64,000 nucleotides of DNA, taken from the NCBI GenBank assembly GCA_032622095.1, contig CP136064.1, positions 279,085,614-279,149,613 on the forward strand, given 5' to 3'. The DNA comes from Siphonodentalium dalli. Taxonomy: Eukaryota; Mollusca; Scaphopoda; Gadilida; Siphonodentaliidae. The position numbers were made by a program, and so were the translations under genes. The notes beneath the pieces are model-generated. The model was not told the DNA's origin. It searched no databases and was given only the letters and a program-made list of their open reading frames with translations. Of this stretch, positions 1-64,000 are shown in pieces. Numbering within the stretch: the stretch's first letter is position 1; each line of letters opens with the position of its first letter.

Positions 1-73
1 GACTGACTAGAGACCAATGACTGACTAGATATCGATGACTGACTAGAGACGGGATGCTCCAGGAGAGCATCCC
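1..73. repeat. 18-bp tandem repeat (3 copies) plus short hairpin
   Basis: GACTGACTAG recurs at 1, 19 and 37, a period of 18 bp cut by the window edge. Immediately after it, GGGATGCTC (51-59) pairs with GAGCATCCC (65-73). Confidence 0.8.
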
Positions 74-1340
74 TTTTATAGCGGACTGAATGGGAGCTTG
101 ACAGCTAATTGACCAATGAAAACGCGCAAAAATGTAAAGTTCCAAAACTTGAAAGAAAAGTTGAGGTTTTGAAACGCCAATGTTTAATTAAATTATATAA
201 CTTTAAGAGTTATACGAATTATTAAAAACGAAAGGAATCGTTTGTTTCCATGACGATACAAGCTTTCCAATGATATTATACATGATGGAAAATGATACAG
301 CATGCAAAAGCGTTCCCTTAGTGCATAAAGACGGCGCTTAATCAAGTGACAATACTTTACTGCTTTGTCGTTTCATCCTAAGATAATGTGGGCAATTCAG
401 TGATCAATTATGTTGATATATACATTGCTGATTATACCTTTTGTAGTTCCCATCTGTCCAACACTAAACTTATCAGTTATGTTTGTGCCTGTGAGATATA
501 TTTTTGTCTTAGTTTCAGTTTCTTGATAACTCCACATATTTGTTTTTCAATTCGGCCAAAGATTCTGAAAACTGATCCAAAAATTTCAACGAGAGTCCGA
601 TCACGATCGGCAGATGTTAACCCATCCCTTGGCAATAGTAAATTACTATGATCGGAATCATAAATGAGAGTTTTGATGTTGAATAGAGTATACTTTTATG
701 TACTATTATAGACAAATGTACATAACACAAATTATTGGAATTTATAGGTCACTCGCATTTATATAAGAGAATGCACTGGCACAGGATCTGTAATGCTGCA
801 CCACCACAGCCTTGGGTTAAATGTGAAAAAGGTGACCTGGACATGAAATACTTGGGTTAAGATAGTCCAATTTAAGTTTACCAACAACACACATCAAGAT
901 AAAGACACCTCACTGCTGACCCATTAATATCAATTATATAGCAGAGCTGTTAACAAATCACATACATTGTTTATATTGATGCTGGCATCTCTATTAAACC
1001 AATAACATTTATAATGACCTCAGACATCTGTAGAGTGATATGTACTAGTCAACTGTTAATATCATGTGATGTGTATTGTAGAAACTTGTTTTTAAATTAT
1101 ATACCATAGCTTTCTTTATTTGCACATTGGCATAAGAGACATCAGAAAATAATATAGCCTTATCAATAGCTAAGTAGTCAAAAGGCATGGGATGGAATTG
1201 TGAATTGGGTTTAAAGTCGCTCCAAACAAATTTACCAGTACATAACACAAGATTTTGGATCGATTTAAACCAAATTTGGTGTGGTGACTAGGGGTACCCT
1301 TGGCAGTGTTATAATGGTGTTAGTTTTTCAAATTTTGTTA
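74..1340. other. No gene seen
   Basis: AT-rich sequence with only short chance frames. A fragment at about 750-795 (ATATAAGAGAATGCACTGGC) matches the arm of the palindromic elements at 20902-21281 and 22577-23043. Confidence 0.6.
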
Positions 1341-1351
1341 AATTAAAAAAA

Positions 1352-1371
1352 ATATATATATATATATATAT
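1352..1371. repeat. (AT)n microsatellite
   Basis: About ten AT dinucleotides embedded in an AT-rich stretch. Confidence 0.9.
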
Positions 1372-1394
1372 TTATTTATTTAATTTTTCTTTTT

Positions 1395-1600
1395 TTGGAG
1401 TGAACATATTTTTTCGAAAAAGGGCCATAACTCAGTTAAAAATAGCCAGATCAAACACATATTCGAACTCGATCTGTATTTTGAGCTGAGTAACTGACAT
1501 ACCAAATGTTTCAGTTATCGCATTATGCGTAAAGTGTCTACGGGCGGACAGACAGACAGACGGACGGACCGACAGACGGACGAACGACGAGTGGTCAATC
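1395..1600 (+). repeat. Dispersed 'GGGCATAACTC' repeat with GACGGACG tail
   Basis: It carries the box AAAAAGGGCCATAACTCAG, then text recurring elsewhere in the window (TCAAACACATATTCGAACTC..CTGTATTTTGAGCTGAG..ACATACCAAAT), and ends in a GACAGACAGACGGACGGAC tract. Same family as 9650-10432, 12540-12830, 12840-13470 and 23060-23600. The transposition class is not evident. Confidence 0.7.
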
Positions 1601-1866
1601 CGGACGTTGACACTATGTTTACCATACTATAGTATGGGTAAACATAAAAATGGCCAAAAAAATTTGCCAGAACAATTTTCGGGCCAGCGTGAACCATGCC
1701 TTTGATTAGTGAGATAGTAGTTTGTTTTAAACATATTTTAATAGTATAATAAGATGCCGAGGCTGGAGATTGGAGGATAAGTTCTCGGCTCCCCACAATA
1801 CAGAATATGTATAAATACTTAAATCAGCAAACTTTAAATGTAAATCAATTTGCCGTGTCATGTAAT

Positions 1867-2240
1867 TATTAAGGGGTGATACTGTATCTTAAGGTGTGAT
1901 ACTGTATATTAATGGATGATACTTTATATTAAGGCGTTATACTGTGAATTAAGAGGTGATACTGTATATTAAAGGGTGATACTGTATATTAAGGGGCGAT
2001 ACTGTATATTAAGGGGCGTTGCTGTATATTAAGGGGCGGTGCTATATATTAAGGGGAGATGCCGTATATTAAGGGGAGATGCCGTATATTAAGGGGTGAT
2101 ACCGTATATTAAGGGGTGATACCGTATATTAAGGGGTGATACCATATATTAAGGGGTGATACTGTATATTAAGGAGGTGCTACTGTATATTAAGGGGGTG
2201 CTACTGTATATTAAGGAGGTGCTACTGTATATTAAGGGTG
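1867..2240 (+). repeat. 20-bp minisatellite, about 19 copies
   Basis: The unit resembles GGGGTGATACTGTATATTAA. Units at the left are diverged (GTGTGATAC, GGATGATAC, GGCGTTATAC), middle units have GCCGTAT or ACCGTAT, and the last few carry AGGAGGTGCTAC and are 1 bp longer. Confidence 0.95.
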
Positions 2241-2451
2241 TTTTTTATATGTTCAGGTGGTCAAAATTAGCAACGGGGGAATTTGCGCATGAACATTGGA
2301 AGTATCCATTTTCCATCATGTATCACATCGTTAGAAAGCTACATGTAAAAATCAAGCAATAAACAGTATATAAAAATATATAGTGATTATTGTAATTAAT
2401 ATATATATAGGGGTTATGGTACTGCGAAGCCTAAGAGAGTAGATAATTTAT

Positions 2452-2905
2452 TGTCCCCTGAAAATTTTATTTTCGGGGACTATAGAAACGGGCTCCGTCT
2501 GTCCGTCCATTCATCCGTCCGTCTGTCCATCCGTCACACTTTTGAGTACCTTCATGGTGTAATCATTTCCTCCTACAGATTTCATCCCAGAGATATGAAA
2601 CTTCAGAATATTGTTGCCCATATATTGAAGATGTGCAACATGTATATAGATGACAGAACAATTATTTTTTGACAGAGTTATTAACCCTTTCGACTTATAA
2701 TTTTCTGTATGAGGGTACCTTCATGGTGTAATCAACTCCTCCTACAGTTTTGATCGTAGATATTTTCGATTTCAGAGTATTATTACCTACATATTGGAGA
2801 TGTGCAACTTGTATATAGATGACGGAAAAATAATTTTTTACGGAGTTATTAACCATTTTCGATTTCAACAAAGGGGGACACTGTGGTCGGCAGACCTTTT
2901 ATTGA
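2452..2905. repeat. Dispersed repeat with internal 169-bp duplication
   Basis: Begins with CCCCTGAAAATTTTATTTTCGGGG (imperfect inverted repeat) and a CCGTCCGTCTGTCC tract. A segment starting ACCTTCATGGTGTAATCA recurs 169 bp later (2548 and 2717), about 80 percent alike by eye. The same CCCCGAAA..TTTCGGGG head occurs at about 13274-13298. Confidence 0.75.
2898..2903 (-). terminator. Candidate polyadenylation signal of the ACP7-like gene
   Basis: AATAAA on the minus strand, about 120 bp after the stop codon at 3024. It is the nearest canonical signal downstream. It lies at the edge of a dispersed repeat, so the transcript may be borrowing a repeat-derived signal. Confidence 0.5.
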
Positions 2906-3023
2906 TTTGAAGATGAGAATCTTCCGGGTGATTTTATAAATTTACTGTTTAATTGAAAGAGGAGCAGTACTACTGTACCAGTCGTGAGGTTGTCGTGAAC
3001 ACCTTTGAGTGTTGATTGTTGAG

Positions 3024-3472
3024 TTAGCCGTTTACTATAAGAGGAGCAGTACTTACGGCGTATAAACCTGAATAACAGTAAACCATGCCGTATAGCAAAC
3101 AAGGAAGGATCACAATTTTTTTATAAACCTTGGATGTCCTTAACAGCAGATATAACTTCACTATAGCAACCAAGCAAAGCAAAGGAAAGGCAACCTTTAC
3201 TATTTTCAAAACTAACATTCCATAAGCATAGGCTGTGAACATTCGGAAAACAAGCGGACAATAGCACGAATAATGTGTATTATATGTGCTCTCACTGCAG
3301 TTAACACCCTCAATGAAGGGGCCGTGATGATGCTGTATTAACCACATTGAATCAAATGGTGTGGGGTTAAATACTGTCATCTGATCCAGGAATATGTGGG
3401 TGTCATTATAGACGTACATGTGGCCATATGTATTAATCCCGTTCTTGGCATGTCTGTATGCTGACCACTCAC
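3024..3472 (-). CDS. ACP7: ACP7-like exon 9: C-terminal domain and hydrophobic tail
   Basis: The acceptor is TTTACAG|GTGAG. The first bases complete a serine, giving NASEWSAYR. It encodes residues 376-524. The part to HHHGPF (about residue 428) is the family's C-terminal conserved region (EWSA, THIFLDQM, DSMWLI). After it comes a Cys-containing linker, then a hydrophobic stretch at about 453-486 followed by basic residues and a second hydrophobic piece. This could be a membrane anchor. A strong donor (GCC|GTAAGTAC, exon end 3057) lies just inside this frame, so the last 11 codons may be replaced by another exon in some transcripts. The stop at 3024 with a polyA signal about 120 bp further favours a terminal exon. 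Confidence 0.8.
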
Positions 3473-3644
3473 CTGTAAATGTAATGTTGATTATGTGTTT
3501 ACCACACTGCATGGAAAATTGAATTTATAAACAAATAAATTCTGCCTAAATTCAAGGTACCGAATTTACAAAAGATGTTAACATTTAAAGGTACCTAATC
3601 CGATTATGTTTCTTAAATGCCAAAATTGTTGGATTTGTGTCCGA

Positions 3645-3745
3645 CGATTAGCTTTCTTGAGTAAATTCCCCCAACCTGCAAAGCTATCTGTGTCACGCGA
3701 TTAGCTTGCTTTGTTAAATTCTCCCAACCTGCAAGTTCATGCGAA
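3645..3745. repeat. 53-bp tandem duplication in intron 8 flank
   Basis: CGATTAGCTT..TAAATTC(C/T)CCCAACCTGCAA occurs at 3645 and 3698. A partial end of the 'AAAGGTACTCAATCCGAT' element family (AAAGGTACCTAATCCGAT) lies just before, at about 3588-3605. Confidence 0.8.
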
Positions 3746-3875
3746 TATGCCTAACGAAAATTGAATTAAATGGACAGTCTTTTAATAAATTACCCCTATA
3801 CTATAAACTGATGTTGAAAAAAAATAATAGTTTGGCAAATTTCAGGCCAGCACAGACCTTATATGATATACTCAC

Positions 3876-4069
3876 TGGCGTTTTCTTTCTCTAAATCCTT
3901 GCTGTAAGTGTTGCCTGCATTACCCGATATGAAGTGGATGCTGGCTCGGGGATTAACGTAGTTGAACGCCGTCACCTTATCTTTGTATACCGGCCAGAAG
4001 CGCTCATAGGAATGTTCATGAGCTTCAAACACCAAGTCTACACCTTGTGCATGAAACATGTCCTCCAAC
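3876..4069 (-). CDS. ACP7: ACP7-like exon 8: AHEHSYER metal motif
   Basis: The acceptor follows a pyrimidine-rich tract and ends CGAAG|GTTGG; the donor is CCA|GTGAGT. It covers residues 311-375 and the first base of codon 376. GLEDMFHAQGVDLVF leads into EAHEHSYERFWPVY, the last metallophosphatase motif with ligands H328 and H330, followed by NPRASIHFISGNAG, the usual position of the family's NPRxPVHIxxGxAG stretch. The plus strand of this exon is also open (3934-4329), which is a shadow. Confidence 0.95.
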
Positions 4070-4139
4070 CTTCGATGAGAAGGAAAAACATTGCAAATAA
4101 AAGATTTTACAAGCTATTCAGGGTATTATTAAAGGGGTA

Positions 4140-4292
4140 TGCGGCTGATACGGACCTTGGCTCATACAGACCCAAACTCATATGGACCCTGGCTTTTACG
4201 GACCATGGATCTTATGGACCCTGGCTTTTACGGACCATGGATCTTATGGACCCAGGCTCATACAGACCTCAGCTCATGCAGACCCTGGCTAT
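4140..4292 (+). repeat. About 15-bp degenerate minisatellite, about 10 copies
   Basis: Alternating units like GGCTCATACAGACCC and GGATCTTATGGACCC directly beside exon 8 (71 bp from its acceptor). Because the unit is a multiple of three, it yields two open plus-strand frames that are not genes. Confidence 0.85.
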
Positions 4293-5700
4293 TAAAATAT
4301 ACAGTTTTATTTATATTTTAATTCCTTGAAATATATTAACATAAAATACTGAGGTTTAAAAGCTGAAAGAATTCTTATTTATTTTCACAAAATCTGCACT
4401 TTAAGTCAGCCCAAAATAAGATTTTCAAGCACTTAGCATTGATCACGTGGTCGATATAAATAAATGGCTTCAGATGCAATTCATCTGAACTTTTAAAAGC
4501 ATCCCCAATTATTCTCCCCACCACTTTAGCGGTAAGGTCAATAATTTGTGATCTAGTGTTCGTGTTACGGTCTGTTTTATTGGAATATGAAACGAGTGAC
4601 CCAACTTGCAGTTGGCCAATCATCAAACATGATTTATTGTAAGGCGTACAAATAATTACTTTCATACACATTGACCCCTCCAGGTGAATAATAGATTATA
4701 ACTGGGTTGGGTTTACATTATTACGCAGGGCAATGGTCGGTGACAAAATTGGCTAACTCTATCCATCTTTTTGGGAGAGAATTACTATGCTACATAGCTA
4801 ATAACATCAGTTTTTAAAATACATGTGAATGCAGGTCATTTTCAAAGATGTGTACCTGGCCCAAAAATATATACCCAGAATAAAATTATACCTGGTATGT
4901 TTTGTATCCATGTAAATGAGCCTGCCCAATAAGATATACATTCTTTAGATTGTCTATTGTCAAAATGCAACTCACCCATGATTGGTTGCCTCGAAGCAAT
5001 TTTAACATACCAGAGCATCAGATTGACATGCAATATTAGCCTCTACTGAAGGTAGGGCTGGGCGATAGTTCAATATATTGACTTGAAGAAATCTAAGCCG
5101 TTCACAGTACCATTGAATGTCAGTCATCACCTAACCTTGGGAGCACCAGTTTGTTTTTAAATTGCTACAGATATGTTTACATAAACTAGCCAGATGACAT
5201 CTATTATTCTAATCTAAATTAAAGACCTGTGTCTTTGCAGATATATATGCTTCTGTGGTGAGAAGAGGTATTAATTAAATTGAGAGGTGATATGGCTTGG
5301 AAGGGTGTTGGTTGATGGCAGGGTGGGGTCTGGGCCATGTGGGAGGGGTGGGTGGGGGAGGGTGGAATGTTTCCATAATTTCATTAAAGAGTAAAGTTTC
5401 ATAACTCTGCAGATGTTATAATGGTGTAACTTTTTTCAAATTTTCAAATTTTATAACATGTTTAAAAAATATTTTTTGTGTCCCAGAAGATGAGGCCTAA
5501 GCAGAATTAGGTCCTGGAGGATAACTTGCGCCTGTAATTCACTCAATGTTGTTTCGTATTCCATAAGGCAGGAACTTTATAGAATGGGCACATGCCATTC
5601 TGAGAATAGTTTATCATTTACTGCCTGGTGATAGTGTGAACAACTTTACATCCCTTATAACGAAAACCCGGAGTGTTATATCTCTCATTTAAAATTTGAT
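4293..5700. other. Intron 7, unassigned part
   Basis: No exon of the phosphatase fits here. A 98-codon minus-strand frame at 4375-4671 has no recognisable domain. At 5337-5362 there is a G-rich tract. At about 5485-5530 a fragment (AGATGAGGCCTAAGCAGAAT) of the inverted-repeat family best seen at 19944-20402 is present. Confidence 0.5.
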
Positions 5701-5704
5701 TTTA

Positions 5705-8700
5705 CGTAGTTGTACTGAAGGCTGTACTGTATGGAAGGTTGTACTGTACTGAAGGCTGTACTGTACTGAAGGCTATACTAGTAGTTGTACTGAAGGCTGT
5801 ACTGTACTGAAGGCTATACTAGTAGTTGTACTGAAGGCTGTACTGTATGGAAGGTTGTACTGTACTGAAGGCTGTACTGTACTGGAGGCTGTACTGTACT
5901 GAAGGCTGCACTAGTAGCTGTACTTAAGGTTGTACTGTACTGAAGGCTGCACTAGTAGCTGTACTGAAGGTTGTACTGTACTGAAGGCTGTACTAGTAGT
6001 TGTACTGAAGGCTGCACTAGTAGCTGTACTGAAGGCTGTACTGTACTGGAGGCTGTACTACTGAAGGCTATACTAGTAGTTGTACTGAAGGTTGTACTGT
6101 ACTGAAGGCTGTACTAGTAGCTGTACTGAATGCTGTACTGTACTGAAGGCTGTACTGTACTGAAGGCTGTACTGTATGAAGGCTGTACTGTACTGAAGGC
6201 TGTACTGTACTGAAGGCTATACTAGTAGTTGTACTGAAGGCTGTACTGTACTGAAGGCTATACTAGTAGTTGTACTGAAGGCTGTACTGTACTGAAGGTT
6301 GTACTGTACTGAAGGCTGTACTGTACTGAAGGCTGTACTAGTAGTTGTACTGAAGGTTGTACTGTACTGAAGGTTGTACTGTACTGAAGGTTGTACTGTA
6401 CTGAAGGCTATACTAGTAGTTGTACTGAAGGCTGTACTGCATGGAAGGTTGTACTATACTGAAGGCTGTACTACTGAAGGCTATACTAGTAGTTGTACTG
6501 AAGGCTGTACTGTGTGGAAGGTTGTACTGTACTGAAGGCTATACTAGTAGTTGTACTGAAGGCTGTACTGTATGGAATGTTGTACTGTACTGAAGGCTGT
6601 ACTGTACTGAAGGCTGTACTACTGAAGGCTATACTAGTAGTTGTACTGAAGGTTGTACTATACTGAAGGTTGTACTGTACTGAAGGTTGTACTAGTAGTT
6701 GTACTGAAGGTTGTACTGTACTGAAGGCTGTACGGTACTGAAGGTTGTACTAGTAGTTGTACTGAAGGTTGTACTGTACTGAAGGTTGTACTAGTAGTTG
6801 TACTGAAGGTTGTACTAGTAGTTGTACTGAAGGTTGTACTGTACTGAAGGTTGTACTAGTAGTTGTACTGAAGGTTGTACTGTACTGAATGTTGTACTAG
6901 TAGTTGTACTGAAGGTTGTACTGTACTGAAGGTTGTACTAGTAGTTGTACTGAAGGTTGTACTGTACTGAATGTTGTACTGTACTGAAGGCTGTACTGTA
7001 CTGAAGGCTGTACTACTGAAGGCTGTACTACTAGTTGTACTGAAGGTTGTACTGTACTGAAGGTTGTACTGTACTGAAGGCTGTACTGTACTGAAGGTTG
7101 TACTGTACTGAAGGTTGTACTAGTAGTTGTACTGAAGGTTGTACTGTACTAAATATTGTACTGTACTGAAGGCTATACTAGTAGTTGTACCGAAGGTTGT
7201 ACTGTACTGAAGGCTGTACTGTACTGAAGGCTGTACTACTGAAGGCTATACTAGTAGCTGTACTGAAGGCTGTACTGTACTGAAGGCTATACTAGTAGCT
7301 GTACTGAAGGCTGTACTGTACTGAAGGTTGTACTGTACTGAAGGTTGTACTGTACTGAAGGCTGTACTACTGAAGGCTATACTAGTAGTTGTACTGAAGG
7401 CTGTACTGTACTGAAGGCTGTACTGTACTGAAGGTTGTACTAGTAGTTGTACTGAACGTTGTACTGTCCTGAAGGTTGTACTGTACTGAAGGTTGTACTG
7501 TACTGAAGGCTATACTAGTAGTTGTACTGAAGGTTGTACTGTACTGAAGGCTATACTAGTAGTTGTACTGAAGGCTGTACTACTGAAGGCTGTACTAGTA
7601 GTTGTATGGAAGGTTGTACTGTACTGAAGGCTGTACTGTACTGAAGGCTGTACTAGTAGTTGTACTGAAGGTTGCACTGTAATGAAGGTTGTACTGTACT
7701 GAAGGTTGTACTGTACTGAAGGCTGTACTGTACTGAAGGCTATACTAGTAGTTGTACTGAAGGCTGTACTACTGAAGGCTATACTAGTAGTTGTACTGAA
7801 GGTTGTACTGTACTGAAGGCTATACTAGTAGTTGTACTGAAGGCTGTACTGTACTGAAGGCTGTACTGTACTGAAGGTTGTACTAGTAGTTGTACTGAAG
7901 GCTGTACTGTACTGAAGGCTATACTAGTAGTTGTACTGAAGGCTGTACTGTACTGAAGGCTGTACTGTACTGAAGGTTGTACTAGTAGTTGTAATGAAGG
8001 CTGTACTGTACTGAAGGCTATACTAGTAGTTGTACTGAAGGTTGTACTGTACTGAAGGCTATACTAGTAGTTGTACTGAAGGCTGTACTGTACTGAAGGC
8101 TGTACTGTACTGAAGGTTGTACTAGTAGTTGTACTGAAGGCTGTACTGTACTGAAGGCTATACTAGTAGTTGTACTGAAGGCTGTACTGTACTGAAGGCT
8201 ATACTAGTAGTTGTACTGAAGGCTGTACTGTACTGAAGGCTGTACTGTACTGAAGGTTGTACTAGTAGTTGTACTGAAGGTTGTACTGTACTGAAGGTTG
8301 TACTGTACTGAAGGTTGTACTGTACTGAAGGCTATACTAGTAGTTGTACTGAAGGTTGTACTGTACTGGAGGCTATACTAGTAGTTGTACTGAAGGCTGT
8401 ACTGTATGGAAGGTTGTACTGTACTGAAGGCTGTACTGTACTGAAGGCTGTACTAGTAGTTGTACTGAAGGTTGTACTGTACTGAAGGTTGTACTGTACT
8501 GAAGGTTGTACTGTACTGAAGGCTGTACTGTACTGAAGGTTGTACTAGTAGTTGTACTGAAGGTTGTACTGTACTGAAGGTTGTACTGTACTGAAGGTTG
8601 TACTGTACTGAAGGTTGTACTGTACTGAAGGTTGTACTGTACTGAAGGCTGTACTGTACTGAAGGCTGTACTAGTAGTTGTACTGAAGGTTGTACTGTAC

Positions 8701-9325
8701 TGAAGGTTGTACTGTACTGAAGGTTGTACTGTACTGAAGGCTGTACTGTACTGAAGGCTGTACTAGTAGTTGTACTGAAGGTTGTACTGTACTGAAGGTT
8801 GTACTGTACTGAAGGTTGTACTGTACTGAAGGCTGTACTGTACTGAAGGTTGTACTAGTAGTTGTACTGAAGGTTGTACTGTACTGAAGGTTGTACTGTA
8901 CTGAAGGCTATACTAGTAGTTGTACTGAAGGTTGTACTGTACTGAAGGCTATAATAGTAGTTGTACTGAAGGCTGTACTGTATGGAAGGTTGTACTGTAC
9001 TGAAGGCTGTACTGTACTGAAGGCTGTACTAGTAGTTGTACTGAAGGTTGTACTGTACTGAAGGTTGTACTGTACTGAAGGTTGTACTGTACTGAAGGCT
9101 GTACTGTACTGAAGGCTATACTAGTAGTTGTACTGAAGGCTGTACGACTGAAGGCTGTACTAGTAGTTGTACTGAAGGTTGTACTGTACTGAAGGTTGTA
9201 CTGTACTGAAGGTTGTACTGAAGGCTGTACTGAAGGCTGTACTGTACTGAAGGTTGTACTGTACTGAAGGTTGTATTGTACTGAAGGCTGTACTGTATGA
9301 AGGCTGTACTGTACTGAAGGCTAAT
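5705..9325 (+). repeat. 3.6-kb minisatellite of mixed 17-bp and 24-bp units
   Basis: Two interleaved unit types share the stem TGTACTGAAGG(C/T)T. The short unit is GTACTGTACTGAAGGCT (17 bp). The longer one is ATACTAGTAGTTGTACTGAAGG(C/T)T (24 bp). Short CTACTGAAGG variants and TGTATGGAAGG variants also occur. It lies in intron 7. The frame at 9160-9441 on the minus strand is a by-product of this array. Confidence 0.97.
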
Positions 9326-9550
9326 TTCCCTTTACTACAGAATAATGTATGTCTGTATCGGGTGCTGAGATATACCATCGTTAAATTGTGTGTATCATGG
9401 TGGGGAATCACATGGTTTCGCGGTTGGTGAGTACCACGCATTCAAAATGAAATGAACAAAAACATAATATATGAGGAACTGACATAAAACATAACATTTT
9501 GACTGTTACGAGCATGAGCAGCAGGGAGTGTCAGCATACTTTACATTTGG

Positions 9551-9588
9551 GAATACCCATAGAATACCCATAGAATACCCATAGAATT
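9551..9588 (+). repeat. 11-bp repeat, 3.4 copies
   Basis: GAATACCCATA repeated head to tail. Confidence 0.9.
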
Positions 9589-9649
9589 TCAACGCGGACA
9601 ATTGCACCAAAAAATAATTATAATTATATTACATCAACAAGAGCTACGC

Positions 9650-10432
9650 TGGGCGTGCAATATACGCCCTCTCTTGGGTCGGCGAAAACTGGTAAAAAAA
9701 GGGGCATAACTCTGGTAAAAATTGGCGGACGGAACTCAAATTTGAACTTGACCTGTGTTTTGGTGGGAGAAAGTAATATACCAAATTATCATTGAATCCG
9801 ATAAGCTCTAGTAAAGTTATTATCCGGACAACAAATTTCAGGGATTTTCTAAGTCAAATTATGTCAAAAAAGGGGCCATAACTCTCGCAAAAATTATCGG
9901 ATTAAAACGAAATTCGGGCTTGAGCTGTATTTTGATATATGTAATCAACAAAAAAACGGGTTTTGCGTATAAACATTCCAAAATCGAGTTATCATCCGGA
10001 AACCAAAAAACATAAGAAAAACTGAATTTTCTGAGTCGAAAAAGGGGCATAACTCTGCCAAAAATGGTCGGACAGAACCTGTGTTTTGGTGGGAGAAAGT
10101 AATGTACCAAATTTGGATTCATTCCGATAAACTATACTAAAGTTATCATCCGGACAACAAATTTCAAGGATTTTCTAAGTCAAAAAACATTAAATAAGGG
10201 GCATAACTCCGGTGAAAATTGGCGGGCGGAACCCAAATTCGAACTTGAACTTACTTTTCGGCTAATAAACCCACATACCAAATTTTACTAATTTTGGTTC
10301 ACTCTAACTAAAGTTATCATCCGGACAACAGGTTAACGGACGGACGCCCGCCCGGACGCCAGCCCGCCCGGACGGACAGACCAATACTATAATACGGCCT
10401 TTTTTTCAAAAGGGCGTATAAAAACAAAAAGA
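9650..10432. mobile_element. Composite dispersed element with four 'GGGGCATAACTC' modules
   Basis: The head is GCTGGGCGTGCAATATACGCCC and the end is AATACGGCC(T)n..AAAAGGGCGTATAA. Between them, modules of roughly 150-180 bp each begin with AAAGGGG(C)CATAACTC (about 9700, 9867, 10042, 10196), continue with GGTGGGAGAAAGTAAT and end TATCATCCGGACAACA. The last module runs into a CGGACGGACGCCCGCCCGG tract. The same head starts the element at 12540. No coding capacity. Confidence 0.75.
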
Positions 10433-10483
10433 TTTACGCGAATAAAATTTATTTAAAAAACAAGTTGATACCTTATTTGTTCG

Positions 10484-10535
10484 GAAATAGTGGTTTTCTA
10501 TAACATTCTGAAATAGTGTTTTTCTATAACATTCT
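10484..10535 (+). repeat. 26-bp tandem duplication
   Basis: GAAATAGTG(G/T)TTTTCTATAACATTCT occurs twice in succession. Confidence 0.9.
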
Positions 10536-10855
10536 GACCAAAGTTGCCAGGCGGAGGTTCGTGAAATACACAAGTCCATACATCTAGGAAAATCCTTCGA
10601 CTGACAATTTTGGTCAGAATGTTAGAACAAACAACTGAGTTTAGACAGAAATGAGGTATCAGCTTTTTTTTGAAAAATAGTATAGCATATGCTCGTAGCT
10701 GCCAAATTACTATGTAATATATCAGTATCCTAGTTTATTACCTTTTTCATCCTTTCTGGTCATGTTTACGATCGCCTTCGCCATTTTAAATGCGTGGTAG
10801 TGGTACTCATCAACTCGAAACCACGTGATTACCCACTTTGTATACAATAACTCAC

Positions 10856-11056
10856 CCATGCTTGATGTATCTGAAGTATTTACCAGCACAGTTATCCCTA
10901 TTTTTGTTTGAACAGTAGAAAGGGCTGTGTGCGAGAGCAATTATCCAAGGTCTGACGTCACGATGCTTATTTGCTTCAATGAGGTCATCTAATAGAAAAT
11001 AAAACTGCTTACACACCATATCCTGGTCAAATATAAAGTAATATTCTGTGTTGTAC
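10856..11056 (-). CDS. ACP7: ACP7-like exon 7: fourth metal motif
   Basis: The acceptor is TCTACAG|GTAC and the donor CATGG|GTGAGT. It is 201 nt and covers residues 244-311 (the last codon is split). It encodes NTEYYF, the helix leading to the active site, and PWIIALAHSPFYCSN with H287 as ligand; most ACP7 proteins have GHRPMYCS at this place, so A286 and S288 are substitutions next to a conserved histidine. Intron 7 downstream is about 6.8 kb and carries the 17/24-bp minisatellite. Confidence 0.93.
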
Positions 11057-11195
11057 CTGTAGATGAAAGAATGATAGCAAACAGGCATGAGAATTAGGTG
11101 CATTTGTCATCTGCCAATTTTGGATGTAGAGAAACTAAACTAAAAAAGAAATAGAATCTATGTGCAGAAGATTCTATAGAAATTTGATAATAAAG

Positions 11196-12400
11196 AAACT
11201 TTCTACAGCAGATGAGGCCTAAGCAGAATGCGACCCACAGAGGGTGAATTTAGTAATGCTAGGCTTCTAGCCTTATGGGTAATTTTTCAGGATTTAGCAG
11301 GACCCACCCACTAGTGATGCGGACCACCTTGGTCCACTGCCAAGGCGGTCCAGTCCGGTCCGGTCCGGTCCAGGCCATTCCGGTCCGGTACACATGCCTG
11401 GACCGGTCCAAAACGGTCCGGTCCACCTATAATAGGCTATATATTAATGAATTCTCTGTTTTCTCAAAGTTTTTACTCTGTATAGTACAAACTATAAGTT
11501 ACTGAGTTCAGTGCATTGCAATGAGTCCATATATGTTAAAACTGACATTGTTTGCCGATTGTATGCATCATTGTCTGTCTCTGGCGGGATATTCTGGGAA
11601 CGATGCATGATAATAGTATTTCTAGTAATGCGAACAGGTACTAATTAAATGTATTGGACAGATAAAAAGCTAGGGCCAGAATGTGTCATAACCAATCTAA
11701 CATGGCACTCAACTGATCGTATGCATGATTCGTATGAAGTAAAATAGTGGAATGGACCGGAGAGTACCGGACCGGCGGCAAAAAGCGGCCCGGTCCGGTC
11801 CAGTGACACCCAGCGGTCCGGTCCGCATCACTACCACACACCCCCACGTCCAAAAAACACCCACCCCCCTTTTAACACTAAAACAGATATTTGCGGGGGG
11901 AATTCATTGTAAACAGCTGTATATGAATTTTTGTGCATACTATTTGTCATGGATGTTAACATTGACATGTAAATAGTAACGAATCATTTTGGGGTCATTC
12001 GGCCAAAAAAACATGGCTGCCAGCGGCCATCTTGGATGTCAAAATTTGCAACAAAATACAGCACGATAACTGCCTGCAGTCAGTTTAGCAGTTAGAATTA
12101 CATTATTTCTCTTATTATTCTAAGGTGTTTTAAGCCAAACTCATTGCAAAAACAGTCAAAAAACTTGCAGGAATTTTTTTTTTGAGTTGTGGAAAAACAT
12201 TTTTGTTGGTCCCATCGACCACCCACCCACACCAGCAATTTTGTTTCCCCCCCCCCCTGGATTGTCGGAAATATGGCTTGTTGACATTCATCGGAAAGCT
12301 CTCACTTAGCCCGCTATGCGGATAGCGTCACTAAATTCGCCCTCTGGGGACCTCATTCTGCAAATGACAGGCACACTAAACTCAGACTATAGTCCTTATA
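11196..12400. mobile_element. Nested inverted-repeat elements
   Basis: The outer layer is one hairpin of the family seen at 14968-15385 and 19944-20402: left side AGAGGGTGAATTTAGTAATGCTAG (about 11236-11262), right side AGCGTCACTAAATTCGCCCTCTGGGG (about 12324-12355). Inside its loop sits the family seen at 15474-15690, broken in two: TTATGGGTAATTTTTCAGGATTTAG (about 11273-11298) and TCGGAAATATGGCTTGTTG (about 12266-12284). The break is filled by about 960 bp that include the hAT-like element at 11312-11833. Confidence 0.65.
11312..11833. mobile_element. hAT-like non-autonomous element, 522 bp
   Basis: Terminal inverted repeats are TAGTGATGCGGACC (11312-11325) and GGTCCGCATCACTA (11820-11833). 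They are flanked by CCACCCAC and CCACACAC, an 8-bp target duplication with one mismatch. An 8-bp duplication and TAGTG-type ends are typical of the hAT superfamily. Both ends are followed inward by clusters of GGTCC/GGACC pentamers. It has no transposase. Confidence 0.75.
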
Positions 12401-12539
12401 TTTCTTCACATAATGTACATGGGAGTACATAAGAGCCTTTACTAGAACAACTGATATTTTAAAATTAATCAAAACAATTAACTAATTTACAAACTTCTTT
12501 TGAGATTGGGGATCCTTCTTACACAATCAACATTTCAGC

Positions 12540-12830
12540 AGGAGCATCGCTGGGCATGGGTAATATACGCCCGTTAGTTTACTTGTAAAATTATTATTAA
12601 ATCAGGTGAATTATACGTTTTTAAAGGGAATTAACTCATTTAAAAATCATTGGAAAGAACCCATATCATTGGAACTGTATTTTTGGCTGAGAAACACACA
12701 TACCAACTTTGCTTCTGATAAGATAATCCAAACTGGGAGTTATTGGTCGAATCCAAATTGCTCAAGTACTCATCTGGATAACCCGAATGGACGGACGGAC
12801 ACATGGATGCACTTACTAATTATATAAAAG
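12540..12830 (+). mobile_element. Short copy of the 'GCTGGGC..ATATACGCCC' element
   Basis: Same head as 9650-10432 (GCATCGCTGGGCATG..AATATACGCCCG), then an internal module and a CGGACGGACACATGG tail. The 73-codon plus-strand frame here is not a gene. Confidence 0.7.
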
Positions 12831-12839
12831 GTCGCTGAC

Positions 12840-13470
12840 CACAGTATCCCCCGAAACAGTGGCTAACTCCACAGATTGGCAGTGTTATTGAAATCGGTTA
12901 ATATTTATTCGAGTTATTGCGCTTACGACAAAAACTTTAGCGAGAAATCGGATGAAACTGGTTTTCGAACTCGTCCAAGATATTGTGGCAACCAACTCAG
13001 AAACAAAAAAAATATTGACATCGGTTAATATTTGTTCCAGTTGTTGCGCTTACGACAAAACAATGGCGAAAAATTGTCAAACTAAGGGGCATAACTCAGG
13101 TAAAAAAAATCAGACAAAACTGGTTTTCGAACTCGTCTGAGATATAGTGGCAACCAAGTCATAAACAGACAAAAAAAGTATTGGAATCGGTTAATATTTG
13201 TTCGAGTTATTGCGCTTATGACCGGAGAGGACAGATGCACGGACTGACAGACGGGCGGTGCTGATTTCTATAGTCCCCCGAAATTAATTTTCGGGGAACA
13301 AATAGTCCTCTGATTTTTTCGGAAAACAAAAGAGCCGTAAATCATGTAACAATGTAGTAACCCATATTCGACATTGGCTTGTATTTTTAACTGAAAAACA
13401 AACATACCACCTGGAGTTATCAATCTGATACTGAAAATGTTAACGGGCGGAAAGACGGGCGGAATGATTA
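12840..13470. repeat. Cluster of dispersed repeat modules
   Basis: ACTGGTTTTCGAACTCGTC and GGTTAATATTTGTTC(G/C)AGTT recur at an interval of about 160-170 bp, with GGGGCATAACTCAGG between them and a GACAGACGGGCGG end. A second piece (13290-13460) ends GGGCGGAAAGACGGGCGG. Confidence 0.7.
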
Positions 13471-13486
13471 CATAATGCAACTGTTA

Positions 13487-13525
13487 TGCAGTACAGTACA
13501 ACCTTCAGTACAACTGTTATGCAGC
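13487..13525 (-). repeat. Isolated inverted copy of the 17/24-bp minisatellite unit
   Basis: TACAGTACAACCTTCAGTACAAC is the reverse complement of the unit text in the 5.7-9.3 kb array. It is bracketed by AACTGTTATGCAG on both sides, a 13-bp direct repeat. Confidence 0.75.
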
Positions 13526-13603
13526 CATATTAGCCCTTTCTATACTGAATGGATTCTCCCACCCAGTTATAAAAGTGTACATTAGAATGGTCTATTATTC
13601 ATT

Positions 13604-13619
13604 GGGGGGGGGGGGGGGG
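13604..13619 (+). repeat. Poly(G) run, 16 bases
   Basis: Uninterrupted G16 in intron 6. The length is likely unstable and error-prone in sequencing. Confidence 0.9.
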
Positions 13620-13806
13620 TTCAGGTAATAAAATCACTCGACAGACCGAAAAAGATTATATATAAGAGCAGAATGATTCATATGTGGCAAATATTCGGAT
13701 AATAAGTTCAACAAACCTGTGGTCATTTGTTGAACTTATTGTCTGAACATTTCCTAAGGCAACTACTCATCAATGGTTATTTAGTATAGGAAGGGTAAAC
13801 ACTCAC

Positions 13807-13924
13807 GTGACAAAGTGAACATTGCCGATATCATAACTGTACCACAATCCTTCGTATGCCATTGGCCATCTGGAGCCAGGAAATGTGAATCTGTGTCTAT
13901 AAACATTAAACTTGTTGTAGAGTT
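13807..13924 (-). CDS. ACP7: ACP7-like exon 6
   Basis: The acceptor is TTTTTCAG|AACTC and the donor AC|GTGAGT. It encodes the rest of E205 through residue 243 and two bases of codon 244. The protein reads YRHRFTFPG then LWYSYDIGNVHFV, matching the family pattern in which a FxMPG segment is followed by LWYSWDxGxxH. It joins exon 7 in frame to give FVTYNTEYYF. Confidence 0.92.
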
Positions 13925-14714
13925 CTGAAAAATGTACAAATTTGAGAGATACTATAATCAGCTTAAAGGTACATAATCCGGTTCGATTCTGAAACGGAAT
14001 TTCACCAAAAGCCGATTTAGTTAACAAAATTATTTTATTACCAATAAATACTCACATGAATATCAATCGCGATATCATATTTGCCATAAAAGTCCAACAA
14101 TAACGAAATTAGAATTCCCCAACCAGTATTTCCACTTGTAACCAGAAAGGTGCCATATAACATGTCTATTTGCATGGATAAAACATTATTACCGATTCAT
14201 AAATAAGTATAATTCATGTATCTGCACGTCAGCTGTCACAATATATCATTTTCTTGTTGAAGGCGATACTTTTCATCGACTTTCATCCTTCACACAGTCA
14301 AGATTTGCCTCCAGATATGCAAATTTTGCCATTTCTATGTACTTGAAATTTACAAGGGTATGTCCTTTTTACATGGCTTTTACCGTAGTATATCATTGTT
14401 TACCCGACATTATCCCGTTTTACTGGAGTAGAGCCAGGTAAACCATGGTGATTTTACATGGGGCATGAGCGATAACTCTATTTCACAACGGTAAAATACC
14501 ATAGCGAAATACATGGGTGGGAACATTTTATTAGAGCAAAATTACATGGGTGGGTCTACATGTGTGCGTATAATATGTGAAGATTCACTAGATAATTTTT
14601 ACCGGAGTAACACCCTGGTAAAATTACCTGGTTCAAACCACCCTGCTAGAATACCACAGAATACCAGAGTGTTTTTACCATGGTTACCAGATTGTTTTTT
14701 ATAAGGTTACCTAC

Positions 14715-14790
14715 CATGGTTACCAGGCATCCCCATGTATGGCGTATGTGAAGCTAACTTCTCAAGATCTTGGAACCATTTTTCACCTGT
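14715..14790 (-). CDS. ACP7: ACP7-like exon 5: GNH(E) metal motif
   Basis: This is a short exon of 76 nt. The acceptor is TTTCTAAG|ACAG and the donor CATG|GTAGGT. It encodes residues 180-204 plus the first base of E205, ending PYMGMPGNH. Together with exon 6 this makes GNHE, the third metallophosphatase motif (N203 as ligand, H204 as catalytic acid in related enzymes). I found it by searching for the motif that was missing between exons 4 and 6. The phase agrees on both sides. Confidence 0.88.
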
Positions 14791-14967
14791 CTTAGAAAGA
14801 TAACAAAATACCTCAAATTATTAAACTCTTCGTGGCTATATGACCATACTGACTATGGAGGTAAAATGGCATGTAATATGCTACATGTATGCATTGTAGG
14901 CCTATACTAGTATATGTATTGAATCGAGACCTGCAATATTGCAATCGCAGTCATGTATTTCATCTAT

Positions 14968-15385
14968 GCCTGAGTTTAGTGTGCTGCCAGTCATTTACAG
15001 AATGAGGTCCCTGGAGCGGGCTATCATCACTAAATTCACCTTGTGTGGACCTCATTCTGCATGGCATCATCTTCTCTCGATAGTTTCTTCATTCTCAAAT
15101 TTCTATAGAAACTTCTTCACATAGATTCCATTTCTTTTTTTAGTTTAGTTTCTCTATATCCCCAAATTGGTGGACGACACATTGCATAATCAAGGTTCCC
15201 AATGGGTGTATACATCACAATATTCTCCTTTTGAGAACTTTGATCAGAGCTCTGTCTCCCATAACAGATGATGCCATGCAGAACAAGGTCCCAAAAGGGG
15301 TGAATTAGTTATGCCAACCCGCTGTGGGAAAGCATCGATAAATTCCCCCTCTGGGGACCTCATTCTGCAAACTAACGCTTGCACT
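14968..15385. mobile_element. Inverted-repeat element (AATGAGGTCCCC family), copy 1
   Basis: The ends read GCCTGAGTTTAGTGTG..ACAGAATGAGGTCCC and GGGGACCTCATTCTGC. The interior (AGTTTCTTCATTCTCAAATT..AAACTTCTTCACATA..CCCCAAATTGG..GACGACACATTGCATAATC) matches copy 2 at 19944-20402 along its length. Near each end a hairpin forms from TGAATT(T)AGT..ACTAAATTCA. There is no coding capacity, so it is MITE-like. Confidence 0.75.
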
Positions 15386-15473
15386 TAACATGTATTTCAT
15401 CCGCAAAATCGATCGTCTTGAAAACAGTTTATTTCAATGTTTTAGAGATGATGTAGCTCTTCCAGGCATCAAT

Positions 15474-15690
15474 TACAGTAATGCCCTAAATAATTGACCT
15501 GTTAACCACAGCAGAATTATGGGTAACTTTTCAGGATTTAGTCGGATATATGGCTTGTTGCCATTCATCGGAAAGCTCTCCCCGAGAGCTTTCCAATGAA
15601 TGGCAACAAGCCATATTTCCGACTAAATCCTGAAAAGTTACCCATAATTCTGCTGTGGTTAAGAAGTCGATTACTTAGACATCACTGTAC
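15474..15690. mobile_element. Near-perfect palindromic element, 217 bp
   Basis: The two arms, about 100 bp each, mirror each other around GCTCTCCCCGAGAGC at about 15580. The arm contains GAATTATGGGTAACTTTTC and ATGGCTTGTTGCCATTCAT; the ends read TACAGTAATGCCCTAA and TTACTTAGACATCACTGTA. Other copies are broken at 11273-12302 and 23653-24241. Confidence 0.85.
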
Positions 15691-15999
15691 AACAACATAC
15701 TATTTATAAAACCCGATTCAAAGATTACAAATTACTTTTTCTCTGAACAAAACACTGACAAACTGAAGATTGGGTATATTATTTAAAGGCCCACTTATTT
15801 TTAGAACACCGCAGATTACATTATGTAAAATGTATGCCATATTATATACCATTTGAAAGAGGAAGCTCCAAAACATTGTATTATCAACTTATCCGGTGTA
15901 ATAAAAAGTGGACATGTTGTTTTTGTTGAGTTGCCAATGCGTTCTGTCATCGAGATTGAAGTAAAAATCAGTATTATTTTCAATGCAGGGGGAATAACT

Positions 16000-16258
16000 C
16001 TATAATCAAGTTGTTATTCTTACTACTTGATTTTAGAGTTATCCATCTTTATCTGCAAGACCGTCCATTTGACCTCATGCTTCCTCGTGCTTGTGATCCA
16101 TAAACAATTGTCATAATAAACTTCAAAAATTGATATCTGATCACTCTTGAGCTTTGATGGGTAAGTTCCTCCACTCGAATCAAACATTTTTTACCCCCAA
16201 AGCCAAAGAAATAATAATTTAGGAGCGTCTGATCGGATTGAGTACCTTTAAGGACTCT
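16000..16258. mobile_element. Partial 'AAAGGTACTCAATCCGATC' palindromic element
   Basis: The centre (AATCAAGT..ACTTGATTTTAGAGTTATCC) and the right arm, ending GATCGGATTGAGTACCTTTAA, are present; most of the left arm is missing. Full version at 23770-24215. Confidence 0.75.
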
Positions 16259-16278
16259 ATTGTATATATTATATATAG

Positions 16279-16693
16279 CAGATATGGAACAGTAGCATGT
16301 TATTTATACGTCTCCGAGACATGCCGAGCATTGCTCTTTGAACATGTCTGGGACATATGGCACAGTAGCATGTTATATACACACAATAGAGACCTTAAAA
16401 TATGCATATAGTGTCCTAAGTGCGATGTCCTCAATACAGCGGCCATTTGAGCTTACTTTTTTTGGGTCGCTTCGGTGGCTGTGTGGTATAGATGTCGGAC
16501 TTTAAGTCGCAAGGCATGCTTGCCATCATGGGCCATGGTTTGAATCCCACCCAATCCAAAAAAAGTTTGCACTGTCTAAAAATTACACTTGCTTCTAAAA
16601 TAGGCACCTTGTGTCTTGTGCCACACATGTTCAAAGAGCATCGTTCGGTATTTCTTGGAGACGTATATATAACATCCTAATGTGCCATATCTG
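16279..16693. mobile_element. Inverted-repeat element, 415 bp, with SINE inside
   Basis: The left arm CAGATATGG.ACA..ATGTTAT.TATACGTCTCC..GCTCTTTGAACATGT (16279-about 16350) pairs with the right arm ending at 16693, about 75 bp each with roughly 80 percent identity by eye. A tRNA-like SINE head lies between the arms. The overlapping open frames on both strands at 16431-16680 are not genes. Confidence 0.7.
16464..16560 (+). mobile_element. tRNA-derived SINE head
   Basis: There is an A-box-like TGGCTGTGTGG (16476-16486) and a B-box-like GGTTTGAATCC (16537-16547) at a spacing seen in tRNA genes, with GATGTCGGACTT between them. No complete cloverleaf or CCA end is evident, so this is a SINE fragment rather than a tRNA gene. 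Confidence 0.6.
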
Positions 16694-16817
16694 TTATAAA
16701 TGCATATATATTATAAAATTAAAGAAACCACAAGTCCATATGGGTTTTTTTTATAAAGGACACTTTACTGGTACCCATTCTCGTCATTGATTTGTCTGAA
16801 TCACCAGGAACCACGAT

Positions 16818-16940
16818 AACCCCCTAAATTACAATAAACAGGATATGGCTCCCCCTAAATTACAATAAACAGGATATGGCTCCCCCTAAATTAGAATAAA
16901 CAGGATAAGGCTCCCCCTAAATTACAATAAACAGGATATG
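16818..16940 (+). repeat. 31-bp minisatellite, about 4 copies
   Basis: Unit CCCCCTAAATTACAATAAAC followed by AGGATATGGCT. Confidence 0.95.
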
Positions 16941-17189
16941 GGGGAATATAGAAAGATAAGGGACAGATTGCTGGAATATAATCAAAAACATTCTAATCCT
17001 TATAACTAAATTACCCAGCATTTTTGTGAATATTGTTTTAAAACAATTTAAAAAAAAAACCAATATAAAAGATTACAAAATAATTAGTTTATCAGCTGTT
17101 ATTATATTTTATAAGTTAAAAATGAAACTTAAAATTTTAATAAACACAAATCTTAACTAAATAAATACCTAAATTTAATTTATAAATGG

Positions 17190-17365
17190 ACAGCCTATAA
17201 ACACAATAGCTATATTTGTACCTTCTCTAAGCTAAACGAAAGCCTAAACACAATAGCTATATTTGAACCTTCTCTAAGCTAAACGAAAGCCTAAATACAA
17301 TAGCTATATTTGTACCTTCTCTAAGCTATATTTGTACCTTCTCTAAGCTAATTGAAAGCTTATTA
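17190..17365 (+). repeat. 47-bp minisatellite, about 3.5 copies
   Basis: ACAATAGCTATATTTG(T/A)ACC then TTCTCTAAGCTAA recurs every 47 bp; the last unit is truncated. Confidence 0.93.
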
Positions 17366-17569
17366 AAGGGTCACATACAAATCACTTCAGAAAACTACTG
17401 TAAATTTTACATCCAGAAAATAATAACTGTTTTATTGTTTTAATAATATATATGATATAATAAAAATACCTCAGTTACAGGGTTCTCTAAATTTTATTTA
17501 TTACTATTTTTACTTTTGGACTAAAACTTCTCTGACGGCAGACTATCTGTTCATCATTAGCAGAATTTA

Positions 17570-19180
17570 CCACTCCTCAAATGGTGTACCGATGTGTTGA
17601 TAATAATTAAACACTTACCACTCCTCAAATGGTGTACCGGTGCATTGATAATAATGTTTCCATGAGGCTCGCGGAGATCGCCTGATGTTTCACGCCGGAT
17701 GGTGTTCTGTGCGTTGATAATAATTAAACACTTACCACTCCATGAGGCTCGCGGAGATCGCCTGATGTTTCATGCCGGATGGTGTTCTGTGCGTTGATAA
17801 TAATTAAACACTTACCACTCCATGAGGCTCGCGGAGATCGCCCGATGTTTCATGACGGATGGTGTTCTGTGCGTTGATAATAATTAAACACTTACCACTC
17901 CATGAGGCTCGCGGAGATCGCCCGATGTTTCATGACGGATGGTGTTCTGTGCGTTGATAATAATTAAACACTTACCACTCCATGAGGCTCGCGGAGATCG
18001 CCTGATGTTTCATGCCGGATGGTGTTCTGTGCGTTGATAATAATTAAACACTTACCACTCCATGAGGCTCGCGGAGATCGCCCGATGTTTCATGCCGGAT
18101 GGTGTTCTGTGCGTTGATAATAATTAAACACTTACCACTCCATGAGGCTCGCGGAGATCGCCTGATGTTTCATGCCGGATGGTGTTCTGTGCGTTGATAA
18201 TAATTAAACACTTACCACTCCATGAGGCTCGCGGAGATCGCCTGATGTTTCATGCCGGATGGTGTTCTGTGCGTTGATAATAATTAAACACTTACCGCTC
18301 CATGAGGCTCGCGGAGATCGCCCGATGTTTCATGACGGATGGTGTTCTGTGCGTTGATAATAATTAAACACTTACCGCTCCATGAGGCTCGCGGAGATCG
18401 CCCGATGTTTCATGACGGATGGTGTTCTGTGCGTTGATAATAATTAAACACTTACCACTCCATGAGGCTCGCGGAGATCGCCTGATGTTTCATGACGGAT
18501 GGTGTTCTGTGCGTTGATAATAATTAAACACTTACCACTCCATGAGGCTCGCGGAGATCGCCTGATGTTTCATGCCGGATGGTGTTCTGTGCATTGATAA
18601 TAATTAAACACTTACCACTCCATGAGGCTCGCGGAGATCGCCCGATGTTTCATGACGGATGGTGTTCTGTGCGTTGATAATAATTAAACACTTACCACTC
18701 CATGAGGCTCGCGGAGATCGCCTGATGTTTCATGCCGGATGGTGTTCTGTGCGTTGATAATAATTAAACACTTACCACTCCATGAGGCTCGCGGAGATCG
18801 CCTGATGTTTCATGCCGGATGGTGTTCTGTGCGTTGATAATAATTAAACACTTACCACTCCATGAGGCTCGCGGAGATCGCCCGATGTTTCATGACGGAT
18901 GGTGTTCTGTGCGTTGATAATAATTAAACACTTACCACTCCATGAGGCTCGCGGAGATCGCCCGATGTTTCATGACGGATGGTGTTCTGTGCGTTGATAA
19001 TAATTAAACACTTACCACTCCATGAGGCTCGCGGAGATCGCCCGATGTTTCATGACGGATGGTGTTCTGTGCGTTGATAATAATTAAACACTTACCACTC
19101 CATGAGGCTCGCGGAGATGGCCCGATGTTTCATGCCGGATGGTGCACCGATGCGTTGATAATAATTAAACACTTACCACT
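17570..19180 (-). repeat. 80-bp minisatellite carrying the exon-4 splice donor in every unit
   Basis: Read on the minus (transcribed) strand, every unit contains GAGTG|GTAAGTGTTTAATT. There are 20 occurrences of CTTACC(A/G)CTC on the plus strand: one at about 17616, eighteen at exact 80-bp steps from 17731 to 19091, and the last at 19172, which is the real exon-4 donor. Other unit text is GATCTCCGCGAGCCTCATG. Units differ at a few fixed sites (CCC/CCT, GCC/GAC, ACTC/GCTC). Confidence 0.97.
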
Positions 19181-19329
19181 CCTCCTACTTTCCATATATC
19201 ATAAGCGAAATCACCTAAATGCCATATTGCATCAAATTCTGTTTTGTTCACTTCCATGAGTAACGCCGGAAGTGTTGTATGGTCAACGTATCCCCAGTCG
19301 CCATACACAAGATATTTTGCTACCCAATT
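19177..19329 (-). CDS. ACP7: ACP7-like exon 4: metal motifs GDWG and GDFAY
   Basis: The acceptor is TTTTAG|AATTGG and the donor GTG|GTAAGTG. The exon is 153 nt, phase 0 at both ends, residues 129-179. It contains YGDWG (D139) and HLGDFAYD (D168, Y171), the first two metallophosphatase motifs including the tyrosine ligand that gives these enzymes their colour. The donor is the last of 20 near-identical donor-like sites: the adjoining intron consists of an 80-bp minisatellite whose units each carry a copy of the same GTG|GTAAGTGTTTAA junction (see 17570-19180). Confidence 0.95.
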
Positions 19330-19374
19330 CTAAAATGAAATTAATATTTTGAAAATGTAATTTCTATTAAGTTT

Positions 19375-19500
19375 AGTGTGCCTGTCATTTGCAGCATTAG
19401 GTCCCCACATGGTGAATTCACACTCTTGGGCTTGGGACCTCATTATGCATGGCCTCATCTGCTATGGGAGACGTAGACTCAGATCGAAGTTCCCAAATTC
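19375..19500. repeat. Fragment of the AATGAGGTCCCC inverted-repeat family
   Basis: AGTTTAGTGTGCCTGTCATT and GGGACCTCATTATGCATGGC occur close together, consistent with a deleted copy of the element at 19944-20402. Confidence 0.6.
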
Positions 19501-19730
19501 GTTTTTTGGATCATTACTCATGAGATAATTCCCATATCCATCCAAAAAGTGTAGATGTCCTCTATAACATTCACCAGTGAACCCTGAGTCACCACACCAA
19601 ATTTGGTTGAAAACGGTCCAGGAGTCTGGGAGAAAAATCGGAGCAGACAGACCCCACCATTTTATATATACCTACATGTATGAGGACAATGCGAATGTAT
19701 ATTGTAATTTGTCATATTGATTTGTGTTAA

Positions 19731-19862
19731 GTGACCTCCGCGAATATAATTATTAGACCTCCGTGAATATAATTATTAGACCTCCACGAATATAATTATT
19801 AGACCTCCGCGAATATAATTATTAGACCTCCGCGAATATAATTATTAGACCTCTGTGAATTT
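19731..19862 (+). repeat. 23-bp minisatellite, about 6 copies
   Basis: AGACCTCCGCGAATATAATT(ATT) repeated in intron 3. Confidence 0.95.
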
Positions 19863-19943
19863 TGGGATCATCACAATTACCATAGCACACAGCTGGTTGC
19901 TTTCAAAATGACATTTTGAGTGTTTCTATTGGTGCCATTCAAG

Positions 19944-20402
19944 TCTGAGTTTAGAATGCCTGCCATTTTCAGAATGAGGTCCCCAGAGGGTGAATTTAGT
20001 GATGCTATCCAGCACAGTGGGCTAGCATCACTAAACTCAACCTCTGGGGACCTCATTCGGCTTATGCACCATCTTCTCTGGAAAGTTTCTTTTTTATCAA
20101 ATTTCTAAAAAAACTTCTTCACATATATTCTATTTCTTTTGTAGTTTAGTTTTTCTATATCCCCAAATTGGAAGACGAAACATTGCATAATCGAGGTTCC
20201 CAATGGGTGTACATCACAATTCAACTTTTGGGACCTTTGATATGAAATTCTGAGTCTATGTCTCCCATAGCAGATGAGGCCATGCAGAATGAGGTCCCAA
20301 GAGGGTGAATTTAGTAAAGCTAGCCTGCTGTGCCGGATAGCGTCACTATATTCACCCTCTGGGGACCTCATTCTGCAAATAACAGGCACAATAAACTCAG
20401 GC
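19944..20402. mobile_element. Inverted-repeat element (AATGAGGTCCCC family), copy 2
   Basis: Ends CTGAGTTTAGAATGCC and GGCACAATAAACTCAG. Two terminal hairpins: AGAGGGTGAATTTAGTGATG pairs with CATCACTAAACTCAACCTCT near the left, and a similar pair near 20300-20360. The interior matches copy 1 (14968-15385). It sits in intron 3, close to the exon-3 donor. Confidence 0.78.
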
Positions 20403-20518
20403 TTGGTGCCAAATGGAAAATAACAATAAACAAATATATGAAACCAGAGCAAGGAATCTACAAAGACACGTGATAATATGGAGATCGATGGATGTGTTGA
20501 TGTGACATATACACTCAC

Positions 20519-20623
20519 TCCTCGTTCTCTGAGAGTCTTGAAGTTATATATAGAAGACGATGCTGTACCATTCACACCACGACATATGACTGTATAGTAA
20601 TATTTAGTTCCATGTTGAAGATT
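20519..20623 (-). CDS. ACP7: ACP7-like exon 3: end of N-terminal domain
   Basis: The acceptor is TTTCAG|AATC and the donor GGA|GTGAGT. The exon is 105 nt, phase 0 at both ends, residues 94-128. It encodes the GTKYYYTV strand and the linker SSIYNFKTLRERG, which in this family precede the catalytic domain. A 35-codon symmetric exon could be skipped without a frameshift. Confidence 0.9.
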
Positions 20624-20901
20624 CTGAAATAAAAATGTTCAAACAATGGGTTTAGTTTAAACGGACATGTCACATTCGAGCTTCCAGGAGGTAAAAGATA
20701 GGTTGATAAATACATGAAATATTGAATACCGGTTTCATATGCTCTGAAATATACTTGCCATGGCCGCAGCAATTTTCCAGCTGTTTTTAATTTTTCACAT
20801 AGAAGTGAAAAAAACGCTGTTTATTTCTACCAATACAAGTAATATTAATAGATGGTTGGACACCCTTGAATCAAACCGGTCATCATTACTAGTAATATTA
20901 A

Positions 20902-21281
20902 CCCTTTACCCAACAAACCGGCCAAAACCGGCCAAATAAAGCTTCAACAGCCTAAAATATCTTCGGACTGTCTCAATAGAACCATACAAATATGGATATC
21001 ATTGGAACCGGCTCCTTGACCACATTGTGATAGTTACAGTTATGCCCTGTGCCAATGCATTCTCTTATATATGCGAGTCGACCATAGGTCGCCTCGCATA
21101 TATAAGAGAATGCATTGGCCTAAATCCTTTTTTAACACTTTTTCCCATTTTTTCTTACATTCTTTAACAATTTTATAATGTGTTAAGCCAATGCATTCTC
21201 TTATATATGCGAGGCGACCTATGGTCGACTCGCATATATAAGAGAATGCATTGGCACAGGGCCCTTCTGTTGGGTAAAGGG
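20902..21281. mobile_element. piggyBac-type MITE, 380 bp, with palindromic arms
   Basis: Ends CCCTTTACCCAACA and TGTTGGGTAAAGGG, flanked on both sides by TTAA (20898-20901 and 21282-21285), the target site of piggyBac elements. Inside each end lies a perfect-looking palindrome of about 68 bp: GCCAATGCATTCTCTTATAT..GCGAGTCGACC..and its mirror (about 21052-21119 and 21187-21256). No transposase. Confidence 0.85.
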
Positions 21282-21319
21282 TTAATGGATGACAAAATCG
21301 GCAAAGCAGGTTCACTTAC

Positions 21320-21540
21320 AATCATAACAGCTCGATGCATTAGACGTAATGTAATATCAGATACATCCGGTATAAAAGCAGTTGTTTCATTAGCTATCAT
21401 TGTCTGCTGACTCGGCTGCAAACCGTAAGTCACATGGCAGTTTGTCTTGTTGTGTGTGGTCCACAATATAACCATCTCAGAGTGAGTGTTGCCCAAACTG
21501 ATGTGAATCTGCTCAGGTTTCCTCTGATTCAGTCCAGAGC
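21320..21540 (-). CDS. ACP7: ACP7-like exon 2: N-terminal purple acid phosphatase domain
   Basis: The acceptor is TTTCAG|GC and the donor ATT|GTAAGT. The exon encodes residues 20-93. The stretch KPEQIHISLG...EMVILWTT matches the start of the fibronectin-III-like N-terminal domain of purple acid phosphatases. The exon completes a phase-1 codon from exon 1 and ends in phase 0. Its 3' end lies about 40 bp from the end of a piggyBac-type inverted-repeat element in intron 2. Confidence 0.92.
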
Positions 21541-21694
21541 CTGAAAGTAAATGTCATTTAGTGTAATTTTCCTAATGGAGAACTCTTTCAAAGAGATAGA
21601 TTTTTATATATTTATATATTTATTTGCTGAAAAATATTGGGGAGAATAACTACTAGCTCCCCAATATACACATGTTTATATATAGAGGATCTCA

Positions 21695-21830
21695 CATGAG
21701 TTTCTATTTTATACGGTATTTATCAACCGAGTTCACTAAATTCGATTTGAGCCGAGGTTTACCAAGGCTCAAATAGAATTTAGTGGACGAGGTTGATAAA
21801 TTACGTATAAAATAGAACCAGTTTGAGATA
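21695..21830. mobile_element. Short palindromic element
   Basis: TTCTATTTTATACG..ATTTATCAACC..TAAATTC pairs with GAATTTAGTGGACGAGGTTG..CGTATAAAATAGAA; arms about 60 bp. Located in intron 1. Confidence 0.75.
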
Positions 21831-22576
21831 CCTTTTATCACATGATCAAATAAACGCGAAGTATTCATTGAAAACAACAATCATAAACTTCAGCGATCGC
21901 AAGTCATTTAAATAATGGCGTGACGTCATCGCACGCGCTAATATTACACGTGTGTCTTACCAATAATTATGAAGCAGGTTTTGTGGGTTAATTATGTGAT
22001 AAAACATATTAATAATTATAAATTATTACAAAAATTTCAATGCATGTACTATTATATTCAGTTAATTGGTTTACAGTAAATAGTATCAAGATTTCAAAGT
22101 ATGAGAATACAATAATAGAAGAGAATTCGAAAAGTATAACATGTACCTGTGTACCATTCTATTGATATTAATTTTTTGGCTAAACAAGCCCCTGAGGGTA
22201 TGTGTTAGGAGAAATAATTGGAATAAAATCCTAAACTAAATGGGAAATAATGGGTGGGCGGGGAAAAATAAAGTTATTGGTACGTCAAACTAAGTTTTGA
22301 TCGGTCAGTAGTAAAAGTCAATTCAAATATGAAATAAACACGCCTGCATGTCAACCAATGGGAAAGAAGAGAACAGCTCACTGCATAGAAATTAAATGAA
22401 GGCTCATATCATGCGGCATGCAATTGTTGTGGCGCATGAAGATCATAGCCTAATTACTTTATTTGTAGAACAAATTAATGCAATCAAATATTGTTGCTAT
22501 TACAAGATAGTCCATGTCTATTTATCGAGCGATCCAATGAATAATTAGGAAACAAATTTTCTTAGAGTGAAGGCAA

Positions 22577-23043
22577 ATATGTGACCCGCCATATCAAATC
22601 CAGTCGTAAGTCGGGATTTTTTTACCCTGAGCCAATGCATTCTCTTATATATGCGAGTCGACCATAGGTCGCCTCGCATATATAAGAGAATGCATTGGCC
22701 TAACAATTTTTTTTCATTTTTTTTAAATAAATGTTTCTTACAATTTTTAGGACATAAAATAAAAAAACATCCATTACCCTGCAGGGAGCCCCACACATAT
22801 ATAAAAGTATATAGAAGAGTGTCGTCTGCTCATGTTTGTCTGGGGCTCTGTATGGGTGAAATTATAAAATTGTTAAAGAATACAAGAAAAAATTATTAAA
22901 ATTGTAAAAAATTGTTAGGCCAATGCATTCTCTTATATATGCGAGGCGACCTATGGTCGACTCGCATATATAAGAGAATGCATTGGCACAGGGTAAACAA
23001 AATCCCGACTTACGACTGGATTTGATATGGCGGGTCACATATA
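22577..23043. mobile_element. Palindromic element with nested palindromic arms, 467 bp
   Basis: Outer arms: ATATGTGACCCGCCATATCA..CGTAAGTCGGGATTTT (22577-about 22630) against its complement ending at 23043. Inside them, the same 68-bp palindrome as in the piggyBac-type element occurs twice (about 22631-22700 and 22918-22988). The centre (22700-22915) is loosely inverted AT-rich sequence. Confidence 0.8.
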
Positions 23044-23059
23044 GGTGATTAATAGCTAC

Positions 23060-23605
23060 TCAGGTCGCAGACCCAATGTCCCCCATTCAAGATGATTCAA
23101 GGTGGGGTTTTTTGGACGTTGGCTTTTTTAAGAACAAAGAATTCAAATTCTCACAAAATTTGACAGAAAGAAATTCTGTTGAATATTGTTTAAGTTACCA
23201 TGTAGACAACACGAAAACAGCGATTTCTAAGTCGAAAAAGGGGCATAACTCTGACCAAATTTGAACTTGGCCTGTGTGTTCTCAAATGTGGACCACATAA
23301 CAATATCAAGAAATTTTGAATGAATATTGCTCAAGTAATCATGCGGACAAGGATGCGGACGGACGCATGCACACACACATATAATAGTCCTCCGAAAGTT
23401 TTCAGGTGACAAAAATGGCCATAACTCTGTCAAAAATCATTGGACCGTGACCACATTCCAACTTGGTCTGCGTCTTCTCATATGTGAACGACATATACCA
23501 AGTATGAAGAAATTCTGTTAAATATTGCTCATGAGGACAAGGATGAGGCCAGACGCATGAGTGCATGTGCTGATTATAACAGTCCTCCGAAATTTTTCGG
23601 GTGAC
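23060..23605 (+). repeat. Dispersed GGGGCATAACTC-type repeat modules
   Basis: Three modules with ATTTCTAAGTCGAAAAAGGGGC or CAAAAATGGCCATAACTCTG, each followed by GAAATT(C/T)TG..AATATTG(C/T)TCA and a GACAAGGATG.GGAC..ACGCATG..CACA tail, ending ATAATAGTCCTCCGAAA.TTTTC. Short minus-strand frames here are not genes. Confidence 0.7.
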
Positions 23606-23652
23606 AATAATTCCGGCAAAAATATCTAGCTCATCCACTGCATGAGTTCCAG

Positions 23653-24241
23653 ATATCAGCTACAGTAATGCTCTAATTAATCGACCTCTTAACCAAAGCA
23701 GAATTACGGGTAACTTTTCAGGATTTAGTCGCAAATATGGCTTGTTGCCATTCATCGGAAAGCTCTCCCCGATTAAGCACCCCTAAATTACTATTTCTTT
23801 GGCTTCGTAAAAATATTTGATTCGAGTCGAGGAACCCACCCCTCAAAGCAAAGAGTGATTAGATATCGATTTTTGAAATTTGTTAATTTTTTAGATCTGG
23901 TCCACTTCCACGTGCTCAAACGGACAAATTACAGACAAATCCAGGGCGTAAGATGGATAACTCTAAAATCAAGTGGTTATTATTGTTAGTAATAACCACT
24001 TGATTTTAGAGTTATCCATCTTACACCCGCAATTTGTCCGTTTGATCACGTGGAAGTGGACCAGATCTAAAAAATTATCAAATTTCAAAAATCGATATCT
24101 GATCACTCTGAGCTTTGAAGGGTGGGCTCCTCAACTCAAATCAAATAGTTTTTACCTCTGAAGCCAAAGAAATAGTAATTTAGGGGTGCTTAATCGGATT
24201 GAGTACCTTTAAGGAGTCGATAACTTAGGGCATTACTGTAG
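23653..24241. mobile_element. Palindromic element interrupted by a second palindromic element
   Basis: The left arm of the 15474-15690 family (TACAGTAATGCTCTAATTAA..TTGCCATTCATCGGAAAGC) runs to about 23768. Its far end returns at 24214-24240 (AGTCGATAACTTAGGGCATT). Between them is the element at 23770-24215. Confidence 0.75.
23770..24215. mobile_element. Full-length palindromic element, about 445 bp
   Basis: Arms of about 215 bp each meet at a perfect core (CTAAAATCAAGTGGTTATTA / TAATAACCACTTGATTTTAG, about 23960-24010). The ends carry CTAAATTACTATTTCTTTGG and its mirror; the right end reads AATCGGATTGAGTACCTTTA. A 62-codon frame here is not a gene. Confidence 0.85.
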
Positions 24242-24265
24242 GTTTCTAGCCCTGATGATTCTTAC

Positions 24266-24323
24266 CCGTAATATTAGCAGAATAACATAGTGTGTACAGA
24301 CTCAGCAGCAGGATATAAAGCAT
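24266..24323 (-). CDS. ACP7: ACP7-like exon 1: start codon and signal peptide
   Basis: The exon starts at ATG 24323 and encodes residues 1-19, beginning MLYILLLSLYTLCYSA, a typical short secretory signal. This implies entry into the ER and an extracellular or lysosomal enzyme. It ends in phase 1 at a good donor (G|GTAAGA). I chose this start because it is the only Met that opens the hydrophobic leader and the donor phase fits exon 2. About 26 bp upstream a 41-bp tandem array begins, so the 5' UTR is either very short or spliced. Confidence 0.85.
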
Positions 24324-24349
24324 CGTCTATTGACAGCAACTTTCTCACA

Positions 24350-24840
24350 TGATCATAATATCATGACATCTGAAGACCACTAAAAAGACAGGATCATAAT
24401 ATAATGACATCTGAAGACCACTAAAAAGACAGGTCATAGTATAATGACATCTGAAGACCACTAAAAAGACAGGATCATAATATCATGACATCTGAAGACC
24501 ACTAAAAAGACAGGATCATAATATAATGACATCTGAAGACCACTAAAAAGACAGGATCATAATATAATGACATCTGAAGACCACTAAAAAGACAGAATCA
24601 TAATATCATGACATCTGAAGACCACTAAAAAGACAGGATCATAATATAATGACATCTGAAGACCACTAAAAAGACAGAATCATAATATCATGACATCTGA
24701 AGACCACTAAAAAGACAGGATCATAATATAATGACATCTGAAGACCACTAAAAAGACAGAATCATAATATCATGACATCTGAAGACCACTAAAAAGACAG
24801 GATCATAATATAATGACATCTGAAGGTCGACCCACTAAAA
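24350..24840. repeat. 41-bp minisatellite, 12 copies, directly upstream of the start codon
   Basis: GACATCTGAAGACCACTAAA followed by AAGACAGGATCATAATAT recurs every 41 bp (40 once) from 24364 to 24814. On the transcribed minus strand each unit reads CTGTCTTTTTAGTGGTCTTC, an acceptor-like pyrimidine tract with AG. The first unit begins about 26 bp upstream of the ATG, so the array forms 5' UTR, a 5' UTR intron or the promoter region. Confidence 0.95.
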
Positions 24841-24973
24841 AGTTTCAATATTATCATCTGGTGCAGTCTGAAATGAAAGTGTCAATAACACTGTAGCTCA
24901 ACTTGCAGAGGGATTAATTTGGAAAATGTTATGAATATTCAATATTGTAGTTAAGGGTCATACTGCTATACTT

Positions 24974-25294
24974 AAAGTAATTGACCACCAATAACGTGGT
25001 GTCACCCCGTTAATATGGCGGTACTATACCGCGGTATCCTCCAATACCACGGTACTGATACCGCTTGTTAACGCGAACAAGTATGTGTGAGTAAATACTT
25101 CCCCTAAAAGAGTTCCATGAAAATCACTGCGGTATTCAACAAAATTAATGCGGTGCCCGGTAAAAGACCACGGTATCATTATCGCCCAATACCGTAACTC
25201 CACGCCATGACCGTCTCGATACCGCTACCGTTTATTACCGGTATCACCGCGGTCATGACCGGGGTATCACCCCGTTTTTCTGGTCAATTACTTT
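24974..25294. mobile_element. Inverted-repeat element rich in TACCGCGGTA palindromes
   Basis: Ends AAAGTAATTGACCA (24974-24987) and TGGTCAATTACTTT (25281-25294), each followed inward by a GTG..CACCCCG-like segment. The interior is dense in CCGCGGTAT, TACCGCG and TACCGGTA motifs, unlike the AT-rich flanks. MITE-like, no coding capacity. Confidence 0.75.
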
Positions 25295-25604
25295 GAGAAT
25301 AGCGGTAGTCCGGCAGCTGGCAATGCTAATGAGTGTTTTCACGCATAAAGTTTTTTGCTTTATGGATCCGGTGATGTAGAGTATCCATCTGAATAATCCA
25401 CCTTATGACCCACCGGCAACCTAGAGGAATTTGCGAAATTAGGGTTCAGATAAAAAATTGTGGCCATGCACTGCCGAAAGGAGATGTTTTTTACTGGGAA
25501 AGAACTGGAAAAGTATAGTAGGCTACTAGCAGAATAATGTGTCTCTAATTTGTGACAATCGTCTCAAAGAAGGCAGTCAAGGTGAAAGCTTGAAGTTGTT
25601 AAAA

Positions 25605-25825
25605 TCCGATCTGACACTCCTAAAATTAACTATTTCTTTGTCTTCGGGGGGTAAACAATATTTGATTCGAGTCGAGGAACCCACCCATCAAAGCTCAGAG
25701 TGATTAGATATTGATGTTTGAAGTTTTCTATTTCTATTGTTTGTGGGCCAGAAGCATGAGGTCAAATGGACGGTCTTGCAGATAAAGATGGATAACTCTA
25801 AAATCAAGTGGTTATTATTGATTGA
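25605..25825. mobile_element. Left half of the AATCCGAT palindromic element
   Basis: AATTAACTATTTCTTTGTCTTCGG through GGATAACTCTAAAATCAAGT; the mirror arm is absent. Confidence 0.75.
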
Positions 25826-26290
25826 GATCCGATCACCCATGGTTGAGATATATGATTGGATGGACCGAGTTCAACAATTTCAAATAATCAAAGAGTGATA
25901 ACTCTTGAACAGAAAGTGTGAACAACATCAATTTTCAGATATAAACAAAGAGGGATAACTATGAACTGTGATAATGTGCACAACATCAATAAACCCTCTT
26001 TTGAAAGCGCTCCTGATGCCAAAGCTGCATACCAAATTTCATTGAGATCGATCCGATCACCCATGGTTGAGATATTGTAAATATGGGTGACAGTGACAGA
26101 CAGTAATTTTTTTTAATCAGATAAACAAAGAGGGATAACTCTTGAATGGAAAATGTGAACAAAGTCAATGAAACCTCTTTTGAAAGAACTCGATCCTGAT
26201 GACAAACCTGCATACCAAATTTCATTGAGATTCAATCACCCATGGTTGAGATGTGAACAGATGGACGGATGGACAGACGGATGCATCATG
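25826..26290 (+). repeat. Three diverged modules of an AGAGGGATAACTC repeat
   Basis: AACAAAGAGGGATAACTCTT, then GTGAACAA.(A/G)TCAAT(G/A)AAACC, then CATACCAAATTTCATTGAGAT and CACCCATGGTTGAGAT recur at about 25840-25880, 25935-26080 and 26113-26250, ending in ATGGACGGATGGACAGACGG. Confidence 0.75.
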
Positions 26291-26308
26291 ATCATACATG
26301 TAATCCAG

Positions 26309-26401
26309 TTAGATCATGCCATGAATCTCTACTATAACGCCCGTAATCTCTACTAATGCTACACGCATAGCCATAGTAGAGATTCATTGCATGATCTAGT
26401 A
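26309..26401. mobile_element. Small palindromic element
   Basis: AGATCATGCCATGAATCTCTAC pairs with GTAGAGATTCATTGCATGATC; arms about 25 bp. Confidence 0.7.
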
Positions 26402-26599
26402 ATCCAGTATACCGGCCCCCTTTTGGGGTGGGGCAATAAACATTATTTCTGATTTCTTTTGAAAGACACAGAATAATTATTATTATATTGAATACAAACA
26501 TGCACAAATCTTCAAACAAACAAAATTTTAATATTCAAGAAATTTAGAGTTCCCTCTCTTACAACAGTAAACACTGTGCCAAGAAGACCGATTGATCTA

Positions 26600-26999
26600 T
26601 TTTAGACCTGATAATATCCAGATATGCAGAATGTATGATCATGTATTATTCAAGTTACTGACTTCACACACTGACGCATGTCTCGTGTTTGTCAACAATT
26701 TAGCGAATCACATTCCAAACGGAGACAACAAACTGCCCCGATGGCGGTCTTTTTTCTGCATCATGCGGCATGTGTTCGGCTACTTTTCCATCTATGTTCT
26801 GGGCCTTCTGGTACTGGCTCCATTGTTAAAATGGACACAAATTATTGAACAGAATCGAATGAATTATATTCCCTACCAAGAAGTATCCAACCATGATGGC
26901 GTACATGTAAAAGACAAAATTAATTTTCAACACAACACACAGCAGTCATTGACTCGGGGCCGCAGGAAAAACAAACTTGCGAGTTTGATGACCAACTAA
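26600..26999 (+). CDS. Possible orphan terminal exon with a membrane segment
   Basis: An open frame of about 130 codons stops at TAA 26997-26999. It lies between repeats and is not itself repetitive. Candidate acceptors upstream are TCTATTTTAG|ACC (26606) and ATATGCAG|AATG. The frame encodes a hydrophobic stretch GYFSIYVLGLLVLAPLL, a short polar segment, and a basic C-terminus (RGRRKNK). A C-terminal membrane anchor is conceivable. An AATAAA lies at about 27265. I recognise no family and see no upstream exons on this strand, so it may be chance or a pseudogene remnant. Confidence 0.25.
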
Positions 27000-27409
27000 T
27001 TAAGAATGATACGTGACTCGAGGGGGACTTGATACATCAACAGCCAGAATAATTCACATCTCACTAATCGTGCTCTCTTGGCAGTAAAACTGGCTTTTAT
27101 ATAATTATAATTACACCGTGTTTCGCTCCAATAGATATAATTGACAAGGCAAGATGTGCATTGATTTTGTACACATTACACACGATAGATATATTTTCGT
27201 CGGATGATGCCCGAGTCATCTCCTGACTCATCTAATAGTCTGGTCGATAACAGATTTGACATAGAATAAATTTGGACTAAGTTGGTTTGAATACCATTTG
27301 TTGAAGAGGAATTTTATATCCTCTTTTACATACACAAAACCCGCTAAAATCCGCATTGAGCATTTGTTGTAACTCAAGATGGCGTCCAAGATGGCTGCCA
27401 TTTTCCGTG
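27000..27409. other. No gene seen
   Basis: AT-rich sequence. AAGATGGCGTCCAAGATGGC at about 27377 belongs to a short motif that recurs at about 28362, 28835 and 29085. Confidence 0.5.
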
Positions 27410-27535
27410 GCTCGCAAATTATTTCCTTGGCTTCGGGGGTAAAAAATATCTGATTCGAGTCGAAGAACCCACCCATCAAAGCTCAGAGTGATCAGATATC
27501 GATGTTTGAAATCTACTATTGTAAAGGTACTCAAT
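27410..27535. mobile_element. Fragment of the AATCCGAT palindromic element
   Basis: GGCTTCGGGGGTAAAAAATA..GATTCGAGTCGAAGAACCCA..GATCAGATATCGATGTTTGA. It abuts the next palindromic element directly. Confidence 0.7.
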
Positions 27536-28262
27536 CCGATCAGAGGGTCCCCATATCATCAAGATACAACAACAACAACATTTCTTCAAAATACGCTTCA
27601 GTTATCAGAATCGATTAATTGCCAAAAATAATGCTAATCACAGTCAACTTTAGTATAAAATTGTCCAAAACCTGTTATTTATCAACGTTTTGTTCAACGA
27701 AATTTTACCAGTTGTCAAATATCTGACACAAAAAAGCCACTGGATTTTAGTGTTATCGATCTTCACCCGCTATCTGGTCAGATAAGTTCTTCTCGTGACA
27801 GTTTATTGGGCCACTTGACATTTAAATAATAGAATTCAAACATCGATATCTGATCACTCCTAGCTTTGATGGGTGGGTTCCTCGACTCGAATCAAATATT
27901 TTTTACCCCCCGAAGCCAAGGAAATAGTAATTTGCGAGCGCTAATTCGGATTCAGTACCTTTAATTTCAAGTGGCCCAGTAAACAGTCGACGATCTGACA
28001 AAATTGCGGATGAAGATGGATAACTCTAAAATCAGGTGGCTTTTTGTGTCAGATATTTGACAAAACGGCAAAATTTCGTTGAACAAGATGTTGATAAATA
28101 ACAGGTTTTGAACAATTTGATACTATAGTTGACTGTGGTTAGCATTATTTTTGGGCAATTATTTGATTCTGATAACTGAAGCCGCATTTCAAAAAATTGT
28201 TGTTGGAACTGGTTGGAATCTGATTATATGGGGACCATCAAATCGGATTGAGTACCTTTAAG
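27530..28262. mobile_element. Large palindromic element, about 730 bp, interrupted at its centre
   Basis: Ends AAAGGTACTCAATCCGATC and ATCGGATTGAGTACCTTTA. Left arm 27534-27825 (CAACGTTTTGTTCAACGAAA, GACACAAAAAAGCCAC) mirrors right arm 27963-28262 at roughly 85 percent by eye. The centre holds a half copy of the 445-bp element (27826-27963: GATATCTGATCACTCCTAGC..GGATTCAGTACCTTTAA). Confidence 0.8.
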
Positions 28263-29275
28263 TCAGTCTTGTCATATGTTTCCACAGGTATACATTTTTG
28301 TGAAGCTAAGACATTATCATCACCTTTTCGTGCCAAAATTGGAACTCCCAGTCCAAGAAGGCATCCAAAATGGCGGCCGAGAGTGGAAATTGTTAACGTT
28401 GTTTTTACTGATATAAGGTAAGTTTCTGCTGTTTGGAACTGGTTGAGAATTGTATTTACTTTGTATTTAGCATATTAACTGACCATTGTAGCAATGAAAT
28501 ATGCCATTCATGGGGTCCCCACCACTTCCGATCACTCAAAAATTCGATTTTACAGAATGCAGTATAACGTATCACAAAATATCACCACTGGGATTCTAGT
28601 CATATTTCATCAAGAACTTGGAAGAACAGTGCAATGTAAGTGATGCTTCAAGTTCTATGTTTATGGATATTCCAACTCAAAATGTAGATGTAGATGTTTA
28701 TTTGTACAATAAATAAGAATTAATATCAAATCATTGATATACAAATTAATAGTATTGTACTGGAGCAGCATGACCTACTGGCCGTTTTCCTGCTGCCCCT
28801 GAATAAATAATACAATAAGAAAAAATGGAGCTCAAAATGGCAGCCAACATATGGAATATGGTAAATATTGTCCCAGCGTACCATGTAACTACTTACAAGT
28901 TGTTGTTGACTCACACAATTGACTATTCTGTCTTATATACATTGAATAGTAACATTTCTGATGCATCTTAGTTAATTGTTGCTTCTGAAATTACCAGAAA
29001 TATTTGAATCTTTCTGTCACAAACTTTTGATACGTGTTAAATGTGTCACACTGAGGTGTTTTAGACGAAATTACTCAAGATGGCTTGCAAAATGGCAACC
29101 AAATTTGGCAAAATGTTGATTTGTCACATATATTCCGAACATTATTCTCTGCTGTTCCGAGAAGGTAGCAAATTGTGACTAACTTGGTTATTAAACATGA
29201 TACTTAATCAACTGAATGTTCTATTCTGGTTGTCCCAGTACCTGAGGCATGACAAGTTAATTTTAAGGGATGCAG
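28263..29275. other. No gene seen
   Basis: AT-rich; ATCCAAAATGGCGGCC-like motifs recur at 28362, 28835 and 29085 with loosely similar downstream text, suggesting old duplications. The minus-strand 62-codon frame at 28726-28914 shows no domain. Confidence 0.5.
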
Positions 29276-29379
29276 TATGGATTTTGTCAAAAACTTCTTT
29301 TGGGATTCTGTCCATGTTTTTTTTAACTGTAATGGGCATAATGTTGGAACAGAACTGAGAGGGATCTTATTATGTGGCT

Positions 29380-29955
29380 ACTCTGGCCCATTACCATCAA
29401 CATTGATCAACTTAATACACTGTGTATGTCTGTTGACTGTATGGCCATATGTGAGGTGGGTAGGTATGCAGGGAGTTATTGTATTTGTGAATGATGTGAA
29501 TAGTTATACAACGTGTGACTATATGGTCATGGATGGTGTGTCCATGCTGGGATGTATATGTATATAAGGCATATCTGTATGGTCATGTGTGAGGTGAACA
29601 TGTATACAGGAAGTGGCTGTCTGGTCACTGAAGTGGTGTATGGGTATAACGAGAGTAGCTACATTTTCCACCTGTGTGTTGTTTATGTATATATGGTGTG
29701 ACTGTGCGGTCGTGGATGGGATGTACAGTGTATTTGGGTGACTTATTGTCATGGGTGGGTGTATATGTATACATGTGTTGGGTGTATGGTAATGGATAAA
29801 TAGGGATTGGTTGTATGGTTATGGGAAATGTGTATATGGAATGACTTTACGGTCATTGTTGTTGGAGTGCATATGTATATGTATACCTGCCATTACCTGG
29901 AGTACATTTTGATGGTCATTGGCAGGCTTCTATATATAGAGAGTGACCTCATGGT
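29380..29955 (+). repeat. Decayed left edge of the 36-bp satellite array
   Basis: Degenerate repeats of about 36-60 bp spacing share GG(T/C)CAT or GGTCGTGG, GTGTAT and TATACA motifs with the array (for example TATGGTCATGGATGGTGTGT, GTGGCTGTCTGGTCACTG, GACTGTGCGGTCGTGGATGG). Similarity rises toward 29955, where CATGGTCATGGGTGTGTGTA leads straight into the regular array. Confidence 0.75.
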
Positions 29956-32900
29956 CATGGGTGTGTGTATAAGTATACAGCGAGTGGTTGTCATTGGTGT
30001 TTGTATAAGTATACAGCGAGTGGTTGTCATTGGTGTGTGTATAAGTATACAGCGAGTGGTTGTCATTGGTGTTTGTATAAGTATACAGCGAGTGGTTGTC
30101 ATTGGTGCGTGTATAAGTATACAGCGAGTGGTTGTCATTGGTGTTTGTATAAGTATACAGCGAGTGGTTGTCATTGGTGTGTGTATAAGTATACAGCGAG
30201 TGGTTGTCATTGGTGTGTGTATAAGTATACAGCGAGTGGTTGTCATTGGTGTTTGTATAAGTATACAGCGAGTGGTTGTCATTGGTGTTTGTATAAGTAT
30301 ACAGCGAGTGGTTGTCATTGGTGTTTGTATAAGTATACAGCGAGTGGTTGTCATTGGTGTGTGTATAAGTATACAGCGAGTGGTTGTCATTGGTGTGTGT
30401 ATAAGTATACAGCGAGTGGTTGTCATTGGTGTGTGTATAAGTATACAGCGAGTGGTTGTCATTGGTGTGTGTATAAGTATACAGCGAGTGGTTGTCATTG
30501 GTGTGTGTATAAGTATACAGCGAGTGGTTGTCATTGGTGTTTGTATAAGTACACAGCGAGTGGTTGTCATTGGTGTGTGTATAAGTATACAGCGAGTGGT
30601 TGTCATTTGTGTGTGTATAAGTATACAGCGAGTGGTTGTCATTGGTGTGTGTATAAGTACACAGCGAGTGGTTGTCATTGGTGTGTGTATAAGTATACAG
30701 CGAGTGGTTGTCATTGGTGTTTGTATAAGTATACAGCGAGTGGTTGCCATTGGTGTTTGTATAAGTATACAGCGAGTGGTTGTCATTGGTGTTTGTATAA
30801 GTATACAGCGAGTGGTTGTCATTGGTGCGTGTATAAGTATACAGCGAGTGGTTGTCATTTGTGTGTGTATAAGTATACAGCGAGTGGTTGTCATTGGTGT
30901 TTGTATAAGTATACAGCGAGTGGTTGTCATTGGTGTTTGTATAAGTATACAGCGAGTGGTTGTCATTGGTGTGTGTATAAGTATACAGCGAGTGGTTGTC
31001 ATTGGTGTGTGTATAAGTATACAGCGAGTGGTTGTCATTTGTGTGTGTATAAGTACACAGCGAGTGGTTGTCATTGGTGCGTGTATAAGTATACAGCGAG
31101 TGGTTGTCATTGGTGCGTGTATAAGTATACAGCGAGTGGTTGTCATTGGTGTTTGTATAAGTATACAGCGAGTGGTTGTCATTGGTGCGTGTATAAGTAT
31201 ACAGCGAGTGGTTGTCATTGGTGCGTGTATAAGTATACAGCGAGTGGTTGTCATTTGTGTGTGTATAAGTATACAGCGAGTGGTTGTCATTTGTGTGTGT
31301 ATAAGTATACAGCGAGTGGTTGTCATTGGTGTTTGTATAAGTATACAGCGAGTGGTTGTCATTGGTGTGTGTATAAGTATACAGCGAGTGGTTGTCATCG
31401 GTGTGTGTATAAGTATACAGCGAGTGGTTGTCATTTGTGTGTGTATAAGTATACAGCGAGTGGTTGTCATTTGTGTGTGTATAAGTATACAGCGAGTGGT
31501 TGTCATTTGTGTGTGTATAAGTATACAGCGAGTGGTTGTCATTGGTGTTTGTATAAGTATACAGCGAGTGGTTGTCATTGGTGTGTGTATAAGTATACAG
31601 CGAGTGGTTGTCATTGGTGTGTGTATAAGTATACAGCGAGTGGTTGTCATTTGTGTGTGTATAAGTACACAGCGAGTGGTTGTCATTGGTGCGTGTATAA
31701 GTATACAGCGAGTGGTTGTCATTGGTGCGTGTATAAGTATACAGCGAGTGGTTGTCATTGGTGTTTGTATAAGTATACAGCGAGTGGTTGTCATTGGTGC
31801 GTGTATAAGTATACAGCGAGTGGTTGTCATTGGTGTTTGTATAAGTATACAGCGAGTGGTTGTCATTGGTGTGTGTATAAGTATACAGCGAGTGGTTGTC
31901 ATTGGTGTGTGTATAAGTATACAGCGAGTGGTTGTCATTTGTGTGTGTATAAGTACACAGCGAGTGGTTGTCATTGGTGCGTGTATAAGTATACAGCGAG
32001 TGGTTGTCATTGGTGTGTGTATAAGTATACAGCGAGTGGTTGTCATTGGTGTGTGTATAAGTATACATCGAGTGGTTGTCATTGGTGTGTGTATAAGTAT
32101 ACAGCGAGTGGTTGTCATTGGTGTGTGTATAAGTATACAGCGAGTGGTTGTCATTGGTGCGTGTATAAGTATACAGCGAGTGGTTGTCATTGGTGTGTGT
32201 ATAAGTATACAGCGAGTGGTTGTCATTGGTGTGTGTATAAGTATACAGCGAGTGGTTGTCATTGGTGTGTGTATAAGTATACAGCGAGTGGTTGTCATTG
32301 GTGTGTGTATAAGTATACAGCGAGTGGTTGTCATTTGTGTGTGTATAAGTATACAGCGAGTGGTTGTCATTGGTGTGTGTATAAGTATACAGCGAGTGGT
32401 TGTCATTGGTGTGTGTATAAGTATACAGCGAGTGGTTGTCATTGGTGTGTGTATAAGTATACAGCGAGTGGTTGTCATTGGTGTGTGTATAAGTATACAG
32501 CGAGTGGTTGTCATTGGTGTGTGTATAAGTATACAGCGAGTGGTTGTCATTGGTGTGTGTATAAGTATACAGCGAGTGGTTGTCATTGGTGTGTGTATAA
32601 GTATACAGCGAGTGGTTGTCATTGGTGTGTGTATAAGTATACAGCGAGTGGTTGTCATTGGTGTGTGTATAAGTATACAGCGAGTGGTTGTCATTGGTGT
32701 GTGTATAAGTATACAGCGAGTGGTTGTCATTGGTGCGTGTATAAGTATACAGCGAGTGGTTGTCATTGGTGTGTGTATAAGTATACAGCGAGTGGTTGTC
32801 ATTGGTGTGTGTATAAGTATACAGCGAGTGGTTGTCATTGGTGTGTGTATAAGTATACAGCGAGTGGTTGTCATTGGTGCGTGTATAAGTATACAGCGAG

Positions 32901-33789
32901 TGGTTGTCATTGGTGTTTGTATACGTATACAGCGAGTGGTTGTCATTGGTGTGTGTATAAGTATACAGCGAGTGGTTGTCATTGGTGCGTGTATAAGTAT
33001 ACAGCGAGTGGTTGTCATTGGTGTGTGTATAAGTATACAGCGAGTGGTTGTCATTGGTGTGTGTATAAGTATACAGCGAGTGGTTGTCATTGGTGCGTGT
33101 ATAAGTATACAGCGAGTGGTTGTCATTGGTGCGTGTATAAGTATACAGCGAGTGGTTGTCATTGGTGTGTGTATAAGTATACAGCGAGTGGTTGTCATTG
33201 GTGTGTGTATAAGTATACAGCGAGTGGTTGTCATTGGTGTGTGTATAAGTATACAGCGAGTGGTTGTCATTGGTGTGTGTATAAGTATACAGCGAGTGGT
33301 TGTCATTGGTGTGTGTATAAGTATACAGCGAGTGGTTGTCATTGGTGCGTGTATAAGTATACAGCGAGTGGTTGTCATTGGTGTTTGTATAAGTATACAG
33401 CGAGTGGTTGTCATTGGTGCGTGTATAAGTATACAGCGAGTGGTTGTCATTGGTGTGTGTATAAGTATACAGCGAGTGGTTGTCATTGGTGTGTGTATAA
33501 GTATACAGCGAGTGGTTGTCATTGGTGCGTGTATAAGTATACAGCGAGTGGTTGTCATTGGTGCGTGTATAAGTATACAGCGAGTGGTTGTCATTGGTGT
33601 GTGTATAAGTATACAGCGAGTGGTTGTCATTGGTGTGTGTATAAGTATACAGCGAGTGGTTGTCATTGGTGTGTGTATAAGTATACAGCGAGTGGTTGTC
33701 ATTGGTGTGTGTATAAGTATACAGCGAGTGGTTGTCATTGGTGTGTGTATAAGTATACAGCGAGTGGTTGTCATTGGTGCGTGTATAAG

Positions 33790-35440
33790 TATACAGCGAG
33801 TGGTTGTCATTGGTGTGTGTATAAGTATACAGCGAGTGGTTGTCATTGGTGTGTGTATAAGTATACAGCGAGTGGTTGTCATTGGTGTGTGTATAAGTAT
33901 ACAGCGAGTGGTTGTCATTGGTGTGTGTATAAGTATACAGCGAGTGGTTGTCATTGGTGTGTGTATAAGTATACAGCGAGTGGTTGTCATTGGTGTGTGT
34001 ATAAGTATACAGCGAGTGGTTGTCATTGGTGTGTGTATAAGTATACAGCGAGTGGTTGTCATTGGTGTGTGTATAAGTATACAGCGAGTGGTTGTCATTG
34101 GTGTGTGTATAAGTATACAGCGAGTGGTTGTCATTGGTGTGTGTATAAGTATACAGCGAGTGGTTGTCATTGGTGTGTGTATAAGTATACAGCGAGTGGT
34201 TGTCATTGGTGTGTGTATAAGTATACAGCGAGTGGTTGTCATTGGTGTGTGTATAAGTATACAGCGAGTGGTTGTCATTGGTGTGTGTATAAGTATACAG
34301 CGAGTACGTGGTTGTCATTGGTGTGTGTATAAGTATACAGCGAGTGGTTGTCATTGGTGTGTGTATAAGTATACAGCGAGTGGTTGTCATTGGTGTGTGT
34401 ATAAGTATACAGCGAGTGGTTGTCATTGGTGTGTGTATAAGTATACAGCGAGTGGTTGTCATTGGTGTGTGTATAAGTATACAGCGAGTGGTTGTCATTG
34501 GTGTGTGTATAAGTATACAGCGAGTGGTTGTCATTGGTGTGTGTATAAGTATACAGCGAGTGGTTGTCATTGGTGTGTGTATAAGTATACAGCGAGTGGT
34601 TGTCATTGGTGTGTGTATAAGTATACAGCGAGTGGTTGTCATTGGTGTGTGTATAAGTATACAGCGAGTGGTTGTCATTGGTGTGTGTATAAGTATACAG
34701 CGAGTGGTTGTCATTGGTGTGTGTATAAGTATACAGCGAGTGGTTGTCATTGGTGTGTGTATAAGTATACAGCGAGTGGTTGTCATTGGTGTGTGTATAA
34801 GTATACAGCGAGTGGTTGTCATTGGTGTGTGTATAAGTATACAGCGAGTGGTTGTCATTGGTGTGTGTATAAGTATACAGCGAGTGGTTGTCATTGGTGT
34901 GTGTATAAGTATACAGCGAGTACGTGGTTGTCATTGGTGTGTGTATAAGTATACAGCGAGTGGTTGTCATTGGTGTGTGTATAAGTATACAGCGAGTGGT
35001 TGTCATTGGTGTGTGTATAAGTATACAGCGAGTGGTTGTCATTGGTGTGTGTATAAGTATACAGCGAGTGGTTGTCATTGGTGTGTGTATAAGTATACAG
35101 CGAGTGGTTGTCATTGGTGTGTGTATAAGTATACAGCGAGTGGTTGTCATTGGTGTGTGTATAAGTATACAGCGAGTGGTTGTCATTGGTGTGTGTATAA
35201 GTATACAGCGAGTGGTTGTCATTGGTGTGTGTATAAGTATACAGCGAGTGGTTGTCATTGGTGTGTGTATAAGTATACAGCGAGTACGTGGTTGTCATTG
35301 GTGTGTGTATAAGTATACAGCGAGTGGTTGTCATTGGTGTGTGTATAAGTATACAGCGAGTGGTTGTCATTGGTGTGTGTATAAGTATACAGCGAGTGGT
35401 TGTCATTGGTGTGTGTATAAGTATACAGCGAGTGGTTGTC
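33790..35440 (+). repeat. Homogenised block of the satellite
   Basis: About 45 consecutive units are identical apart from three 40-bp units (near 34304, 34920, 35284). They contrast with mixed variants on both sides. Confidence 0.85.
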
Positions 35441-38439
35441 ATTGGTGTTTGTATAAGTATACAGCGAGTGGTTGTCATTGGTGCGTGTATAAGTATACAG
35501 CGAGTGGTTGTCATTGGTGTTTGTATAAGTATACAGCGAGTGGTTGTCATTGGTGCGTGTATAAGTATACAGCGAGTGGTTGTCATTGGTGTGTGTATAA
35601 GTATACAGCGAGTGGTTGTCATTGGTGTGTGTATAAGTATACAGCGAGTGGTTGTCATTGGTGTGTGTATAAGTATACAGCGAGTGGTTGTCATTGGTGT
35701 GTGTATAAGTATACAGCGAGTGGTTGTCATTGGTGTGTGTATAAGTATACAGCGAGTGGTTGTCATTGGTGTGTGTATAAGTATACAGCGAGTGGTTGTC
35801 ATTGGTGTGTGTATAAGTATACAGCGAGTGGTTGTCATTGGTGTGTGTATAAGTATACAGCGAGTGGTTGTCATTGGTGTTTGTATAAGTATACAGCGAG
35901 TGGTTGTCATTGGTGTTTGTATAAGTATACAGCGAGTACGTGGTTGTCATTGGTGCGTGTATAAGTATACAGCGAGTACGTGGTTGTCATTGGTGTGTGT
36001 ATAAGTATACAGCGAGTGGTTGTCATTGGTGTGTGTATAAGTATACAGCGAGTACGTGGTTGTCATTGGTGCGTGTATAAGTATACAGCGAGTACGTGGT
36101 TGTCATTGGTGCGTGTATAAGTATACAGCGAGTGGTTGTCATTGGTGTGTGTATAAGTATACAGCGAGTGGTTGTCATTTGTGTGTGTATAAGTATACAG
36201 CGAGTGGTTGTCATTGGTGTGTGTATAAGTATACAGCGAGTGGTTGTCATTGGTGTGTGTATAAGTATACAGCGAGTGGTTGTCATTGGTGTGTGTATAA
36301 GTATACAGCGAGTGGTTGTCATTGGTGTGTGTATAAGTATACAGCGAGTGGTTGTCATTGGTGCGTGTATAAGTATACAGCGAGTGGTTGTCATTGGTGC
36401 GTGTATAAGTATACAGCGAGTGGTTGTCATTTGTGTGTGTATAAGTATACAGCGAGTGGTTGTCATTGGTGTGTGTATAAGTATACAGCGAGTGGTTGTC
36501 ATTGGTGTTTGTATAAGTATACAGCGAGTGGTTGTCATTGGTGTTTGTATAAGTATACAGCGAGTGGTTGTCATTGGTGTGTGTATAAGTATACAGCGAG
36601 TGGTTGTCATTGGTGCGTGTATAAGTATACAGCGAGTGGTTGTCATTGGTGCGTGTATAAGTATACAGCGAGTGGTTGTCATTGGTGTGTATATAAGTAT
36701 ACAGCGAGTGGTTGTCATTGGTGTATATATAAGTATACAGCGAGTGGTTGTCATTGGTGTGTATATAAGTATACAGCGAGTGGTTGTCATTGGTGTGTGT
36801 ATAAGTATACAGCGAGTGGTTGTCATTGGTGTGTGTATAAGTATACAGCGAGTGGTTGTCATTGGTGTGTGTATAAGTATACAGCGAGTGGTTGTCATTG
36901 GTGCGTGTATAAGTATACAGCGAGTGGTTGTCATTGGTGTTTGTATAAGTATACAGCGAGTGGTTGTCATTGGTGTGTGTATAAGTATACAGCGAGTGGT
37001 TGTCATTGGTGTGTGTATAAGTATACAGCGAGTGGTTGTCATTGGTGCGTGTATAAGTATACAGCGAGTGGTTGTCATTGGTGCGTGTATAAGTATACAG
37101 CGAGTGGTTGTCATTGGTGTTTGTATAAGTATACAGCGAGTGGTTGTCATTGGTGTGTGTATAAGTATACAGCGAGTGGTTGTCATTGGTGTTTGTATAA
37201 GTATACAGCGAGTGGTTGTCATTGGTGTGTGTATAAGTATACAGCGAGTGGTTGTCATTGGTGTGTGTATAAGTATACAGCGAGTGGTTGTCATTGGTGT
37301 GTGTATAAGTATACAGCGAGTGGTTGTCATTGGTGTTTGTATAAGTATACAGCGAGTGGTTGTCATTGGTGTGTGTATAAGTATACAGCGAGTGGTTGTC
37401 ATTGGTGTGTGTATAAGTATACAGCGAGTGGTTGTCATTGGTGTTTGTATAAGTATACAGCGAGTGGTTGTCATTGGTGTTTGTATAAGTATACAGCGAG
37501 TGGTTGTCATTGGTGTGTGTATAAGTATACAGCGAGTGGTTGTCATTGGTGTGTGTATAAGTATACAGCGAGTGGTTGTCATTGGTGTGTGTATAAGTAT
37601 ACAGCGAGTGGTTGTCATTGGTGCGTGTATAAGTATACAGCGAGTGGTTGTCATTGGTGTGTGTATAAGTATACAGCGAGTGGTTGTCATTGGTGTGTGT
37701 ATAAGTATACAGCGAGTGGTTGTCATTGGTGTGTATATAAGTATACAGCGAGTGGTTGTCATTGGTGTGTGTATAAGTATACAGCGAGTGGTTGTCATTG
37801 GTGTGTATATAAGTATACAGCGAGTGGTTGTCATTGGTGTATATATAAGTATACAGCGAGTGGTTGTCATTGGTGTTTGTATAAGTATACAGCGAGTGGT
37901 TGTCATTGGTGAGTGTATAAGTATACAGCGAGTGGTTGTCATTGGTGTGTGTATAAGTATACAGCGAGTGGTTGTCATTGGTGTGTGTATAAGTATACAG
38001 CGAGTGGCTGTCATTGGTGTTTGTATAAGTATACAGCGAGTGGTTGTCATTGGTGTGTGTATAAGTATACAGCGAGTGGTTGTCATTGGTGTGTGTATAA
38101 GTATACAGCGAGTGGCTGTCATTGGTGTTTGTATAAGTATACAGCGAGTGGTTGTCATTGGTGTGTGTATAAGTATACAGCGAGTGGTTGTCATTGGTGT
38201 GTGTATAAGTATACAGCGAGTGGTTGTCATTGGTGTGTGTATAAGTATACAGCGAGTGGCTGTCATTGGTGTGTGTATAAGTATACAGCGAGTGGTTGTC
38301 ATTGGTGTGTGTATAAGTATACAGCGAGTGGTTGTCATTTGTGTGTGTATAAGTATACAGCGAGTGGTTGTCATTGGTGTGTGTATAAGTATACAGCGAG
38401 TGGTTGTCATTGGTGTGTGTATAAGTATACAGCGAGTAC

Positions 38440-39245
38440 GTGGTTGTAATTGGTGTGTGTATAAGTATACAGCGAGTACGTGGTTGTCATTGGTGTGTGT
38501 ATAAGTATACAGCGAGTGGTTGTCATTGGTGTGTATATAAGTATACAGCGAGTGGTTGTCATTGGTGTGTGTATAAGTATACAGCGAGTGGTTGTCATTG
38601 GTGTGTGTATAAGTATACAGCGTGTGGTTGTCATTGATGTGTGTATAAGTATACAGCGAGTGGTTGTCATTGGTGTGTGTATAAGTATACAGCGAGTGGT
38701 TGTCATTGGTGTGTGTATAAGTATACAGCGAGTGGTTGTCATTGGTGTGTGTATAAGTATACAGTGAGTGGTTGTCATTGGTGTGTATAAGTATACAGTG
38801 AGTGGTTGTCATTGATGTGTGTATAAGTATACAGCGAGTACGTGGTTGTCATTGGTGTGTGTATAAGTATACAGCGAGTACGTGGTTGTCATTGGTGTGT
38901 GTATAAGTATACAGCGAGTGGTTGTCATTGGTGTGTATATAAGTATACAGCGAGTGGTTGTCATTGGTGTGTGTATAAGTATACAGCGAGTGGTTGTCAT
39001 TGGTGTGTGTATAAGTATACAGCGTGTGGTTGTCATTGATGTGTGTATAAGTATACAGCGAGTGGTTGTCATTGGTGTGTGTATAAGTATACAGCGAGTG
39101 GTTGTCATTGGTGTGTGTATAAGTATACAGCGAGTGGTTGTCATTGGTGTGTGTATAAGTATACAGTGAGTGGTTGTCATTGGTGTGTATAAGTATACAG
39201 TGAGTGGTTGTCATTGATGTGTGTATAAGTATACAGCGTGTGGTT
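38440..39245 (+). repeat. 402-bp higher-order duplication in the satellite
   Basis: The 11-unit block starting at about 38440 (two 40-bp, one 34-bp and eight 36-bp units, with CAGCGTGTGG and CATTGATGTG variants) recurs exactly 402 bp later. Confidence 0.85.
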
Positions 39246-42200
39246 GTCATTGGTGTGTGTATAAGTATACAGCGAGTGGTTGTCATTGGTGTTTGTATAA
39301 GTATACAGCGTGTGGTTGTCATTGGTGTGTGTATAAGTATACAGCGAGTGGTTGTCATTGGTGTTTGTATAAGTATACAGCGAGTGGTTGTCATTGGTGT
39401 GTGTATAAGTATACAGCGAGTGGTTGTCATTGGTGTGTGTATAAGTATACAGCGAGTGGTTGTCATTGGTGTGTGTATAAGTATACAGCGTGTGGTTGTC
39501 ATTGGTGTGTGTATAAGTATACAGCGAGTGGTTGTCATTGATGTGTGTATAAGTATACAGCGAGTGGTTGTCATTGGTGTGTGTATAAGTATACAGCGAG
39601 TGGTTGTCATTGATGTGTGTATAAGTATACAGTGAGTGGTTGTCATTGATGTGTGTATAAGTATACAGTGAGTGGTTGTCATTGATGTGTGTATAAGTAT
39701 ACAGCGTGTGGTTGTCATTGGTGTGTGTATAAGTATACAGCGAGTGGTTGTCATTGGTGTGTGTATAAGTATACAGCGAGTGGTTGTCATTGGTGTGTGT
39801 ATAAGTATACAGCGAGTGGTTGTCATTGGTGTTTGTATAAGTATACAGCGAGTGGCTGTCATTGGTGTGTGTATAAGTATACAGCGAGTGGTTGTCATTG
39901 GTGTGTGTATAAGTATACAGCGAGTGGTTGTCATTGGTGTGTGTATAAGTATACAGCGAGTGGTTGTCATTGGTGTGTGTATAAGTATACAGCGAGTGGT
40001 TGTCATTGGTGTGTGTATAAGTATACAGCGAGTGGTTGTCATTGGTGTTTGTATAAGTATACAGCGAGTGGCTGTCATTGGTGTGTGTATAAGTATACAG
40101 CGAGTGGTTGTCATTGGTGTGTGTATAAGTATACAGCGAGTGGTTGTCATTGGTGTGTGTATAAGTATACAGCGAGTGGTTGTCATTGGTGTTTGTATAA
40201 GTATACAGCGTGTGGTTGTCATTGGTGTGTGTATAAGTATACAGCGAGTGGTTGTCATTTGTGTGTGTATAAGTATACAGCGAGTGGTTGTCATTGGTGT
40301 GTGTATAAGTATACAGCGAGTGGTTGTCATTGGTGTGTGTATAAGTATACAGCGAGTACGTGGTTGTCATTGGTGTGTGTATAAGTATACAGCGAGTACG
40401 TGGTTGTCATTGGTGTGTGTATAAGTATACAGCGAGTGGTTGTCATTGGTGTGTGTATAAGTATACAGCGAGTGGTTGTCATTGGTGTGTGTATAAGTAT
40501 ACAGCGAGTGGTTCTCATTGGTGTTTGTATAAGTATACAGCGAGTGGTTGTCATTGGTGTGTGTATAAGTATACAGCGAGTGGTTCTCATTGGTGTGTGT
40601 ATAAGTATACAGCGAGTGGTTCTCATTGGTGTTTGTATAAGTATACAGCGAGTGGTTGTCATTGGTGTGTGTATAAGTATACAGCGAGTGGTTGTCATTG
40701 GTGTGTGTATAAGTATACAGCGAGTGGTTGTCATTGGTGTGTGTATAAGTATACAGCGAGTGGTTGTCATTGGTGCGTGTATAAGTATACAGCGAGTGGT
40801 TGTCATTGGTGTGTGTATAAGTATACAGCGAGTGGTTGTCATTGGTGTTTGTATAAGTATACAGCGAGTGGTTCTCATTGGTGTGTGTATAAGTATACAG
40901 CGAGTGGTTCTCATTGGTGTTTGTATAAGTATACAGCGAGTGGTTGTCATTGGTGTGTGTATAAGTATACAGCGAGTGGTTCTCATTGGTGTTTGTATAA
41001 GTATACAGCGAGTGGTTGTCATTGGTGTGTGTATAAGTATACAGCGAGTGGTTGTCATTGGTGTGTGTATAAGTATACAGCGAGTGGTTGTCATTGGTGT
41101 GTGTATAAGTATACAGCGAGTGATTGTCATTGGTGTGTGTATAAGTATACAGCGAGTGGTTGTCATTGGTGTGTGTATAAGTATACAGCGAGTGGTTGTC
41201 ATTGGTGTGTGTATAAGTATACAGCGAGTGGTTCTCATTGGTGCGTGTATAAGTATACAGCGAGTGGTTCTCATTGGTGTTTGTATAAGTATACAGCGAG
41301 TGGTTGTCATTGGTGTGTGTATAAGTATACAGCGAGTGGTTGTCATTGGTGTGTGTATAAGTATACAGCGAGTGGTTGTCATTGGTGTGTGTATAAGTAT
41401 ACAGCGAGTGGTTGTCATTGGTGTGTGTATAAGTATACAGCGAGTGGTTGTCATTGGTGTGTGTATAAGTATACAGCGAGTGGTTGTCATTGGTGTGTGT
41501 ATAAGTATACAGCGAGTGGTTGTCATTGGTGTGTGTATAAGTATACAGCGAGTGGTTGTCATTGGTGTGTGTATAAGTATACAGCGAGTGGTTGTCATTG
41601 GTGTATGTATAAGTATACAGCGAGTGGTTGTCATTGGTGTGTGTATAAGTATACAGCGAGTGGCTGTCATTGGTGTGTGTATAAGTATACAGCGAGTGGT
41701 TGTCATTGGTGTGTGTATAAGTATACAGCAAGTGGTTGTCATTGGTGTATGTATAAGTATACAGCGAGTGGTTCTCATTGGTGTGTGTATAAGTATACAG
41801 CGAGTGGTTGCCATTGGTGTGTGTATAAGTATACAGCGAGTGGTTGTCATTGGTGTGTGTATAAGTATACAGCGAGTGGTTGTCATTGGTGTGTGTATAA
41901 GTATACAGCGAGTGGTTGTCATTGGTGTGTGTATAAGTATACAGCGAGTGGTTGTCATTGGTGTGTGTATAAGTATACAGCGAGTGGTTGTCATTGGTGC
42001 GTGTATAAGTATACAGCGAGTGGTTGTCATTGGTGTGTGTATAAGTATACAGCGAGTGGTTGTCATTGGTGTTTGTATAAGTATACAGCGAGTGGTTGTC
42101 ATTGGTGTGTGTATATAAGTATACAGCGAGTGGTTGTCATTGGTGTGTGTATAAGTATACAGCGAGTGGTTCTCATTGGTGTTTGTATAAGTATACAGCG

Positions 42201-44459
42201 AGTGGTTCTCATTGGTGCGTGTATAAGTATACAGCGAGTGGTTGTCATTGGTGTGTGTATAAGTATACAGCGAGTGGTTGTCATTGGTGTGTGTATAAGT
42301 ATACAGCGAGTGGTTGTCATTGGTGTGTGTATAAGTATACAGCGAGTGGTTGTCATTGGTGTGTGTATAAGTATACAGCGAGTGGTTGTCATTGGTGTGT
42401 GTATAAGTATACAGCGAGTGGTTGTCATTGGTGCGTGTATAAGTATACAGCGAGTGGTTGTCATTGGTGTTTGTATAAGTATACAGCGAGTGGTTCTCAT
42501 TGGTGTTTGTATAAGTATACAGCGAGTGGTTGTCATTGGTGTGTGTATAAGTATACAGCGAGTGGTTCTCATTGGTGTTTGTATAAGTATACAGCGAGTG
42601 GTTCTCATTGGTGTGTGTATAAGTATACAGCGAGTGGTTGTCATTGGTGTGTGTATAAGTATACAGCGAGTGGTTGTCATTGGTGTGTGTATAAGTATAC
42701 AGCGAGTGGTTCTCATTGGTGTTTGTATAAGTATACAGCGAGTGGTTCTCATTGGTGTGTGTATAAGTATACAGCGAGTGGTTCTCATTGGTGTGTGTAT
42801 AAGTATACAGCGAGTGGTTGTCATTGGTGTGTGTATAAGTATACAGCGAGTGGTTGTCATTGGTGTTTGTATAAGTATACAGCAAGTGGTTGTCATTGGT
42901 GTTTGTATAAGTATACAGCGAGTGGTTGTCATTGGTGTGTGTATAAGTATACAGCGAGTGGTTGTCATTGGTGTGTGTATAAGTATACAGCGAGTGGTTG
43001 TCATTGGTGTGTGTATAAGTATACAGCGAGTGGTTGTCATTGGTGTATGTATAAGTATACAGCGAGTGGTTGTCATTGGTGTATGTATAAGTATACAGCG
43101 AGTGGTTCTCATTGGTGTGTGTATAAGTATACAGCGAGTGGTTGTCATTGGTGCGTGTATAAGTATACAGCGAGTGGTTCTCATTGGTGTGTGTATAAGT
43201 ATACAGCGAGTGGTTCTCATTGGTGTGTGTATAAGTATACAGCGAGTGGTTGTCATTGGTGTGTGTATAAGTATACAGCGAGTGGTTGTCATTGGTGTGT
43301 GTATAAGTATACAGCGAGTGGTTCTCATTGGTGTGTGTATAAGTATACAGCGAGTGGTTCTCATTGGTGTGTGTATAAGTATACAGCGAGTGGTTGTCAT
43401 TGGTGTGTGTATAAGTATACAGCGAGTGGTTGTCATTGGTATGTGTATAAGTATACAGCGAGTGGTTGTCATTGGTGTGTGTATAAGTATACAGCGAGTG
43501 GTTCTCATTGGTGTGTGTATAAGTATACAGCGAGTGGTTCTCATTGGTGTGTGTATAAGTATACAGCGAGTGGTTGTCATTGGTGTGTGTATAAGTATAC
43601 AGCGAGTGGTTCTCATTGGTGTGTGTATAAGTATACAGCGAGTGGTTGTCATTGGTGTGTGTATAAGTATACAGCGAGTGGTTCTCATTGGTGTGTGTAT
43701 AAGTATACAGCGAGTGGTTCTCATTGGTGTGTGTATAAGTATACAGCGAGTGGTTGTCATTGGTGTGTGTATAAGTATACAGCGAGTGGTTGTCATTGGT
43801 GTGTGTATAAGTATACAGCGAGTGGTTGTCATTGGTGTGTGTATACGTATACAGCGAGTGGTTGTCATTGGTGTGTGTATAAGTATACAGCGAGTGGTTG
43901 TCATTGGTGTGTGTATAAGTATACAGCGAGTGGTTCTCATTGGTGTATGTATAAGTATACAGCGAGTGGTTGTCATTGGTGTGTGTATAAGTATACAGCG
44001 AGTGGTTCTCATTGGTGTGTGTATAAGTATACAGCGAGTGGTTCTCATTGGTGTGTGTATAAGTATACAGCGAGTGGTTCTCATTGGTGTGTGTATAAGT
44101 ATACAGCGAGTGGTTGTCATTGGTGTTTGTATAAGTATACAGCGAGTGGTTGTCATTGGTGTGTGTATAAGTATACAGCGAGTGGTTCTGATTGGTGTTT
44201 GTATAAGTATACAGCGAGTGGTTCTCATTGGTGTGTGTATAAGTATACAGCAAGTGGTTGTCATTGGTGTGTGTATAAGTATACAGCGAGTGGTTGTCAT
44301 TGGTGTGTGTATAAGTATACAGCGAGTGGTTGCCATTGGTGTGTGTATAAGTATACAGCGAGTGGTTGTCATTGGTGTTTGTATAAGTATACAGCGAGTG
44401 GTTCTCATTGGTGTGTGTATAAGTATACAGCGAGTGGTTGTCATTGGTGTGTATATAAG

Positions 44460-45490
44460 TATACAGCGATGGTTGTCATTGGTGTGTGTATAAGTATACA
44501 GCGAGTGGTTGCCATTGGTGTGTGTATAAGTATACAGCGAGTGGTTGTCATTGGTGTGTGTATAAGTATACAGCGAGTGGTTGCCATTGGTGTGTGTATA
44601 AGTATACAGCGAGTGGTTGTCATTGGTGTGTGTATAAGTATACAGCGAGTGGTTGCCATTGGTGTGTGTATAAGTATACAGCGAGTGGTTGTCATTGGTG
44701 TGTGTATAAGTATACAGCGAGTGGTTGCCATTGGTGTGTGTATAAGTATACAGCGAGTGGTTGTCATTGGTGTGTGTATAAGTATACAGCGAGTGGTTGT
44801 CATTGGTGTGTGTATAAGTATACAGCGAGTGGTTGCCATTGGTGTGTGTATAAGTATACAGCGAGTGGTTGTCATTGGTGTGTGTATAAGTATACAGCGA
44901 TGGTTGCCATTGGTGTGTGTATAAGTATACAGCGAGTGGTTGCCATTGGTGTGTGTATAAGTATACAGCGAGTGGTTGTCATTGGTGTGTGTATAAGTAT
45001 ACAGCGATGGTTGCCATTGGTGTGTGTATAAGTATACAGCGATGGTTGCCATTGGTGTGTGTATAAGTATACAGCGATGGTTGTCATTGGTGTGTGTATA
45101 AGTATACAGCGAGTGGTTGTCATTGGTGTGTGTATAAGTATACAGCGAGTGGTTGTCATTGGTGTGTGTATAAGTATACAGCGAGTGGTTGTCATTGGTG
45201 TGTGTATAAGTATACAGCGAGTGGTTGTCATTGGTGTGTGTATAAGTATACAGCGAGTGGTTGCCATTGGTGTGTGTATAAGTATACAGCGAGTGGTTGT
45301 CATTGGTGTGTGTATAAGTATACAGCGATGGTTGCCATTGGTGTGTGTATAAGTATACAGCGAGTGGTTGCCATTGGTGTGTGTATAAGTATACAGCGAG
45401 TGGTTGTCATTGGTGTGTGTATAAGTATACAGCGATGGTTGCCATTGGTGTGTGTATAAGTATACAGCGATGGTTGCCATTGGTGTGTGT
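44460..45490 (+). repeat. Zone of 35-bp units with a 428-bp higher-order repeat
   Basis: Units with CGATGG and GGTTGCCAT dominate. The order of variants ending at 45052 recurs at 45480, a shift of 428 bp (12 units). Confidence 0.75.
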
Positions 45491-48400
45491 ATAAGTATAC
45501 AGCGATGGTTGTCAGTGGTGTGTGTATAAGTATACAGCGAGTGGTTGTCATTGGTGTGTGTATAAGTATACAGCGAGTGGTTGTCATTGGTGTGTGTATA
45601 AGTATACAGCGAGTGGTTGTCATTGGTGTGTGTATAAGTATACAGCGAGTGGTTGTCATTGGTGTGTGTATAAGTATACAGCGAGTGGTTGTCATTGGTG
45701 TGTGTATAAGTATACAGCGAGTGGTTGCCATTGGTGTGTGTATAAGTATACAGCGAGTGGTTGTCATTGGTGTGTGTATAAGTATACAGCGAGTGGTTGT
45801 CATTGGTGTGTGTATAAGTATACAGCGAGTGGTTGTCATTGGTGTGTGTATAAGTATACAGCGAGTGGTTGTCATTGGTGTGTGTATAAGTATACAGCGA
45901 GTGGTTGTCATTGGTGTGTGTATAAGTATACAGCGAGTGGTTGCCATTGGTGTGTGTATAAGTATACAGCGAGTGGTTCTCATTGGTGTGTGTATAAGTA
46001 TACAGCGAGTGGTTGTCATTGGTGTGTGTATAAGTATACAGCGAGTGGTTGTCATTGGTGTGTGTATAAGTATACAGCGAGTGGTTGCCATTGGTGTGTG
46101 TATAAGTATACAGCGAGTGGTTCTCATTGGTGTGTGTATAAGTATACAGCGAGTGGTTGTCATTGGTGTGTGTATAAGTATACAGCGAGTGGTTGTCATT
46201 GGTGTGTGTATAAGTATACAGCGAGTGGTTGTCATTGGTGTGTGTATAAGTATACAGCGAGTGGTTGTCATTGGTGTGTGTATAAGTATACAGCGAGTGG
46301 TTGTCATTGGTGTGTGTATAAGTATACAGCGAGTGGTTGTCATTGGTGTGTGTATAAGTATACAGCGAGTGGTTGTCATTGGTGTGTGTATAAGTATACA
46401 GCGAGTGGTTGCCATTGGTGAGTGTATAAGTATACAGCTAGTGGTTGTAATTGGTGTGTATAAGTATACAGCGAGTACGTGGTTGTCATTGGTGTGTGTA
46501 TAAGTATACAGCGAGTGGTTCTCATTGGTGTGTGTATAAGTATACAGCGAGTGGTTGTCATTGGTGTGTGTATAAGTATACAGCGAGTGGTTGTCATTGG
46601 TGTGTGTATAAGTATACAGCGAGTGGTTGCCATTGGTGAGTGTATAAGTATACAGCGAGTGGTTGTCATTGGTGTGTGTATAAGTATACAGCGAGTGGTT
46701 GCCATTGGTGAGTGTATAAGTATACAGCGAGTGGTTGTCATTGGTGTGTGTATAAGTATACAGCGAGTGGTTGCCATTGGTGAGTGTATAAGTATACAGA
46801 GAGTGGTTGTCATTGGTGTGTGTATAAGTATACAGCGAGTGGTTGCCATTGGTGAGTGTATAAGTATACAGCGAGTGGTTGTCATTGGTGTGTGTATAAG
46901 TATACAGCGAGTGGTTGCCATTGGTGTGTGTATAAGTATACAGCGAGTGGTTGTCATTGGTGTGTGTATAAGTATACAGCGAGTGGTTGCCATTGGTGTG
47001 TGTATAAGTATACAGCGAGTGGTTCTCATTGGTGTGTGTATAAGTATACAGCGAGTGGTTGTCATTGGTGTGTGTATAAGTATACAGCGAGTGGTTGTCA
47101 TTGGTGTGTGTATAAGTATACAGCGAGTGGTTGTCATTGGTGTGTGTATAAGTATACAGCGAGTGGTTGTCATTGGTGTGTGTATAAGTATACAGCGAGT
47201 GGTTGTCATTGGTGTGTGTATAAGTATACAGCGAGTGGTTGTCATTGGTGTGTGTATAAGTATACAGCGAGTGGTTGCCATTGGTGTGTGTATAAGTATA
47301 CAGCGAGTGGTTGTCATTGGTGTGTGTATAAGTATACAGCGAGTGGTTGTCATTGGTGTGTGTATAAGTATACAGCGAGTGGTTGTCATTGGTGTGTGTA
47401 TAAGTATACAGCGAGTACGTGGTTGTCATTGGTGTGTGTATAAGTATACAGCGAGTGGTTGTCATTGGTGTGTGTATAAGTATACAGCGAGTGGTTGTCA
47501 TTGGTGTGTGTATAAGTATACAGCGAGTGGTTGTCATTGGTGTGTGTATAAGTATACAGCGATGGTTGCCATTGGTGTGTGTATAAGTATACAGCGATGG
47601 TTGTCATTTGTGTGTGTATAAGTATACAGCGAGTGGTTGTCATTTGTGTGTGTATAAGTATACAGCGAGTGGTTGTCATTTGTGTGTGTATAAGTATACA
47701 GCGAGTGGTTGTCATTGGTGTGTGTATAAGTATACAGCGAGTACGTGGTTGTCATTGGTGTGTGTATAAGTATACAGCGAGTGGTTGTCATTGGTGTGTG
47801 TATAAGTATACAGCGAGTGGTTGTCATTGGTGTGTGTATAAGTATACAGCGAGTGGTTGTCATTGGTGTGTGTATAAGTATACAGCGATGGTTGCCATTG
47901 GTGTGTGTATAAGTATACAGCGATGGTTGTCATTTGTGTGTGTATAAGTATACAGCGAGTGGTTGTCATTTGTGTGTGTATAAGTATACAGCGAGTGGTT
48001 GTCATTTGTGTGTGTATAAGTATACAGCGAGTGGTTGTCATTTGTGTGTGTATAAGTATACAGCGAGTGGTTGTCATTTGTGTGTGTATAAGTATACAGC
48101 GAGTGGTTGTCATTTGTGTGTGTATAAGTATACAGCGATGGTTGCCATTGGTGTGTGTATAAGTATACAGCGAGTGGTTGCCATTGGTGTGTGTATAAGT
48201 ATACAGCGAGTGGTTGTCATTGGTGTGTGTATAAGTATACAGCGAGTACGTGGTTGTCATTGGTGTGTATAAGTATACAGCGAGTGGTTGTCATTGGTGT
48301 GTGTATAAGTATACAGCGAGTGATTGTCATTGGTGTGTGTATAAGTATACAGCGAGTGGTTGTCATTGGTGTATGTATAAGTATACAGCGATGGTTGTCA

Positions 48401-48889
48401 TTTGTGTGTGTATAAGTATACAGCGAGTGGTTGCCATTGGTGTGTGTATAAGTATACAGCGAGTGGTTGTCATTGGTGTGTGTATAAGTATACAGCGAGT
48501 GGTTGTCATTGGTGTGTGTATAAGTATACAGCGATGGTTGTCATTGGTGTGTGTATAAGTATACAGCGATGGTTGCCATTGGTGTGTGTATAAGTATACA
48601 GCGAGTGGTTGTCATTGGTGTGTGTATAAGTATACAGCGATGGTTGCCATTGGTGTGTGTATAAGTATACAGCGAGTGGTTGTCATTTGTGTGTGTATAA
48701 GTATACAGCGATGGTTGTCATTGGTGTGTGTATAAGTATACAGCGAGTGGTTGTCATTGGTGTGTGTATAAGTATACAGCGATGGTTGTCATTGGTGTGT
48801 GTATAAGTATACAGCGAGTGGTTGTCATTGGTGTGTGTATAAGTATACAGCGAGTGGTTGTCATTGGTGTGTGTATAAGTATACAGCGA

Positions 48890-49550
48890 GTACGTGGTTG
48901 TCATTGGTGTGTGTATAAGTATACAGCGAGTGGTTGTCATTGGTGCGTGTATAAGTATACAGCGAGTGGTTGTCATTGGTGTGTATATAAGTATACAGCG
49001 AGTGGTTGTCATTGGTGTGTGTATAAGTATACAGCGAGTGGTTGTAATTGGTGTGTGTATAAGTATACAGCGAGTGGTTGTCATTGGTGTGTATATAAGT
49101 ATACAGCGAGTGGTTGTCATTGGTGTGTGTATAAGTATACAGCGAGTGGTTGTAATTGGTGTGTGTATAAGTATACAGCGAGTACGTGGTTGTCATTGGT
49201 GTGTGTATAAGTATACAGCGAGTGGTTGTCATTGGTGCGTGTATAAGTATACAGCGAGTGGTTGTCATTGGTGTGTATATAAGTATACAGCGAGTGGTTG
49301 TCATTGGTGTGTGTATAAGTATACAGCGAGTGGTTGTAATTGGTGTGTGTATAAGTATACAGCGAGTACGTGGTTGTCATTGGTGTGTGTATAAGTATAC
49401 AGCGAGTGGTTGTCATTGGTGCGTGTATAAGTATACAGCGAGTGGTTGTCATTGGTGTGTATATAAGTATACAGCGAGTGGTTGTCATTGGTGTGTGTAT
49501 AAGTATACAGCGAGTGGTTGTAATTGGTGTGTGTATAAGTATACAGCGAG
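48890..49550 (+). repeat. Higher-order repeat, shifts 292 and 184 bp
   Basis: The variant series starting at a 40-bp unit (then GTGCG, GTGTATAT, normal, TGTAATT) starts at 48894, 49186 and 49370. Confidence 0.8.
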
Positions 49551-52419
49551 TGGTTGTCATTGGTGTGTGTATAAGTATACAGCGAGTGGTTGTCATTGGT
49601 GTGTGTATAAGTATACAGCGAGTGGTTCTCATTTGTGTGTGTATAAGTATACAGCGAGTGGTTGTCATTGGTGTGTGTATAAGTATACAGCGAGTGGTTC
49701 TCATTTGTGTGTGTATAAGTATACAGCGAGTGGTTGTCATTGGTGTGTGTATAAGTATACAGCGAGTGGTTGTCATTGGTGTGTATAAGTATACAGCGAT
49801 GGTTGCCATTGGTGTGTGTATAAGTATACAGCGAGTGGTTGTCATTGGTGTGTGTATAAGTATACAGCGAGTGGTTCTCATTTGTGTGTGTATAAGTATA
49901 CAGCGAGTGGTTGTCATTGGTGTGTGTATAAGTATACAGCGAGTGGTTGTCATTGGTGTGTGTATAAGTATACAGCGAGTGGTTGTCATTGGTGTGTATA
50001 AGTATACAGCGAGTGGTTGTCATTGGTGTGTGTATAAGTATACAGCGAGTGGTTGTCATTGGTGTGTGTATAAGTATACAGCGAGTGGTTGTCATTGGTG
50101 TGTGTATAAGTATACAGCGATTACGTGGTTGTCATTGGTATGTGTATAAGTATACAGCGAGTGGTTGTCATTGGTGTGTGTATAAGTATACAGCGAGTAC
50201 GTGGTTGTCATTGGTGTGTGTATAAGTATACAGCGAGTACGTGGTTGTCATTGGTGGGTGTATAAGTATACAGCGAGTGGTTGTCATTGGTGTGTGTATA
50301 AGTATACAGCGAGTGGTTGTCATTGTTGAGTGTATAAGTATACAGCGAGTACGTGGTTGTCATTGGTGTGTGTATAAGTATACAGCGAGTGGTTCTCATT
50401 GGTGTGTGTATAAGTATACAGCGAGTGGTTGTCATTGGTGTGTGTATAAGTATACAGCGAGTGGTTGTCATTGGTGAGTGTATAAGTATACAGCGAGTGG
50501 TTGTCATTGGTGTATGTATAAGTATACAGCGAGTACGTGGTTGTCATTGGTGTGTGTATAAGTATACAGCGAGTACGTGGTTGTCATTGGTGTGTGTATA
50601 AGTATACAGCGAGTACGTGGTTGTCATTGGTGTGTGTATAAGTATACAGCGAGTACGTGGTTGTCATTGGTGCGTGTATAAGTATACAGCGAGTACGTGG
50701 TTGTCATTGGTATGTGTATAAGTATACAGCGAGTACGTGGTTGTCATTGGTGTGTGTATAAGTATACAGCGAGTGGTTGTCATTGGTGTGTGTATAAGTA
50801 TACAGCGAGTGGTTGTCATTGGTGTGTGTATAAGTATACAGCGAGTACGTGGTTGTCATTGGTGTGTGTATAAGTATACAGCGAGTGGTTGTCATTGTTG
50901 AGTGTATAAGTATACAGCGAGTACGTGGTTGTCATTGGTGTGTGTATAAGTATACAGCGAGTGGTTGTCATTGGTATGTGTATAAGTATACAGCGAGTGG
51001 TTGTCATTGGTGTGTGTATAAGTATACAGCGAGTGGTTGTCATTGTTGAGTGTATAAGTATACAGCGAGTACGTGGTTGTCATTGGTATGTGTATAAGTA
51101 TACAGCGAGTACGTGGTTGTCATTGGTGTGTGTATAAGTATACAGCGAGTGGTTGTCATTGGTGTGTGTATAAGTATACAGCGAGTGGTTGTCATTGTTG
51201 AGTGTATAAGTATACAGCGAGTACGTGGTTGTCATTGGTGTGTGTATAAGTATACAGCGAGTGGTTGTCATTGGTGTGTGTATAAGTATACAGCGAGTGG
51301 TTCTCATTGGTGTGTGTATAAGTATACAGCGAGTGGTTGTCATTGGTGAGTGTATAAGTATACAGCGAGTGGTTGTCATTGGTGTGTGTATAAGTATACA
51401 GCGAGTGGTTGTCATTGGTGTGTGTATAAGTATACAGCGAGTGGTTGTCATTGGTGTGTGTATAAGTATACAGCGAGTGGTTGTCATTGTTGAGTGTATA
51501 AGTATACAGCGAGTACGTGGTTGTCATTGGTGTGTGTATAAGTATACAGCGAGTACGTGGTTGTCATTGGTGTGTGTATAAGTATACAGCGAGTACGTGG
51601 TTGCCATTGGTATGTGTATAAGTATACAGCGAGTGGTTGTCATTGGTGTGTGTATAAGTATACAGCGAGTACGTGGTTGTCATTGGTATGTGTATAAGTA
51701 TACAGCGAGTACGTGGTTGTCATTGGTGTGTGTATAAGTATACAGCGAGTGGTTGTCATTGTTGAGTGTATAAGTATACAGCGAGTACGTGGTTGTCATT
51801 GGTATGTGTATAAGTATACAGCGAGTGGTTGTCATTGGTGAGTGTATAAGTATACAGCGAGTGGTTGTCATTGGTGTGTGTATAAGTATACAGCGAGTGG
51901 TTGTCATTGGTATGTGTATAAGTATACAGCGAGTGGTTGTCATTGGTGTGTGTATAAGTATACAGCGAGTGGTTGTCATTGTTGAGTGTATAAGTATACA
52001 GCGAGTACGTGGTTGTCATTGGTATGTGTATAAGTATACAGCGAGTGGTTGTCATTGGTGTGTGTATAAGTATACAGCGAGTACGTGGTTGTCATTGTTG
52101 AGTGTATAAGTATACAGCGAGTGGTTGTCATTGGTGTGTGTATAAGTATACAGCGAGTGGTTGTCATTGGTGTGTGTATAAGTATACAGCGAGTGGTTGT
52201 CATTGGTGTGTGTATAAGTATACAGCGAGTGGTTGTCATTGGTGTGTGTATAAGTATACAGCGAGTGGTTGTCATTGGTGTGTGTATAAGTATACAGCGA
52301 GTGGTTGTCATTGTTGAGTGTATAAGTATACAGCGAGTACGTGGTTGTCATTGGTATGTGTATAAGTATACAGCGAGTGGTTGTCATTGGTATGTGTATA
52401 AGTATACAGCGAGTGGTTG

Positions 52420-55400
52420 TCATTGGTGTGTGTATAAGTATACAGCGAGTACGTGGTTGTCATTGGTGTGTGTATAAGTATACAGCGAGTGGTTGTCATT
52501 GGTGTGTGTATAAGTATACAGCGAGTGGTTGTCATTGGTGTGTGTATAAGTATACAGCGAGTACGTGGTTGCCATTGGTGTGTGTATAAGTATACAGCGA
52601 GTGGTTGTCATTGGTGTGTGTATAAGTATACAGCGAGTGGTTGTCATTGGTGTGTGTATAAGTATACAGCGAGTGGTTGTCATTGGCGTGTGTATAAGTA
52701 TACAGCGAGTGGTTGTCATTGGTGCGTGTATAAGTATACAGCGAGTGGTTGTCATTGGTGTGTGTATAAGTATACAGCAAGTGGTTGTCATTGGTGCGTG
52801 TATAAGTATACAGCGAGTGGTTGTCATTGGTGTGTGTATAAGTATACAGCAAGTGGTTGTCATTGGTGCGTGTATAAGTATACAGCGAGTGGTTGTCATT
52901 GGTGCGTGTATAAGTATACAGCGAGTGGTTGTCATTGGTGCGTGTATAAGTATACAGCGAGTGGTTGTCATTGGTGCGTGTATAAGTATACAGCGAGTGG
53001 TTGTCATTGGTGCGTGTATAAGTATACAGCGAGTGGTTGTCATTGGTGCGTGTATAAGTATACAGCGAGTGGTTGTCATTGGTGCGTGTATAAGTATACA
53101 GCGAGTGGTTGTCATTGGTGCGTGTATAAGTATACAGCGAGTGGTTGTCATTGGTGCGTGTATAAGTATACAGCGAGTGGTTGTCATTGGTGCGTGTATA
53201 AGTATACAGCGAGTGGTTGTCATTGGTGTGTGTATAAGTATACAGCGAGTGGTTGTCATTGGTGTATAAGTATACAGCGAGTGGTTGTCATTAGTGTATA
53301 AGTATACAGCGAGTGGTTGTCATTGGCGTGTGTATAAGTATACAGCGAGTGGTTGTCATTGGTGCGTGTATAAGTATACAGCGAGTGGTTGTCATTGGTG
53401 TGTGTATAAGTATACAGCGAGTGGTTGTCATTGGTGCGTGTATAAGTATACAGCGAGTGGTTGTCATTGGCGTGTGTATAAGTATACAGCGAGTGGTTGT
53501 CATTGGTGTGTGTATAAGTATACAGCGAGTGGTTGTCATTGGCGTGTGTATAAGTATACAGCGAGTGGTTGTCATTGGTGTGTGTATAAGTATACAGCGA
53601 GTGGTTGTCATTGGCGTGTGTATAAGTATACAGCGAGTGGTTGTCATTGGTGTGTGTATAAGTATACAGCGAGTGGTTGTCATTGGTATGTGTATAAGTA
53701 TACAGCGAGTGGTTGTCATTGGTGTGTGTATAAGTATACAGCGAGTGGTTGTCATTGGTGTGTGTATAAGTATACAGCGAGTGGTTGTCATTGGTGTGTG
53801 TATAAGTATACAGCGAGTGGTTGTCATTGGTGTGTGTATAAGTATACAGCGAGTGGTTGTCATTGTTGAGTGTATAAGTATACAGCGAGTGGTTGTCATT
53901 GTTGAGTGTATAAGTATACAGCGAGTGGTTGTCATTGGTGTGTGTATAAGTATACAGCGAGTGGTTGTCATTGTTGAGTGTATAAGTATACAGCGAGTGG
54001 TTGTCATTGGTATGTGTATAAGTATACAGCGAGTGGTTGTCATTGGTATGTGTATAAGTATACAGCGAGTGGTTGTCATTGGTGTGTGTATAAGTATACA
54101 GCGAGTACGTGGTTGTCATTGGTGTGTGTATAAGTATACAGCGAGTGGTTGTCATTGGTGTGTGTATAAGTATACAGCGAGTGGTTGTCATTGGTGTGTG
54201 TATAAGTATACAGCGAGTACGTGGTTGCCATTGGTGTGTGTATAAGTATACAGCGAGTGGTTGTCATTGGTGTGTGTATAAGTATACAGCGAGTGGTTGT
54301 CATTGGTGTGTGTATAAGTATACAGCGAGTGGTTGTCATTGGCGTGTGTATAAGTATACAGCGAGTGGTTGTCATTGGTGCGTGTATAAGTATACAGCGA
54401 GTGGTTGTCATTGGTGTGTGTATAAGTATACAGCAAGTGGTTGTCATTGGTGCGTGTATAAGTATACAGCGAGTGGTTGTCATTGGTGTGTGTATAAGTA
54501 TACAGCAAGTGGTTGTCATTGGTGCGTGTATAAGTATACAGCGAGTGGTTGTCATTGGTGCGTGTATAAGTATACAGCGAGTGGTTGTCATTGGTGCGTG
54601 TATAAGTATACAGCGAGTGGTTGTCATTGGTGCGTGTATAAGTATACAGCGAGTGGTTGTCATTGGTGCGTGTATAAGTATACAGCGAGTGGTTGTCATT
54701 GGTGCGTGTATAAGTATACAGCGAGTGGTTGTCATTGGCGTGTGTATAAGTATACAGCGAGTGGTTGTCATTGGCGTGTGTATAAGTATACAGCGAGTGG
54801 TTGTCATTGGTGTGTGTATAAGTATACAGCGAGTGGTTGTCATTGGTGTGTGTATAAGTATACAGCGAGTGGTTGTCATTGGTGTATAAGTATACAGCGA
54901 GTGGTTGTCATTAGTGTATAAGTATACAGCGAGTGGTTGTCATTGGCGTGTGTATAAGTATACAGCGAGTGGTTGTCATTGGTGCGTGTATAAGTATACA
55001 GCGAGTGGTTGTCATTGGTGTGTGTATAAGTATACAGCGAGTGGTTGTCATTGGTGCGTGTATAAGTATACAGCGAGTGGTTGTCATTGGCGTGTGTATA
55101 AGTATACAGCGAGTGGTTGTCATTGGTGTGTGTATAAGTATACAGCGAGTGGTTGTCATTGGCGTGTGTATAAGTATACAGCGAGTGGTTGTCATTGGTG
55201 TGTGTATAAGTATACAGCGAGTGGTTGTCATTGGCGTGTGTATAAGTATACAGCGAGTGGTTGTCATTGGTGTGTGTATAAGTATACAGCGAGTGGTTGT
55301 CATTGGTATGTGTATAAGTATACAGCGAGTGGTTGTCATTGGTGTGTGTATAAGTATACAGCGAGTGGTTGTCATTGGTGTGTGTATAAGTATACAGCGA

Positions 55401-55605
55401 GTGGTTGTCATTGGTGTGTGTATAAGTATACAGCGAGTGGTTGTCATTGGTGTGTGTATAAGTATACAGCGAGTGGTTGTCATTGTTGAGTGTATAAGTA
55501 TACAGCGAGTGGTTGTCATTGTTGAGTGTATAAGTATACAGCGAGTGGTTGTCATTGGTGTGTGTATAAGTATACAGCGAGTGGTTGTCATTGTTGAGTG
55601 TATAA
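52420..55605 (+). repeat. 1.62-1.66-kb segmental duplication in the satellite
   Basis: The block from about 52453 recurs at 54109 (shift 1,656), and from about 53285 at 54905 (shift 1,620), so the second copy is one 36-bp unit shorter. Shared rare variants include two 32-bp units (GGTGTATAAG, then TTAGTGTATAAG), CATTGGCGTG units and paired CATTGTTGAG units. Confidence 0.88.
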
Positions 55606-58600
55606 GTATACAGCGAGTGGTTGTCATTGTTGAGTGTATAAGTATACAGCGAGTGGTTGTCATTGGTGTGTGTATAAGTATACAGCGAGTGGTTGTCATT
55701 GGTGCGTGTATAAGTATACAGCGAGTGGTTGTCATTGGTGTGTGTATAAGTATACAGCGAGTGGTTGTCATTGGTGCGTGTATAAGTATACAGCGAGTGG
55801 TTGTCATTGGTGTGTGTATAAGTATACAGCGAGTGGTTGTCATTGGTGTGTGTATAAGTATACAGCGAGTGGTTGTCATTGGTGCGTGTATAAGTATACA
55901 GCGAGTGGTTGTCATTGGTGTGTGTATAAGTATACAGCGAGTGGTTGTCATTGGTGTGTGTATAAGTATACAGCGAGTGGTTGTCATTGGTGTGTGTATA
56001 AGTATACAGCGAGTGGTTGTCATTGGTGCGTGTATAAGTATACAGCGAGTGGTTGTCATTGGTGTGTGTATAAGTATACAGCGAGTGGTTGTCATTGGTG
56101 TGTGTATAAGTATACAGCGAGTACGTGGTTGTCATTGGTGCGTGTATAAGTATACAGCGAGTGGTTGTCATTGGTGTGTGTATAAGTATACAGCGAGTGG
56201 TTGTCATTGGTGTGTGTATAAGTATACAGCGAGTACGTGGTTGTCATTGGTGTGTGTATAAGTATACAGCGAGTGGCTGTCATTGGTGTGTGTATAAGTA
56301 TACAGCGAGTACGTGGTTGTCATTGGTGTGTGTATAAGTATACAGCGAGTGGTTGTCATTGGTGTGTGTATAAGTATACAGCGAGTACGTGGTTGTCATT
56401 GGTGTGTGTATAAGTATACAGCGAGTACGTGGTTGTCATTGGTGTGTGTATAAGTATACAGCGAGTGGTTGTCATTGGTGTGTGTATAAGTATACAGCGA
56501 GTGGTTGTCATTGGTGTGTGTATAAGTATACAGCGAGTACGTGGTTGTCATTGGTGTGTGTATAAGTATACAGCGAGTGGTTGTCATTGGTATGTGTATA
56601 AGTATACAGCGAGTACGTGGTTGTCATTGGTATGTGTATAAGTATACAGCGAGTACGTGGTTGTCATTGGTGTGTGTATAAGTATACAGCGAGTACGTGG
56701 TTGTCATTGGTGTGTGTATAAGTATACAGCGAGTACGTGGTTGTCATTGGTGTGTGTATAAGTATACAGCGAGTGGTTGTCATTGGTATGTGTATAAGTA
56801 TACAGCGAGTACGTGGTTGTCATTGGTGTGTGTATAAGTATACAGCGAGTACGTGGTTGTCATTGGTGTGTGTATAAGTATACAGCGAGTGGTTGTCATT
56901 GGTGTGTGTATAAGTATACAGCGAGTACGTGGTTGTCATTGGTGAGTGTATAAGTATACAGCGAGTACGTGGTTGTCATTGGTGTGTGTATAAGTATACA
57001 GCGAGTGGTTGTCATTGGTGTGTGTATAAGTATACAGCGAGTGGTTGTCATTGGTGTATGTATAAGTATACAGCGAGTACGTGGTTGTCATTGGTGTGTG
57101 TATAAGTATACAGCGAGTGGTTGTCATTGGTGAGTGTATAAGTATACAGCGAGTACGTGGTTGTCATTGGTGCGTGTATAAGTATACAGCGAGTGGTTGT
57201 CATTGGTGAGTGTATAAGTATACAGCGAGTGGTTGTCATTGGTGAGTGTATAAGTATACAGCGAGTGGTTGTCATTGGTGTGTGTATAAGTATACAGCGA
57301 GTGGTTGTCATTGGTGTATGTATAAGTATACAGCGAGTACGTGGTTGTCATTGGTGTGTGTATAAGTATACAGCGAGTGGTTGTCATTGGTGAGTGTATA
57401 AGTATACAGCGAGTGGTTGTCATTGGTGTGTGTATAAGTATACAGCGAGTGGTTGTCATTGGTGCGTGTATAAGTATACAGCGAGTGGTTGTCATTGGTG
57501 CGTGTATAAGTATACAGCGAGTGGTTGTCATTGGTGCGTGTATAAGTATACAGCGAGTGGTTGTCATTGGTGTGTGTATAAGTATACAGCGAGTACGTGG
57601 TTGTCATTGGTGTGTGTATAAGTATACAGCGAGTGGTTGTCATTGGTGTATGTATAAGTATACAGCGAGTGGTTGTCATTGGTGTATGTATAAGTATACA
57701 GCGAGTACGTGGTTGTCATTGGTGTGTGTATAAGTATACAGCGAGTGGTTGTCATTGGTGTGTGTATAAGTATACAGCGAGTACGTGGTTGTCATTGGTG
57801 CGTGTATAAGTATACAGCGAGTGGTTGTCATTGGTGTGTGTATAAGTATACAGCGAGTGGTTGTCATTGGTGTGTGTATAAGTATACAGCGAGTGGTTGT
57901 CATTGGTGTATGTATAAGTATACAGCGAGTGGTTGTCATTGGTGTATGTATAAGTATACAGCGAGTACGTGGTTGTCATTGGTGTGTGTATAAGTATACA
58001 GCGAGTGGTTGTCATTGGTGAGTGTATAAGTATACAGCGAGTGGTTGTCATTGGTGTATGTATAAGTATACAGCGAGTGGTTGTCATTGGTGTATGTATA
58101 AGTATACAGCGAGTACGTGGTTGTCATTGGTGTGTGTATAAGTATACAGCGAGTGGTTGTCATTGGTGAGTGTATAAGTATACAGCGAGTACGTGGTTGT
58201 CATTGGTGCGTGTATAAGTATACAGCGAGTGGTTGTCATTGGTGAGTGTATAAGTATACAGCGAGTGGTTGTCATTGGTGTGTGTATAAGTATACAGCGA
58301 GTGGTTGTCATTGGTGTGTGTATAAGTATACAGCGAGTGGTTGTCATTGGTGTATGTATAAGTATACAGCGAGTGGTTGTCATTGGTGTATGTATAAGTA
58401 TACAGCGAGTGGTTGTCATTGGTGAGTGTATAAGTATACAGCGAGTGGTTGTCATTGGTGTATGTATAAGTATACAGCGAGTGGTTGTCATTGGTGTATG
58501 TATAAGTATACAGCGAGTACGTGGTTGTCATTGGTGTGTGTATAAGTATACAGCGAGTGGTTGTCATTGGTGTGTGTATAAGTATACAGCGAGTGGTTGT

Positions 58601-61600
58601 CATTGGTGTGTGTATAAGTATACAGCGAGTACGTGGTTGTCATTGGTGTGTGTATAAGTATACAGCGAGTGGTTGTCATTGGTGAGTGTATAAGTATACA
58701 GCGAGTACGTGGTTGTCATTGGTGTGTGTATAAGTATACAGCGAGTGGTTGTCATTGGTGTGTGTATAAGTATACAGCGAGTGGTTGTCATTGGTGTATG
58801 TATAAGTATACAGCGAGTGGTTGTCATTGGTGTATGTATAAGTATACAGCGAGTACGTGGTTGTCATTGGTGTGTGTATAAGTATACAGCGAGTGGTTGT
58901 CATTGGTGAGTGTATAAGTATACAGCGAGTGGTTGTCATTGGTGTATGTATAAGTATACAGCGAGTGGTTGTCATTGGTGTATGTATAAGTATACAGCGA
59001 GTACGTGGTTGTCATTGGTGTGTGTATAAGTATACTGCGAGTGGTTGTCATTGGTGTGTGTATAAGTATACAGCGAGTGGTTGTCATTGGTGTGTATAAG
59101 TATACAGCGAGTACGTGGTTGTCATTGGTGTGTGTATAAGTATACAGCGAGTGGTTGTCATTGGTGCGTGTATAAGTATACAGCGAGTGGTTGTCATTGG
59201 TGTGTGTATAAGTATACAGCGAGTGGTTGTCATTGGTGCGTGTATAAGTATACAGCGAGTGGTTGTCATTGGTGCGTGTATAAGTATACAGCGAGTGGTT
59301 GTCATTGGTGCGTGTATAAGTATACAGCGAGTGGTTGTCATTGGTGTATGTATAAGTATACAGCGAGTACGTGGTTGTCATTGGTGTGTGTATAAGTATA
59401 CAGCGAGTGGTTGTCATTGGTGCGTGTATAAGTATACAGCGAGTGGTTGTCATTGGTGCGTGTATAAGTATACAGCGAGTGGTTGTCATTGGTGTATGTA
59501 TAAGTATACAGCGAGTACGTGGTTGTCATTGGTGTGTGTATAAGTATACAGCGAGTGGTTGTCATTGGTGTGTGTATAAGTATACAGCGAGTGGTTGTCA
59601 TTGGTGTGTGTATAAGTATACAGCGAGTACGTGGTTGTCATTGGTGTGTGTATAAGTATACAGCGAGTGGTTGTCATTGGTGAGTGTATAAGTATACAGC
59701 GAGTACGTGGTTGTCATTGGTGCGTGTATAAGTATACAGCGAGTGGTTGTCATTGGTGTGTGTATAAGTATACAGCGAGTGGTTGTCATTGGTGTGTGTA
59801 TAAGTATACAGCGAGTGGTTGTCATTGGTGTGTGTATAAGTATACAGCGAGTGGTTGTCATTGGTGTGTGTATAAGTATACAGCGAGTGGTTGTCATTGG
59901 TGTGTGTATAAGTATACAGCGAGTGGTTGTCATTGGTGTGTGTATAAGTATACAGCGAGTGGTTGTCATTGGTGTGTGTATAAGTATACAGCGAGTACGT
60001 GGTTGTCATTGGTGTGTGTATAAGTATACAGCGAGTGGTTGTCATTGGTGAGTGTATAAGTATACAGCGAGTACGTGGTTGTCATTGGTGTGTGTATAAG
60101 TATACAGCGAGTGGTTGTCATTGGTGAGTGTATAAGTATACAGCGAGTGGTTGTCATTGGTGTGTGTATAAGTATACAGCGAGTGGTTGTCATTGGTGCG
60201 TGTATAAGTATACAGCGAGTACGTGGTTGTCATTGGTGTGTGTATAAGTATACAGCGAGTGGTTGTCATTGGTGCGTGTATAAGTATACAGCGAGTACGT
60301 GGTTGTCATTGGTGTGTGTATAAGTATACAGCGAGTACGTGGTTGTCATTGGTGTGTGTATAAGTATACAGCGAGTACGTGGTTGTCATTGGTGTGTGTA
60401 TAAGTATACAGCGAGTACGTGGTTGTCATTGGTGTGTGTATAAGTATACAGCGAGTGGTTGTCATTGGTGCGTGTATAAGTATACAGCGAGTACGTGGTT
60501 GTCATTGGTGTGTGTATAAGTATACAGCGAGTGGTTGTCATTGGTGTGTGTATAAGTATACAGCGAGTGGTTGTCATTGGTGAGTGTATAAGTATACAGC
60601 GAGTACGTGGTTGTCATTGGTGTGTGTATAAGTATACAGCGAGTGGTTGTCATTGGTGAGTGTATAAGTATACAGCGAGTGGTTGTCATTGGTGTGTGTA
60701 TAAGTATACAGCGAGTGGTTGTCATTGGTGCGTGTATAAGTATACAGCGAGTGGTTGTCATTGGTGCGTGTATAAGTATACAGCGAGTGGTTGTCATTGG
60801 TGTGTGTATAAGTATACAGCGAGTGGTTGTCATTGGTGTGTGTATAAGTATACAGCGAGTGGTTGTCATTGGTGTTTGTATAAGTATACAGCGAGTGGTT
60901 GTCATTGGTGCGTGTATAAGTATACAGCGAGTGGTTGTCATTGGTGTGTATAAGTATACAGCGAGTGGTTGTCATTGGTGTGTTTGTATAAGTATACAGC
61001 GAGTGGTTGTCATTGGTGCGTGTATAAGTATACAGCGAGTGGTTGTCATTGGTGTTTGTATAAGTATACAGCGAGTGGTTGTCATTGGTGTGTGTATAAG
61101 TATACAGCGAGTGGTTGCCATTGGTGCGTGTATAAGTATACAGCGAGTGGTTGTCATTGGTGTGTGTATAAGTATACAGCGAGTGGTTGTCATTGGTGTG
61201 TGTATAAGTATACAGCGAGTGGTTGCCATTGGTGCGTGTATAAGTATACAGCGAGTGGTTGTCATTGGTGTGTGTATAAGTATACAGCGAGTGGTTGCCA
61301 TTGGTGCGTGTATAAGTATACAGCGAGTGGTTGTCATTGGTGTTTGTATAAGTATACAGCGAGTGGTTGTCATTGGTGTGTGTATAAGTATACAGCGAGT
61401 GGTTGCCATTGGTGCGTGTATAAGTATACAGCGAGTGGTTGTCATTGGTGTGTGTATAAGTATACAGCGAGTGGTTGTCATTGGTGTGTGTATAAGTATA
61501 CAGCGAGTGGTTGCCATTGGTGCGTGTATAAGTATACAGCGAGTGGTTGTCATTGGTGTGTATAATTATACAGCGAGTGGTTGTCATTGGTGTTTGTATA

Positions 61601-63279
61601 AGTATACAGCGAGTGGTTGTCATTGGTGTTTGTATAAGTATACAGCGAGTGGTTGTCATTGGTGTGTGTATAAGTATACAGCGAGTGGTTGTCATTGGTG
61701 TGTATAAGTATACAGCGAGTGGTTGTCATTGGTGTTTGTATAAGTATACAGCGAGTGGCTGTCATTGGTGTGTGTATAAGTATACAGCGAGTGGTTGTCA
61801 TTGGTGTGTGTATAAGTATACAGCGAGTGGTTGTCATTGGTGTGTGTATAAGTATACAGCGAGTGGTTGTCATTGGTGTGTGTATAAGTATACAGCGAGT
61901 GGTTGTCATTGGTGTTTGTATAAGTATACAGCGAGTGGTTGTCATTGGTGTGTTTGTATAAGTATACAGCGAGTGGTTGTCATTGGTGCGTGTATAAGTA
62001 TACAGCGAGTGGTTGTCATTGGTGCGTGTATAAGTATACAGCGAGTGGTTGTCATTGGTGTTTGTATAAGTATACAGCGAGTGGTTGTCATTGGTGTGTG
62101 TATAAGAATACAGCGAGTGGTTGTAATTGGTGTGTGTATAAGTATACAGCGAGTGGTTGTCATTGGTGTGTGTATAAGTATACAGCGAGTGGTTGTCATT
62201 GGTGTGTGTATAAGTATACAGCGAGTGGTTGTAATTGGTGTGTGTATAAGTATACAGCGAGTGGTTGTCATTGGTGTGTGTATAAGTATACAGCGAGTGG
62301 TTGTCATTGGTGTTTGTATAAGTATACAGCGAGTGGTTGTAATTGGTGTGTGTATAAGTACACAGCGAGTGGTTGTAATTGGTGTGTGTATAAGTATACA
62401 GCGAGTGGTTGTCATTGGTGTGTGTATAAGTATACAGCGAGTGGTTGTCATTGGTGCGTGTATAAGTATACAGCGAGTGGTTGTAATTGGTGTTTGTATA
62501 AGTATACAGCGAGTGGCTGTCATTGGTGTGTGTATAAGTATACAGCGAGTGGTTGTCATTGGTGTGTGTATAAGTATACAGCGAGTGGTTGTCATTGGTG
62601 TGTGTATAAGTATACAGCACGTGGTTGTCATTGGTGTGTGTATAAGTATACAGCAAGTGGTTGTCATTGGTGCGTGTATAAGTATACAGCGAGTGGTTGT
62701 CATTGGTGTGTGTATAAGTATACAGCGAGTGGTTGTCATTGGTGCGTGTATAAGTATACAGCGAGTGGTTATCATTGGTGCGTGTATAAGTATACAGCGA
62801 GTGGTTGTCATTGGTGTGTGTATAAGTATACAGCGAGTGGTTATCATTGGTGCGTGTATAAGTATACAGCGAGTGGTTGTCATTGGTGCGTGTATAAGTA
62901 TACAGCACGTGGTTGTCATTGGTGTGTGTATAAGTATACAGCGAGTGGTTGTCATTGGTGCGTGTATAAGTATACAGCGAGTGGTTATCATTGGTGTGTG
63001 TATAAGTATACAGCACGTGGTTGTCATTGGTGTGTGTATAAGTATACAGCGAGTGGTTGTCATTGGTGTTTGTATAAGTATACAGCGAGTGGTTGTCATT
63101 GGTGCGTGTATAAGTATACAGCGAGTGGCTGTCATTGGTGCGTGTATAAGTATACAGCGAGTGGTTATCATTGGTGCGTGTATAAGTATACAGCGAGTGG
63201 TTGTCATTGGTGTGTGTATAAGTATACAGCGAGTGGTTGTCATTGGTGTTTGTATAAGTATACAGCGAGTGGCTGTCAT

Positions 63280-64000
63280 TGGTGTGTGTATAAGTATACA
63301 GCGAGTGGTTGTAATTGGTGCGTGTATAAGTATACAGCGATGGTTGTCATTGGTGTTTGTATAAGTATACAGCGAGTGGCTGTCATTGGTGCGTGTATAA
63401 GTATACAGCGAGTGGCTGTCATTGGTGCGTGTATAAGTATACAGCGAGTGGTTATCATTGGTGCGTGTATAAGTATACAGCGAGTGGTTGTCATTGGTGT
63501 GTGTATAAGTATACAGCGAGTGGCTGTCATTGGTGCGTGTATAAGTATACAGCGAGTGGCTGTCATTGGTGCGTGTATAAGTATACAGCGAGTGGTTATC
63601 ATTGGTGCGTGTATAAGTATACAGCGAGTGGTTGTCATTGGTGTATGTATAAGTATACAGCGAGTGGTTGTCATTGGTGCGTGTATAAGTATACAGCGAG
63701 TGGCTGTCATTGGTGCGTGTATAAGTATACAGCGAGTGGTTATCATTGGTGCGTGTATAAGTATACAGCGAGTGGTTGTCATTGGTGTGTGTATAAGTAT
63801 ACAGCGAGTGGCTGTCATTGGTGCGTGTATAAGTATACAGCGAGTGGCTGTCATTGGTGCGTGTATAAGTATACAGCGAGTGGTTATCATTGGTGCGTGT
63901 ATAAGTATACAGCGAGTGGTTGTCATTGGTGCGTGTATAAGTATACAGCGAGTGGCTGTCATTGGTGCGTGTATAAGTATACAGCGAGTGGTTCTCATTG
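63280..64000 (+). repeat. Four-unit (144-bp) higher-order repeat
   Basis: The units cycle as GGTTATCAT, GGTTGTCAT, GGCTGTCAT, GGCTGTCAT with mostly GTGCG linkers, for at least four cycles (one with a substitution), and the pattern runs to the window end. Confidence 0.82.

Follow-up and report, generated by a model that had tools for sequence, protein, structure and literature searches.

How does a gene keep an exon boundary when the splice donor that closes the exon is followed by a long row of near-identical copies of itself? The question is raised by a purple-acid-phosphatase-like gene on the minus strand of the window, the whole stretch of 64,000 nucleotides of Siphonodentalium dalli DNA that was analyzed here. 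The translation of its exons 3 to 6 matches Pfam Metallophos (PF00149) and a purple acid phosphatase of the PDB, and its splice sites were assigned from homology and consensus. The features around the donors, in window coordinates, are:

20519..20623, minus strand, exon 3 of the purple-acid-phosphatase-like gene
19177..19329, minus strand, exon 4 (153 nt, phase 0), ending in ...GDFAYDIWKVGGV, its donor GTG|GTAAGTG being the exon-proximal copy of the array
17659..19182, minus strand, 80-bp tandem array (TRF: 19.0 copies, 98% match, score 2857)
19096..19176, minus strand, first, exon-adjacent unit of 81 bp, more diverged than the interior ones (93% identity to the interior query unit)
17571..17658, minus strand, degenerate distal end, with a partial unit, a GAGGAGTG|GTAAGTG copy and a decayed GTG|GTAAATT copy (17571)
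14715..14790, minus strand, exon 5, TGEKWFQDLEKLASHTPYMGMPGNH, with acceptor ttctaag|ACAGG
13807..13924, minus strand, exon 6, beginning ELYNKFNVYRHRFTFPGSRW...

Exon 4 is flanked by introns of 1189 bp (intron 3) and 4386 bp (intron 4), and downstream of it follow the motifs GNH (14724), AHSP (10932) and AHEH (4023). Compared with the paralogue on C4, this exon has a dS of 0.28 and a dN of 0.03 over 43 codons, and by this measure the phosphatase gene is under constraint. Several other repeats lie in or near the gene. An imperfect minisatellite of 3.6 kb (5711-9322; unit of about 17, 41 or 58 bp, TGTACTGAAGGC...) sits between the AHSP and AHEH coding stretches of the same gene, and intron 4 contains, at about 15495-15655, a long and nearly perfect hairpin formed by CAGAATTATGGGTAACTTTTCAGGATTTAGTCGG... 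with its reverse complement, which was spotted by eye. Inverted-repeat elements (GCAGAATGAGGTCCCCAGAGGGTGAAT...) were found at about 19980-20380 and 15000-15370, and they recur in introns of the phosphatase gene and its paralogue; we take them to be similar to MITEs. A 36-bp satellite, with ~937 copies and 95% match, extends from 29954 up to the window end at 64000.

The whole splice-donor array spans 17571-19182 and contains 21 donor-like copies: 18 read GTG|GTAAGTG, two read GCG|GTAAGTG (18376 and 18296), and the farthest is GTG|GTAAATT (17571). The original prediction gave 20 copies of GTG|GTAAGTG at 80-bp spacing. The array is real and GTAAGTG is present 20 times, but the exact junction is found in 18 of them, two having GCG, and the 19 gaps measure 81 bp, then 17 times exactly 80 bp, then 117 bp, the decayed copy lying 48 bp farther on. 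As had been predicted, the copy nearest to exon 4 is the authentic donor of the gene, with 19177 as the final exon base. The prediction was also right about read-through, since continuing from exon 4 in phase 0 gives GTA AGT GTT TAA, a stop placed before GNH, AHSP and AHEH.

Each 80-bp unit is composed of the last 3-6 nt of the exon plus 74-77 nt of intron 4. The 17 interior units show a mean of 1.4 differences per 80 bases, with variants at four sites occurring in mixed order, while the first unit and the distal end differ more. In the latter, the GAGGAGTG|GTAAGTG copy has its last exon-like base at 17619 and belongs to a 48-bp unit with eight exon bases, which suggests that this boundary was also duplicated on an earlier or a separate occasion. 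This internal structure also bears on whether the assembler could have invented the number or the place of the repeats. The array is known from one assembly; however, variants are in mixed order across units, the edges are unlike the interior, and a like architecture with unrelated units exists on six of the nine contigs (C1, C4, C5, C6, C7 and C9), which makes an assembly artefact very improbable. Of the 21 occurrences of the 15-mer GTGGTAAGTGTTTAA in the 2.23-Gb genome, 18 are inside the array and one is at the donor of the paralogue. Since the reversed control of this 15-mer also occurs 16 times, the evidence against chance is the clustering and not the genome total.

Recursive splice sites are zero-length exons, with AG|GT juxtaposed after a pyrimidine tract. 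This class (ratchet sites) was rejected for the array, where the junctions are GTG|GTAAGTG or GCG|GTAAGTG, with no adjoining AG and no AG|GT.

Where did the unit come from? Outside the array it was found once among the best candidates scored, as a 78-bp copy with 90% identity (C4:278994445-278994522) that sits exactly on the exon-4 donor of the paralogous gene 110 kb away, which holds this single copy there. The last 80-bp unit of the window and the C4 paralogue both run on into CATGGAAACATT, while in the remaining units the junction switches from CATGGA to GTGGTAAG or GCGGTAAG. Since the paralogue has one copy and the right-hand flank is common to both genes, the predicted growth of the array out of the exon-4/intron-4 boundary is supported at the level of sequence comparison. 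The founding event would be a tandem duplication between two GGA microhomologies, one located in exon 4 and the other in intron 4. Given 1.4 differences per 80 interior bases against a dS of 0.28, the growth or homogenization of the array came later than the split of the gene pair.

It could be argued instead that a pre-existing satellite or transposon was inserted beside exon 4 and that the exon adopted a donor from the repeat, tandem repeats being abundant throughout this genome. Nevertheless, the GTG|GTAAGTG donor at the exon-4 position is common to four family members, the window gene included, and two paralogues on another contig have this donor without the unit. We rejected an inserted satellite as the source of the unit because its sole copy beyond the array, among the best candidates scored, is the one at the donor of the paralogue, and this alternative is extremely improbable.

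Around exon 5, the window gene (about 14106-15016, including the exon) is 97% identical to the neighbouring paralogue (L001), other matching stretches being mostly about 82-93% identical, and exon 5 itself has no difference over the 72 nt compared. This pattern suggests gene conversion between the two genes around this exon.

The other loci of the family are six: the C4 neighbour, one on C2, two on C6 and two on C9. Boundary arrays are present in four of them, and none was found in the stretches fetched from the C4 neighbour and C2. The exon-5 donor is covered by a 48-bp array in both C9 copies, with 8 decoys each, and by a 49-bp array in the C6 copy that was checked for exon 5. At exon 4, both C6 copies present 56-bp arrays over the acceptor (in C6a, with 69 decoy acceptors, AG being kept in 67) and a 61-bp array beginning some tens of bases past the donor. 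An array over the exon-4 donor itself is absent from the stretch read in all six loci. The exon-5 units of the C9 paralogues (L002, L007/L003), whose 48 bp are a multiple of 3, consist mainly of exon (LAAHTPYMGFPGNH) together with the donor. The tblastn match of L002 continues over two to three units and meets no stop, so the frame could remain open if splicing did not occur.

We consider with good confidence that the phosphatase array is an exon-boundary minisatellite of the "mirage" type, whose tolerated growth is hidden by splicing. Located between introns of 1.2 and 4.4 kb, exon 4 would be recognized across the exon (exon definition), which predicts the use of the exon-proximal donor. By analogy with human data, the donor closest to the exon-4 acceptor would be used and the farther copies would leave with the intron; acceptor arrays would mirror this, with the acceptor nearest the exon body being used. 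In PMC9225289, identical CAG/guaagu donors were paired at a distance of 52 nt in five minigenes with an exon-definition context, and splicing took place at the upstream donor only; near-equal natural donors showed upstream preference in 60% over all classes, in exon-definition architecture too. The same paper reports that donors of unequal strength lean downstream and that weak identical donors lead to skipping of larger exons (PMC9225289). By consensus, GTG|GTAAGTG is weaker than CAG|GTAAGT, which counts against a simple transfer of the minigene result. The array would be near-neutral, with its length free to vary, and its units would form a lasting reserve of usable splice sites and pieces of exon from which new introns or exons could arise.

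On the other hand, the decoy donors might be functional, their occasional use extending exon 4 to the immediate stop and their copy number tuning the mRNA, as a poison exon or a U1 sponge. All 20 GTAAGTG donors are intact and read-through stops at once, as this would require, and in IFI6 there is a precedent for the use of donors from a minisatellite (PMC4526556). Yet similar arrays occur at many unrelated exons, described below, which is explained better by tolerance than by regulation, minigenes with strong identical donors in an exon-definition context used the upstream one only (PMC9225289), and no exon-4-donor array exists at the six paralogous loci, the 61-bp array of C6 lying downstream of the donor. 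Functional decoys are therefore improbable in our view.

Is the architecture restricted to this family? We surveyed exons from conserved families unrelated to the phosphatase, located by HMM hit and taken with 500 bp per side. Arrays were called automatically with a TRF score of at least 50 and a period of at least 15, and they had to cover 4 nt or more of the hit and extend 10 nt or more past its edge. The kinesin sample comprises 72 of 123 hits (80 without internal stops, the weakest at 4.4e-6, minus 8 from near-identical paralogues), and the SNF2 sample 40 of 73, leaving out stop-containing hits, one per near-identical pair, two further hits of the L100 array and the weakest hit. For myosin, 20 of 85 hits were hand-picked to limit near-identical copies. 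Automatic calls were obtained in 12 of 72 kinesin, 3 of 40 SNF2 and 2 of 20 myosin exons. After the sequences were read, 14 of the 112 kinesin and SNF2 exons and 2 of the 20 myosin exons were kept, giving boundary-crossing arrays in 16 of 132 (10 donors and 6 acceptors), a share that could be biased by a partly hand-chosen sample of three families and hits without internal stops. Dinucleotide shuffling of these kinesin and SNF2 loci, 112 in all, left 0 arrays, where the unshuffled sequences had given 70 TRF rows.

Among the donor cases, L056 and L128 have only about two copies, and L049 has 14.5 copies of a 30-bp unit. In L058 the kinesin SSRSH stretch is present four times, each followed by GTAAGTAT or a variant, and in L100 the SNF2 Walker-A stretch is repeated with TTTCAG before the copies. 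The myosin units have 67 and 32 bp. We rejected L069 as a true crossing, its array stopping about 8 nt short of the likely acceptor; the 5' side of L049 is borderline, with 2-3 exonic nt, and this locus was counted for the donor side only. The small repeat of L115, entirely within the coding hit, was not counted.

The original prediction had held that an exon boundary amplified as a tandem array is uncommon, a view that fails in this genome, given these 16 exons and the four of six family loci. We see it as evenly balanced whether boundary arrays are a genome-wide class, affecting about one exon in eight. In such a class the competing sites are nearly alike in sequence, and it would be mostly their position across the exon that decides which of them is used. 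If the three sampled families are typical, array loci would be on the order of ten thousand.

Splice sites could also be mutational hot spots for tandem duplication, e.g. through R-loops or transcription-linked breaks. The coverage profile of the kinesin set, built on 71 donors and 71 acceptors, gives 0.113 at the donor, close to the upper end of the 0.08-0.11 seen at 100-400 bp into the intron and of the 0.06-0.11 found out to 440 bp. Similarly, arrays cross 9 of the 72 3' edges, compared with 4-8 of 72 pseudo-edges set 100-410 bp inside the intron, and donor arrays appear in three of four families (PAP, kinesin and myosin). But this apparent excess is small, donor arrays were found in 0 of 40 SNF2 exons, and the 4 of 72 kinesin 5' edges crossed fall within the pseudo-edge range of 3-9 of 72. 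With donor coverage near the intron level, strong hot spots at boundaries are not supported, and this explanation seems unlikely to us. Donors are neither clearly favoured nor avoided by arrays. Coverage just before acceptors is 0.042, below the intron level; acceptors are, if anything, slightly avoided, and acceptor arrays may be partly selected against. By family, arrays cover 8.4% of the flanks in kinesin, 8.75% in SNF2 and 5.6% in myosin; for comparison, they cross 10 donors and 6 acceptors among the 132 exons.

The decoys themselves are mostly intact. GT is kept in 68 of 74 decoy donors (61.7 expected from other positions) and AG in 89 of 101 decoy acceptors (93.9 expected), these being soft counts, as decoys were located by similarity to the authentic site and the copies of an array share ancestry. 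Different from the other six acceptor arrays counted, L118 from SNF2 (C5:65387274-65388420) has lost the AG in 9 of 10 decoys, and in exon 5 of C6b the GT is lost in 4 of 8 decoy donors; both losses could reflect selection against decoys at these sites. The lengths of the units are not biased in frame, 7 of 18 being multiples of 3, or 7 of 20 including the 67- and 32-bp units of myosin. Decoy exon copies have 15 nonsynonymous and 9 synonymous unique changes, against a neutral expectation of 17.8 and 6.2, in a count that covers 10 arrays and few changes, with no variant in L033 and C9a and no decoy in L070. Intact decoys, unbiased unit lengths and intron-like coverage fit DNA that is spliced out and little constrained. 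The poison-exon or U1-sponge role contained in the original prediction finds no support here, with decoys mostly intact, no bias of frame and donors hit about as often as the intron.

Cells of this species must often pick the right splice site among near-identical copies. How the spliceosome chooses among equal sites has so far been studied with built minigenes, such as those of PMC9225289, whereas here the conserved genes of a single genome contain many natural examples, both donors and acceptors, with between 1 and 69 decoys. If the prevalence reading is true, the class would put exon definition to a natural test across a whole genome, outside lancelets, and would keep providing material for new introns and exons. 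The array loci would be early-stage tandem duplications of splice sites, a raw material proposed for new introns in PMC3087553 and PMC2812944.

The closest known systems are the "mirages" of lancelets, described for Adh3, the globins BflGb6 and BflGb9, TnC and PGBD5 in PMC3087553 and PMC3902484, where regular splicing is reported as undisturbed; the former suggests that they are a general phenomenon in cephalochordates. As in those mirages, the units carry splice signals and the interior is homogenized while the cluster edges are not (PMC3087553, PMC3902484). In the phosphatase array, the repeat spans the boundary, each unit having 3-6 (80-bp) or 8 (48-bp) exon bases plus intron, GTAAGTG is kept in 20 of 21 copies, and an origin from its own boundary is indicated by the single copy of the paralogue (C4:278994445-278994522). 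Homogenization of the interior contrasts with an 81-bp first unit carrying several changes and a rearranged distal end. Lancelet mirages, as far as these sources go, were described gene by gene and with few copies (6 and 3 in the two BflGb6 haplotypes), unlike the 16 of 132 sampled exons and up to 69 decoy acceptors (C6a) in a 2.23-Gb genome of nine contigs. In this genome the mollusc-type hemocyanin domain PF14830 gave no match, as in all control genomes, a negative that does not demonstrate its absence.

The array also resembles human IFI6 (6-16, G1P3), where a minisatellite provides multiple donors. In IFI6 the unit is reportedly of 12 bp and the downstream repeat donors are said to be used in mRNA, making isoforms, unlike the phosphatase array, where a downstream donor would lead to an immediate stop. 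The supply of multiple splice donors by this minisatellite goes back to Turri et al. 1995, as cited in PMC4526556. Human segmental duplications contain variable internal tandem repeats at exon-intron boundaries, proposed as an intron source in PMC2812944. They share with our case the growth of minisatellites at exon-intron boundaries in young paralogues, but those arrays are short (average unit of 30 bp, 4 copies) and half are in coding sequence (PMC2812944). A genome-wide count of boundary arrays was not found in the open literature searched, with limited texts and terms. This kind of array is already known from lancelet mirages and human IFI6, and its prevalence in this genome is the surprise.
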